DNA from: Fragilariopsis cylindrus CCMP1102
Lineage: Eukaryota; Bacillariophyta; Bacillariophyceae; Bacillariales; Bacillariaceae
DNA length: 64,000 nucleotides
Assembly: GCA_900095095.1 (NCBI GenBank)
Contig: FMBT01000317.1
Span: 351,691-415,690 of the forward strand
Direction: 5' to 3'
The notes under the pieces: generated by a model
The model's database searches: none
Told to the model about the DNA's origin: nothing
What the model saw: the letters and a program-made list of their open reading frames with translations, nothing else
Translations under genes and position numbers: made by a program
In this document: piece after piece, positions 1-64,000 of the stretch
How positions within the stretch are numbered: position 1 is the first letter of the stretch
Layout of the letters: each line of letters opens with the position of its first letter

Positions 1-2546
1 AGCAACAGATATATTGGAAAGCAACCTACTGAATTCACCATTACCATATACAGTAGCAGCAGCAGCAACAATGAACAGGAGACAACAACGATGGACGGAC
101 AGGAGGGTTAACAAACTAAAAAGAGCATTTCGACGACCAGAAATAGGAGATTTACAACATGAACTTGCAACATTAGATATATCAACAAAACAAATATGTA
201 CACACCACATCACATACGATTCCATTAAACGAAAAATCGTATCATCCAACATTAGGAATGATAGTAGCACACACCCGGATATGAAACAAGCAATGGAATT
301 AGTGGAGTTTCAAGTTGGAACATCAACCCACCGTCATATTCGATCATGGAAGAGAAGATTAAGGGGGACAATAATATCAACAGTTAATAATCAACCAATT
401 AGGACAGAGCAAGATATCATCAACGCCATCCACCAAGCAAGAATTAACAATCAATCATCAATCAAATTAGAATTTGGATCATTAGTAGGCTTTGCAATGA
501 GTGGAGAAGGAGTACCAACATTACAATCGGATCAACTCAACGTAATCGCGCATCATCTCAACAGCATCAACAATGAAGAAGATATCTGGGTAGACAAAAC
601 AAAATGGCCACAACAAATCGATTCAGGTGATCAATTAGAGAAAAAGTAAAATAAACCTAATGAAACGTAATAAACTCATGCTTACACCAGAATGGGATGA
701 TTTCTGAAATCAGAATGGAAACAACTGGACCGATATGAAAAGGTTGGCATGTTTGGAGAGCCAGTCAAATCAGATCAATGGATGACAGTACTGCCATGGG
801 TATGGTCTTATGTTAACAAGGAAGACCCACTCACCGGGATACGATACGAAAATCAAGAGGTACTTGCAATGGAGGACCTCGATACGGAGCAGCAATCACA
901 CTTGCAGAAACTTACGCAGCGTGTGTGGAACAGCCAGTCCACCGTTTAACATGGGCAATCTCAGCAGCAATGAACCTGATATGTAAAGGATACGATGTAG
1001 GAAACGCGTTTGCAGAAGCACCAGCACCAACATCTCCATTCTTTATGCGACCAGAGCCCAGTTTAAACAGTGGTGGGAGGAACACCTTGGAAAGGAGCCA
1101 ATACCGGATGGATATGTGATACCAGTTAGAAAGCACTACAGGGACACCCGGAATCACCGGACTATGGGACAAATACATCTCCAAGATGATTATTGACGAA
1201 TTGGGCTTTACAGCAACAGTACATGAACCCTGCCTCTACTACAAAAGAGATGACCAAGACAACTTGACCCTCATCCTACGTCAAGTGATGACTTTCTAGT
1301 AGCTAACAGCGACTCATCAGAGTGCGACCGAATAGGGAAACAAATACAGGACCGAATGACAAACCCACTAAATCAATTAGGTACAATCAGAAAATTCAAT
1401 GGAGTCAATGTGGAACAAACAAGATACTAAACCATGTTCATTGCGCAACGTATATCGATAAGATTGTATCACATCATGGATGGAGTAATTTAAAAATTAG
1501 ATCACCACCAACACCAATGAAAAGTGATTCGAAATATCAAGCTGATATACAATCAAGTAGAGGACCGGAATCAATTAAAGAACAAAAGGAATTAGAAAAA
1601 CGCATGGGTTTTAGTTACAGACAAACAATTGGTGAATTAATTTATGCACTAACAGTATGTCGAGTGGATATATCAATAGCAGTAATAACATTAAGTCAAC
1701 ACTCGCATCACCCGGCTCAAATACATTATGAGGCAGTCAAACAAGTATTTGGATACCTCCATGCAACAAGAATGGATGGCCTCACCTACTGGAGACCAAA
1801 ACCGAGAATGACCTTCCAATACGACCAGATCCATCACCAATATCAGCACCATCTCAACTACACAAATTCGATGAACAATGGAATGCTTTAGAAATCACTG
1901 GATCTTGCGACACTACATGGGCATCAGACAGAACTGAAAGAAGATCGATGGGAGGTATCATTATGATGTTAGCAGGAGCAGCAGTTTATTATCGAACAAG
2001 ATTACAACCAACAATAGCACAAAGCTCAACAGAAGCTGAATTCACGAATATGGCAGACGCTGGAAAAGCAGCTTTATACTTACGATGGATATTAGAAGAA
2101 ATTGGTATTATTATGGACGCACCAACACCAATTTTAGCAGATAATCAAGGGCAGTTCGATTAGCGAACGCACAACAACCAACAAGAAGAACAAGACATGT
2201 AGAAATGAAACACTTTATTATATTACAATGGACAGACGACAAGTTCATTGACTTTGTCGATACATCGACAGATGAAAATTACAGTGATTCTCTGAGCAAG
2301 CCAACAGGGAGGACAAAATTTTACGAGCACACGGACGTCTTTATGGGAAGACGCAAACCGGCATATACTACCTATATTGATCATTCTAATGACAAAGCAC
2401 ACATAATCAATTATGTGTCCGTCTCCACTTACAGATCTAACCCACTTATATCACTATTACAGTCTGCATCACAGTACAATTCAGATGCTCTAGATTCTGT
2501 AAGTGTGGGGAAGTGTAGGCGTAAGGCGAGTGTCACTATGGAATGA
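1..2546 (+). mobile_element. Decayed Ty1/copia retrotransposon, pol region (diatom CoDi-like)
   Basis: Pieces of one copia polyprotein lie in order on the plus strand but in different frames with internal stops, so the element is dead. 14-649 encodes a basic linker with a PDZ-like stretch (GTIISTVNNQPI). 749-1119 holds the start of reverse transcriptase (PWVWSY, then DVGNAFAEA in another frame). Around 1280-1310 a DDFLVAN string is the likely catalytic DD box. 1322-1891 continues the RT thumb (RQTIGELIYAL). 1890-2340 is RNase H with QSSTEAEF, LRWILEE and ADNQG, followed by HVEMKHF in another frame. The 5' part (gag, protease, integrase) lies outside the window. The family call is secure from motif order; subclass CoDi is inferred from the host type. 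Confidence 0.88.
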
Positions 2547-2726
2547 CCGACCAGGACAGACCATATGAGTGGCATGACCGACCAGGGTCAGACCACACAT
2601 ACACCGTACGAGTAGATATAGCCAATCATAGAGAGCTACTAAGCTCACTCTTCTAATAAACACTATTTACATACGTTAATAGCATAGAAGGTCTTCATTC
2701 TAGTGAACTTAGGTAGCTAGATACAT
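2547..2726 (+). repeat. Possible 3' LTR or UTR remnant of the copia element
   Basis: Noncoding stretch directly after the RNase H end. It contains a short direct duplication (ATGACCGACCAGG-type unit at about 2542 and 2572) and an AATAAA-like run near 2654. The second LTR copy is outside the window, so the boundary cannot be proved. Confidence 0.35.
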
Positions 2727-3515
2727 TTACAGTTCAAGTCCTGTCTTTGTCATTTCAATTGTGTTTAATCGTTGGTTTGAGCGTAAGGACCATTCAAAAT
2801 TGAGTTCGTTAAGTTGATCGATCCGTTCTTGTGTCAAAGTACTAGTGTTGTATTGAGATCGTTGAGTGCTCACCCACTGACCAAGTTTAATGTTCTTGGC
2901 GTAATTTTGGGGGACATTTGTATTGCCGTAATTGATACGAAATTCAACAAGCTCACCATAACGAGTTTGCCATGGTACATGTGGACTGTATGGACTACAT
3001 CTCCTTTTCTTACTCTGTTGATTTTCGTTCGATCCTTCATGCGATACTTGATCACATGTGTTTATGCCATTGCCATCGCCGTCGTCAATCAATTCTTTCG
3101 CGTAGCGGTAGGCTTGTGCGGCCTGTTCGGGTCGTTTCCAACAACCAAGGTACTGTCTTTTCTTGTGAAAGCATACGCGAACTTTATAACTGTTACTTTT
3201 TGTTTTGTCCAAACCCGTCGTCAGTAATATCTCACCATCGGTATTGGTTGGTAATTTCGGAAACTGTGTTCCCAATTTCAATTGTTGTTCCATCTGTTTA
3301 CGGACTTGGTCCCGTATTGATTTCCAACTACTACGAATACAGCGGCTCGCGCTCGCGCTCGTCGTTGTGGTTGTGATCGCAACACATCGTCGTTGTCGTT
3401 TGTTGTTGTTTTTGTTGATATCTGGTCGACGGGATGCTGCTGCCGTTGTTGTTCCACTCGTCGCATTCATATCTGCTTTCGATACGATAGTTTTCTTCGT
3501 CGTCGGTAACGCCAT
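2727..3515 (-). CDS. AP2-like plus helicase-associated-domain protein
   Basis: A 262-residue single-exon protein. Residues about 100-150 resemble an AP2-type DNA-binding fold (YKVRVCFHKK, QYLGCW, then EQAAQAYRYA). Residues about 175-250 form one helicase-associated domain (WQTRYGELVEFR, TNVPQNY, LGQWVSTQRSQY, RIDQLNELNFEW), a Trp-rich helical module expanded in diatoms and thought to bind nucleic acid. The N-terminus is Thr/Ser-rich and basic. No catalytic domain is present. A role in DNA binding or transcription is inferred only. The start is the ATG at 3515, giving MALPTTKK. It is divergently arranged with the PLP gene at 4046. Confidence 0.75.
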   Translation of the reverse strand: MALPTTKKTIVSKADMNATSGTTTAAASRRPDINKNNNKRQRRCVAITTTTTSASASRCIRSSWKSIRDQVRKQMEQQLKLGTQFPKLPTNTDGEILLTTGLDKTKSNSYKVRVCFHKKRQYLGCWKRPEQAAQAYRYAKELIDDGDGNGINTCDQVSHEGSNENQQSKKRRCSPYSPHVPWQTRYGELVEFRINYGNTNVPQNYAKNIKLGQWVSTQRSQYNTSTLTQERIDQLNELNFEWSLRSNQRLNTIEMTKTGLEL

Positions 3516-4045
3516 CGCCGCGGATTCTCATTGAGTTGTTATATTTGTTATTGATATGAGTTGTTGTATAATTTTGAAGAAGGAAAGAAGGAGAAAAAAA
3601 TAAAGACGAAGCTTGTTGTCGTCGTCTTTCGAATGGAATGAATAGAAGAAGAAGAAGAAGAAGCAAGAAGCAAGAATCGGCAATGCTGCTGCGATTTCTT
3701 AATTTTAATTTCGTGAGCACCTCTACGCGATGCTAGTGCGGTGAAAAAACAACGCGCAATCATTTGTTGGCGTGAACATTATTTATTTAAACTACAAAAT
3801 TAGTATTACAGAGACAAACATTTATTACTATTTAGAGTTAAAGTTACACGATATAAAAAATGCTCCGAAGAAAAGTAAAATTCGGAACAACAACAGATAT
3901 ACTGTAGATGATATGATGATACAGTAGACAAGGCGAAGACAAGGTGATAATTTTTCTTTTATACCATAAAACGAAGATAATCTTGAGTGACTTATCCATA
4001 TATTGAATTATTGAGAATATACTTTGGAACCGCGGGCCGAGCGCG
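3516..4045. other. Divergent intergenic region
   Basis: 530 bp between two head-to-head genes. It has short GAA/TTC-rich runs near 3640-3670 and AT-rich sequence at 3770-4000. It probably holds both promoters. No defined motif could be assigned. Confidence 0.5.
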
Positions 4046-6971
4046 ATGATGTCCTTTTCGTCCAATGTCGGCACAGTTGCCTCGATGAGGATACGAATGA
4101 GGACGGTACTATCGATGGTATCGACGACGACGACGACGACGACGACGAGGTCGAGGTCGACGAACTATTCTGCAGCACTACGTAATAGTTGGAACAAGAA
4201 TGATAGAACTACTGCTGCTGCCACTACCATAACGACGTGCCGTTTTTCCAGCGCACAACCTGCTGAACTACAAGAAAGCAGGAGACATATACTATCGAAT
4301 AAGGAAGCGACCAGTGCCTGGCTGGCAGCGGGAGGTGATGGTCGAGTCACCTTACACGATGAAGCACATTCCGCCACGGCCTCCTTTAATGACAATGATG
4401 AAATTGGTGTAGGACGAAATCAAGATGAAGAAGTGGTAGGAGTTACGATGGGAATTAATGCCTACGGTACCAGTACACATCCCCGTCCGGAGGTGATTGA
4501 ACGATCCAGTTGTACCTCCTCCTCACCCAGAATAGAAGCTTTTACACATGTCGATGAGATACGATCCACTCTGGTGGAGGGTGGTTTGGAGTTGAGACAT
4601 TTGCCATCCCAATCATCGCAATCATCACCACAGGGAATGATCAACGCAGTGAGTGCTCTAGTGGAATCCAATCGTTCTCGATTGCTACAAGTGTTGGGAT
4701 TAGAAAATGACAATGTGAGTGTAGTGATGTGTGCTTCCGGTACCGATGCGGAATTGATGGGTGCGATCGCTGGAATCGCCTCCGCCGGTATAGAGAGTGA
4801 GACTGTGACTCGCTGGACGACAGCAAATCGTGGTGGTGGACGTGGTGCAGCAGTGGCGACCGGTGGTGCTGCCTTACTCTCCATCTTGTTACCCGGTACG
4901 GGGAGTGGAGTGGGTGATGCCGCTGGGATGCGTCATCATTCCGCAGCAGCACCACAATGTGATACGGTCCAACCCGGTGAACCACTGGAGGGTGTGGTGG
5001 ATGGATTAGTGGTGGCCTTCGAACCCGCACGGGAGGGTGTGGATGTCACCAATAGGAAGGAACTCAGAAAATACATCGATACGAAAAAAATACAAACCAA
5101 AGCCACACACGTTCTCTTACATGCCATCGCTGGGTCGAAAACTGGCATGCATCAACCTCCCTTAGTGGTGACGGATGCTTTAGCAGCAGCAGCAGCAACA
5201 AAATCAGGAGAAGGAGGAGGAGGAGGAGGAAATAACAGTAATAGCGATATTCTAGTCTGCATCGATGCATGCCAGATGCGTGTTACGCCGGAATACATCC
5301 AATCTCAACTTTCTAAGGTATGTTTTTAAATCTCATGTTCCTTTCTTTATTTGAGTAAGACACCAAAATATGTACATGTGTATCTTGTATTTAATCCTAT
5401 TCTTTACAAGCATAAATGAAGCGTACCTGGGACAAGAATTTCATAACTAACTCAAACTTGATCTGTCATTTGTCTTTTGAATACTACTACTACGTGTAAC
5501 TAGGGGTACATCGTATTATTGACGGGGAGTAAATTTTATGGTGGTCCACCGTTTGCAGGAGCTTGTCTTCTACCAGCGTCACGTGCCCGAGAAATTGAGG
5601 AGATGGCGGCAATGGATGGAGGTATTCCTTCTGGATTGTCAGCATACTTCACAAAAGATGACATCCCAGCACAGACGATGCCAAATCTACGATCGGCTTT
5701 GCCTGCTGTTCCAAATACAGGATTAGCTTTACGATGGACGGCAGCGTTGCATTCAATGGAACGATTCCAATCGTCTCCAGCATTTATGACCAAACGGGTA
5801 GCAAAACGATGGGTATCACGAGTTAGAGCATTATCAGAAGGGTTCTATCCTGCTGTTGAAGTATTAGATGCGCCTGGGATAGATGATGAACTTGAACATC
5901 GAATCGGGAATGTCAATACTGTTATTTCTTTGATGATACGAACGGGCGGTGAACAGGGTGGCTTGCTTGGTGTGAAAGGATTAAAACAACTGCAGCTCTT
6001 GTTAGGAACAGACCTATCGGATCTATGTGATGGTACGACTTTTCCAAAATCCGCTAAAGGCGTTGCAAAAATAAAGGCTCAAATCGGACAACCTGTAGTG
6101 CTCGGAGGTGGAGCCCAACACGGTGTCGTTCGTCTTGCCATCGGGGCGACTGATATATGTGAAGCCGTCGAAATGGCAATGCAAATAGTTACTACTAGAG
6201 AGGACGATAAAGATGATCCGTTCGCGACATTGGATGCCCTCAGTGATGCGATTGATGCTATGGTCATTCATGATACGAAATTGTTGAGAAAAATTGAATT
6301 ATTGGCTACTCATTGGGATGCCGTTGCGAAACGTTTCGATGAGCTCCCTGCTACCGCGGTGCGTTGGCAAGCCCGTCTTGCAGCAGAAGGCGTTGTTGGA
6401 CCAGCAGCAAGTGACAACCAAAAACCTCAAGAGGTAACGAATGTCGACATCGGTTGGCTCAAGCCACATGAAATGGTAGTTAACCAAGATCGCGTTAACG
6501 CACTCGTTGATGCTATTGGTATGTTTCTTCTTTTTGTTTCTCTTGTGTATGTGTGTATGTGTGTATTTGCATTTGCGTGTGCGGTATATGATGCGTACTT
6601 TGTAGCTAACGTTTTTAAATGCATTCTGATGTTACCATTATTGATAAGGTCGATGGGGTGCGTACAGGAAACCATTACTTGTCGACAAGGATTCTGGGAG
6701 TATCCTTGATGGACACCACCGATACTTCGCAGCACTTGAGCTTGGATTGGAGAAGGTCCCAGCGGCATTGGTGGATTATTTAGAGGATGATTCAATCTCC
6801 GTAGAACTGTGGCCTGGTGATCATGGAGTTGCTACAATATCCAAGCAGGATGTTATTGACATGTGTTTGTCGCCAAATGTCTTTCCTCCTAAGACTTCCC
6901 GACACACATTTGCCGAACCTCTTTCTCCTATTTTTGTTCCACTGGAGGAACTGAATGACAATGATGATTAA
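4046..6971 (+). CDS. Fusion: fold-type I PLP enzyme and SerK/SbnI-like serine kinase domain
   Basis: Three exons read cleanly: 4046-5317, 5504-6518 and 6649-6971, all GT-AG with phases that join. The N-terminus (about 60 residues, Arg/Ser/Thr-rich) looks like an organelle transit peptide. Exon 1 and most of exon 2 form a PLP-dependent fold-type I domain: ASGTDAE near the cofactor phosphate site, CIDACQMR with the likely ring-binding Asp, and TGSKFYGGPPFAG with the likely Schiff-base Lys. The C-terminus (end of exon 2 plus exon 3) starts WLKPHE, continues LLVDKDSGSILDGHHRY and ends FPPKTSRHTF. This pattern is typical of ParB-fold free-serine kinases (SerK of Thermococcus, SbnI of Staphylococcus) that make O-phospho-L-serine. 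The PLP substrate is unknown; O-phosphoserine channelling is inference. Confidence 0.75.
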
Positions 6972-7205
6972 ATGACACGAAGATACTACAACGATTTTCT
7001 TATTTCTACTAATTCACTATTCAATAACAAGATTGACTTGAAAGAAATCAAGTGTAAATTAAAGAATTGATATAGGATTTAATAAGTAAACTAGGAAACT
7101 TATGATATGTTATTATTTTTGTTAGTACAAATCGTAATTTAGTGATCGGTCGATAATGTCAATGTCACCCACTTCACCGGTAAGAAAAGAGCACTACATA
7201 TCGAT
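6972..7205. other. Convergent 3' spacer
   Basis: AT-rich 234-bp gap between the 3' ends of the PLP/kinase gene and the DUF1996 gene. It likely holds both polyadenylation regions. No further feature seen. Confidence 0.5.
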
Positions 7206-8972
7206 TTAGCATTGCTCACAGGTCGTCATACAGAAGTCTTTGATTCTTTCATTATCTTTATTCACCTTCTTTTTGCAAATCCCAAATCCTTTTCTGTTAA
7301 TTTTGCGTTCGACCCAGTCACAATCTTTCTTTTTACTACCTTTGAATCTGAAATTGCCGTCGTCCTCGCAAGAAAGTTCTTCGACTTCCTCATCTTCCTC
7401 ATCCTCTTCCTCAGATCCTTCACATTCTCCACAGCTCAATGGACACAATTTCCATAACATGACATCACCAGCCATCTTTTCACATCTCTTATCCGTATTC
7501 TCACCTACCCAGTCGCAACTGAACTTTTTCTTGCCTTTGTAGCGGAATTTTTTGTCATCTTCACAACTATCGTCTTCATCTTCATCCTCGTCTTCATCTT
7601 CATCCTCGTCTTCGTCTTCATCCTCGTCTTCATCTTCATTGTCGTTACCGCATGTAGCTGCAAATGGAGGATCGATCTCCCAACTTTTTTCAATGAGGTT
7701 AGTTCCTGCGCATGTTCCACGAGGAAGTATAGATACAATTTCCGTTTCCTCATCGAGGATGTACTCTTTTACGTCAGAGTCACAAACTGCAGGTGCAGCA
7801 GCAGTGTTTTCGGAAAGGAATTCAGTACAACCACAGGGAGGATTGTAGCCTACCTCTCCGGATGGTTCACATTCATCTAAAATTTGTTCGAATTTTCCAT
7901 CAGCCCATCCGTTCATGAAATCAACATGAAACAAATCACTCCCATCGGCAAGTTGGTATGTTCCACCATTATATTTAGGGATCCGGACGAAGAGTTGGAC
8001 TTGAGGAATTCGTTTGTTATATCCTGTAGGACAAGGGCCACTCACAGCTCCATTGGTGGTGTATGCGACATGGTTGACTGGATCGCCAGTATCTCCTATT
8101 CCTGCCGTTTCGTTCCAGCATGTTGGCATTGCTGTGAAGGACGAGAAAAATACAGTAAACATTATTGAAGTGAGTTACTTTACGTACGGATATACATCCC
8201 AACCAATGGCAGTGAATATGTTCTGATGCATCCCAAAACAAAATGAGAACTTACCGAAGCCGATTCCAACAACATCGCATCTTTGTGTAGGGAAGATAAG
8301 GGGGTAACCTTCGGTCGTGGTACAGTCTTCTTCATCGTTGGTCATATTACAACATTCGACAAATAGATTGTTTCCAGTTTCTCCTCCCTCTTCAGCATTG
8401 TCTTGGTTGCTGTAGGCAATCATCTGAAAACCTGATGGGAATGCAACTGTCTCAGGAAGGGCGCTATCCCAGCGGTAGTATGGTGAAGTATCAAGGTTAC
8501 TCACGCGTTTGTATATTGTTTCATCATTCTCTTTAATCACTTCATATATTGACGGATGCCAGTAAAGTGACTGGTTTTCTACCCATGGCGATGAACTGTG
8601 TTCGGGTTTGGTGTTACGGAGAATTTCATTGTTTGTATTTGGATGGAAGTTTTGTGGACCATAGAACGTATGGACATGGTCAGAAGGACAAACTTGATTC
8701 AAAATGGGGTCGCTACGAGCATGTCCTGCTGGGCTATCATAGAATAGACACATCTACGATGGTGATCAGTCGCACGTAGTAATTATAGCAAAGCATAATT
8801 AAAGGAGTTTGTTAGCGAGACGAAGAAAATTGTTATCTATCCATCGAATCAAATCAATCCATAGTGGACGTACCTTCGTCAGAGTTGATTCTTCGTCGAC
8901 GTCATTGGCTTGAATGACTGATCCGCCTAGAACGACGGAGAGCAGCGAAACAACTAGGAGGCTAAATTTCAT
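7206..8972 (-). CDS. Secreted DUF1996 protein with two Cys-rich C-terminal modules
   Basis: Three exons: 8972-8874, 8753-8255 and 8131-7206, joined in frame by GT-AG introns of 120 and 123 bp. Exon 1 encodes a signal peptide (MKFSLLVVSLLSVVLGG). The body is a DUF1996 domain: DPILNQVCPSDHVHTFYG, LYWHPSIY, then after the second splice MPTCWN and NHVAYTTNG, and LFHVDFMNGW. A pure Glu/Asp linker (about 35 residues, 7560-7640) follows. Two repeated modules of about 50 residues end the protein, each beginning SCEDD.xFR.KG and containing CDWV and several Cys; they resemble ShK-like toxin-fold modules used as extracellular domains, with no sign of toxicity. DUF1996 function is not established. A broken intronless copy lies at 13392-13765. 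Confidence 0.85.
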
Positions 8973-9886
8973 TCTACTGGCACGGAGTTTTTTCTTTTCT
9001 AAATTAAGTTAAAGATTGCTTTCGGAAGATTTGCAGTTAATGTTTTAAGGAATTTATTCTATGACTGTATGGAAGCAGCAACAAAGAATGCCACATTGTA
9101 TTACGACGACAATATATTCTTAAAAAAATCGTTATTATCTCATCCATGCAACAAATGGAGAAAATATGATACTGTAGTCTTGAGAGACACTCACCACGAT
9201 CGCAGCAAGACAAGACTGCTAAATAAAGATTGGCCCAATGGAATGTGTTGAGGAATTGCTTTATGTATTTCCCTTTTTGAGAAAATGTGCGTCGATTTTT
9301 TTGTTCGCGGGGCAACGGGAGATCTATCCTAAGGGCGCGTGCCAAAAAAATGCAGCAGCTCGACGAGGAACTTCTTCGCCTCCCGAAAGACGAGACATCT
9401 TCCTCCGCTCGGCGAATTAAAAAAATTACGAATATTCCCCTGGCATCCTTACTCGCGCGATAAAATTCCTCACCACAACTTCACACTTTTGACTGAAAGA
9501 CGGCGTGTCGAATATGCTCACTTTTTTAAAAGAGTTTTTAGGGTGTATTTTACTGTTGGCGTCCAGACTGGTCATCGCGCGAAGTCTTACTGCTGTATTG
9601 TTAAATGATTCTTTAAGTCCTTCCTTGTGTGTTCTTTACTACCGGTAGGCGGCAATCTTCTTTTTTAGACGGAACTCGAGAAAAATTCTTCGCATCTTCT
9701 CTTCATGCTTGAACTCTCAAGTGTATATCTTTTTTCACAAAACAACTAGGCTGTGATTGACTATTTCCTAGTAATTGTATTGATATACGGTAACATAAGT
9801 ACAACCACAACTGAGTAGTTCGACGATAGCAATTATAACATAGATATTTCAAAAGGAAGTAACAGCAAGAAAATTTTACGAACACC
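8973..9886. other. Intergenic region, 914 bp
   Basis: Contains the promoter side of the DUF1996 gene (minus) and of the tetraspan gene (plus). A stretch near 9290-9480 is locally richer in CG dinucleotides and could be a promoter or an untranslated exon. No conserved ORF or RNA gene recognised. Confidence 0.45.
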
Positions 9887-11057
9887 ATGGCGTGTACTCA
9901 ATGCAATGCATGTGCAAGAACCTTTAAGTAAGTTCAAGTTAATCTGTCTGTTGTTGTCGAGGTTGGTTCATTCGTTTTTGATTATCTCTCGCAGATTTAC
10001 GTAGAGAAATCATGCCCAAGATGCTTCCTCCATTATAATTCTTCGTGACACACATTTATTTTGTCTTGTCTTGTTTTGAATTTCTTGTGCGTCTTCTAAC
10101 AAAGTGCCGTTTTAAATAAAAAAAATCAACAACAACAAATGCTCCAAAAATGTACTGTAGAATTATTGTTTTATTGATAGCAATAATGGGGTTGATTTGT
10201 GGTATTCTCGGTTCATTTAGTTGTGAATTTTATTCAACTGATAATGGTGGCGATATACGTGATGCACTCGATAGTGTGGGACTATCAGATTTAGCTGATG
10301 TTGGACAAGTGCAATTTGGAATCTTTGGGTATGAAGGCCGTAATGATCAATGTATTGATTATCCAAATGGGACATTTAATGACCAAGTAGATTGGGATTG
10401 GTTCGGACTGGTACAAACTTCACAAATTAATGCAGCAGTTTCAATTGCATTTGGTATACTTGGTATCTTATTGACCTTGATGGAATTGATTATATGCAAT
10501 TTCATTGGTAGTTGTACATTTGCTATGTTCTCTTTTTTTGTGGCATGGGCAACAATGGCAGGAGCAATAGGTACATTCATAACAGGTGTCGTTAATTCAG
10601 GATTCTGGTACGTGTTATTGTTATTGTTTTAGTCAATGATAGCACATATTGTTGATGGTATACCTTAAATATGCCTTTTTTTCTCCGTTTTTGCTGTTGA
10701 CGCTCTGATATATATGTATACATGATATACTCATCGCATGTTGAACCGTTTTTTGTTTCTTATAAAATGATTAGTACCGATTCTCCTTGTTCCTTTGGGG
10801 GCCCCGGTCTAGGATTATGTGCTTGGTCGATTTTCTGTTATTTTGTAGTCAATTGTATGATGTGTTGTATTCCACGCCCTGATGCATGGCTCAAGGGTAG
10901 CGAAGGAAAAGATGCGAATGATGACGTCGCAGCAATTCCAGCTGCTACTGCTAACACCGCAAGAGCAGAAGAAGAAATGACACCCGTTGTTACGGGAATT
11001 GCACCGGACCCTGAAGCTCAGGTTGCTGAAGAAGTAGTAGTGGAGGCACACGCATAA
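9887..11057 (+). CDS. Four-helix (tetraspan-like) membrane protein
   Basis: Exons 9887-9927, 10161-10607 and 10775-11057 join in frame and give about 257 residues. Exon 1 is tiny and encodes a Cys-rich head (MACTQCNACARTFK). Membrane segments appear at about residues 15-35 (IIVLLIAIMGLICGIL), 110-130 (INAAVSIAFGILGILLTL), 135-160 (FAMFSFFVAWATMAGAIG) and, after the last splice, LGLCAWSIFCYFVVNCMMCC. A Cys/Asp-containing loop lies between helices 1 and 2. The C-terminal tail is acidic and Ala-rich, probably cytosolic. The topology resembles tetraspan/MARVEL-type proteins, but no named family is recognised. Function unknown. Confidence 0.7.
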
Positions 11058-11480
11058 ACAAACAAGACAATACGTTTGAATGAGATACTATTCAACAGCG
11101 ACCGACATACGTTATACGTTATACGTTATATGCAAGCGCTCTCGTTTTTATACTCAAAGGATGAAGAGAGAGAAAAACTATTTGTTTTAGTAAGTGATAT
11201 TTAATGAGTTATTTATATGTAAAGGAAAAATTGTGTTAGTGATAAAGGAAACTAATTTGGATCCCAACGAGGATTACAACGGTACCAGCTTTTTCTTAGA
11301 TTAAGGCGAAGGCAAAACATCCCTCCTATTTAGTGGGAAATCGGGATGATTCGCTATAAAATTATGTAATATAAAGTAAAAGAAAAGTTGTTGTAAATAA
11401 TACTACGGATTTTTTTCTTGTAATTGCGTACATGTTTTTATGTACATTAATTTTATGCGCTATAAGAAAATATACAAATA
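11058..11480. other. Convergent 3' intergenic region
   Basis: 423 bp, AT-rich, between converging genes. A short ACGTTATACGTTAT repeat sits at about 11108-11130. Nothing else seen. Confidence 0.45.
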
Positions 11481-12926
11481 TTACCTAGCTATCGGAAGAA
11501 CGAAATAACTCAAGTAGAAAAGTTTCCACAAATGCATATAAAATCCGTACACTTCAGTTGGATTATCTGGATCCACGGGAGCAGCCTCTTTTTGAACGGA
11601 TGCTCCTGCCACCAATGCCGAAATACCAACAATGATACGTCCCAGTCGAACCATCATAGTACTCGATGACGTTGACGTTGACGATGTAATGACTGCCGCC
11701 CGAAAGAATGCTATACCGACACCCCAAAATAATGTCGTTAATAATCGATGCATACCACGAAACACACTGTTGGGTCCTAATCGAACCGCTACCGTACGGA
11801 TATTGGATAAATTATCACCTTTCACATCCGGTACGTCTTTAATTAATGCGATGACGACACCAAACACTGCAAAGTATAAACTCGATAAGTAACAACGTGG
11901 ATCGGTCAAGAGGTAGTGTAGGATACTACCGGATCCACCAAAGGCAGCCACCTTCGCATGAGCAAAAAATCCTGCATTAATCACACCACCCCTTACTGCT
12001 ACAATACAAAATGCTGCCAATACTGGGAATCGTTTTAATCGAAATGGTGGAAGGGAATAGACTGTTCCCAATACTGCTGATACACCTAATGCCATAGTAA
12101 GTCCACTCGTGGTCAAAGAAGGGATTGACACTCCCAATACCACTGATAATAATAATGAGACGAGAACGATAATTGTGGCATTCTTCATGGATAAGTCTCC
12201 AGCCGCTATCGGTAGATCGGGTTTATTAATTTTATCAATCTCCACATCCGTAATTTGATTGACACCAGTGATATATAAATTCATTAATAATGCTGGAATT
12301 GTGGCATACAATATGCTTAGCACAGTTTTTACCGTAAATGCATCACGATAGGTTGTGGCTGCCAACATATGTAAAGCAGGAATTGCTAATGCACTACCAA
12401 TAATGGTATGTGGACGTGTAAATCTCCACAATACAGACATGAAAGATTTTTTATTATTATTATTATTATTATTTGTAGTTGCTGTTGCTGTTGTTGTTAT
12501 TCCCTCCGTTGTTTTCGTGTTCGTGTTGTCGATATCGAAATTAGTTGTTACGTTTGTCGATGGGGTGTCGGCATCGGCATCGATTTCGACATCGATTTCG
12601 ACATCAACATCGACATCGACATTAGTTGTTACGTTTATCGATGATGACGATGACGATGACGACGTAGAAGAAGAAGACACGGACTCGGACAGGATCGTAT
12701 TGAGACGACCACGCCGATGACAAGAAGATACTACAGGAGAAGAAGATTGTTGAATAGATGGAGATAGTATCTTCCTCATTAAATTAGCTTGATTATAACG
12801 ACGAATCGGAAAATTTCCTCGGCATGTTGTTGTTGTCTGAAACGCTGATCCATTGTGCATCAACCCTACTACTAGTAGTACAAAAAGATATATTATGTGG
12901 GAAGGTGCAGATGCTATGGTAATCAT
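11481..12926 (-). CDS. VTE2: Homogentisate phytyl/prenyltransferase (UbiA family), plastid-targeted
   Basis: 481-residue single-exon integral membrane enzyme. It transfers a prenyl or phytyl chain to homogentisate, the committed step of tocopherol (or plastoquinone) synthesis. The two Asp-rich UbiA motifs are present: NQITDVEIDKINKPDLP (first) and KDVPDVKGD (second), with FTRPHTIIGS at the domain start and YSLPPFRLKRFP between. About eight or nine hydrophobic helices follow residue 175. The N-terminus has a hydrophobic signal ending GSAFQ, matching the A-F cleavage motif of diatom plastid presequences. Residues 80-160 are a Ser/Thr/Asn/Asp low-complexity linker. Phytyl (VTE2-1) versus solanesyl (VTE2-2) specificity cannot be decided here. 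Confidence 0.85.
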   Translation of the reverse strand: MITIASAPSHIIYLFVLLVVGLMHNGSAFQTTTTCRGNFPIRRYNQANLMRKILSPSIQQSSSPVVSSCHRRGRLNTILSESVSSSSTSSSSSSSSINVTTNVDVDVDVEIDVEIDADADTPSTNVTTNFDIDNTNTKTTEGITTTATATTNNNNNNNKKSFMSVLWRFTRPHTIIGSALAIPALHMLAATTYRDAFTVKTVLSILYATIPALLMNLYITGVNQITDVEIDKINKPDLPIAAGDLSMKNATIIVLVSLLLSVVLGVSIPSLTTSGLTMALGVSAVLGTVYSLPPFRLKRFPVLAAFCIVAVRGGVINAGFFAHAKVAAFGGSGSILHYLLTDPRCYLSSLYFAVFGVVIALIKDVPDVKGDNLSNIRTVAVRLGPNSVFRGMHRLLTTLFWGVGIAFFRAAVITSSTSTSSSTMMVRLGRIIVGISALVAGASVQKEAAPVDPDNPTEVYGFYMHLWKLFYLSYFVLPIAR

Positions 12927-13391
12927 TATTGAGGTCTTGATTATTCCGACGCAAATTGCTCGCTCTACAGTATTATCTTATATTGTTGATCAGAGAGGAG
13001 AATAGCTAACTACCAATCACTGCCTCTAGCTAGTTTCAAGTTAGTAGTCGTGTGCAAGGATGGATATACGGTAATCTAGTAATTTCGTTGTTTGTTGTTC
13101 AATATGAAAAATAAGATTTTTTATTTTTTGACTAACTTATCTTTTCAGTGATTACGTGGTCTACCGTCGATACTGCGCGCGACTTGCTCTAAAAAGTAAC
13201 TTCTTAGGGACCCTCGTTTTCATAGCAGCTATATCAAAAAACTTAGCAAAAATGATGGAATTAGTATCCCCTCCCCCCCTCCGAATGCCTACTACGAAGA
13301 AATAATTGATCCAGTGCCAAATCCATCTACTAGTATATATATATGAGGTGATCAGAGAGATTGATATAACATTATATACAAACGTGTTAGT
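12927..13391. other. Intergenic region with promoter side of the prenyltransferase gene
   Basis: No conserved ORF. Contains AT-rich runs and a short TA repeat near 13335. The retrocopy begins directly downstream. Confidence 0.4.
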
Positions 13392-13765
13392 AGCCTTGAT
13401 ACTTCACCATACTATCACTGGGATCTCAGTGCCCTTCCCGAGACAGTCGCATTATCATCAGGTTTTCAAAAAATGATAGCATACAGCGCATGTCATCAAC
13501 CAAGACAATGCTTGAAGGGGGAGGAGAAACTGGAAATAATCTATTACAGTAGTCAAATGTTGTCACATTACCAACAATGAAGAAGAAGAAGAAGACAGTA
13601 CCACGACCGACGATTACCCCCCTTATCATCCCTACACAGAAATGCAATTTTGTTGGAATCGGCTTCGGAATGCCAACATGCTAGAACCGAACGAAACGGC
13701 AGGAATGTATTGGTAGAACCTATATCAACTTGCCAATGGGAGTAATGTATTTCATGTAGGATATA
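13392..13765 (+). pseudogene. Intronless, broken copy of the DUF1996 gene
   Basis: Plus-strand sequence matches the coding strand of the gene at 7206-8972 over its central part. The match runs from the LDTSPYY codons through LPETVA, the GGGETGNN-like region and VVGIGF, then passes directly into MPTC with no trace of the 123-bp second intron found in the parent. A stop replaces the Trp after MPTC. About 150 bp is deleted, after which the TYQLADGSD segment resumes. Frameshifts and small indels occur throughout. Intron absence makes a retrotransposed (processed) copy the simplest reading; loss of the intron in a tandem duplicate is the alternative. Confidence 0.8.
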
Positions 13766-13858
13766 TTTATACAATATACATGCTACCACATTATCATTTT
13801 AATATTATTATGCTTACTACATAAATAGAAATATTATTATTAATAATACTGTATTTCT

Positions 13859-14111
13859 TTATTTTACAACAATGGCAACAGCGTATTGTTCAATAGGTGT
13901 CATCTCCTCTTTCTTTATATGACGATTCAATGGTTTTAAGTACTTCTCATTTAACATATCCACGGTCGAAACTGACTGTAATTGATATCCTAATTCCTTC
14001 AAGAAGAAACCAAAATCTGTTGGTGTTTTCCATCCAGTGATCCATGGTGCACCTGCAAATAAATTTGTTGATTTTAATAGTAAATTAATTTTATTTACAC
14101 AAGACGTAGAT

Positions 14112-14142
<31 letters not shown>

Positions 14143-15055
14143 CACCACCACTGCCACCACCACATAATTTATTTGGATCATCATATGTATCTTGTGGCAC
14201 ATACGAAATTAATAATATTGAATTTGCTGGAAGTATCGTATGAAGTTGTTGTAATGTATCCGCCGTCGATGATTTAGGTATATACTGTGTGACACCCTCT
14301 AAGATGACAACTGTCACTTTATTTTTATCAAAGACATTCGAGGACAATAACTTATCACTGATCATCGAATCATCATTACCCTTATTGATGAAATCGATTC
14401 CAATAAATTGTACAATATTATTATTTTTAGTGTTAGTCGTTTTCATAATTCGAGATAGTACCTTGTCATCTGTTTTTGCGATAGTCACTAATTTTTTGAT
14501 TTTCAATGCCTGTACATCCGGTTGATCTATTTCTATCACACGGAAGGTATCTGGTAGAGTTAAACGAAATCCACGAGTGTCGTACCCGGCTCCTACGATT
14601 ATCAGTTGTTCGGCACCAGTAGCACCAGTAGCACCAGTATACTCATCATTATTAGTATCCTCGTCAGTATTATCATCATTAGTAGGTCGTTGTGGTTGTC
14701 GCGGAATTTGAATAGCTTTCATAATTTCATCATCGAACCATTTCGTTCGAAGTGTAATCATTTCTAGTAAACCCTTGCAAAGAAAATCATAAATCCAACG
14801 TGTACCACGTTCACCGAACCATGTTGGAACGAATGATCCTTGGTACATATATTGTGCATACGGGTCATGATATAAGCGTGAGGATGGTTCGTGGAATGAT
14901 TCATAATGTCGTATTTTCGCTACACCTTGTGCTATACCATCACCACCAGAGCCAAAATAACCTCCTCCTCCTGTTCCTCGAATGTAATAATAATTACCAA
15001 CTGCTACAGCAAAAAGAGCAACAAGTGTTGTAATAATCGCTGGTCGTAGTACCAT
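13859..15055 (-). CDS. SAM-dependent methyltransferase, leucine carboxyl methyltransferase family
   Basis: 398 residues, single exon. An N-terminal hydrophobic segment (about residues 8-25) suggests a signal or anchor. The Rossmann methyltransferase core shows motif I LIIVGAGYDTRGFR, motif II VIEIDQPDVQ, motif III-like FIGIDF and motif IV VVILEGVTQYI, in the order of the LCMT/PPM family (PF04072). The C-terminus ends with a strand-rich tail (WKTPTDFGFFLKELGY). A Gly/Ser tract near residue 315 is an insertion. The substrate is unknown: family members methylate a protein C-terminal Leu or small molecules, and the membrane segment argues against cytosolic PP2A methylation. Confidence 0.78.
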
Positions 15056-15535
15056 TATTATTTACTATATACTCAAATAAGAATGGTGTTCCTTTTTACA
15101 ACAATATTATGCCGTTGTGTATCTTCCTTGAAACAGTTAGTTGATCACTTTGAATTGAATTGATTTGAATTCATTCGATCATATTCTCAAAGAAAGCGAA
15201 CTCTTCTCATTCGAAGATCTCGTCGTTTGGGTTATGTGATGTGTATCGAAGTCGTAATTTCCATCTTCAATCTCAATCTTACTTTCTTTATTTGACTTGT
15301 TCTTTCATTCGAATTCTTTTTTTTTAATCACGACTAAACCGGGACTGAAAAACTATTTGAATTTTGGTCGCATTTATTTGCTTGACAATTTTGATCATGC
15401 ATTGATCATCTTCCAATCCAATAAAATAAGAAGAATCTAGAATCGCATTTCAATCTATGCGTTACTAAGATTGGCGTCGACGAACCGAATAGATGTATTG
15501 AGATTGAATTTTTTTGAGTGTTACAGGAGAGAGGT

Positions 15536-15566
<31 letters not shown>

Positions 15567-15641
15567 GAGAGAGTAACGAAAAGAAAAAGGCGGGACGGAT
15601 TGCATTGCATTGCATTATTTTTGTTACTATTTTTATTTGTC
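15056..15641. other. Divergent intergenic region with GA repeat
   Basis: Head-to-head spacer of the methyltransferase (minus) and the TEN1-like gene (plus). A (GA)n tract of about 28 bp lies at 15536-15563, followed by a TGCAT repeat at 15600-15615. The ORF is open upstream of the first ATG, but this part looks like 5' UTR. Confidence 0.5.
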
Positions 15642-17489
15642 ATGAGTGACAACAACGCATCATCTACGTCGGATAATAGAACAACAACACAATACAAGAA
15701 TAAGAAAACTACTATTATACGCAATCCTTACGCCACGGCAAAGGTTGCTAATTTACAAGATAAAAAGAATGACGAAAATCGTCCTACAACTACTGCCGAA
15801 TATTCTTATGATGATGACGACGACGACAACGACAACAACAATAAAAATTGTGAGAATGAGAATGTTGATGTTGATGTTATGAACGATGTAATAGTTGATC
15901 CGACAACTACAGCAAAGACAACCAACACCAACGCAACTGTGAGTTTACAGGATGTCACAGCTGCTCCTACTCATAGTGAGGGTGTCAATAATGCAACGAC
16001 AACAATGACGAACTCGATGATGATGACGACGACTGCTACAACTAAGACTACAGCAACGGCTACCACCACAAAAAGTTGTGATTATGATAATACAGGAGGT
16101 AATAATATGAATAATACTTCCACTACTACAAGTACAAGTACCCATAACAATAACAATAACAACAACAACAACAAAACGAGTGATTTAGCTTTTTGGGAAC
16201 GCCTTCCATCTCGAACAATATCATTTGGAGCAGCTGAAATATTAACAGTCACGGAATGTATCCAACATTCAAAATTGTATTATGACCAAAATTGTTCGAT
16301 TCGTGTCACAGGATTATTACAACATCGATGCTTTTTACCTCTATCGTTATCATCATCGTCATCGTCATCATCGAAAACAACAACCACAACAACAACAAAT
16401 GACTACAAGGACTGTGGTGGTGTTGTCGTCCAGCTTGAATTGAAGGATCCTGTTGTCGTTACTTCCACAAGAATATCATCATCGAGGAAGAAGAGGACGT
16501 CGAATACTACTAGCACCGGTAACAATATTGATGGTAGTAATATTGGTGGTAATAATAGCAATAATAACGGTCTTCGACGAAGTTCTACTACTCCAACAAC
16601 AAGACGACGATCCTCATTATTACCTTCTTCTTCCTCGAGAAAGCTGTTATCCACGACTAAAAAACAAAAACGGAAACGACCATGGTTCGTTGCTTCGAAA
16701 GCTACCAGTACCACAACCACCAATGATGACAACAACAACAATAATAATAACAATAACAATAATAATAACATCGACGGGATAATAAATCGGCGATCATCTC
16801 TCGGGGGTGGCGGGGGACGTAGAAGTAATAGTAATACTACTACACATACAAATAATGATACGCTGAAGGTGTTAGTAGATCCACGAATGACTCAATTAGA
16901 TGTTGCGATCGTTGGATCTTTCATTACGATAATAGGAAATTTTATTGCTATTCCGATGGTCGATGATGACGACATGAATAACGGCGATAAAGAACAGGAC
17001 GGCGCAATAGTAGCGGCATCAACAGCAGCAACTATATTACACGTAGATGATGATGATGAAAAGAAAGAAGACAATAATAATAATGCTGACGGGGAAAATA
17101 ATAATAATACTCGTTCTCCTCTCATTGCATACCATCGTGGAAAGTCTTGTCGATACAAACTTGAGGCACGGACACTTCAAGTCATCAATAATAGTATTTC
17201 TGGGGGTGGTGGTACTGATCTGACTCTATACGGAATGGCTCTTCGATCTAGACGAAAAACTATGTACCGACGATATTACTACAATCTTCAGTGCCAGCAG
17301 CAGCAACAGCTGCAACAGCAACAGCCACAGCAATTGGGAGATGCGGTGGATATCCAACAACAAGAAAACAAGAATGCAAAGAAGAAGGATGATGATGACG
17401 AGGATGTAGTATTACTGACGACGGTAATATCGTTGTTGCAAGGTTGTGGACCTCCTCCTTATGAGAAATTGTTATTAGACGACGATTGA
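15642..17489 (+). CDS. OB-fold protein, candidate TEN1 subunit of the telomere CST complex
   Basis: The first in-frame ATG is 15642 (MSDNNASST), giving 615 residues. Most of the length is Asn/Thr/Ser/Asp low-complexity sequence. Conserved islands resemble TEN1. SIRVTGLLQHR is strand 1-2 of the OB barrel. VLVDPRMTQLDV leads into GSFITIIGNF. KLEARTLQVI is followed by DLTLYGMALRSRRK. The last block lines up with the C-terminal helix of plant and animal TEN1 (Leu-Tyr-x3-Leu-x2-Arg pattern). TEN1 with STN1 and CTC1 binds single-stranded telomeric DNA and recruits polymerase alpha. Normal TEN1 is about 120 residues, so this one is inflated by insertions. A short RPA-like OB protein is the alternative. 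Confidence 0.55.
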   Translation: MSDNNASSTSDNRTTTQYKNKKTTIIRNPYATAKVANLQDKKNDENRPTTTAEYSYDDDDDDNDNNNKNCENENVDVDVMNDVIVDPTTTAKTTNTNATVSLQDVTAAPTHSEGVNNATTTMTNSMMMTTTATTKTTATATTTKSCDYDNTGGNNMNNTSTTTSTSTHNNNNNNNNNKTSDLAFWERLPSRTISFGAAEILTVTECIQHSKLYYDQNCSIRVTGLLQHRCFLPLSLSSSSSSSSKTTTTTTTNDYKDCGGVVVQLELKDPVVVTSTRISSSRKKRTSNTTSTGNNIDGSNIGGNNSNNNGLRRSSTTPTTRRRSSLLPSSSSRKLLSTTKKQKRKRPWFVASKATSTTTTNDDNNNNNNNNNNNNNIDGIINRRSSLGGGGGRRSNSNTTTHTNNDTLKVLVDPRMTQLDVAIVGSFITIIGNFIAIPMVDDDDMNNGDKEQDGAIVAASTAATILHVDDDDEKKEDNNNNADGENNNNTRSPLIAYHRGKSCRYKLEARTLQVINNSISGGGGTDLTLYGMALRSRRKTMYRRYYYNLQCQQQQQLQQQQPQQLGDAVDIQQQENKNAKKKDDDDEDVVLLTTVISLLQGCGPPPYEKLLLDDD

Positions 17490-17835
17490 TTGAGCAACTA
17501 ACTCCTCATTTGTTTCGTAAATTGAGATATAAAACAATTCCACTAGTTTTCTCGTCTGTCTGGGTCCAAGCTAGTATCGAATTCAATACTAGGTATCATA
17601 GTAAAAGTAATAGGAATATTGATTAATTCGCTCTGTAACCAGATTCTTCTACAAAGTTTGAAAGTACTACAAAGTAGTCTGATCTTAAAAAAGCTCTCAC
17701 TGAAGAATATGTTCTATTTTTATTTTTGCGACTGGAGTAAGTCCCGCGGGATCGGTTTGAAAGAATCGTCCTTTTTAGATAAAAATTTAAAGTTGAAAGT
17801 AGAGACAGGATTCATGCAGGATTCAGGAATCGACG
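17490..17835. other. Spacer between tandem plus-strand genes
   Basis: 346 bp, AT-rich. Likely 3' UTR of the TEN1-like gene and promoter of the hydrolase. Nothing else seen. Confidence 0.4.
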
Positions 17836-19521
17836 ATGATGAACTCAGATTATCGCCGCTGCTACCGTATAGCCATTATATCAGTGGACTTCATTATGGT
17901 TGGAACAAGTAGAGCAAAACTTCGTCCTCCATTGTCATCGTTATCATCATCATCATCAAGGCGGTGGTGGTGTTCGATATCCTTCTTGATGCGTTTCTTT
18001 CTGATGGTCAACATCTATCTTTTTCTTTCCGTTTGGTGTTGTTTCTATTATTACTCCACTGCCTTATTGCACTATCACAATAATAATATCAATAATAATA
18101 AGAACAGTACAACCGCAAAAATTCGGGCTCCGCATAATGACAAACATGATTTTCTCCAGCATTCAACACCATCTCTACTTTCACCGAAGGCATATCCAGT
18201 ATACGGAACTCACGTTGAGTTCGATTATAATCGAGGTACCAAAAACAACAATAGTATCACAGTAGTCTACGCATTGCCATCACACCGACACCATGGTAGC
18301 GGAGGAGGAGGAGGTAATTCTACTATTCGTTCTAGTATCGATAATAGTAATAATGACATTGAAAATAATCATAATAATATAATCAACATCAAAGGGATTG
18401 TAATATTGTTACATGCCTGTACACATAATGCATTCAAATTCTTTTCTCCATCCAATGATAAATGTCCAGAGTGCGTTGGTTTAAGTGAAGAACTGCGATT
18501 GGTGCGAAATGTACTAAATCGGGGTTATGTGGCCTTTGCCGTGACCTGTTCCAACTTACAGAGTGGATGTTGGGGTGGCGATGATGATGTCGATCGGATT
18601 CGGTACGCCTTACATGAATTCATCGATCGTCATTATCATTCGATAATAACAACGTCATCGTCGTCGTCGTCGTCGTCCTCACCAATTGTGGTCCATGCCA
18701 TCGGTGCATCATCCGGTGGATCCATGGCAGCTAAGATCATGGTTGAAGGAATTGCTAGTACAGCTTTAGTTATGGTAATGAGCTTACGAAATCAACTGAT
18801 CGATAAATTACTGGAGCAGAAACAACTGACGTCGAAACAAGATTCTATAGATTCAACGACGACAACAACAACAACAACAACAAAAGTACGAAGATTATAC
18901 TTAGCTCCAATGACAAAAGACAAAGGAACTGCAAAACGTGTTCGTGAAAATTACAATTACCTTATGGGAAAACAACATAAACAGAAGATACTACAGTCAT
19001 TGTCATCCTCACAGAATAATACTAATACTAATAATAATAATAATCTTGATGTTCGAACATCATTAACAGTAGAAGTTAGAGTCGATGAAGAATCTTGTCG
19101 TTCTTTACCTGTGACTGTCGATTATTTATGGAATCGTGTTCCCGGTATGACAATGGAGGTATCAACAATCATTGTTGATGTATTAATAAAAGCGAATCAT
19201 ATCGATCCAAATAATAATTATCTGTTGATTGTTGATCCAACGAAATCGAATTGGAGAGATTTATTACTTCAACAACAACAACAAGACGCGACAACTAAGG
19301 ATGGTATAGTAAATATACCTCAATCATTGCAACAGCAGCAGCAGCAGCAGAAGTTATCTACGACAACAACAACTACAAAAAGTAATAATATGTTGTGGGG
19401 AACTTTTGATTTAACACCCGGAATGTCACCATTGGCAAAAGCATTACACAGAGCATGGGCAATGCATGAATATTGTAGTGAATCTATTAATCCAGCACTG
19501 GATTTTTTTGAACAACAATAA
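17836..19521 (+). CDS. Alpha/beta hydrolase-like type II membrane protein
   Basis: Up to 561 residues from the ATG at 17836; a second in-frame ATG at 17896 is equally plausible. One strong transmembrane anchor (FLMRFFLMVNIYLFLSVWCC) suggests a Golgi/ER luminal protein. An alpha/beta-hydrolase core follows: GIVILLHACTHNA (strand with oxyanion turn), GYVAFAVTCSN, a nucleophile elbow GASSGGS (Ser), and a conserved C-terminal block (LWGTFDLTPGMSPLAKALHRAW) that may carry the catalytic His region. Gln and Asn/Thr tracts interrupt the lid. No substrate can be assigned. Family membership rests on the elbow and strand order. Confidence 0.6.
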   Translation: MMNSDYRRCYRIAIISVDFIMVGTSRAKLRPPLSSLSSSSSRRWWCSISFLMRFFLMVNIYLFLSVWCCFYYYSTALLHYHNNNINNNKNSTTAKIRAPHNDKHDFLQHSTPSLLSPKAYPVYGTHVEFDYNRGTKNNNSITVVYALPSHRHHGSGGGGGNSTIRSSIDNSNNDIENNHNNIINIKGIVILLHACTHNAFKFFSPSNDKCPECVGLSEELRLVRNVLNRGYVAFAVTCSNLQSGCWGGDDDVDRIRYALHEFIDRHYHSIITTSSSSSSSSSPIVVHAIGASSGGSMAAKIMVEGIASTALVMVMSLRNQLIDKLLEQKQLTSKQDSIDSTTTTTTTTTKVRRLYLAPMTKDKGTAKRVRENYNYLMGKQHKQKILQSLSSSQNNTNTNNNNNLDVRTSLTVEVRVDEESCRSLPVTVDYLWNRVPGMTMEVSTIIVDVLIKANHIDPNNNYLLIVDPTKSNWRDLLLQQQQQDATTKDGIVNIPQSLQQQQQQQKLSTTTTTTKSNNMLWGTFDLTPGMSPLAKALHRAWAMHEYCSESINPALDFFEQQ

Positions 19522-19722
19522 CAAATGTTAAATAACAAAAACTTCACTAACTACTTGATCTCTCTTAATCTCCAATTCCTGTAGAGTAGTAGTGACTAGA
19601 AGTATGTAGTATGATGTGATACCTTTTTCTTTTTTTTACTATTGAATACAACAATAATGCTTGGTACTTTTACCATGAGAAAAATATAGGTTGCATTTAC
19701 TTCGTCTTCTTCTAAACAAAAT

Positions 19723-21551
19723 TTACTTCATTGGAGGTAAGAATAACGGACCACTGTCGTTGCCGTATACTGTTGTAGCTACTTCCTTTGTTTTTGAATC
19801 TGACGATGACCATTTGCAAAAATCTTTTTTACTGTTAGATTTTCGCCCGATGAAAAGTTGCCTTATATTACAGTCAACATTACCTCCGATCAATAAACCC
19901 CAATGTCCATATCCACCATTACTGTACGTGACACAACCCCCAAGCGCTAGTAGATACAGGTCGATGAAAGTATCATAGAATTTCTCCGTAGGTCCAGAGA
20001 CATACGAATCCAAATGCCAGGGTGGATTGGGATTTGGAATGGACGTGACCACCCTGATGTGGTGAGATGGCGATCCGACTTCCTCGTTATTATACTGTAG
20101 GGCACGCTCAGTGGCATGAGCAGAATCGGAGGCAAAAAAAATTGGCACATTCGGTCGTATCTGTGTAGCACAGGCTACTGCATTCGCGGTGTATTGTTCA
20201 ATTTCCTTTTCTGGTCGTTCGGCTACGCCATATAGAGCTCTGAAATGTGATGCTACATAGTGGTTCGGTTGCAGGTCCATTGCATCTAATTTTGATTGGA
20301 TCTTTGACGCCACCGGAGGAGAAGGAGTAAAAAATATCTTCCAGACATGTGCAAAGACCGTTTCGAAGTTGGGTTCGGATGATGTGTCGGTTATATTCAG
20401 TGTTTTATTGCTTGCATCTTGAAAACCAAATATTTCACTATCGTAGATAAAGCTTGGAGTTGTTGTCTGCCACCGACACTTGACGAGTGCCATCCCACCT
20501 TCAGCGTAGGCTGCTATCGTGGCTTTTGTTACCAGACGTTTCCCGTTCGAGTCATCTTCCATCACGTCTGCCATAATGAGTGGAACTCTCCAGTCGAATC
20601 CACCTTCCGGAGGAATCAAAAATTCTTCTAACATCGTCGGTCGGGTCCAACGTATTAACAAAATCCTCTTGGTATCGTACGCCTTCTTCAACAACGCAGG
20701 GATTGGTTTTAATCGATCGGCAGTCCCACCACATTTTCTCTTATCTTGCACTAATAGACATTGCATTATCAGCCACCGTTCCTGTTTCCAATTTTCATTC
20801 TGTAACAGGTCCCCCATGTAGATCGTTTATATCGATGCCAACGAAAATAATCTTTCATCCATTCCGGTACGATCTTGTCCTTATCCCATAGATAGTATGT
20901 ATCATCCGTGGTCAAAAATTCCAATGGAATATTTCTATAATACTCATCGTTGGATATGTTGGGTTTAATGGCCGTTTCTTCATATGTCCATTTGCTCATA
21001 TCTATGGTAACATTGTCATTGTTATTGTTATTTGCCATCAACTTTTGTTGTCTCTTCGCCTCTCGACGTTTTTTCTTCAATGCTTTTTGCTTCGAAGTAA
21101 CTTGTTGTCCTTTCCTTGGAATGTAGACTTCTTCTTGTTCTGTGTTGTTGTTATTTCCTCGAACATTTTTATCTTCCTGTCCATTATCATCACTGTATTT
21201 TTTAGTACTCGTGTCGGTATTGCTAACAACGGCTGTTTTTGTTGCTTTTGCTTTATCGTCCGGAACATCAGCTAGTTCAGCTATGATAGCTGTGATATTG
21301 CGACGACGACTACCAGAATATTCCTGTTGTAATTTCAAAAAGCTATCTCGGTCATTCTTGGAAGCATTATTGTCGTACCTATCGGAATGAGTCGACACTT
21401 CCAGAACCTGCGTGATCAGGACTAGATATGCAAAAATCGCGAACGACAATGCCATCAGGATTTTCCATTTGCGATCCACGGCGGCGTTAGCGGCGGCAGT
21501 TGTAGCGGAACGTTTTTTTCGTGGTCGATGCTCTCTCCCCGTCATTATCAT
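19723..21551 (-). CDS. Fucosyltransferase-fold glycosyltransferase (frame interrupted once)
   Basis: Two overlapping open frames make one protein. The N-terminal part (21551 to about 20816) has a transmembrane anchor at residues 29-50 (ILMALSFAIFAYLVLITQVL) and a Lys/Arg-rich stem, ending WMKDYFRWHRYKRS. The C-terminal part (from 20817) continues NENWKQERWLIMQCL, CGGTADRLKPIP and FDWRVP, then HFRALYG, IFFASDSAHA and SNGGYGHWG. This order matches the GDP-fucose transferase superfamily (NodZ/FUT8/POFUT type), with the HFR Arg expected to bind the nucleotide sugar. The frame changes by one base at a G5 run (20811-20815); six Gs would restore it. Golgi location inferred. Donor sugar not proven. 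Confidence 0.68.
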
Positions 21552-22188
21552 TGCCGTTCGAATGCTGTTGTTGTTGGGATTTTTGAAGAGTTCTGTCCAT
21601 TTTTTTTCAACGTAATATCATATCAGACATCGTCGTGTCCTCATTAAAATGTAAAAATGATTTTGTTAAATTTTAAATTTATAATTGAATTTTTAAATTT
21701 GTTTCGGTTAAAAACTGAAAAATATATAAATTATCGTAGCCCCCTAATTTATTTCCGAAAAGAACACATTATATTATTGGGATCCACACCTGATGATGAG
21801 AGTAGTTTATTTACATGGTGTTCCTAATCCACAGTGCGTTTGGACTTTTTTTTTGAATGAGTGGAGTGGATGTGGCAATAGAATGAGCTATTTGCATTTT
21901 GCTGCTCTAGCAGAATCAGAAATGGGCAGAACTGACAACAGCGACAGCAACAACAACAATAATATGATAGTGACATGATGTGAAGAAGTACAAAGCAACA
22001 TAAACCCAGTGGCTGGCATAACAATTATTCATAATGCAAATTGATCTACTATACAATCTGATGACTTGCTCTTCAAAATTAATCATTATCCATTACGCAG
22101 CAACAATATACAATAGATTGAAAGAGAAAAAAGAAAAGTAGGAAATGTCTACAAATACAATAGTAGTAATAATAATTATAATAATAAT

Positions 22189-22222
<34 letters not shown>

Positions 22223-22902
22223 TGCAATACACAGAAAGATCAATCATTGATAATTGGTACAAATAATGAAATACTGCAGGATATATTTCCAACATGCCTT
22301 TCTTTTCAATCATTGAATGGTTAGATAAGAAGTAGGAATATCAAATTGTGTTCATAATTATTGTTCTTTTTCAAAATGCCCCTCTAGAAATAATAATGAA
22401 AAATAAAGCTCTGGATTTCAGCACACAATCGACCTGTTATCTTAGTATATAGCCCGCTTCATGTTATATTAGTTGCTGCAGGTTGTTATACTAACTGAGT
22501 ATGTACAGGTAGAGTACAGGCATCCTCATACAGAAAACTTATATGATTTGGACTGACAAAAGAAGTTTCTAATCTACTTGAATAATAATAATAGTAATAT
22601 TTTGAAGCAAAAGTTATATAATATAATATAATATAATATAATATAGTACAATTCTAAACGAATGATTGATCGTCTATACTTTTAGCCATTGCAACTTACA
22701 TAGACTATGTTATTATGAACAGATGAAATTTAGTTCCAAGCATCTTTCAGGATATATTGAACGAAAGCCAATATACCGTCATTCGACACAACAAGAAAAA
22801 AATCAAACCTATTCCTCCAGTAAAAATGCGAAAATAATTGCAGAATGTACCTCAATATTTGCACGAAAATAAAATCGATTGGCAGCAGTCAAGCTCACTA
22901 AC
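21552..22902. other. AT-rich intergenic region with microsatellites
   Basis: 1.35 kb without a credible gene. It contains an (AAT)n tract at about 22170-22220 and an (ATATA)n tract at 22616-22645. The part nearest 22902 is the 3' UTR of the selenoprotein gene and carries a candidate SECIS hairpin. Confidence 0.55.
22747..22782 (-). promoter_or_regulatory. Candidate SECIS-like hairpin in the selenoprotein 3' UTR
   Basis: Read on the minus strand, about 120 nt after the stop, ATGA (22782-22779) faces TGA (22749-22747) and could form the non-Watson-Crick quartet. Between them GGTATATTG pairs with CAATATA-T-CC (one bulge), giving a 9-bp helix II. A weak 5-bp helix I lies below the quartet. The apical loop lacks the usual AA pair, so this is not a canonical SECIS. 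Confidence 0.35.
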
Positions 22903-23604
22903 TTACAAGACCTTCAAAATATCATCGATGGAACAATTGTCACCCACTTTTTCATCGTAGTGTTCCAGTAGCAAATTATTTCCTTTAAACACGAACGTAC
23001 CACCTTGTCGAAAAGTATCCATCATATTGGGAGGAGCTAGTTTTTGAAACCCCACCTTATCGATCGCAGCTTTGTACGACTCTCCCAATGCCTTCAACGA
23101 TTCTTCATCATTCCTGCCCATCATGGTATCAATGGCAGCAGGATTCCACATCGTTTTGAAACCTTTTCCCAGACCCAGTACCTCACCCGCCGTACCACCT
23201 TCATCGGCGAAGCATAGAGTAGGATCAAGATCCAGGTTGGAGGCAAATTCCTGTACGGCCAGTGCGGAACCAATTCCGACAAAGAAGAGTTTTCCAGAGG
23301 GTATCGCTGGAAGGACCACATCACGTAATTCGCGTGCATGCTCCCAGCATAAGAATCATCCAAAGTGACGTAAGAAAGCAATGCCTACTGTTTCGTCTGC
23401 AATTGCGAAGGGCGTCTCTTGTCTCCATTGTTGTGTAATGATCGTCGGTAGAGCATCCGAGGCTCGAATCAGGGGAGTGGTTTGTAACCCAGTAAAGACT
23501 CCTCCCGAGGACGACTGCTGCGATGTTGTTGCGGTGAGAGCAACCACAGCGTTGCTAATACTGCTGAGCAAGATAGCAATCGAAGCTTTGAACAGAAGAT
23601 TCAT
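22903..23604 (-). CDS. SelU/PRXL2-type peroxiredoxin-like selenoprotein
   Basis: One frame of 233 codons with a single internal TGA at 23358-23356. Translation before it ends AFLRHFG; after it continues FLCWEHARELR in the same frame with no indel. PRXL2/SelU proteins have a CxxC redox motif at exactly this place (human PRXL2A has CFLC; fish SelU has UFLC). The TGA therefore sits at the first redox residue and is best read as selenocysteine. The domain continues SGKLFFVGIGSA, CFADEGG, LGLGKGFKTM and FVFKGNNLLLEHYDE, all typical of the thioredoxin-fold AhpC/PRXL2 family. An N-terminal hydrophobic stretch (residues 1-24) suggests a signal or organelle targeting. A nonsense mutation is the alternative. 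Confidence 0.8.
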
Positions 23605-24160
23605 GGCTGCTTCTATTATAACTCTAAATCCTTGAGAACGTCGTGTCCTTCCTAAATATAATGATCACCTACTGTAATATATATGTGAAGGATGCAAACA
23701 GAGCATCCCTGAATACTTATATCGGTGTCATCGGCGGAAATCATCCGACTTTTCAGACAGAAAAATGAGCAAGATGTGATGTCGTGGAGTTCGTTACAGT
23801 ATTTGAAGCTCGAGTGAATGTGAGTCAGTCTAAGAAGGAAACAACAAAGCAAAGAACAAAAGAACGTACTAGTATACAGTATAGCCCTACCGCACTCCTG
23901 TAATATTAGTACACGTTTGGAAATTCCAGTCACGAATATCACAACTCAGTATATGAATATCATTCGAATAAATTATTAAACAACAATACTCATATAGAGT
24001 GAAGGACAATAAAGTAAAAGTGACAAAGAAATCGAAGTGGACTGTTGGCACAGCTAGCCCTAACTTACCGTACTGACTTACTTCTCTAGCAGACCAATTA
24101 CCAATTCATTGTCCCCCTCGCAATCAGCACAATTTTTCAAAGTAACTCTACAATATAAAG
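23605..24160. other. Divergent intergenic region
   Basis: 556 bp between the selenoprotein gene (minus) and agmatine deiminase (plus); probable two-way promoter. No gene seen. Confidence 0.45.
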
Positions 24161-24539
24161 ATGACAGACGAAGATCCTCCCATTCCTCCTACTGATTTTT
24201 CGACTATTTTGGCCAAAGTGACGAATTTGTCGTCGTCGAACAATAGCGATAATGATGATAATGATGCTGATGCTGATGAGGAGGATGATTTATTTCTCTA
24301 CATGCCCGCCGAATGGACGAATCATTCTGCTTGTTTGATTTTATTTCCACACAATATCGGTACCTTTCGTGTCGAACAGGCCTCCAAGGAAATTATTCAT
24401 TTAGCATTTGTAATAGCAACGGTGGGTCGTGAAGCGGTGTACCTGCTGTGCCAAGACGACTCGAACGCCAAGATAGTATTGCAACAGGTAGAGACGTACG
24501 TGAAGAAATCTCAACGACGAGATAGCAGTAGTAAAAACG

Positions 24540-24571
<32 letters not shown>

Positions 24572-25750
24572 GACGACAGCATAATTCCTATCTACGTCGA
24601 TGTTTGTCCCAGCCAAGATACGTGGGCACGTGATACCGCACCCATGTTCGTTTGGCAACAACAACGAGGAAAAAAAACAACCACAACAACCACAAAAGAA
24701 GAAAAAAAGAACCAAATGAGTCGTCAGCTATTAATCGGATTGGATTGGGATTTCAATGCCTATGGTGGTCCGGATGAGGGATGTTACTGGCCATGCACGG
24801 ATGATCGAAAGATTGCTCGCACTATTTGTAACAACAACAACAACAGCAACAATAACAATCACAACAATTTATTATCATTTAAATTAAATATCCACAACTC
24901 TCTTTCCATCCCAATGATCCTCGAGGGTGGTTCCGTACATACCGATGGTGAGGGTACCCTCTTAACAACATCCGAATGTTTGAACAATCCGAATAGGAAT
25001 CCACATTTGTCTCAAAGTGAAATAGAAACTATTTTAATTCATGCTTTGGGTGTTACTAAAGTGTTATGGCTTCCCCACGGTCTCGATGCGGATGAGGTAA
25101 GTAAAAAGGAGCGTATAACAATACTGTACTCTATACCGATTTACTACTTCACGTCTGAATATAATCTCATTGATATCGTCATCCTTATGTTTATCAATTT
25201 GCTGACAATCCCTTCCTATTTTCGTTCCTATTTTGTTTCGTTCCTATCCATGTGGAAATAAAAGGATACGAACGGACACATTGATAATTTCTGCGCTTTT
25301 GTCCGACCCGGGCATGTCGTGTTGGCATGGACTGACGACGATCGACATGATGTGGAAAATTACCACCGTTGTCGAGAAGCGGAACTCTATTTGCAATCAA
25401 ATACGGACGCGTTCGGGCGGACATTAGAAATTACTAAATTATATTTACCGAGTCCTCCTCTCTATTACCAGAAAGAAGAAGCATTGTCACTGGTCGATGA
25501 CGATGGTATTATGGTCCGACAACCAGGTGAAAAAATAGCTGCCTCCTATGTCAACTTTTATATCGCGAACGGAGCAATAATGGTTCCACAATTTGGATTA
25601 ATAGAAACCGAAGAGACGGATCGTCGAGCCTGTGACACTCTTCGGCCATTGTTTCCTGATCGGCAAGTGGTGGGAGTGCCGAGCTATGAAATTTTATTAG
25701 GTGGAGGGAACATTCATTGTCAGACACAGCAAGTTCCGTCCGCGTTGTGA
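24161..25750 (+). CDS. Agmatine deiminase
   Basis: Two exons, 24161-25096 and 25265-25750, joined at phase 0, give 473 residues. The enzyme converts agmatine to N-carbamoylputrescine and ammonia, the plant-type route to putrescine. Family PF04371 motifs are present: MPAEWTNHSACLILFPHN near the start, TWARDTAPMF, DWDFNAYGG, ILEGGSVHTDGEGT, then DTNGHIDNF and, at the end, GGGNIHCQTQQ with the catalytic Cys. Asn-rich inserts near residues 125-145 and 223-240 are low-complexity expansions between conserved strands. No clear signal peptide is seen, so a cytosolic place is likely. Confidence 0.92.
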
Positions 25751-25956
25751 CCTGTAACAAACAAACATGGAAATTTGGCGCACTGATGAAAGATCAAAGT
25801 AGCTCAACAATCTACCTTCCACAAACACATAGACATGTACTTAGAAGCACAACAACAAATTAACTGTTACAATTAAATACTATATACTGCTATAATATTG
25901 CATTATTTGGGTGTATCCGCGCTTTTTTGATGCTGCTATTGGATTGTTTATATATC

Positions 25957-27767
25957 TTAATTTTTTACGTCATTGCAGACAATCCGTTCTAAGAACATCC
26001 GTCGGGCAGCATCGGTTAAAATTTCATCCAGTGCTAAATCATGACTCATCCGATTATACAATTCCGGTGGTAGATACTTTTCTGGTGTCCAACTTGCCTT
26101 GGCAATACCTGCCGCTCCCATATTGTTGTGTTCTTGTCCATCTTTGCGTTTGGCTTGATTGATATGTGGTCGAACACGTTCCGTTAATGTTTCTGTATTT
26201 TTAAATCCTAATACGTCTGTTAGAAATGATAGTATTGAATGAGAACAGAGGCATAGAAGAAAGAAGACGGAAAAGAAGCGAAATTCAATTATTAGTACGA
26301 TCGATACAATTGCGTCGTGGTTTTTTGTGTACATACAGTGAACAATTACGTTGTAGAAACTGCAATTGTATTCTATTGTGTACGTTATGATGACCATGAC
26401 TTACCAGTTACATGCGATGGGGCGTATGCGAGCCATTCCATTACCATAACTAAATTGAATTTAGCAACAACGTCCAGTGCTTTACCAATAAGTTCTTGTC
26501 GTCCATATGAATCTCTACTACTTTTTCCAGTAGAAATCTTTCGAACACCATCATTTGCAAATGTCCAGGTATACACATTCGTTAAGTCTTTTCGTTTGTC
26601 CCACCATTTAGTGACATTCTTTATTTTACATCCTCTTTCCTCTATGCATTCAAATCGGAATTGTGATAAAGCACGATCTAATGGACGTCGAAAGGAGGTA
26701 GCAAACGTCGCAGGTAAATCAAACATGCGTTCCCCATCAAAAGGATCCCATTCGTTACCTGCAATTTTATGTCCGTTCATCTTCATATTTTGTGTAATAT
26801 CTTGATTTGAATACCGTGTTAGATACCCAGCACCTCGATGTTGCATATCCCAATGATAATCAGGCACTATATAAGATAAAGTTATATATGTATCATTATT
26901 TGGATGCAAATAAATGGTGCAACATAATAGGGGAAAGAGTTGTGAAAGAAGTATTGAAAAGTTAGAACAAACCATCATCAATGTAGTTTCGTCTCTACCT
27001 TTAATAATGAACAAATATAATTTTCACAACAATAACAAACAAGTTAGTTCGTTAGTGCATTATTATTACTGTCTGTACAACGTACTGCAATAATATTTTG
27101 GTAATTCTTTTTTCAATAAATTCTTTTCCGCTAAGGAACAAAAATTCGTTCCACCTGCTTTTCTTAAATGTTGAAAGAATAAAAAATATGGAACAGTTCC
27201 ATTCCGAAATGCTTCCGCCTTGTTTCGATCACGTTGATCGGGTAACGTAATTCGTTCTCCATCTCCTGCTGCTACTCCTGCTACACCACCATTCGAAGTT
27301 GTTGTTGAAGTTGGACAGGGGAATAAATCTTGTAGTTCTATTAATGATAAAAAACGTTCTTTTTCGGATTCAGTTTCTAATAATCGTGCTTCAAAGGTCC
27401 GTACACCGAATGGATCGTCATTCTTTAATGTATTGACAATATCTTCTGGTGACATTCCTGCTAATTCAACTGCATACTTTTTCCATTCAAAATACGTTGA
27501 TTTGGGTTTGCTGTTCGCTCTGACTCGTCGTTGTTGCTGCTGCTGCTGTTGTACTTCTCCCATTCCAACGCCATTATTGTCTTCATTATTATTGGCGGAA
27601 CTCTTAATTATTTGAAGAGCAAATTGTATGTAAACGAATCCCAAGAAAAATAAAAGTATCAATAACATGCGTTGTATCGTGAAGCATTTGATTATTTTGG
27701 AACACATAGTCGACGTCGACGACCGTCGTCGGACGGTATTATGTGACTTTTGAGAAATAGCCGCCAT
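25957..27767 (-). CDS. Golgi-type sulfotransferase-like protein
   Basis: Three exons: 27767-27086, 26866-26405 and 26216-25957. Splice phases agree and join YYC to MPDYHWD and HVT to DVLGF. The ATG at 27767 (MAAISQK) is preferred over the longer open frame, whose Glu-Arg run comes from a (CT)n repeat in the likely 5' UTR. A transmembrane anchor follows (MLLILLFFLGFVYIQFAL), then a Gln-rich stem. FLFFQHLRKAGGTNF matches the 5'-phosphosulfate loop of PAPS-dependent sulfotransferases, and FRRPLDRALSQFRFE matches the 3'-phosphate site (Arg, Ser). It would sulfate a carbohydrate or Tyr in the Golgi lumen; the acceptor is unknown. Confidence 0.75.
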
Positions 27768-27804
27768 GATATATTGATTTGAAAAAAAATGTGGCTTCTT
27801 CTCT

Positions 27805-27838
<34 letters not shown>

Positions 27839-28259
27839 TTCGCTTCGCTTCTCCCCACCTCGTCACTCGGTAGCTTCTCCCTGAAAGCAAAATTTACAAG
27901 TTCCTATAATACTGTAACATAAATTACTTCGTCGGTCCGACGACGAAAACAATACTGTATGTTGTACAGTATTATGACCACAGCAATGAGCACATTTCAT
28001 CATTATTATTTTTGTCATTTCTTCATCTAATTTCAAATTCATTCAGTCACGGTTATGCATCTTCGTGATTAAAATGGCGGGATTCGGTGAGTCAAACATC
28101 AAACATCAATCTCAAAATCAACACTCATCACTCTCATCACACATCACATACCGGTAGCACAAAGAACATTGTGTAGATCCAAAGAAATACCTTCCAACTT
28201 CCAACAAAGCAACCAAACTTGCTTGAGATCGATAAAGCACATCATCTCTTTCGCTTATA
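27768..28259. other. Divergent intergenic region with CT repeat
   Basis: Holds a (CT)n tract at 27805-27835, probably 5' UTR of the sulfotransferase-like gene, and the promoter side of ctpA. A short palindromic ACAGTATTGT-type pair is seen near 27950-27975. Confidence 0.45.
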
Positions 28260-29990
28260 TTGATGTTTCATTATTTTTCCGTTTCTTCATTCAAGACAAT
28301 GAATAAGATAAAAGCGAGAAAGACCCATTGCGCTGATGGTTGCGTCGTTTATCTACTACTACAAATAGTAGTAGTTTTTTATTTTATTACCATCATCTCT
28401 CCGTGTCGTAGTTTTACTTCTCCGGTGACGACGAGGACGACAAAACTTTCTACGCTTGTTTTTCTTCCTGCTTCCAAGTATAATTACAACGTTGATACAA
28501 TAGATTATAAGGAAAGTTGTACATCATCTGCTACTACTGCTACGATAACACCAAATAATGTTTATACAAAATTTAAAAGGAAGTCGTGTTCGATCTTCGC
28601 GGCGATATTGTCATTATCATTGATTCTTTCAACCGGTGGTGGTGATGGTGGTATTTCGTCGTCAGTAGGACTATTACAACCACCAGTATGCTTAGCTATG
28701 ACACCCAATCAACTGTTGGTCGATGATGTATGGAGAGAGGTTAGTCGTCAATTTGTTGATCCTACCTTTAATGGACAGGGAGAAGAAGGTTGGAAACAAC
28801 AACGTGTGAAGGCAATAGAACAAGTTTCAGAATTTGGTCCAGATGAAACGAATTTAGTGTATGATGCAATTCGCACTATGTTGAACACATTGAATGATCC
28901 TTATACACGGTTCTTAACGCCCGAACAATTCGAAACATTAACAAAGGCATACGCGACTCCTTCCACAACATCAATTGCGTCGTCTACGTCCGGAATTGGT
29001 GTACAGCTAATTGATGACAACAAGGCTAACAAAAACAATAACATCAGTTACGGGGGGAAAGTTGTCGTTGCCAATACATTCGCAAATAGTCCAGCAGAAA
29101 GAGCTGGAATACTTCCAGGAGATGCTATTCTTTCAATTGATGGAGTTGATATGATCGGAGTAACAGCCGACTTAGTCGCAACAAATTGTCGTGGTGAAAC
29201 AGGAACGACCGTAGAGATAGAAATCGAACATCCAATTGTAGAGGGATCTGAATCGTCGACATCAACACCAACATCCTCTAGTACATCCAATAAACGACAA
29301 ACAGTGATCGTTACTCGTAATCCTTTAACGTCGACACCCGTGGTAGAAGCGTCAACTATGGTACTACCTGCAAGTAGTACTAACAAAAACGAGAATGGTA
29401 ACAGTCCACGTAAAGTCGGTATATTAAAAATTAATTCCTTCACAAAAGAAACAGAAAAGTTGGTTCGTGACGAATTAAAAAAAATCATAGCAGAATATCA
29501 ACAACAACAACAACAACAAGCCGTATTATCAGCTATCATCATTGATTTGAGGGGGAATCTTGGGGGGTATATGCCAGCGGGAGTTGATGTTGCTAAATTA
29601 TTTTTACCACCACGTTCACGAATTATATCAAAAATTGATAGAACAGGTCGTGCAACAATATATATCAATGACGGTGTTGGTAGTGACACAGAAACACAAT
29701 TGTATGTTGTTGTTGATCGAAGTACGGCAAGTGCATCAGAAATATTAGCTGCTGCCTTACAGGACAACAAGCGTGCAGTCGTGGTTTCAGGTGAATCTAG
29801 AACGTTCGGAAAAGGGAGAATTCAGAATGTTTCACCGTTATCATCGGGAAGTGGAATTGCAATTACAAAAGCAAAATATATGACTCCAAATGGACGAGAC
29901 ATTCAAAGTATTGGTATCGCTCCTGATATTCGATCTGACACTTGTACAACAAAGGATTCTGCTGTAACTTGTCTCAAAGGAATTCTGTAG
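28260..29990 (+). CDS. ctpA: C-terminal processing protease CtpA (S41), thylakoid lumen
   Basis: 576 residues, single exon. CtpA trims the C-terminal extension of the photosystem II D1 protein so the manganese cluster can assemble. The N-terminus has a hydrophobic signal (VYLLLQIVVVFYFITII) followed by CRSF, then a second hydrophobic segment near residue 115 that suits thylakoid import. The protease has a PDZ domain (PAERAGILPGDAILSIDGVD) and a tail-specific protease core: IIDLRGNLGGYM, the catalytic Ser in RSTASASEILAAALQDN, and the catalytic Lys in TFGKGRIQ. Ser/Thr and Gln tracts are insertions. A later ATG (28298) is an alternative start. Confidence 0.92.
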   Translation: MMFHYFSVSSFKTMNKIKARKTHCADGCVVYLLLQIVVVFYFITIISPCRSFTSPVTTRTTKLSTLVFLPASKYNYNVDTIDYKESCTSSATTATITPNNVYTKFKRKSCSIFAAILSLSLILSTGGGDGGISSSVGLLQPPVCLAMTPNQLLVDDVWREVSRQFVDPTFNGQGEEGWKQQRVKAIEQVSEFGPDETNLVYDAIRTMLNTLNDPYTRFLTPEQFETLTKAYATPSTTSIASSTSGIGVQLIDDNKANKNNNISYGGKVVVANTFANSPAERAGILPGDAILSIDGVDMIGVTADLVATNCRGETGTTVEIEIEHPIVEGSESSTSTPTSSSTSNKRQTVIVTRNPLTSTPVVEASTMVLPASSTNKNENGNSPRKVGILKINSFTKETEKLVRDELKKIIAEYQQQQQQQAVLSAIIIDLRGNLGGYMPAGVDVAKLFLPPRSRIISKIDRTGRATIYINDGVGSDTETQLYVVVDRSTASASEILAAALQDNKRAVVVSGESRTFGKGRIQNVSPLSSGSGIAITKAKYMTPNGRDIQSIGIAPDIRSDTCTTKDSAVTCLKGIL

Positions 29991-30462
29991 AAACGTGCAC
30001 CGCAAATATTGAAAAAGTAGATAGCAGAGTACACAATAGTATAAAGTTGAATTGCGATTGTTGTCATCTCTATCTATCTATACGTTTCATGAACTATCTT
30101 TCTTTGTTAGTTTGAAGGCATTAGAAAATTATTGGCTACCTTCACAGTTACATTGTTATACGAAATTAGTAACACAGCCAGTGTATCTTCTTTGTCCCAT
30201 GTATGTATATATAATATGTAATATAAATATAAATATAAGTTGCGTTGTACCTTTCTCCTCAAGATTGTCTCGCAGCTCTTTGTGTTCGTATCTCTTTCAA
30301 TGCTTCACGTATTTTATCACTGTTGTTGATGTCTTTTTTACTTTGTTAATACGTTACTTATTTGACTTTCAATTGTCTACTGTGATTTGTTTTTTGTAAA
30401 TTTTACTTGTTGGTGATGTTGAGAACTGAAGGTTGATCAGAACTTTACCTATATCAAATTAC
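29991..30462. other. Convergent 3' region
   Basis: 472 bp of AT-rich sequence between ctpA and the BspA-like gene, containing short TATAAATA repeats near 30215-30235. No gene recognised. Confidence 0.45.
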
Positions 30463-32177
30463 CTAACAGCCTTCAAATTTGCATGCCACAGGGCAGATTT
30501 CTTTTGCTGATGCACCTGATTTGGTGATGCTGTTGCATTTTTTTTTCTTTTTGATCTTCTTGCAATTAAAGCTCTTACCATTTTCTAATTTGATCTTACC
30601 AGACTTATCCTTACATGGTGGACAAAAACGTTTACATAATGATGGACAGCTATCTGCAACAAGCACACCATCAATTCTATTTTTACACTTTTTTTCTGTT
30701 TTCTTTTTCAAATACTTTTTGCATGACTTTCCTTTAAAGCTAAAATCTGATTCATCAACATTATTACATTCATTAGGATTTTTCGTACCAGTTGGTGCAC
30801 CAGTTGGTGTACCAAAACCAGGAGCAAAGCATCCCTGTGTATTATCTTGACACCATGGTCCAATGGTTGCATCTGGACTTTCTATACCATTAGGACAATC
30901 AGTGTCTTTCAACATAAACCTTGTTCTCACAGTATCAGAAGTCTTTTCAGCCCATGTGGAAAGACATTGATTGAAAGAAAATACACCATACAACATTCCA
31001 AACATATCCTCTACCTTAGAGACATTCCATGAGTCAATGGGTTGGTTGAAAGAATAGGCCCTATAAAATAGTCTTTCCATATCCTCTACCTGAGAGACAT
31101 TCCACGAGTCAATAGGCTGGTTGAAAAATCCTGCCCTACGAAACATTCCATACATATCCTTTACCTGAGAGACATCCCATGAGTCAATAGGTTGGTTGAA
31201 AGAAATTGCACCACTAAACATAGATCTCATTGTTTCTACCTGAGAGACGTCCCAAGAGTCAACAGGTTGGTTGAAGGAACTTGCACCACCAAACATAGAT
31301 CTCATTGTTTCTACCTGAGAGACATTCCAAGAGTCAACAGGTTGGTTGAAGGAACTTGCACCACCAAACATAGATCTCATTGTTTCTACCTGAGAGACAT
31401 CCCATGAGTCAAGAGATTGGTTGAAATCATATGCAAAACGAAACATATCATCCATATCCTTCACCTTAGAGACATTCCATGAGTCAATAGACTGGTTGAA
31501 TTTTAAGGCCTCAGAAAACATTTGTCGCATTGTTGTAACCTGTCCAACATCCCAACACTCTAATGGATCATTAAAAGTTTTTTTCCCATATCCATTAATA
31601 TCATCATCATTTGATGGATAAACTTGTCTATAGTAACCATAATATGAGTCAAATGCAGATCTCATATCAGTAATGCCTGCAGTATTCCAGCAACTAATAT
31701 CAGGATAATCTAATGTACAATCTCCATTTATGTAACAAGTAGTCAGAGATCGGAAGGATCTCTCATAACTAGAAACGTCTGGACGTGTACCAGGGCATAA
31801 AGAAGTACAATCCAACGAATCAAGTTGACGGTGATGTTCATCATATTGTGGGTGGTAATGATAGTAGGAATCAGACATTTCCTCCTCTTTATTGAATTCT
31901 TCATTATCAATGCGGGACATAGTAGTAGTAACAACATTCTTGTATTCTATACCTTCTAGAAAAGAAAGTGGAACACAATATCCACTAGATGCATAGGATG
32001 CGTCTTCTGGTTCCAAAAAGGCACCATTTCCTTCAATTGCTTTGTTTTGAGGAACACAAGCATCATTAGGGGACGAGCAGGTACCACGATTTAGATGACC
32101 ATAGTCCATCTTAGTGATACTTTCTTTATTCAAAGAGATTCTCCTCTTCATTAAAGAATCATCGTCAGAAGTAGCAG

Positions 32178-32212
<35 letters not shown>

Positions 32213-32556
32213 GTAGTGGTAGTACTAGTAGGAGAAGTATTGCATTCCTCCAATGATTTTTCTTCTTGATGTTCTTGATGATCTACTAGATGATGAATCA
32301 TTTCTTTCTTCTGCATGATGTCACCTTTATCATCAGCAAGCTTTACATCATTTGCTTTGTTAGGATGACCATCAATGCTATTTTGAATCTTCATTGGCTC
32401 AAGACGGGACTTTTTGCTCTTGTATTTGACTTCAATTGATTCTTCAAGGATTGATTCTGCTACATTATGTAGGACAGAGTCATGGGGTTCTTCCATAGCC
32501 ATTGCGGTCGTCGAAAGGCTTGAGAGGAATGGAATTAACGCAGAGGAAAATTTCAT
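30463..32556 (-). CDS. Secreted BspA-like (DUF285 repeat) surface protein
   Basis: 697 residues, single exon. A signal peptide starts the protein (MKFSSALIPFLSSLSTTAMA). Residues about 60-260 are low complexity and acidic. Residues about 320-530 hold eight near-perfect 25-residue repeats of the type SWNVSQVETMRSMF followed by FNQP, the DUF285/BspA-type leucine-rich-like fold seen in bacterial surface lipoproteins and many protists. Three central repeats are almost identical at DNA level (31180-31400), a sign of recent duplication. The C-terminus has a Thr/Pro/Gly linker and two Cys-rich modules (SFKGKSCKKY with SCPSLC; SFNCKK with ICPVAC) like those in the DUF1996 protein. Probably cell-wall or extracellular adhesion; this is inference. 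Confidence 0.85.
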
Positions 32557-33789
32557 TGTTGGTTGGGAGATTCTTGATGATTGAAAAACAATTGGATGTT
32601 ACACTGTGTTTTTCTTCTTCTTCTTTTTGTGAAGTTATGTGCTTTACATATCTCTCGTTTCCCTCATCTAAATTTAGAAAAGGAAAAAATGATAATGAAA
32701 ATAATGTCATGCATTAAGTTTGCTAGCCAGATTACAAGGTAGATTGCTACGAGCCTCCTGCGGGAAGAAATGAAAGTTGCGTGGGTAATAGTACTGTCCT
32801 ACCGTACAAGTGATAGATGTCAACATCAGAACAGTAGTACACGTAGTGTTTTAGATTGCTACTGCCTAGTCTCCTGCGGGAAGAAATAAAAGTTGCACGG
32901 GTAATAGTACTGTCCTACCGTACAAGTGATAGATGTCAACATCAGAACAGTAGTACACGTAGTGTTTTAGATTGCTACTGCCTAGTTTCCTGCGGGAAGA
33001 AATGAAAGTTGCGTGGGTAATAGTACTGTCCTACCGTACAAGTGATAGATGTCAACATCAGAACAGTAGTACACGTAGTGTTTTAGATTGCTACTACCTG
33101 AGAGGTGAAAGGGAACCACGAGTTAACTTCAAGCGCGACGCGATGGAATCCTGCATACGGTGTACATACTGTACATACACTGCCTAGTCTCCCGGGAAGA
33201 AATAAAAGTGTGCGCGAGTACTAGTAATGTACCGTACAAGTGATAGATGTCAACATGAACAGTAGTACATATTTATTTTTAGTTACTCTTTATTTTTTTG
33301 AAGGACGATATAGGATCCTGCAAGACAGAACTCATTAGTTATGGTTCAAAAAAAATCAGTCCCATCAATCAATACTGTAAATTATAACCTAAAGGGTAAA
33401 GAATGCACAAGGCAAATGTGTAGTGAGCTAAGGAATGGATCTTGACATACCTTCGATCGTGCATTCAATGCTTCCCAAACGCAAGTCAGTTATTTTTGTA
33501 AGAAAAGAGAGAGAAAAGAGAAATTGCCACTAAGACTTATTCTGTCTTCGGCGATCCATCCACGTTGTTTGAGGCTTATTTTAAAAGCTAGTAACGGAAC
33601 CAAATCGAACCGCTCGAAATAATGATAAAACCTGATAGTATAATATAATATATAATATATATTGTGTAATGTAATATAATATAAGGAGAGGACTGGAATG
33701 TTAGCATGAAGAAATTTTTCTTCTCTTCTTAGGCCAGAACAAATAGTATATAAAGATATGATATAAAGACACTTTTCTTTCGGAAAGAT
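32557..33789. other. Intergenic region upstream of the BspA-like gene
   Basis: 1.2 kb without a gene. It holds the 116-bp tandem repeat described separately and an AT-rich palindromic run (TATAATATA type) at 33640-33685. The last 100 bp are the 3' end of the RBM39-like transcript. Confidence 0.5.
32757..33272. repeat. 116-bp tandem repeat, three close copies and one diverged
   Basis: Copies start at the CCTGCGGGAAGAAAT word at 32757, 32873 and 32989, a fixed spacing of 116 bp, and differ at only a few positions. An unrelated insert of about 80 bp (33099-33178) separates a fourth, more diverged copy at about 33179-33272. Every copy contains TACCGTACAAGTGATAG. The array sits 200-700 bp upstream of the BspA-like gene. 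Confidence 0.9.
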
Positions 33790-36700
33790 CTACTTCACCA
33801 GGGGTAGGTTTTCTTCTTGCATATAGTCAACTCGTAGCTGACGTTTATCAAACCATCTTCCGGCAAGATTATCGCAGCAAGCCTTTGCACATGTTGGATC
33901 AATAAAACTGGCATAGATCTTTCCTCCCGGTTCCTCGTGCATCACCGTAACGCTGTCGATCTTGCCGAACTTGGAACACTCTTCGATGAACTCTTCCTTG
34001 ACATCCTTCTCCCAACCAGGATCCGTCTCTTCATCCTTGTCATACATGTTGTGAACAAGCAAATGACGGGTTGGTTTGTCTGCATTGCCGATGAGGTCCA
34101 ACTTAGAGTTTGTTGTAGACACGACGGCTGTGGCATTCCCATTCATAACTGTCGCCGCTGCCAATTGACGAGCTGCAACGGTAGCAGCCAAACTAGCTCT
34201 AGCGTCAGCGACGGTGGGAATAGAAGATACGCTTGATACTCCATTATTACTCCCGCCGCCATTAGTTTGGGTAACGGTAAAGGCAGGTAACAATCCCATC
34301 GCCCTATCAAGTTCTTCTTCTGCCGTCGCTAGGATTGAAGGGTCGACCGATAAAGTTGTTTTTGATGGAACCATCATGGCCTTGCTGAGCTCTAAAGCAG
34401 CCGCAGCGTGGACAGTAGGATCAATTGTAGCAGCGGGAGAAGATGTCTTGTTGCCACCATCAACAGCACCTGCAGCCACATTATTTGTGGAAGCCGAAGC
34501 CGAAGCCGAAGCCGAAACTGGCAATGACGATCCACCTGTCACTCCTGCACCTCCTGCTGCTACTACTACTGGCCCTCCTGTCATTTGAGCCAATACGATG
34601 AGAGCTTTTTGAGATACAGCAACAGCATCTGTTGGAAATTCCTCGGATGTCACAATGGTACATCCCGAGTGAAAGGAAGTAGATTGATTTGCCCAACCTG
34701 TTTTCAATGGACGGCCCGCAATCAATTTACCACCCATCGTTTGAATAGCAAGATTCGACACTTTCGGATCATGAAAGGATAAAAATGCATATCCTCGACT
34801 TAATCGTGTATTCAGATCTATTTGCAACTGTACCTTCAGGAGTGTACCAAATTGACTAAATAATGCAAATAAATGCTGTTCCGTAACAGCATGATCTAAT
34901 CCTCCCACGTATACTTTTTGAGATTCGATTTTATTTCCATTCTCATCTTTTAATGGTGGTAGGAAAGAGTTCGAAGGATGTGGTTTTTTATTATAAGGCG
35001 CTGTGCTGCTGCTACTCTTGTTGCTGTTATTGTTACCATTGTGGTTGTTGTCATAGGGTGATACTGCCGCAATTGCAGACATCGGAGCGTCAACGTTTGT
35101 TGCTGTTGTGGTTGTTTTTGACACGTCTGCGGCAGCGACAACAACACCAGGAGTATCGTAATTCTTTTCCGCTTCAGAGGCTTTGATCAAGATAGGAAAA
35201 CGTTGAAAGTCCGGTGGTTGACCAGAGACTGCTACGGCTTTGGCAACATCTTCTATACGACCTACTTCCACGTAGGCACATCCTTTGTGATTGCGTGCAT
35301 TCCGTCGATCTCGTAGCAGGCTCACATCGTGGACTTTGCATCCAACTTGTTTCTTGAAATATTTTTTAATATCTCTTTCTGTCGTTCTCATTACCAACTG
35401 AGAAACGAAGACAGTACGTTGATCCTTCGAAAAAGCGGAATCCTCTTTTGTGCGTCGGGATGATGATCCTCGATGTTTCTGCCGGCGGCGGTGGCGTTTT
35501 CGTCGTCTTTCTTCTCTGTTTCTACTTTTTCCTCCTCCTCCTCGTTCACTACTACCACTGTGATCACTGTTGTGATCATCATCATCGCGTGGAAAAGATT
35601 TACTGGAATGTGACGATGAGGATGACGCAGAGGAATGATGCGAGCGATCCGATTGCGACAATGATCGATCCGTAAGAGACGAAGAATTGTGAGAATTGGC
35701 ACGGTGTTTAGTTCGTCGTCCTTTTCTACTTCGTCGACGACCACGACTTTCTTCACTTGGACTTCGACTACGGTTCCGTTTTGTTGCGCGTGAGGATTTA
35801 GATTGACTAGTATTGTTGCGAGCCGAAGGTGTTTTGGTAGATAATGACTTTTCTTCTTCCTTTGTGTTGGAATCATCCTTGTTATTTGTCTTGCTTTCCA
35901 CTTCTTTTTCGTCCTCCTCCTTCTGCTGCTTCTTCTCCTCCTGGTTTCCATCCTTGATCTTTGGTGATGGAGATCGTGAACAACGAGAGTGGGATTCAGA
36001 GCGAGATCGAGAACGATCGTCCGCATCGTCTGCTGAAGAAGAATAACTACCTTCACTACTACTACTTGAATAGGAAGATTGAGATAAACTTCTACTTCTA
36101 CTGCTGTGACTACTACTTGCACTATCATGACTTCGATCTCTATTACGCGATCGACGACGATGATTATGATCGTTATTACGTCCATTGTCATTGTGTCGAC
36201 GGTCGTTGTATTGGTGATTATTACGATGACCACCACCACGGTGATTAGTAGGACTCATCGAACGACCCATCATGTATGGAGGACCTCCTCTCGGGGGACC
36301 TCCTCTGATCATATGAGGAGGCATTCCCATTCCTCCTCCTCTTTCCCATCTTCCAGGAGGAGGACCACGACTGTTGTTAAAATGATGTGGGGGTGGTCCT
36401 CTTCCTCTACCACCGGGTGGACCATAATTAAATGATCCGCCACCTGGTGGTGCTCTACCATACGGATCAAAATGTTGAGGAGGCATATTGTTATTCATAT
36501 GATGATGAGGTGGAGGACCACCACCACCACCGCCATATCCTCCTCGACCAAACTCGCCACCACGAAAATTATCCGGAGGTCCACGACCATCGCCACCACG
36601 AAAAGGTCCTCTTCTATCCTCTGGTCTGAAACCTCTATTATTATTATCGCCACCACCACCACCACTATTACCTCGGTTATTGTTGCCATTGCCATGATTG

Positions 36701-37095
36701 CTGTTATTATTCATCATCATTCTACGAGATTGTCTTTCTTGTCGTCGTCGTTCCGAACGTTTTTTATTCTTATCGCGTTTATTATCGGTAGTAGTGGAGG
36801 ATGATGTGTCCTTGTTGGTGGTAGTACCTTCGTCTTTCTTGTGATTGCTTTTGCGGTCGCTTTTACTTTTACTTGTTGTTTTTGATGCATTGCTGCTCGC
36901 GTCACTCATCTTTCGTTTTCGCGCTAATAGTTTGTCTCGCGATGCCTTTTCGGCATCATCAGCTGTAGATGTTGGTGTTGTTGTTGTTGTTGTTTTTGCA
37001 GCTGTTGTGTCGACGATTGTCTTCTCCTCCTTTGTTGTTGCGGCAGTTGCGTCGACGACTGATGTCTTCTCCTCAATTTTTTTATCGCCACCCAT
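33790..37095 (-). CDS. RBM39/CAPER-like SR splicing factor
   Basis: First ATG with good context at 37095 (MGGDKKIEEK), giving 1101 residues, single exon. The N-terminal half is basic, Arg/Ser-rich (RS-type) with Gly/Pro and Asn tracts. Three RNA-recognition motifs follow. RRM1 (TVFVSQLVMRTTERDIKKYF ... KGCAYVEV) ends in ILIKASEAEKNY, a hallmark of RBM39. RRM2 is KVYVGGLDHAVTEQHL ... GYAFLSFHD. The C-terminal motif (HLLVHNMYD ... KIYASFIDP) is a UHM-type RRM that in family members binds ULM peptides of U2AF and SF3B1. It should act in 3' splice-site recognition in the nucleus. The long RS half exceeds the animal protein in length. Confidence 0.88.
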   Translation of the reverse strand: MGGDKKIEEKTSVVDATAATTKEEKTIVDTTAAKTTTTTTPTSTADDAEKASRDKLLARKRKMSDASSNASKTTSKSKSDRKSNHKKDEGTTTNKDTSSSTTTDNKRDKNKKRSERRRQERQSRRMMMNNNSNHGNGNNNRGNSGGGGGDNNNRGFRPEDRRGPFRGGDGRGPPDNFRGGEFGRGGYGGGGGGPPPHHHMNNNMPPQHFDPYGRAPPGGGSFNYGPPGGRGRGPPPHHFNNSRGPPPGRWERGGGMGMPPHMIRGGPPRGGPPYMMGRSMSPTNHRGGGHRNNHQYNDRRHNDNGRNNDHNHRRRSRNRDRSHDSASSSHSSRSRSLSQSSYSSSSSEGSYSSSADDADDRSRSRSESHSRCSRSPSPKIKDGNQEEKKQQKEEDEKEVESKTNNKDDSNTKEEEKSLSTKTPSARNNTSQSKSSRATKRNRSRSPSEESRGRRRSRKGRRTKHRANSHNSSSLTDRSLSQSDRSHHSSASSSSSHSSKSFPRDDDDHNSDHSGSSERGGGGKSRNREERRRKRHRRRQKHRGSSSRRTKEDSAFSKDQRTVFVSQLVMRTTERDIKKYFKKQVGCKVHDVSLLRDRRNARNHKGCAYVEVGRIEDVAKAVAVSGQPPDFQRFPILIKASEAEKNYDTPGVVVAAADVSKTTTTATNVDAPMSAIAAVSPYDNNHNGNNNSNKSSSSTAPYNKKPHPSNSFLPPLKDENGNKIESQKVYVGGLDHAVTEQHLFALFSQFGTLLKVQLQIDLNTRLSRGYAFLSFHDPKVSNLAIQTMGGKLIAGRPLKTGWANQSTSFHSGCTIVTSEEFPTDAVAVSQKALIVLAQMTGGPVVVAAGGAGVTGGSSLPVSASASASASTNNVAAGAVDGGNKTSSPAATIDPTVHAAAALELSKAMMVPSKTTLSVDPSILATAEEELDRAMGLLPAFTVTQTNGGGSNNGVSSVSSIPTVADARASLAATVAARQLAAATVMNGNATAVVSTTNSKLDLIGNADKPTRHLLVHNMYDKDEETDPGWEKDVKEEFIEECSKFGKIDSVTVMHEEPGGKIYASFIDPTCAKACCDNLAGRWFDKRQLRVDYMQEENLPLVK

Positions 37096-37590
37096 GGTTG
37101 CAGAATATGATACTTTCTTGTTGAATTTGTACTTCCTTTGCAATAAATAATGCTAGCCCAGAGTACGGTAGTTCTCAATGTATAAGTTAATGAATACAGT
37201 ACGAGTCAAGGTCTTGAGTCTGTTGTTTATTATAATAATTATACACCTTCGCTGTTGGCTGCTGTTTTGTTTGTTGTTTTTGCCACGAACCTCTTATCAG
37301 CTGAGGAGCAGTTTTCTTCGATTTGTGTTTCTAAAACGCGCGCGAAATGTTTTGACCCATAACCTGTTTAAACAAAGTCAACATAAATTAATTCTTTTTA
37401 TAAACCACTACTTGTTGTCACCTTGTCACTCACTTGTACTGTAAAACTACTAGTGTTGTGCCAAAGATAGATAGCTATGATGGGAAGGAGCAAGTAATTT
37501 TGATACTGTAGGCAACCTTGCTTCAAAATAATCTCCTTTGAAACTAGGATGTATCTTCTTGACTGCTCTGTGATGACTAGATAGACTGTT

Positions 37591-37944
37591 GATACTTCCT
37601 CCAGCGAGCGGCGCTAAACGCGCAGGGGGGCTATCGGCTGAAACTTTGCGTGTTATTAACACTCTCTCACTCAAAAAACTAAATAATGCCCAAAAAATAA
37701 CTAGCAAATACTAGTAAAACTATATATCATTCAAATGTGTGCGCAACTCTATCAATAAACAATATCTTTCAAAATTTGAAGACTCCATCTAAACTATTAT
37801 TCTACACAGAATTCATATATCAACATCTATAAGGTTCTAAATTTCCTGCTAAAATAGGCAACCTGATAGACTTAATAATGACACGCAAAAATTAACAACC
37901 GATAGCCCCCTGCGCGTTTAGCGCTCGCTGGAGGAAGTAGCATT
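37591..37944. mobile_element. Small inverted-repeat (MITE-like) element
   Basis: The left arm at about 37591-37660 reappears in reverse complement at about 37872-37944. Shared words include CTTCCTCCAGCGAGCG, GCTAAACGCGCAGGGGG, CTATCGG and GCGTG. The arms are about 65 bp and the total about 350 bp; the 210-bp centre is AT-rich and non-coding. No target-site duplication is evident, so the superfamily is undetermined. Confidence 0.7.
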
Positions 37945-38119
37945 GTTTCTTTGCAATTATAACATATTGTATCTATCTTCAAATCATCACTAGCTCTAGA
38001 CTACGTCCCCATTCATTGCTCTCTGATCTCATGAAAGCCCTATGTATTTCCCAGTTAAGACACGGAAACAACATGCCAGGAGTCTTTGTGGTCTACTTGT
38101 GGGTCGAGAATTGAATACA

Positions 38120-38120
<1 letters not shown>

Positions 38121-38151
<31 letters not shown>

Positions 38152-38160
38152 GGGGGGGGG
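38121..38160 (+). repeat. (GA)10 followed by G20 homopolymer
   Basis: Twenty bp of GA repeat run directly into twenty consecutive G. Long G tracts can fold as quadruplexes and are often mis-sized in assemblies. Confidence 0.9.
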
Positions 38161-39053
38161 TCATCAAGCAGCATCAACAGCTCACAGTGTGTTGGCAAAG
38201 GAACATGTATCTCTTTACTATTAGAACAGTTGACTGTTCTTCAAAATAAGCAGAAAATAACAATCAAAATGTATCAAGTGGTGCTGGTGGTGGTGGTGGT
38301 GTACTATTGATTCAATACTTATAATATTCAGTATCATGGGGGAACACACAGAGGTCACAACATGATGAATACATCCGGATATCCAGTACTGCAGTAGAAC
38401 AGACATTAAAATAGACATTGAAGAGAGGAAACTACAATAATGTGAAAAAAATGGGGCAAGTCAGCCATGGATTGATTCAAAATCTGGTCTGGATTGGATC
38501 AGTATAGTTACCAAATGTTAATGAGGTAATTGGTCTACTACTACATCATCAAGTTAGCTAGAACTTCACTGTATATTATGGTGCCAGGACGGAAAAGGCA
38601 TAGCAATGGTACATCATATAGTATTAACAATCCCATCATAATGTGGTAACTATCTATATAGCAGAAACATCCCATCATCAGAGGTCTTATCAACTTGGAA
38701 CAAGGTTAATGTGCATGGCAGTCTTCAATGCAAAACACTGGATTGATGGTAGAACTCAGGAAGAGATGGAATGTAAGTATCAGTATAAGAAGGAATACAC
38801 TCATAATAAGAATCCAATTGAAAATAAACTTTACAGATCTTATTATGAAGTAGTTTGTAAATAAAGGAGGATATGTCAACCATGTAGATTAGACTTTTCC
38901 CCTATGGCCAAAATAGATTCTTAGCTTTATGCTGAATCAAAACACTGTGGGGGGACCAGCTGAGGCAACAATTACATCAATTACAGGCATGGTACAGCTT
39001 GAGTTGCGCATAATGTATGGTCCTGAGACTGTTTCCTTTTGAATTTTTTTTTT

Positions 39054-39069
39054 GGGGGGGGGGGGGGGG
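39054..39069 (+). repeat. G16 homopolymer after a T tract
   Basis: A poly-T run passes directly into about sixteen G. Second long G tract within 1 kb. Confidence 0.85.
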
Positions 39070-39685
39070 TTATTGGATTTAAATCAGATCAATTCAAATC
39101 CAGGATTCATTGATCCCTGGTTTGTTGTGCTGCTACATACAAGTGCATTTATTTGTGCTATCCCCCCTCGTAGTGTACAAAATTTCAAGCCCGTGCATCA
39201 CTTTCTTTTGGTGAATATTTCAACAAGTGTGATAATGCATGCTATTTCATATGAAAATTTTGGAGAAAGATGATAGAACACTTTTTCTTATCCCACATGG
39301 CAAGAATGACAACACAGAACTACTTCAAGTATAATACCTATTTGCCGTTTGGATTTCTATTCCATCTTAAAAATAATGTATACATTCTTTTAGAATTATT
39401 ATTTTTTGAATTATGAATTTGATACGAACATTTATTATTGTACAGCTGTATTTATACTGGAAACTTGAAACCATTGTGAAGATATCCTTATGATACATAA
39501 GATATTGTATTGCATAAAAACTTCGATCCTGTATCTTTTCAGATCATGTCGCTAACTTTATATACTATTCTATTAGAATTGTTATCTCATCTTCGTCTCT
39601 TGTTCCTCCTCTCTCAGGAGCACATTTTCGTATTTCCTTTAAATGTTTTCTAAAAAGGAATCACTACGCCGTTACTCGAATCAGC

Positions 39686-40816
39686 TTAGTGCCAGGTGAA
39701 GTCGTAGTATTCACGTATCGCATGCCGTGCATTATTCAATTCCTTAAATTTCCTGTCTTTTCCGTTATTCTTATCCGGATGGTGGATTAGGCATAGTCTC
39801 TTGAACTTTTTAACGTATATCTCTCTTGGATTATTATCTAAATAATTTCCATCGTCATCGACCATTTCTAATGTCTTGTAATGTACCTTCAAAGAATAAT
39901 GTGGGATCACGACGACACCGTTATCATTTTGTGATCGTTGTCGTGGTGCAGAAGAAAAGGAAGAATTCGTCTTGTTGCTGGGACCATGCTTAAATGGACA
40001 CGATGATGATGATGATGATGATGATGAAGGAGCAAAACCGGGAGGAGCGCCGGATGATGCATTATTACCGAAACCGAAATTAAATCCTTTCGTCGGACTA
40101 GTAGGTTTCTTCTTCCTGCCAAAATTCTTGACGAATTCTTTAAACGCTGCGATAGTCTCTTTCTCCTTGTTGTTGTTCCCATCCTCACCAATTCCTTTGG
40201 AAGATGCTGTTCCTGTGGCAGCTGCTGCTGCTGCAGGTTTTCCTGAGACCGTGGTTGGTTCGCTTGTACTCGTTGGTGGCGCGGAAGCCTGACCAAAAAG
40301 TGGCTTCACTGAGAACCCTCCTACTGTCGATGCTGGTGTCGATGACTTTGAAAAAGCAATAAATGGGCTTGAGCCAAAAGCTGAGCCACCCGGAGATGGA
40401 GTATTACTGGAACCAAACGCACCACCTCCAGAAGAAAGTCCCGCGAAGCCACCGATTGACGACGGTGTACTAGATCCAAACGTTCCACTTGTTCCAAATG
40501 CATTGGTAGGTTTAACAGGAGTAGATGTTACCGGAGAAGCCGTCGCACTTAGTGATGAAACCGCACCAAGCACCGCTGTTCCTGTGGCAGCAGCAGCTGC
40601 TGCTGCAGGGTTTCTATCGTCATCGCCGATCTTTCTCTTTTTATCTTCGTTTGAAGAATTCGAAGTTGAAGTGGAAGGGGAATTCTTGGCAGTCTCTTTC
40701 TTCCTCTCATTGTTGTTATATGAATCGTGTGACGACGCATCACCTTCGTGCTTTCTCTTCGAAGACTTCACTCCTGCAGTCAGTGGGGACGTCATCGTCT
40801 TACTACGGAGTTCCAT
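39686..40816 (-). CDS. FG-repeat protein with C-terminal J domain
   Basis: The only in-frame Met before the conserved part is at 40816 (MELRSKTM), giving 376 residues. Residues about 95-215 carry FG-type repeats (NAFGTSGTFGSS, GAFGSS, SAFGSS, LFGQ) and FNFGFG follows near 265; this is the cohesive low-complexity sequence of nucleoporins. The C-terminal 75 residues form a J-like domain with the HPD motif (CLIHHPDKNN) preceded by the helix EIYVKKFKRL. HPD stimulates Hsp70 ATPase. The N-terminus is basic and may hold an NLS (SSKRKHEG). Nuclear pore or nuclear-transport chaperone work is inference. I know no standard family with this pairing. Confidence 0.7.
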   Translation of the reverse strand: MELRSKTMTSPLTAGVKSSKRKHEGDASSHDSYNNNERKKETAKNSPSTSTSNSSNEDKKRKIGDDDRNPAAAAAAATGTAVLGAVSSLSATASPVTSTPVKPTNAFGTSGTFGSSTPSSIGGFAGLSSGGGAFGSSNTPSPGGSAFGSSPFIAFSKSSTPASTVGGFSVKPLFGQASAPPTSTSEPTTVSGKPAAAAAATGTASSKGIGEDGNNNKEKETIAAFKEFVKNFGRKKKPTSPTKGFNFGFGNNASSGAPPGFAPSSSSSSSSSCPFKHGPSNKTNSSFSSAPRQRSQNDNGVVVIPHYSLKVHYKTLEMVDDDGNYLDNNPREIYVKKFKRLCLIHHPDKNNGKDRKFKELNNARHAIREYYDFTWH

Positions 40817-41461
40817 TTCTTCGCGGTCGGCTTTGATGTAATCAACGATGTGAATAAAAGAACTTGTTGTTGTTTCTGTGTTGTGATGTCGTGAAATTAT
40901 TTTTCTAATAGAAGTCGTCGTGTAAGTTGCAATGCAAACAAATACAAGATAAAGTTTTTTATGAGGGAAGCCAACTATCAAAGACGGCGACTTGTGCGTG
41001 GGCAAGTCGGAAATAAAAACATATTAAACCTTTGTCTTTTTTTCTACAACCAAACACATAGGTTTTTTGAGCTGAACAAAGAGAAGAAACAGGAAATCAT
41101 CGCCAATTCATTCATCCATTCTTCGTTCGGCGTGGAGGAGGCGAGATATATGTAGGATAATAAGTTACGCACCATACTGTCAATCCAAATAAGGAATAGC
41201 CCACCGGTACGTACAAAACCGCAGATTTTTGTGTTTGAGTGATTGGATCCGTCTGTCTGTCCAACGACCGTAGATTTTCTCAGCCACCAAAATATTTCGA
41301 CGCGTTCACACATACTTTTTTGCACAAAACGACATCAAAAAAAATAGAAATATCTTCTCATCATACGGTAGTATTCATTTCCTTTTTCTTCTTCTCATCA
41401 TTCTTAAAATCAATTAGGAAGTAACTCTAGTAGTAGTAGCAGTGGTAAAAAAGAATTGAAG
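40817..41461. other. Divergent intergenic region
   Basis: 645 bp between the FG/J gene (minus) and NAT10 (plus). AT-rich, with a small AGT repeat near 41425-41440. Probable two-way promoter. No gene seen. Confidence 0.45.
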
Positions 41462-44400
41462 ATGGTTCGAAAAAAACTTGACGAACGAGTACGAACTCTA
41501 ATTGAACGAGGTGTTGTCAATAACGAGCGGTCGATTTTGGTTTTGGTCGGTGATCATGGAAAGGACCAAGTTCCAAATCTACACCAGATCCTATCGAAGA
41601 CGTCATTACAGCAACGACCAAATGTTCTGTGGTGTTACAAAAAGGAACTCGGTTTTTCAACTCATAAACAGAAACGTATTAAAAAAATTAAGCGAGACAA
41701 GGCTCGCGGATTATCGAGCAATGGTGGTGCTAACGATGGAACAGCCGACAACTTCGAGCTATTTATCGGTTCGACAGACGTTAATTGGTGTTACTACAAG
41801 GATTCACATCGTGTCCTAGGTACTACTGTTGGTATGCTCGTTCTGCAAGATTTTGAAGCCTTAACACCGAATCTAATGGCAAGGACAATCGAGACAGTAA
41901 AAGGTGGTGGCTTGGTCGTGTTCTTAATGCGAACAGTTAAATCTCTTAAGCAACTTTATACTATGACGATGGACGTTCATGCACGATACCGAACAGAGTC
42001 ATCAGGTGATCTAGTCCCAAGATTCAACGAACGGTTCATTTTATCTCTAGCAAAATGCTCGAATTGTTTGGTATGTGACGACGAGCTTAATGTCTTACCC
42101 GTCTCCCGAAAGACCCTAAAGGGCTTGGATCCTAAAACTGGTGGAGGCCGAGTCGAAAAAGGTGACGCTGGAGAAGTTGTCCAGCAAGAAACACAGGAAG
42201 AAATGGAATTGAACGCGCTGAAAGAATCTCTACACGATACTCCTCACGTCGGTGTATTGGTTGATCTAGCCAAGACGGTCGATCAAGCTAAGGCGCTATT
42301 GGTATTTTTGGAAGCGTGCTCAGAAAAGACTAGCATAACCTCTACCGTAGCAATGACAGCAGCTAGAGGTCGAGGAAAGTCAGCAGCCATGGGATTGTGC
42401 CTAGCCGGCGCAATTTCATTGGGATTTTCTACTATGGCTGTTACAGCTCCCGAACCTGAAAATCTTGTTTCTGTCTTTGATTTTTTGATCCGCGGTCTCA
42501 AGGCACTCAAATACCAGGAACATCTGGATTATAACATCACATATAATACTGCATCTGGACGTGAGGCGATCAAATGCATAGTAGCAATCAATATTCATCG
42601 AAGTCACCGTCAAGTCATCCAATACATTCCACCGCACGAAACTGATAAGTTTTCTCGGCAGAAATTGTTGCCGTCGATGAAGCAGCGGCTATCCCTCTCC
42701 CAGTTGTTCGAAAACTAATGCAGCATCCAGATCGATTGACATTTCTCAGTTCAACAATCAACGGATACGAAGGTACTGGGCGAGCATTAAGTTTGAAACT
42801 AATCAAAGAATTACGAGACTCGAAGGGTGGAAGACAGGCCCAGCTGAATACCGCCGGAGCTGCGGCTGGAGCGATCGTCGGTGCAAGATCCAAAAAGGGA
42901 GAGGCAAGAGTTCACGAACAACGATACAAAGCAGCGGCAGAAGCAAACGGAGGAGGAGAAGGCGGTGACGTTCTTTCCGGACCGCTCCGTGAAATCGAAC
43001 TATCAATGCCGATTCGATACGCTCAAGGAGATGGTGTGGAAAGTTGGTTAAATAAATTACTATGTCTCGATTCGGGATCAAGTGCCCAGTTGAAACTGAA
43101 CGGGGGTGCACCGGCGCCATCCGACTGTGAACTATATAGTATTGATAGAGATGCACTCTTTTCGTACCATAAGTTGTCGGAGTCTTTCCTTCAAAAATTG
43201 ATGGGCCTTTATACGTCAGCGCATTACAAAAACACACCAAATGACCTACAGATGCTATCGGACGCACCAGCTCATTCCGTATTTGTGTTGTTATCTCCAT
43301 CTGCAGAAAAGGATTCAAATTCCTTGCCTGACATTCTAGCGGTAGTGCAGGTGGCACTGGAGGGTAAGATTTCACGCAAGGCCGTGGAAGCGCAACTTGC
43401 TCGTGGTCATCGATCGGCTGGAGATTTAATCCCCTGGACAATTGCTCAGCAATTCGGAGACTCGAAATTCGCTCAGTTGAGTGGTGCACGCGTTGTTCGA
43501 ATAGCAGTTCATCCGTCTGTACAGGGTATGGGTTACGGTTCTCGAGCAGTGGAATTACTTTATAGGTTCTACAACGGAGATATGATATCCCTAGATGGTT
43601 CTGACAACGAAGAAGATGACGAAGAGGATGATAATAACGACGACGACGAAGCATCTGAATCCGATAACGACATGAAGGACGAAGACGGTAAGAGTCAACA
43701 AGGGATTCGAGCAGAAAAATTGGCTCCCCGAAAGGAGCTACCTCCACTTCTTCTACCACTCACTGAGGTGAAAGCCCCTCGACTTGACTGGATGGGAACA
43801 TCTTTTGGATTGACTCTAAATTTGCATAAATTCTGGAGCAGAGCAGGTATGAAAATGCTATATCTTCGACAAACCAAGAATGAATTGACTGGTGAACATT
43901 CTTCTATTATGGTGCGGGCACTCCCCAAAACATCTGGAGTGGACGATGCTTGGCTCAGCGCCTTTGTCAATGATACGAAAAGACGATTTATAGCGTTACT
44001 AGCTGGCTCGTTCCGGGATATGGGAATTAGAACGGCGCATTCTGTTCTTGAGAAAATGGGTGAAAATAAAAATGTCACAGAACGCTCCGGTATTGCTGCC
44101 GACAAAATTTCTGCGGAAGAACTTGGCCTTATAATGACTCCGCATGACATGAAACGGCTCGAGCTGTACGGAAGAAACCTTTGCGACCATCATTTGATTA
44201 CCGATCTCCTTCCAACTGTAGCCCGTCTGTACTTTATCGGACGATTTGGAAAAGATTTAAACTATCTAGCGTTCAATCTGCCATTCTTTGTGGAATTGGA
44301 GTTCAAAATCGAGTTGTCGACTCGTTGACAAAAGAATTAGGCCTTCCATCAAACCAGGTTCTTGCAATGTTCAACAAAGCAATTCGTAAGATATCTATCG

Positions 44401-44881
44401 CTTTGTACAGTATTATTGAAGAAAAGGAGAAGGAGAATCTTCTCAACGGAGATAAGAGAGTGAAAGCAAGAGAGGCGGTTGAAGGTATGCGTGATGTTGC
44501 ACCGAAGACATTGGAGGAGGATGCGGCTGAGGCAGCGACGGATGCAATCAAGCAACTGAACAACTCCAGTGAGAACAGTTTGCCCTCTGCAATTACAAAC
44601 GATAGGTCTTTGATGCAATACACAATAAAGGGAAGTGATGAGCAATGGATAATATACTAGATGGAAAGAGCGTGAGCGAGACTGGAATGGTATCTGTCGC
44701 TAGTGTGAGAGATAAGCGCAAAAGTGTAGATGCCGAAGATATGGAGAAGGAGGACGCCATTGATAAAGAAAGAAAAGGAAACAAGAAGGCTAAGGGAGCA
44801 AGAAAAAGAAATCAAGAAGATCATAATATCAAATTTTATAGAAAGTGTATTATTTATTCAACAACTAAACTTAGATCCTAA
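41462..44881 (+). CDS. NAT10: RNA cytidine acetyltransferase NAT10/Kre33 (frame interrupted three times)
   Basis: Makes N4-acetylcytidine in 18S rRNA and tRNA and is needed for small-subunit assembly in the nucleolus. The ATG at 41462 gives MVRKKLDERVR, as in orthologues. Domains in order: N-terminal TmcA domain (LWCYKKELGFSTHKQKR), helicase with Walker A (RGRGKSAAMG) and Walker B (VDEAAAIPLP), GNAT acetyltransferase (VQGMGYGSRAVELLY), and the C-terminal tRNA-binding region (SAILCGIGVQNRVVDS). The frame breaks at about 42657 (GG, three would fit), 44262 (C, two would fit) and 44647 (GG, three would fit). Across each break the conserved sequence continues without loss, ending in a Lys-rich tail. 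Single-base deletions in the assembly are more likely than loss of this normally essential gene. Confidence 0.9.
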
Positions 44882-47800
44882 AACTTAATTAATTTCTTTT
44901 TCTTCAAAGACAGTAGACGACGGCCCGTCGAATGTAGGTGGGGGCAAACCAAAAAGAGATCGTAATGACTACTGAGAGCTCTCTCTCCCAACCTTGCTGT
45001 TATCTCGTTGGATTTGCGTTGAATTTTTGGTTCCACCGCAAGCTTACGAATGATCGGTACAATTTTCGAATAATCTGTATCTGCTCCCACGTTAAGTAAA
45101 GAAAGGATCTTTGAAAATCTCATCATAGATTCAGTCGGTTTTGGTAGAACACCTTTGACTCATCACTGAGTCCTTTTTCCTGACTGATCACTGATTGAGT
45201 GACCGAAAGGCATTGACTGTGGATATGTCGTCGTTGATCGCAATCGCTTGAATAGCCTTCACAAGATACGACAGACCATCAGTTCCAAGACTATCTGCTT
45301 CGTGCACGATTTCGTCTGCCAAGTCACTCAATACTGGCATCTCCTTCATCAGAAATAAGGTAGTCAGTCAATAGATTCAATGCCGCAGAAACGTCATAGC
45401 CTGAAGATCCCTGAGCTTCGTCTAGAAGTCCTTCTAATCTATTCCATCGTACTCTACCATCACTTGTTAAGGCTAAACGCTTCAATGCCTCTTGAAGATC
45501 TTGTTGAGGGTCAGTTAAGACTCGGCTTGCAACATAAGGGTATGCCTCACTGATAATTCTTGAGGTGGGATCCACTTGAATTGCCAATCCCTCCAATACA
45601 CCCAAACAACGAATAATTGCAATGTAGAAGGGTGGTAGGCTGAATGGGAAGGTGTAGAAGATATCACCAAGCTTATTAACAACATTCTTAAAGTTGAGTT
45701 CTGAAATATCCGCATTTAATACATCAGGTAATGCCTTCTCTAGGGCAATTTCAATCGGTTTGGAATCTTCTTCTACTGGAATGAATCCTAATCGTTGATA
45801 TACTTTAATTAGCTCGGCCCAATCACGATTGGACGATGTGTACAACGGCCAACAAAAATCCATTCCGTTGTGTACGATCTACATAGGACATCATACCAAA
45901 ATCGAGATAACAAAGTCTACCATCCGGACATGCTAACAGATTTCCGCCATGCGGATCGGCATGAAAAAATCCTAACAACAACAAAGAATAATTATTGGGG
46001 AAAAATGAGTTTTAGATTTGTGAATGATCCATGCAAGCGGCGACAAACATAATTTTTTTGTTTGCGGTGTTGTTTGCGAGCATAGTCTGTATACAATATT
46101 TGTATGTTGTTTTTCGTAGTATTACGTACCATTTTCTAAAATTTGTCGTATTGATGATTGGACTAATGTATCAATTAATTTACTTCGATCTAAATCGTAT
46201 TTATCCAAGTATGCACTGTCAGTTAATCGAGAACCATCAAACCCATTCCATAACTAATACTTTCCTTGTGGTCAGATCCGAGTAAACTTTAGGAACAAAA
46301 ACTTCTTCGGCTACACTTGCATATAATTCGTTGAAACGTTGTGCATTGGCGGCTGTATGTGGTTGTTGTGTTTTGTTTTCAAGATGAAAAAAGGAAATTT
46401 AAAAAATACAAATATATACGAGTTTAGTTTACATACGAACAATAATGATAAATCCATGCATGCAATAAAAGTATGCATTTACACACACACACCACACACA
46501 CACACACACGGTTTTTAACTTTATTGTATCAAATACATTAACATACCTTCCGCAACATAATCAATTTCACGATATATTAGTTCACCAAAATCATCAATGA
46601 TAGACTGTACATTAATATCACGATTTAAAAATTGAAATATTTTATTGTAGATACCAGACCACCAACGTAAGATATACAAATCTAAGGCAATAATTTCTTC
46701 ACAATTTGGACGTTGGATTTTAATAGCCACCATATCACCATTCGCTTTGAGTCGGCCCTTATAGACTTGTCCAATGGATGCTGCTGCAATTGGTTCTTCA
46801 AATTCCAATTCAAAAACTTTAGAGAGATGTGTATTGAAACATGGAATAGGAATTAGAATAAGAAGAAAAAGAATATGAGAAAATAATGTTCGTAATACAA
46901 CAAATGATAAAAATATTATTCCATATAATATAGTAATATGATTATAATTATTATTGTTTTGACATCAGAAAGTTTTCATAATTTCTCTTCAAGTTATATT
47001 AAGAATTCAAGTTTCTGTTTTATGTTTTGAAATATCATTTGCCAATAATAAAATTAATATAATATAATATATAATATAATAAATAACCATATCAGGCCAG
47101 ATCAGATCAGATCCGGACCAGATAACAAAACAAAACAACATCGTAGTGTAGGTACTTACCATCCTCAAAACTTTGTACACCTAATTCTTCTTCGACCGTG
47201 GCAAAGGCTAATTTATTCGAAAATCTTGGTACATCATCTTGTAATTTTTGTAATTCATCTAAATATTCCAAGGGTAATAAGTCGGGTCGACTGGATAAGG
47301 CCTGTCCGGCCTTGATAATGGCGGGTCCTAAATTAGAGATGGCCTTCCGTAATTGTATAGCACGTTTCTTCCGTCGTTTGGCGGAGGCTACCAGTTGTTT
47401 CGTATCAATAGTAGTATCATCTCCATTATTATTACCACCACCACCACCGTCAAATAAAAAATAATCTTGTACGACACCCACCGCCCACCACCCTAACGGC
47501 ACCGCAATTTCTATATTACGTATCAACCATCGATCGGGTTGTTTGAATAACATTTTTTCTGCCTTAATGGGATCATACTTCACCAATGGTTCCGCAATTT
47601 TAATCCCCTGACGGAAGGCATACCGTGTCACCACATCCGATCCATCTAATAATCCATTCGACCATTGGTTATCCGGAACAACTACCGTATCAGTCTCATC
47701 ATTATTATCTTTGACCTTTTTTTTGTCCTTTTGCTTGCCCCTGTTTTTGTTTTGTTGTTGGCGTTTTTGCTACTGCTACTGGTACTGGTACTACTACTAA

Positions 47801-48380
47801 TACTACCCATATTCAGACTTTCTTCTTCTTCTTCATCTATAGTTAATTGACCCAAAAGTAGTTTTGCCTTTTGTAGTCTAGGAGAAACAGATGATATAAT
47901 CTTCTTCTTCTCCTCCATATTGTTATTGTGGTCGTTATTGCCGTTATCATTATTATCGGAATCATTTCTATTAACTTGTTGTGGTTGTTGTTTTTGCAAT
48001 ATTTGATTTTTCTTCTTCTTATTCGTATTCTTTGATTGCGTGATATCAATCTTACTCTTACTGGAACTAGTTCTCGGTTTTGATGCCGATGTCACAAAGC
48101 GTTGAGTTGTTGTTGTTGTTGATGTTGATGATGATATTACATTATTATTTCTTCTACTACAACTATTGTGTGGCAAAAATGCTGATACCATCATCGTTGT
48201 TTGGTATGTACTACAAGAAAGGATGCTACAGAAGAAAATCATTGATAATAATAGTATCATACGCGCCGCCATCGACGACGACGATGATAATGGAACCAAC
48301 GTGACCATTGTCGATGTTGTTGGTTGTGCTGTACTCGAAACCATTACTATTCTTGTGCGTTTCATATTATTAATATGCAT
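44878..48380 (-). CDS. Plastid ABC1/UbiB-type atypical kinase (frame interrupted several times)
   Basis: ABC1 kinases regulate prenylquinone metabolism in plastids and mitochondria. The N-terminus has a hydrophobic signal and VSAFLPH, a plastid-type A-F site. Exons 48380-47160, 46816-46547, 46352-46130 and from 45971 join in phase. Motifs in order: [14 protein letters not shown] (the KxGQ box), [38 protein letters not shown], then [12 protein letters not shown] and [11 protein letters not shown] (metal-binding Asp). The frame slips at an A8 run (47717-47724, one base short) and at about 46238, 45838 and 45342 (one base extra each). The 3' end after 45200 is uncertain; 45126-44878 is a plausible C-terminal helix region. 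Real pseudogene or sequence error remains open. Confidence 0.78.
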
Positions 48381-49253
48381 CACTTCTGTTATCGTTCTGC
48401 GTAGCTAACGTCGATACTCTGTTCAACAGTAATGATGTTACAGTACTCGTGAAGAATAAGTCCAACGACGATTTAAGCTATTTGTATATGCTACTATATT
48501 GTCCGATCCAGATGCTAAAATTGAAGTGAGAGTGTCAGAATGAATCATCATCTTTGATGATGAAGAATGAAGAATCAAAGAAATTGTAAATTTGTTAGCG
48601 TTTTTCTTCGTGAAAAGGAAAAATAGATCTTCCGCGTCTAGTACTGTAACCCGGATATTGCTGAAGGACCATCTGCCTTCCGTTCAGACATGGATACAAA
48701 ATTCCATATCTGTGTTCCTCCATACAAGGTATGAAATAAATAAATCGAACAAGAATCCCCCAAATAATTTATTTTATAGCCGTTCAAAAATGTTTTATTC
48801 AAAATCCACTTATTTCACGCGTGCATTGTCAATGGATATATACGAGTATGAATATAAATTAATATTTCACGGCACAAGTATAATTATCTCGCTAAAAAAA
48901 GTCGTGATGATAGTGAATGTGAGATACTAGTACGTGTCCATTTCATAGTTTTGCATTGGTGGAAGGCCTTCTTTCGTAGTAGACCAAAGAAAATTAAAGT
49001 TGTCGCTCAACATTCGTTCTACTATCATCATCTCTTCTTGCCTCAACATTGTTCAGTACCGTATTCATCATCTCTCCTGATAGTACTGTACTGTTAAACG
49101 TAATATTTATAAACCTCCCAACAATCAACACCAACATCATCAATCAAAATCTGCCATACTGTAGGCACTGGAAAGATCTTCAATATATAAATAGATATAT
49201 AGATATTATATATCGAATACAAATATACTACAAATAACAATAAACATATAATC
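48381..49253. other. Divergent intergenic region
   Basis: 873 bp between the ABC1 kinase and the V-ATPase gene. AT-rich with a TATATAGATA run near 49185-49215. No gene recognised. Confidence 0.45.
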
Positions 49254-50164
49254 ATGGATCAAAGTCGAAGAGTTCTGGAAGAATATTATAATGATTCCAA
49301 TGAAAGTTATGCGTGTCCATCATGGGCACCAACGGTGGGATTCATAGGAATTGCCTGTGCGGTCTGCTTTGCTAGTAAGTACAGTTCCTGGTAGTGTTGT
49401 GTTGTGTTGTGTAGTTCCTATTTATTTTTTATGTACTGGCATGACTGTTGCTGATGGGGGAGGAGGAGATTTCCGTTCTCGCTAGCTCGTTGAATATTTG
49501 TTGTTTCTCTAGTCTATCTAGTTCTATTCTAACAAGTCTGGTTGATGATTACTTACTTTTCTCTTTATTCCCTCAAATAAAACTCGAATTGATTTGACTC
49601 GAATACGATCGATAAATAATAATAAAAATGTATTGATTGATGTTTTTGTGTTGTGTAGACATTGGTGGTGCGTACGGAACAGCCCGAGCAGGACAAGGGA
49701 TTATGGCTATGGGGATCCGATCACCAGAATTATTAATGAAGAATATTATTCCAGTGGTGATGGCAGGTGTCTTAGGTATTTACGGGATGATTGTGGCGGT
49801 GATTTTGAATGGAAAGATTACACCACCGGGAGCTGGAACACGGTATGCGACCTATTCCCAATTTAATGCCTTTTGTCATTTAGCCGCCGGTCTTTGTTGT
49901 GGCTTGACCTCCTTAATTTCGGGTATCGCTATTGGTATATCCGCCGATGCTGGTACACGAGCAGTGGGGGCACAATCACAAATGACAGAATCTTGGAAAA
50001 AAATGGGCTTTTCCGGTGATGCCGGTGGGCAAGCCAATTCGGGCAATGATAATCTCTTTGTAGCCACGATTTTAATTCAAGTCTTTGCCTCCAATATTGG
50101 TCTATATGGACTCATTACATCGCTGATTCTATCACAGCAAGATTATACTTGTGAATACAATTAA
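49254..50164 (+). CDS. V-type ATPase proteolipid (subunit c-like) lacking the usual Glu
   Basis: Two exons, 49254-49374 and 49659-50164, join at phase 1 to give 208 residues. Four membrane helices form two hairpins: WAPTVGFIGIACAVCFANIGGAYGTARAG, then NIIPVVMAGVLGIYGMIVAVIL, then FCHLAAGLCCGLTSLISGIAIG, then LFVATILIQVFASNIGLYGL. This is the c-ring subunit of the vacuolar proton pump. In ordinary subunit c the last helix has FAE, whose Glu carries the proton; here it reads FAS. No acidic residue appears in helix 2 either, where subunit c'' carries its Glu. The 25-residue loop before helix 4 (SWKKMGFSGDAGGQANSG) is longer than usual. Confidence 0.85.
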
Positions 50165-51071
50165 GGATTAATTAAATTAATTTTCAATTTTATCAAAGAC
50201 AAGAAGAAAAAGTAAAGAATAGAAGTACTATAATATAAACCCATTACCTTTTCATTCAAGAATAAGCAGCAGTTGCTTGTTTTAAAAAGAACAAAAGCGA
50301 AGGAATGGAATGGAATCAAACCATTGGAAATAATAATAAACATACAGGAGAAAAGAGAAGGAATGCGAGGATTTTTCATTTTTCATCATCTGCCCCTCTC
50401 CTGCACAGCCCAACCAACCACAAAAGACCGTAATATGATAGATACAATTAATTTCACACACAATTGTTGTATAGTATAGTAATTGAAAGATGTGTGTATA
50501 GCTAGAAATTATATATTATACTTGTATTTGGCTATGATATTCATTTAATCAGTATTTCGTAGAAGGTGGTAATGGTAGTTTTTCTTCTACTACTGCAATC
50601 TATTTAGTTATGAAATACATATCATAGTTTTCATCTTCTTATGTCGTGTTGGTGTACTAGTTTCTTACCATAGAAAAGGATATGTGTTTGCGTTTGCGTT
50701 TGCTTATATTCTTTCTTAAGCTCGCTGGCGAATAAGGTCGGATGAGTACTTACTTGACTTCCTTTATCTCCTATTCCTTCCAGCAAGCAATCGTCATGTA
50801 TAACCTGTTCGCTATGTCATACGATATCATACTATTTCCTTTTCATAACATCCTGCAGATTCATATTCTTGTCACCGTTAGGACCTATAAGTATATATGT
50901 ATATATATGTATATATTAACTACAGTATGCACTTATGTACGCTATTCAATCGAGGGGAATGTGTGTGCTTCTCCGCTGATATGAAAGATAGATAAACACA
51001 TAGATGAAGAAAAAAATAGTAATGACTTTATTTGTATGATTATATTATTATTAGCTGTATTGTATTTATTA
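50165..51071. other. Convergent 3' intergenic region
   Basis: 907 bp, AT-rich, with a TATATGTA repeat near 50887-50915. No gene or RNA recognised. Confidence 0.45.
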
Positions 51072-53931
51072 TTACTCATCGAGGTCGAATTGCTTAAGCT
51101 TTTTTCGTAAGGCGATGATAGGTGCACGCGCTGCTATAGAATCACTCATCCCCTTGTTGTTATAATGTAGGGATGGATAATAACGATGCTGTCGTAACAC
51201 ATCAGTCCTTGTCACCATCCCCACTAAATAACGACTACCATCCTGAACGACGGGGATACAACCAACATCATTCTCCAATAATATAGCTTCCACTTCCGCC
51301 ATCGTAAGACTTGCCTCTACAGTTTTGATATGCTGTTTCATCCAGGCCTTCACAGGAGGTCCTCTGCGGCGTTGTTCATCGGCGATCTTCCGTTGTTCAA
51401 TTATCTTTTTCTTCTCCTCCGGTGATAAGGAATCATCATCATCATCGTCGTCATTGTCGTCTTGCTTCTTCTTGTTTGCCTCTTGCCGCAGTCGCTTCTG
51501 TTCCTTATTCCACATACGTTGCTTGGCTGCCGCTACTTCTTTGTAGGTTACCAGACCAATCACTTCATTTTCTTCGTTCACAACAGGTAATGCCCGGACA
51601 TCGTACCGTGTAAATAAGTCTTCTACTTGGAATTCCGTCATATCAGGTTTCACGCTTAAGACGGGGGATGTCATAAAATCACCGACCGTTGCTTGTTCCT
51701 GTAAACTGGTCTCAATTAGTTCGTCAACAAGGTCTGACATAATCCCAGCCGCTTCGGATTCGTCATTCAAACGAACCGTAGCAGAAGCTGCCTTCGGATG
51801 ACCACCACCACCATGCTTTCCCAGCAGTTTTCCTAGATTGACCGACTTCGTCTTTACACCAGGTTTGACGCGACCAATTATGATTAGAGTACTGGGTGGT
51901 GAAGTAGATATTTCAGGGGAGGTTTCACTGGGCAGCATATAATTTTGCCCCCTCGACTTTGTCTGGACATCATTCGAAAACTCAACGAATTCTTCGAAAC
52001 AAATTATATCATCTTTGTTGGTATCAATGGTATCCATTAGACCAAGGATTGTGTCTTCTGTGGCAATAATTCCCGAAGTGACCAAAGCGGCCGATAATTC
52101 TTTTCGATCTATGTAACCATTCCCGTCTAGATCCTTCTTATCGAAGGAGGACCTCAATTTTTGCAATGTATTCATATATTCTGGACTAGGATTATGAACA
52201 ATACCGGTAGATGTTGTTTGATCTATAGTTTTTTCTTTCCCTTTCAGGAGTTTTGATTTCACATTTTCGCCTGGTGGTCGGGTTTTCTTATTCCGTCCCC
52301 CACGACCCGATTTTTGGTTCGTACACTACTCCCAACAAGAATACGTCAGCAGAACTAAGTTCCATAGCATCTTTAGTTACCGCTGCCAATCCATTAATAA
52401 ATCCATCTGCTGTTAGCAATACTGTAGTTAGTGTTACCCCATGTGCGACGGTTGCGTTGGCGTTGACGAGAGCTTGAGTCAAGACCTTTTGTTGTTCGGG
52501 ACTGAGCGATGTTTTCGCATGTTCCGCAATTGCGACTTGACTTGCCCCCTGCGCCATCACCCAAGCCAAAGCAAAGGCATCGCGGGGAGTTGTGGAATCG
52601 TAACATAAGCTTCCCGTATCCGCATGGATACCCAGAGCCAACAACGTCGCTTCCGCTGCTGTTAGCGTCGATACCGGCAATGGTGATAATGACAATGATG
52701 CGGCGGCCTGTTGTTTTTCTTGTTGTTTCATAAGTCGTTCAATAATGAGCGTCGACACGGATCCAACTCCATCTACTACGTAATCTGTAATATTTGCAAT
52801 ATCCGATTCCATATCAACATGATGATCGACAACGGTGATCCGATCAGCATGCTGCAACAATACCTCTGCGGGTCCGATCCGATCCTTTCGCTGTGCATCG
52901 ACTAATGCCAACCGATGTAGTTGAGAAAGATCTTTCGGAAGAGATTTCAGAGAACGGATAGGAAAAAGATGTTTATGTAGCCCGAGGAACCGCTGTACAT
53001 CAGGATGGCATCCACGAGGTAGTACAACAAATGTCGGGAAGTTGCTACTAGAGCTATCATAGTCACCATCATCACCATCATTAGCAGTACTATCGTCGTC
53101 TTCGTTACCAACGGATGTTTGTGAAGACCACAACTTCGCCAAACCCACAGCACTCGCTAAAGAATCAAAGTCGGCCGTACAATGGGTAAGTACAACATTG
53201 AAGCCCGTAATTGGTACCACATGAACTGATTGTTCAGCAACCGCGGGACGATCTTGTTGTTGTTGTTGCTGCTGCTGTTCTTCTTTGCGTGTGGTTTTAT
53301 CTTCTACGGATATTTCTACGACGCTGTCTTCTTCTACTGTTGTTGTTGTAGTCGTGGTCGGAGATGAGGACGTTGAAACGTCAGAAGAAGAAGAAGTAAT
53401 ATCATCATTATTGTCGTCGTCGTCTATTGAATCGAGGGATAACTCTTTTTCTAAAAAGGGTGTATAATCAAAGTTTTCGAAATCCTTAAAAATATCATCC
53501 TCATCATCATCTTCTTCTTCGTCATTATCGATGTGATCAAAATCAAAATCGTTATTATCTAACTGAAACTCCTGATCCACGGCAGCGATACCAGAATCTA
53601 CCGAAGGGGAAGAAGCTGCAGAGGAAGACCAGGGATCACTAGATGATGACGTTGACTCCTCAGCCGATAGAGAAGTACTAAATTCTCTCATTAATAGAGG
53701 GCGTCCTAAAAATGCCTGTTGTTGTTGTTTTCGATTTTGTTCGTTCTTATTATTAAAGTTATAATACTGTTGTTGTTGATTCTGATGCTGTTGTTGATAT
53801 TCATATTTCTGTCGTGGTGATAACGATGATGATGTTATTGATAATGGATGTTGAAATGCATTTGTTGTCACAGTGATAGATGATATCACCAAGAGAACGA
53901 TTCCTCCTATCAACAGTTGAAGCCGCCGCAT
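51072..53931 (-). CDS. DHH/DHHA1 phosphoesterase with EF-hands and two CBS domains, plastid-targeted
   Basis: The ATG at 53931 gives MRRLQLLIGGIVLLVISSITVTTNAFQ, a diatom plastid presequence with an A-F site; longer in-frame starts exist upstream. An acidic low-complexity spacer precedes a DHH domain: HCTADFDSLAS, LALVDAQ, VVDHHVD and GIHADTGSLCYDS supply the metal ligands. The frame then slips by one base near 52297-52308 and resumes GRNKKTRPPGE. Two EF-hands follow (DLDGNGYIDRKE and DTNKDDIICFEE), next the DHHA1 half (GRVKPGVKT ... LGKHGGGGHPKAAS), then two CBS domains (VGDFMTSPVLSVKP; YDVRALPVV; LENDVGCIPVV). The family cleaves small phosphoesters such as nanoRNA or cyclic dinucleotides, or polyphosphate. 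Calcium and adenosyl-nucleotide control are inferred. Confidence 0.82.
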
Positions 53932-54739
53932 CTTCTGCAGCGATGATAATTCTATTAGGAGCAAATTGTTGCTGTTGTTGCAGCTGATCTTGTGATCCGT
54001 TGCTATTCTTTTAGTGTTATTTATTCGTATCCTTTCTACTTTTGTTGTCGCCATCATGCTTGTCTTATTATTATTACTGTATATCATGTATCTTCCAGAT
54101 TGAAGGTGTGTCACAACAAACAGCAAGAGGAAGTTTTAGTTAATTAATATTGTATTGGCGTGATTACAATCGATTATGTGTGATGTTGACATCGTTGCTT
54201 TATCTACTGTAAGTCGCACACGATGCGTACTTGTGATACGCATACCGTAGCAGACAGCAGTGGTAAGAACCCTAAAGAACAATTTCTGGGGCTATTTCGG
54301 GGGAAGTAATTGCTTGCTTTACAACCCCTTTTAAATACCTCTCCGAAACCAGTTCCGAAACTAAAATGTACACTGGTTACGTACACTTTCCGTGCTTTCA
54401 TTATTTGAATCTTGCCAAGATTCAAATGATCTAATCTTGATAGATACAAAGAATTTGCGCGTCACTCCTGTTTCATGTTGTTCGTGCTGTGCTTATCATT
54501 TTTCGTGTCCAACTCATTCAATCGCAACTGTAAAACAAGAAGCAAAACAGAAAACAAGCATGCGATCGGATGCATTTTTCTAAAGTTTCCAAAGGGATGA
54601 ATAATGAGTGGATAGTAAGTTCAAAACCTGTTGAAACAATCGTGGGCAGCGTAGTCCTACCTAATTATCATTCCATATCAACAGTATGCAGTAAAGATAA
54701 CATTGATTTTTCTTTCCTTCTTTCATCAAATTCTTCACC
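53932..54739. other. Divergent intergenic region
   Basis: 808 bp. The first 195 bp remain open in frame with the DHH gene and may be 5' UTR or an N-terminal extension. No other gene recognised. Confidence 0.45.
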
Positions 54740-56857
54740 ATGCAATCGACGACAACAACGACGACGTCGACAATGCAGAAATCAGTACTACTGATTCTAC
54801 TACTATTTACGACGACGACAACAATATATGCTTGGACCTCTTCACATCATCATCATCATCATTGTGGAATCGGTAGTAGTAGTAGTAGAAGTGCTGTTGT
54901 CCCTTCTCCTGTTAGATCATTGTCATCCTTGCGATCTAGTAGCAGTAGTAGTGGCAGTAGTAGTAACAACAATACAACGACGTATTCTAATTCTGTTCAG
55001 TCCTTTAAAGATCAAGAAGAATATTCCTACAATGAAGGAAGTGTTAATGTAAGAATCGTCAACGATAGTAATACTATTGATACAATAGCAGCAACAGCAG
55101 CAACAGCAACAACAACAACAACAACAACAGCAACAACAACAAAAGGATTAACTCAAGAAACAGCAGGTACATCATCATTAGTGGATAAGATTGTAGTTGT
55201 TTTAAATACGAATTCAGGTGGTGTCACCTATGATTTAGTCAATACCGCAAATGATCTTATACGAGAAATAACTATGGATAGTAATAGTAATATTGATGTT
55301 CGACTGTTAGTGACATCCACCTGGGAGGATGCTCAACTTGCTGCAAAAGGTATTATGAATGACATCGCTTCGTCGTCGTCGTCGTCACTGCCGAAGAAGA
55401 AAAATAAGAGTAAACCTACTTTAATTATTCCGATAGGAGGTGATGGGACGTTGACATCTATTATCAATTTGTTATGGAAGGAACAACAAAACAAGAACAA
55501 GAACAAGAATAATAATAATAATAATGAGGAGGAGTTTCCTTTTATTTTTGGTTATATTGCCATGGGAACAGGAAATGCATTAGGGACGGTTGTGGGTTGT
55601 CGTCCACAGCAGCAGCAGCAGCAGCACGTCCACATGACCACAACAACCACAAAAAGAAGAAGAAGTAGTGGTCGTAAACGAAAATTTCTCAAAAGTTTAT
55701 TCCGTCATCCACAACAAAGGAAACAAGATAATTTTAAAATTGTGTTGCAACAATTAATAGAAGCCACCACAACAAGAACAACCACAAAATCGTCGTCGTC
55801 GTTGGAGACTGATATCATTGATTTGCCTTTGATTCGTGTTCGGACTACGAAAGCAACAAAAACAGGAGTTAGTAACGGTGGTAGAAACGACAACATCATC
55901 GATGGGGATAATGATAATAATAATGATAATTATGATGATGATCAGTATGCATTTTTCGCTGGTGTTGGTTATGATTCTTTATTATTACAAGATTATAAGG
56001 ATTTACAAGAGTGGACCAAAAAAAAAGAAAAATACAGCAATAATCATAACTTGCTGCCTCGACGACCACGTTTCCTAACCACAGGTGTATTAGGATATAC
56101 CGTTGCGATGTTAACACGTAGTATACCAAAACTAATTCAATTACAAGATCCAGCTAAATTATTACGTGATGTTCGAATAACCACCACCAAATCAAATGTA
56201 CAAGCAACCTCCTGGATCGATCATCGACGTGGGGATATAATAAGACCAATTGAATTAGAGTCATCAGAAAGATCAATCATCTTCCACAACAATGATGATG
56301 ATGAAGAAGAAGAAGAAGAAAATACAGATGAAAACAATAATGATGAAGAAGAAATATTACTATATCGTGGTTCTGCTGGGATCATCGCTGGTTCGACTGT
56401 TCCGTATTATGGTGGTAAATTAAAATTATTTCCATTCGCAAGACTATCCGATAACACCAGTATGCAATTACGGATCGTTCGTCAATTGCATCCACTGGAA
56501 GGTTTATCGAAGGTCATGTCAATTTTTAATGGATCGTATCGTGATTCTTCTTCGAATACATTTAAATGTTTAGATTTTGTGGGTACAAACTTTAAGATTG
56601 AAATCAATGAAAGTTACAGTACAAGTACAAGTAACGGCAGCAATGTGCAACAAACAGAGGCAGGATTTCCTGTTCAACATTCCGGTGAATCTGTTGGACG
56701 ATGTACACGTATCGAATTTGTGACTGCCTCATCAAATAATAAGCGCTTATCATCATCATCATCATCATCATCGTATTCATCGCTTCCACCGCCGATACGA
56801 TTTGTGACATTGATGTCACCACGGCTTGTTACCGAACGAATGGATATAGATTCATAG
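54740..56857 (+). CDS. Diacylglycerol/sphingosine-kinase-like lipid kinase
   Basis: 705 residues, single exon. An N-terminal hydrophobic stretch (SVLLILLLFTTTTTIYAW) followed by Ser/Asn-rich sequence suggests ER or plastid targeting. The DAGK catalytic domain begins KIVVVLNTNSGG, contains the nucleotide-binding PIGGDGTLTSIINLLW and AMGTGNALGT, and is interrupted by Asn, Gln and Lys/Arg inserts. The C-terminal beta-sandwich part shows FFAGVGYDSLLLQDY, GVLGYTVAMLTRSI, TVPYYGGKLKLFPFA and LDFVGTNFKIEI. The enzyme phosphorylates a lipid headgroup with ATP. Diacylglycerol, ceramide and sphingoid base cannot be distinguished. Confidence 0.82.
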   Translation: MQSTTTTTTSTMQKSVLLILLLFTTTTTIYAWTSSHHHHHHCGIGSSSSRSAVVPSPVRSLSSLRSSSSSSGSSSNNNTTTYSNSVQSFKDQEEYSYNEGSVNVRIVNDSNTIDTIAATAATATTTTTTTATTTKGLTQETAGTSSLVDKIVVVLNTNSGGVTYDLVNTANDLIREITMDSNSNIDVRLLVTSTWEDAQLAAKGIMNDIASSSSSSLPKKKNKSKPTLIIPIGGDGTLTSIINLLWKEQQNKNKNKNNNNNNEEEFPFIFGYIAMGTGNALGTVVGCRPQQQQQQHVHMTTTTTKRRRSSGRKRKFLKSLFRHPQQRKQDNFKIVLQQLIEATTTRTTTKSSSSLETDIIDLPLIRVRTTKATKTGVSNGGRNDNIIDGDNDNNNDNYDDDQYAFFAGVGYDSLLLQDYKDLQEWTKKKEKYSNNHNLLPRRPRFLTTGVLGYTVAMLTRSIPKLIQLQDPAKLLRDVRITTTKSNVQATSWIDHRRGDIIRPIELESSERSIIFHNNDDDEEEEEENTDENNNDEEEILLYRGSAGIIAGSTVPYYGGKLKLFPFARLSDNTSMQLRIVRQLHPLEGLSKVMSIFNGSYRDSSSNTFKCLDFVGTNFKIEINESYSTSTSNGSNVQQTEAGFPVQHSGESVGRCTRIEFVTASSNNKRLSSSSSSSSYSSLPPPIRFVTLMSPRLVTERMDIDS

Positions 56858-57010
56858 AACTAGATCTTTCCAGACTAGAACTAGTAATAATTGTAGTAAT
56901 AATTACAAAAAAATGATTGTAGTAACAGCAGCAGCAACAATGAAATAATACAGGAAAATCCTACGCTTATTGTAATATTGTATTAGCTAGGATCTGATCT
57001 AATATTTTAA

Positions 57011-59717
57011 CTATCCCTTTATAATACAAGCAATGACAGCAACCACAAATACTATTCCTCCGGCTAGCTGCGCAACACGGTGACCGTTTCGTATATCTCT
57101 TGGACTTGGACCTCGGACGCCAGTAAGATTCCTTCCTAAGCAATATTGTCCTCTCTTCTCCAATCTGACCCCTAATACTCCCGCCATAGCTCCCATCGGC
57201 CAACCAGCATTAGGTGAATCGCATTGACTGCAGTCTTCCCAGGCTGTTTTCAAACCTCTCCCTGCATTGCAATCGGGTACAAATGCTGCAGCAATACAAA
57301 GTGACACAGCCGTTAGTCTTGCAGGGATAAGATTGATCAGATCGTCGAATCTAGCGGACGCTTTCCCAAACCATTCAAACTTTCCATGATAGCCCACACG
57401 AGAGTCTAGTGTGTTCGATATGCGGTATCCCAGAGCACCAAGAGGCCCAAAGAGGATATACCAGAACCAGGGGGCGACTGTACCGTCGGAAAGATTTTCC
57501 TGTTGTCAAAACAAAAAGGACAGATCGTGTGTGAGATTTTTTTAGTTTAATTTTCAAGTCATAGCCGTGCGATTGATTCTCATGCAACAAGGGACGTTTT
57601 CAAAATCGTCTATCTTGTAGCCTGGCTTACCGATAAACTCTCAAGCGTCCCACCTGCTAGTTCCTCCGAATTTAGATGTGTTGGATCACGACTGCATAAC
57701 CACGACAGCTGACTTCGAGCTTCTTGGAGTTGAGAGCGCTCTAAGAATCGGGCCATTTGAAGTGCAATTGTACACAAGAGTTGAAGAGAAAATGTCGTTT
57801 TGAAAAGAACCACCTTTAGGATCCAGGAAGCGAAGGCCGTGATATTTTGGAGAGTGTATTTGTCATAGATTGAAGATGATGCACTGCAAGAAATGTTTCC
57901 GACACCATCGGTGGTAAATTGGATAATGTAGAGGAATAACCACGCTCCACTTAGAAATAGCGAGAGCATCCCCACGAGAAACAATACTCCCGAACTAAAC
58001 CCTAGGATAGGGCTTTGATACACTCGCTCGGGTATCCATTTTTTAGTTATGACACTGATCGTCGATCCGGCTAGACAAACAGGATGTACAATAAGGGGTG
58101 GCTCCGGAAGGCAGCTGTGGTTCATTCAATCAGTCAACAAGTTGATTAATTTGCACAAGTAGTTTGAGAAACAAAAATGTGAGTCGAACTGCGATATATT
58201 CTGATTCCTCGAGAAGAAAAGAAAATCGAGAACATCTCTCTCGTAGGAAGAGTATTGATAGTTGTTTACGATGTATTACTTACCGGTCCCAGATAGTTGC
58301 AGCTATCAATATTGTTGCCGATTGACCAATAAATGGTGTGATACAATACGAAGCGAGTACACATATCCATCCAAAAAGTATTACCGATATGGGTGCTCGG
58401 GGTACTGGCATCATTGGAAGGGGTGGAACACACGGTCTAGCACCTTGTAGGATACCGATAAATGATCGATACCATTGATATATATTATACCGAATAAGTG
58501 ATCCACCGTGGATGTGATATATATTTGCTAGGATCGCCTCATGAGTCGCTTCACGAACTGCCTGTCCTATCATCTCTGCAAGGAGATATGCTTTCCCGCA
58601 AATTCAATAACGACATCATTACTATTATCATCATCATTCTTTGTTGTAGTCTCCATCTTACTACCAGGAGTAAATAAAACAGCACAATCCGTACCAGTTC
58701 CCTGAGCTAATTACTCCCATACAACGATTGCAATGATTTCGCACATTGTACTCGTAGATCGGCACAAGCTGCACATTTCGCCTCAATCACAATTGCATAG
58801 GCTTCTACCATAGCCCCCGCAGATAATGGTGCATTAATAATAACGACGGTATTAATAGTGCCTGGTGTATATGGTGGATTTTTTGGTTCCTCGTGCTGTT
58901 TCTGTTTTTGTTTTTGTTGACCACGACGACGTCGAAGATTATCTTGAGACTGATCACCTTCTTTGCCACTACTTTCACCTTCACCTGCACCACCACCATC
59001 ATCATCATCATCATCATCACAACCTTTATCATTTTGAGATCGTGGTGATGGTAGTGGTGGAGGGAACATATAAAAGCAATCGGCATCAGCCCCCGCAGAT
59101 CTTGCGTTCGATATACCTGCCGTAACGATAACGTCCACAATAACACCACCGGCCGATCGACTTGCTGTCCGTAGAGATTGCATTGATGCTGCCGTCATCA
59201 GACCAACAGTTTTTTCTTCGTCACAGTATAAGGAGGAGGTGGAGGCGGAGGGAGGCGGAGAAGAAGATACATGAGTATCATTATCGTCGTGGTTATCATC
59301 GTTATTGTTGCTACTACTACCATTATTACATAGTTGTTCTTTACCGATCGCAGTTCGGAGAAAGCATTTTGGTTCAGGGTTTAAACCATCATACGTTGAT
59401 GGCATTTTGTAATTAAGAACGCATACCTTTTGATTTTTTTGATTTTGCAGCTTATCGCTACCATAATTGTCGATATTCTGCTCATCAGAAGCAGGGATGG
59501 TATGATTGCTACTGCAACAGAAAGAACGAGGTCCACCATTCCAAATTGCAGATGAAAGCGCATTCCAAGAGACAATACTTCGATTGTTGTCATTTCTTTT
59601 ACTACCATCATCAAAGTGAACAACAGAGGGAAGCTCGATCAAAGACCGATGTTCATCAACATTTACCTTACATCCAGTTGGTAGGATAATGTACCGCTTG
59701 TACTCGTCGTCAGCCAT
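57011..59717 (-). CDS. CbiZ-CbiB fusion: corrinoid amidohydrolase plus cobinamide(-phosphate) synthase
   Basis: Exon A 59717-58284, exon B 58114-57631 and exon C 57499-57011 join in phase, about 800 residues. The N-terminal half is CbiZ, which hydrolyses adenosylcobinamide and pseudocobalamins to adenosylcobyric acid: SWNALSSAIWNGG, TVGLMTAASMQSL, VDVIVTAGISNARSAGAD, PGTINTVVIINAPLS, then QGTGTDCAVLF and EFAGKH. It runs straight into CbiB, the membrane enzyme joining aminopropanol(-phosphate) to cobyric acid: CLPEPPLIVHPV, ENLSDGTVAPWFWY, NTLDSRVGYHGKFEWFGK, ARFDDLINLIPARL and SPNAGWPMGAMAGVLGVRL. The frame is one base short at 58709-58710 and again at 58576; adding one base at each gives uninterrupted homology. 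Exon A phase fits only if both are restored. Confidence 0.85.
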
Positions 59718-60442
59718 GATGTTTTCTTCACTTGCGGTAGTAATAAATAGAGGCTAACTTACACAAAGTAGTATTGTTTTTCTTAAATTTAGATTACATT
59801 ATTATCAAGTTTTGCTTATGATGGCTCGAGCACGTTCTTCGTCATCAGAAGATATCGGGTACAGTAGCTACAGTGATAGGTACAGTACTGTAGGACTACT
59901 CAGTATTATTGATTATGGCGCGCTCAAAAAATACTTTCGTGAAAGCGTTATATTCCCCTCTCCCCCGCCGCAACAAATACACGCGCTTAACGCGGGAAAA
60001 AAATGTGTAGCTAAAACAAAGATAATGATCCATTCTTCGTTTGGATATAAAAATAAGCACAGAAGAGATTGTGTTGTTTTCAAAAGATCCTAGTAAAAGA
60101 TGGGAACCGCCCAGAAAGGAATTCGGATGATTTCTGCTTCAAGTTTGGATAAAGATAATAGATAGACAATGTGTCTAGCAATCGTTCTTCTTCTTGTGTG
60201 AAATTAAGCATCAATGTATTCTTTTCAACCACGATTTCCCTGGCATGAGTGATTTTTGCCTCCATCTTTCTTTTCGAAGTTCCAAATAATAATAATAATA
60301 TCCACAACATTTGGTATCGTAGCTCCATTTGCCTCAGCATTATTTCTAGCTTCTATACCTTCCATAGCAGCTTACCCACAAAAAACTTTACAACAACAGC
60401 AACAGTAGCAACAATAGCAGCTAACGTACATTGCCTTTCAAG
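59718..60442. other. Divergent intergenic region
   Basis: 725 bp between the CbiZ-CbiB gene and the permease. Contains small AGTACTGTA-like direct repeats near 59870-59895. No gene recognised. Confidence 0.45.
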
Positions 60443-63225
60443 ATGGATCGTCAAAGAATCATTCGCCAGTTTTTAGGAGAAGGCTCACGGTATCAATACG
60501 GGTCCATGTGTATGCCAACAGCTCCGTGGAAGAAATCTAAGACGAAGTTAAATTTTTATTCCAAAGGTATGTAGGTAGTATCAGTGTCAGTGTTAGCATC
60601 ATATTTTATATAATCCTCATCGTCATCTTCAATATCATCTCGATAATATACTATGGGTATGTTATTCTGATATGTATCTATATTTCACAACAACAACAAA
60701 AATCTTACTTTCTTCGTGCTGTTGTTACTTATTTTTATATTTCTGCTTTTGCAATGTCCATTAAAAAACGATAAATGATACAAAATCGAAACACACAACA
60801 TTGTCATTTATTTGTACAGATGAGAAGCTCCCAATTTTAATGTCCTTAATTATGGGCTTACAACATTGTTTCTGTATGGTCGGAGGATTAATTACTCCAC
60901 CTCTTGTTGTTTTCAAGTTTTCCGTTTGTGGTTTTGCTGAAGGGTTTTGTCCAGAGTTAGTTCAAGTGAGTTATATTTTGTTGTTTATTTGCTTGTTTTA
61001 ATGTATTGTATTGTATTGTTTGTTTGTCCGGACGCTTTCTTATTCTTTTTACATGAAGAGATACGATATCGTCGTTCTTTGATCTGTTGCGGTATTTACT
61101 ATTGTTTATCATACTGTTCTCATACATTTACTGTATCATTTGTCGTTCTTTTTTATACTATATGATTATTATAGTATGCTGTCAGCGCCTCATTGATTAC
61201 TTCTGGAGTTTGTACTATTATCAATATTGTTAAGGTAACCATTCCATTCTCTGAGAAATTCTTCGGAAGAAAACTTTATATCGGTAGTGGAGTTCTCAGT
61301 GTGATGGGTACCTCATTCACATGTAAGTTCGTTCATTATTATTTCACTCATTCGTTCAAGTTAAACACTTTAGTAAACAATGCACTACAATGATGGAACA
61401 TTATATTCGGACTTTATTGAATGGTATATAATTGAACCTAACCTTTTTGCTTTCCCTTATTTGTATGATATATATTATTTTGTATTATATTATGCTATAC
61501 TAAACTATACTATACTATATCATATAGTCTTACCTATATTTGAGATAGCAATTGCACAAATGAAAATTGATGGAATTGATGGACGGGTAGCATATGGCAA
61601 AATGCTTGGAACAAGTATGGTTTGTTGCCTCCTTGAATTATTCCTTTCATTGATCCCACCTGCTCGTTTGAGACGCTTGTTCCCCCCGATCGTTACATCA
61701 ATCACCGTTATGTTAATTGGTATTGCTTTGACAGGAGCAGGAATGAAATATTGGGGTGGGGGTGTTGTTTGCGCTGACATGGGATGGAAAACTCATTCTC
61801 AAATTGTGTCACAAGACATTACATTCCCCCCACCTTTCCCTACCTGTACCAACGGTGAAACTTCCTTAAATTACGGATCGGCACCATACATCGGACTTGG
61901 TTTTTCTGGTAAGTTGACTTGGTATAAAAAAATTCTAAATATATGCGAATAATTCATACTATTTCTTGGTCTTCATCACTTTTTCTTCTTACCACCACCC
62001 CGCCCAATTGACCGTCATCTTATCTTGATTTATTACTTGTTATACGCGATCATAATCATTAGTTCTCGTTTTCTTGGTATTTATTGAACTATTTGGAAGT
62101 GTTTTTATGAAGAATTGTAACGTTATTTTTGCCCTACTATTTGGTTATATGATTGCTAGTCTTACCGACTTTGAAGGAGAATCATACGTCGATACTAGTT
62201 CTATCAAAGATGCTGATCCTATCACATTCTTATGGGTGGAAACTTTCCCGCTTGGTTTTTATGGGCCGGCCGTAATTCCTCTCTTAATCGCGTCTATTGT
62301 GGTGACCATTGAAACCATCGGTGATATTTCTGGTAAGTCGACTGGTAGATTTTCATATTTATTCTAGATAGTACAGTATGCAATTGACCGTCGTGTTTGT
62401 CATAATATATCTTATCTTGATTTACTACTTATTTTGCGCGATCATAATCATTATTTTCATTACATAAAAGCTGTCTACGAAGCTTCCGAATTGGATACAA
62501 TGTCCGAGGAATTCGATGAGTCGATACAAGGAGGCCTTACAGCCGATGGAATAAATTCGATTCTTGCAGGTTTATTCACATCGATGCCCAACACTACATA
62601 TTCTGAAAACAATGGAGTTGTCGCATTGACCAAGTGTGCGTCGAGACGTGCTGGGTACGCATGTGGTATCTGGTTAATCCTACTTGGTATTTTTGGTAAA
62701 ATTGCTGGTGTAATTACAAGTATCCCCGATTGTGTTTTGGGAGGAATGATAATCTTTTTGTTCGCCAACGTCTTAGTAAGCGGTATTGCTCTTACCAAAA
62801 ATGTTGATTTAGATAGCCGCCGTAATAGATTCATCATGGCTTTTAGTATGGCACTTGGTGTTGGTGTCACGGTCTGGCCATATGCTTTTCTCGACCGTCG
62901 TGCATCTCCTTATACTGCACCTTTCTGGGAATGTGGAGACTGCTCTGATGCGATGAAGGGACTTCGAAATGGATTATCGATCTTTTTGTCGACTGGATAT
63001 TGTGTGGGTAGCGTTGCTGCTATGATGTTGCATGGTATCTTACCCAGCGATGTTGAACTCGCTTACGCTGAAGACGATGATAATCAGAAGGATGATTTGG
63101 TTCTTACCGAAAACAACGAGAAGGATGAATCAGACAAAGTAGAAAGCAAAGGCGATAATGATTTTGATAAGAAATCCTCGGGTGAATACGATGCAAAAGA
63201 AATGGCAATGATCGAAGATGCATAA
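60443..63225 (+). CDS. NCS2/NAT-family purine or uric acid permease
   Basis: Six exons join in phase: 60443-60566, 60820-60965, 61175-61322, 61528-61908, 62063-62332 and 62471-63225; about 607 residues. The nucleobase-ascorbate transporter family moves xanthine, uric acid or related bases with a cation. Visible hallmarks: the QH motif in helix 1 (MGLQHCF), EGFCPELVQ, FELFGS-like helix after exon 5 start, and the signature region QGGLTADGINSILAGL followed by ENNGVVALTK, matching N-x-G-x4-T. About 12-14 hydrophobic helices. The tail is long, acidic and Asp/Lys-rich, probably cytosolic. UapA-type substrate (uric acid/xanthine) is likelier than uracil from the signature. Confidence 0.88.
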
Positions 63226-63827
63226 AGCGAGGAATCGAATCAGTGGATGATTCCCGAATACACACAACAATCCTACGTAATACAGTACACGCACAGAATT
63301 TTTTTTCTTAAATAGAATAATAGGTGCTATGTTACTTACTGTATCTTTATTTCCAAATGGAATCTTACTTTTCCTCTCTTTAAATAAATTAATAATAAAT
63401 TAGATTTTTGTCTCCCTTGACCCTCCTTTGTCACCCCATCAATTCAATCCCATTTCGTTTTTTAAATTTTGAGTCACTCATGTTCGTCAAAAAATCACAT
63501 CTTTTGGTCATTAACTGATATCCCCGCAGCTGTACCGCTAAACGACTAATGAATGAAATCTAGTCTCAACAATTAGAACCTTTAAAAAGATCACACCAAC
63601 ATCATCGTTGACAAAGACACAATAATACATCATTGACAGCAACAAATACTGAATATTGACGTAGACAACAATCATCGACAAAGACAACAATAATATTGAA
63701 GAGGAAATTAGAAGGTATCTGTTACGAGTAGTACACAGAAGAAGTGACAAGACGACGACGACGTCGACAACGACGACGACAACGAAAAACTGATATAATA
63801 AAACAAAAACAAAAAATAGAAAGCAAA
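63226..63827. other. Intergenic region
   Basis: 602 bp between two plus-strand genes. Contains a GACGAC repeat near 63752-63785 just upstream of the next start. No gene recognised. Confidence 0.45.
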
Positions 63828-64000
63828 ATGCAATTTCGAGTTCTGATTCCCGATGAATGTGAGGCGGGTCAAGTAGTACGGATACATCTACAAGATGGTA
63901 CAGAAGCAAATGTAAAAATACCAAATGGATTATTCCAAACAGGTGATTCATTTATATTTGATTTACCAACACATCAAATGCAAAATCCACAAAAGTTATA
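63828..64000 (+). CDS. Start of an unidentified gene, truncated by the window end
   Basis: The ATG at 63828 opens a frame through the window edge (57 codons). The sequence begins MQFRVLIPDECEAGQVVRI and continues with DGTEANVKIPNGLFQTGDSF. This is a short beta-strand pattern with P-x2-C/G-x2-G-Q and P-x-G-x2-x-G-x2-F motifs often repeated in diatom proteins of unknown function. No function can be given. Confidence 0.6.
   Translation, partial: MQFRVLIPDECEAGQVVRIHLQDGTEANVKIPNGLFQTGDSFIFDLPTHQMQNPQKL

Follow-up and report, generated by a model that had tools for sequence, protein, structure and literature searches.

Archaeal CbiZ converts adenosylcobinamide to adenosylcobyric acid, from which CbiB forms cobinamide phosphate, and bacterial CbiZ cleaves pseudo-B12 (excerpts of PMC3541065); the Rhodobacter sphaeroides enzyme cleaves pseudocobalamin, not cobalamin, in vitro (excerpts of PMC7733943). 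Remodelling in R. sphaeroides begins with the same CbiZ family as found here, and further gene products then complete a cobamide with another lower ligand; however, this system is bacterial, whereas the diatom locus encodes CbiZ and CbiB as one spliced eukaryotic protein, in an assembly in which CobD was not found by an exon-wise search. CbiS (adenosylcobinamide hydrolase/alpha-ribazole phosphatase) resembles the diatom protein in that CbiZ is fused to an enzyme of the nucleotide loop, but its fusion partner differs from CbiB.

Among eukaryotes, the nearest comparison lies in algae that remodel corrinoids. Cyanobacteria produce pseudocobalamin, which algae use poorly and some algae convert (excerpts of PMC4850488 and PMC7733943). 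Chlamydomonas reinhardtii and Pavlova lutheri possess CobT and CobS and use pseudocobalamin if given 5,6-dimethylbenzimidazole (DMB) (excerpts of PMC4850488); according to the same excerpts, neither cbiZ nor cbiB was found in the algal genomes considered there (Helliwell 2016), whereas the diatom has both, fused. Likewise, the P. lutheri transcriptome and the C. reinhardtii genome are described as lacking CbiR and CbiZ homologues, and the algal remodelling enzyme was termed undiscovered in 2020 (excerpts of PMC7733943). No eukaryotic CbiZ or CbiZ–CbiB fusion is described, as judged by titles and opening lines, in the open-access papers that the searches listed, and other eukaryotes may well have such a fusion too. 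The enzymes themselves are known; their arrangement and their host are not described within the literature searched.

Gene structure and assembly copies

The window (the whole stretch of DNA analysed, 64,000 nucleotides) is part of a 415,690-base contig (C451) in an assembly of 67.9 Mb and 818 contigs. The gene occupies the minus strand from an ATG at 59717 to a stop codon at 57011, in exact agreement with the coordinates proposed in the first-pass annotation, and comprises three exons and two GT-AG introns, called from the DNA sequence alone:

58284-59717, minus strand: exon 1, with the start codon, the whole CbiZ domain, the linker and the very start of CbiB
58115-58283, minus strand: intron 1, 169 nt, GT-AG
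57631-58114, minus strand: exon 2, N-terminal half of CbiB (profile positions 10-143, E 2.4e-15)
57500-57630, minus strand: intron 2, 131 nt, GT-AG
57011-57499, minus strand: exon 3, C-terminal half of CbiB (profile positions 144-277, E 5.9e-43), with the stop codon at its end

A profile search of the diatom's own genome places the CbiZ domain of this copy (E 5.8e-26, 96.3 bits) above its curated cut-off, as it does the CbiB exons; a low-complexity insertion lies within the CbiZ domain of exon 1.

Further copies of the fusion gene are present on contigs C288 and C126 of the same assembly. The CbiZ part of the window copy is broken by two single-base frame slips, near 58710 and 58585 (plus-strand coordinates). 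Small introns were considered as an explanation for these breaks and rejected because C288 and C126 are both continuous there; the slips thus reflect faulty assembly or belong to a single allele. After splicing, C288 yields one uninterrupted 807-residue protein carrying both Pfam domains and is the sole clean copy of the three, as the coding sequence of C126 is broken at other sites by frame-disrupting gaps, single-base ones among them. The proposed fusion of CbiZ and CbiB in a single spliced gene is borne out on C288, with the correction that the open frame of the CbiZ part is interrupted in the window copy.

The window region matches C288 at 94.8% identity over 7,046 alignment columns and 87.5% over 923, and C126 at 96.8% over 7,786 columns with 80 mismatches and 112 gap openings (BLAST). 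We infer that C451 and C288 are two alleles and that C126 is a poorly corrected mosaic of both. In the coding sequence, C451 and C288 differ by substitution at 37 of 2404 columns, against 212 of 4438 outside, a density about one third of that in the flanking columns, which take in another gene and are no neutral yardstick. The 36 codons that differ comprise 17 synonymous and 19 non-synonymous changes, many of the latter in low-complexity stretches, and of the seven coding indels, five have lengths divisible by three and two are the window slips. Frame-breaking gaps in the CbiB half number zero in C451 and C288 and one in C126.

These comparisons bear on whether the gene is decaying, with the window allele a true null and the locus on its way to being lost. 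Such a history would fit the two slips in the window and the single-base gaps in C126; however, C288 is intact, the CbiB half is nearly free of frame-breaking gaps, substitutions are sparser in the coding sequence than around it (with another gene in the surroundings), and the excess of gap openings over mismatches between C126 and C451 reads as assembly error. We consider decay very improbable. Against the reading of the gene as a bifunctional enzyme we nevertheless count that the window copy is broken twice, that C126 is gapped and only C288 is clean, and that more than half of the codons differing between C451 and C288 do so non-synonymously.

The prokaryotic type of both domains invites the explanation that the locus is bacterial contamination or a chimeric contig. 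This was considered and set aside as barely credible: the two GT-AG introns occupy identical places in all three copies, the locus lies on a large contig of an assembly in which silicon transporters are matched at 27 places (best E 1.1e-226), the prokaryotic CbiB matches listed reach at most 50% identity, and CobU, on another large contig (769,314 bases), likewise reads as two exons. The silicon transporters mark the assembly as that of a diatom, and the earlier assignment of the gene to the nucleus rather than to a contaminant stands on these introns and this assembly context. Its neighbours in the window include the following:

41408-44325: NAT10/TmcA-type gene, in two frames
54707-56854: diacylglycerol-kinase-type frame
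61377-63222: xanthine/uracil permease, in several frames

Elsewhere in the window, a minus-strand frame at 30466-32598 contains three stretches of DUF285 (E 3e-105), whose family name derives from Mycoplasma, and adjoining minus-strand frames at 51075-54135 carry DHH, CBS and EF-hand domains and are perhaps one gene. An Rfam search of the window returned no match.

Domain conservation and prokaryotic relatives

In the C288 protein, Pfam identifies CbiZ (PF01955) at residues 160-397 (E 4.3e-37, 128.4 bits against a cut-off of 27) and CobD_CbiB (PF03186) at residues 476-769 (E 3.4e-71, 240.3 bits against 34.4), with no third family at E 0.001. The CbiB equivalog model TIGR00380 is passed (171 bits, cut-off 165.9), and four other CbiB-type NCBI models do not reach their cut-offs with this protein. 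Twenty-four CbiZ columns are conserved, in that at least 90% of 23 prokaryotic rows (selected out of 49) carry the same residue; the diatom matches 22 of these and replaces Y by F and G by A in the other two. The N-terminal stretch missed by the Pfam match aligns too, including an NGG motif, and the domain looks full length, interrupted by low-complexity insertions of which the largest spans residues ~225-288. For CbiB, the diatom and eight prokaryotes have the same residue at 31 alignment columns, and a Kyte–Doolittle hydropathy plot, as distinct from a dedicated topology prediction, peaks at residues 442-470, 518-551, 699-720 and 784-807. Membership in CbiS was rejected: model NF038002 requires 250 bits and the protein scores 51.9, and Pfam gives only CbiZ and CobD_CbiB. 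Searches for relatives of solved structure found none for a haloarchaeal CbiZ at E up to 0.001 or for the diatom CbiB at E up to 10.

At least 571 CbiB relatives were detected in species genomes, with search patterns that favour some groups; the best 80 were retained, of which 48 are labelled Chloroflexota and 18 Pseudomonadota. CbiZ is present in 13 of 50 genomes drawn from these 80, in 34 of 400 from the phylum of a Dehalococcoidia bacterium (G004) and in 8 of 58 from the phylum of genome G038. The 122 loci scanned include 48 that bear CbiZ, from 41 genomes, and in none of these 48 do CbiZ and CbiB share a single frame; no listed CbiZ frame exceeds 499 residues, and all those of at least 450 residues were among the 48 loci. 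In 12 of the 41 genomes, a lower bound as many loci have a flank of only 1.5 kb, cbiB lies directly 3' of cbiZ on the same strand, overlapping it or at most 508 bases away; one further genome has cbiB 3.5 kb on and another has cbiB first. These neighbouring pairs (e.g. L044, L052, L174-L176), mostly from the phylum of G004, match the diatom in families, order and strand, their frames being adjacent or overlapping, but they are always two frames where the diatom has one spliced protein. Among plasmids, 153 records match CbiB, none at 60% identity or more, and diatom CbiZ has no match; a contig scan with the fusion returned 70 stretches, none of them a relative.

The simplest origin is that the fusion gene may derive from such a bacterial cbiZ–cbiB neighbour pair. 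In a 50-row tree, diatom CbiZ pairs with L158, its closest relative found, a locus from the G004 phylum (support 96/89, 42% identity, long branch); in an 89-row quick tree, diatom CbiB is without a supported sister. Counted against an operon origin from the L158 lineage is that its 3.6 kb locus holds no CbiB frame, and that inspection by eye of the frames listed for its 12.8 kb contig shows nothing CbiB-like.

Partner genes and a candidate remodelling route

CobU (E 8.7e-30), CobS (E 1.1e-33) and CobT (E 3.9e-91), partners that the first-pass annotation had named, are present in the same genome by profile search, within 6.4 kb on contig C679:

L021:2408-3601 (C679): CobU with a C-terminal PterinBD-DUF4346 domain (PF14251, E 1.5e-16)
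L021:6592-9020 (C679): CobS-CobT, apparently one protein, with a single change of frame within CobS as assembled

CobU reads as two exons separated by a GT-AG intron by our own reading. A single 553-residue open frame encodes CobT along with the final part of CobS. The first part of CobS lies immediately ahead of it in a different frame, and the profile positions are continuous from one to the other (4-160, then 159-206). CobS-CobT accordingly appears to be one gene with a frame slip, the alternatives being an intron or two genes. A second CobS place, on C127, gives no further information, because C127 has the same sequence as C679 there; C127:1-1880 is identical to part of C679, a contig overlap, and copy numbers in this assembly need care. 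Between CobU and CobS-CobT, two overlapping frames (L021:4287-6454, C679) encode a hydrophobic-looking protein that has no Pfam or NCBIfam match and is possibly a transporter of the pathway.

Both forms of methionine synthase are represented by domain matches, each in two copies:

Contigs C548/C751 and C128/C608: MetE and MetH domains

MetE is matched as one domain (E 1.0e-48), as is MetH (E 5.0e-104), whose match has a TAG as its second codon, ahead of the conserved region. The presence of MetE besides MetH makes a strict need for external B12 unlikely, which weakens the host dependence implied in the first-pass annotation; the diatom can probably use B12 but need not, and is probably facultative.

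With much of the partner pathway in the same genome, the gene is a real and probably functional fusion. We think it likely, judging from domain content and gene complement, that this nuclear gene encodes a bifunctional, membrane-anchored corrinoid enzyme in a pathway that makes cobalamin for MetH. If the gene is expressed and spliced as predicted, the soluble N-terminal CbiZ would cleave the amide bond to aminopropanol, whether or not the nucleotide loop is attached, turning imported cobinamide or pseudocobalamin into cobyric acid, and the C-terminal membrane CbiB would re-attach aminopropanol phosphate to give cobinamide phosphate. CobU would then form GDP-cobinamide, CobT would activate DMB and CobS would attach it, such that the wrong form of B12 could be converted to cobalamin for MetH. 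The proposal that the product of CbiZ is the substrate of CbiB fits the order of the published route from CbiZ through cobyric acid to CbiB (excerpts of PMC3541065).

A more limited function would be cobinamide salvage, in which an archaeal-like CbiZ acts on free cobinamide only and no lower ligand is exchanged. The literature separates archaeal-type CbiZ (cobinamide) from bacterial-type CbiZ (pseudo-B12), at least in the excerpts available, and the substrate of the diatom enzyme is not assignable from its sequence by itself; however, diatom CbiZ groups with the bacterial L158 (on the long branch noted above), the CobT match (E 3.9e-91) implies activation of DMB, and a kinase-active CobU would by our reasoning salvage cobinamide without CbiZ and CbiB. 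We regard salvage alone as unlikely and favour remodelling.

The weak link of the remodelling route is the supply of aminopropanol phosphate, the compound that CobD normally provides to CbiB, as CobD was not found over the cut-off: the best TIGR01140 match reaches 140.9 bits against 290.55, in an exon-by-exon search of a fragmented assembly that does not prove absence. This match was rejected as CobD since the gene is HisC-like, its second exon scoring 224 bits for hisC and 143 for CobD. A local tblastn with BluB, CobD and other cobalamin queries against the retrieved regions gave CobT as its sole match. Eukaryotic cells commonly contain ethanolamine phosphate, and nor-cobamides exist. CbiB could use another amino alcohol, such as ethanolamine phosphate, and the product would be a nor-type cobamide rather than cobalamin, which the lack of a CobD match would suit. 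We hold this to be distinctly unlikely, given the exon-wise nature of the CobD search and the prospect that aminopropanol phosphate comes from the cleaved loop or from another kinase, and we retain cobalamin as the expected product.

The arrangement of these genes recalls a proposal for bacteria, in which CbiB and CobS serve as the membrane anchors of a complex that also contains CobU, CobT and CobC (Jeter and Escalante-Semerena; excerpts of PMC8092220). In the diatom, the two membrane enzymes each appear to be joined to a soluble partner, CbiB to CbiZ and CobS to CobT, which suggests, and does not prove, channelling. More tentatively, and with somewhat less than even confidence, we propose that a nuclear remodelling line of fused proteins (CbiZ-CbiB, CobU-DUF4346 and CobS-CobT) is a covalent form of the bacterial membrane complex, in which intermediates, perhaps including the aminopropanol linker, would be passed on without release. 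If this is true, the line of fused proteins would be an algal remodelling system of a kind so far missing.

BluB and CobT transcripts were reported from the host of UCYN-A in 2026, and the same paper raises the speculation that pseudocobalamin from nitrogen-fixing cyanobacterial endosymbionts is remodelled by their diatom hosts (excerpts of PMC12903740). Genes like the CbiZ–CbiB fusion would be search targets in such diatoms. With CobU, CobS and CobT encoded in the same genome, the fusion constitutes a testable candidate remodelling system, at least for this lineage, and it may help to explain how some algae turn unusable forms of B12 into usable B12.
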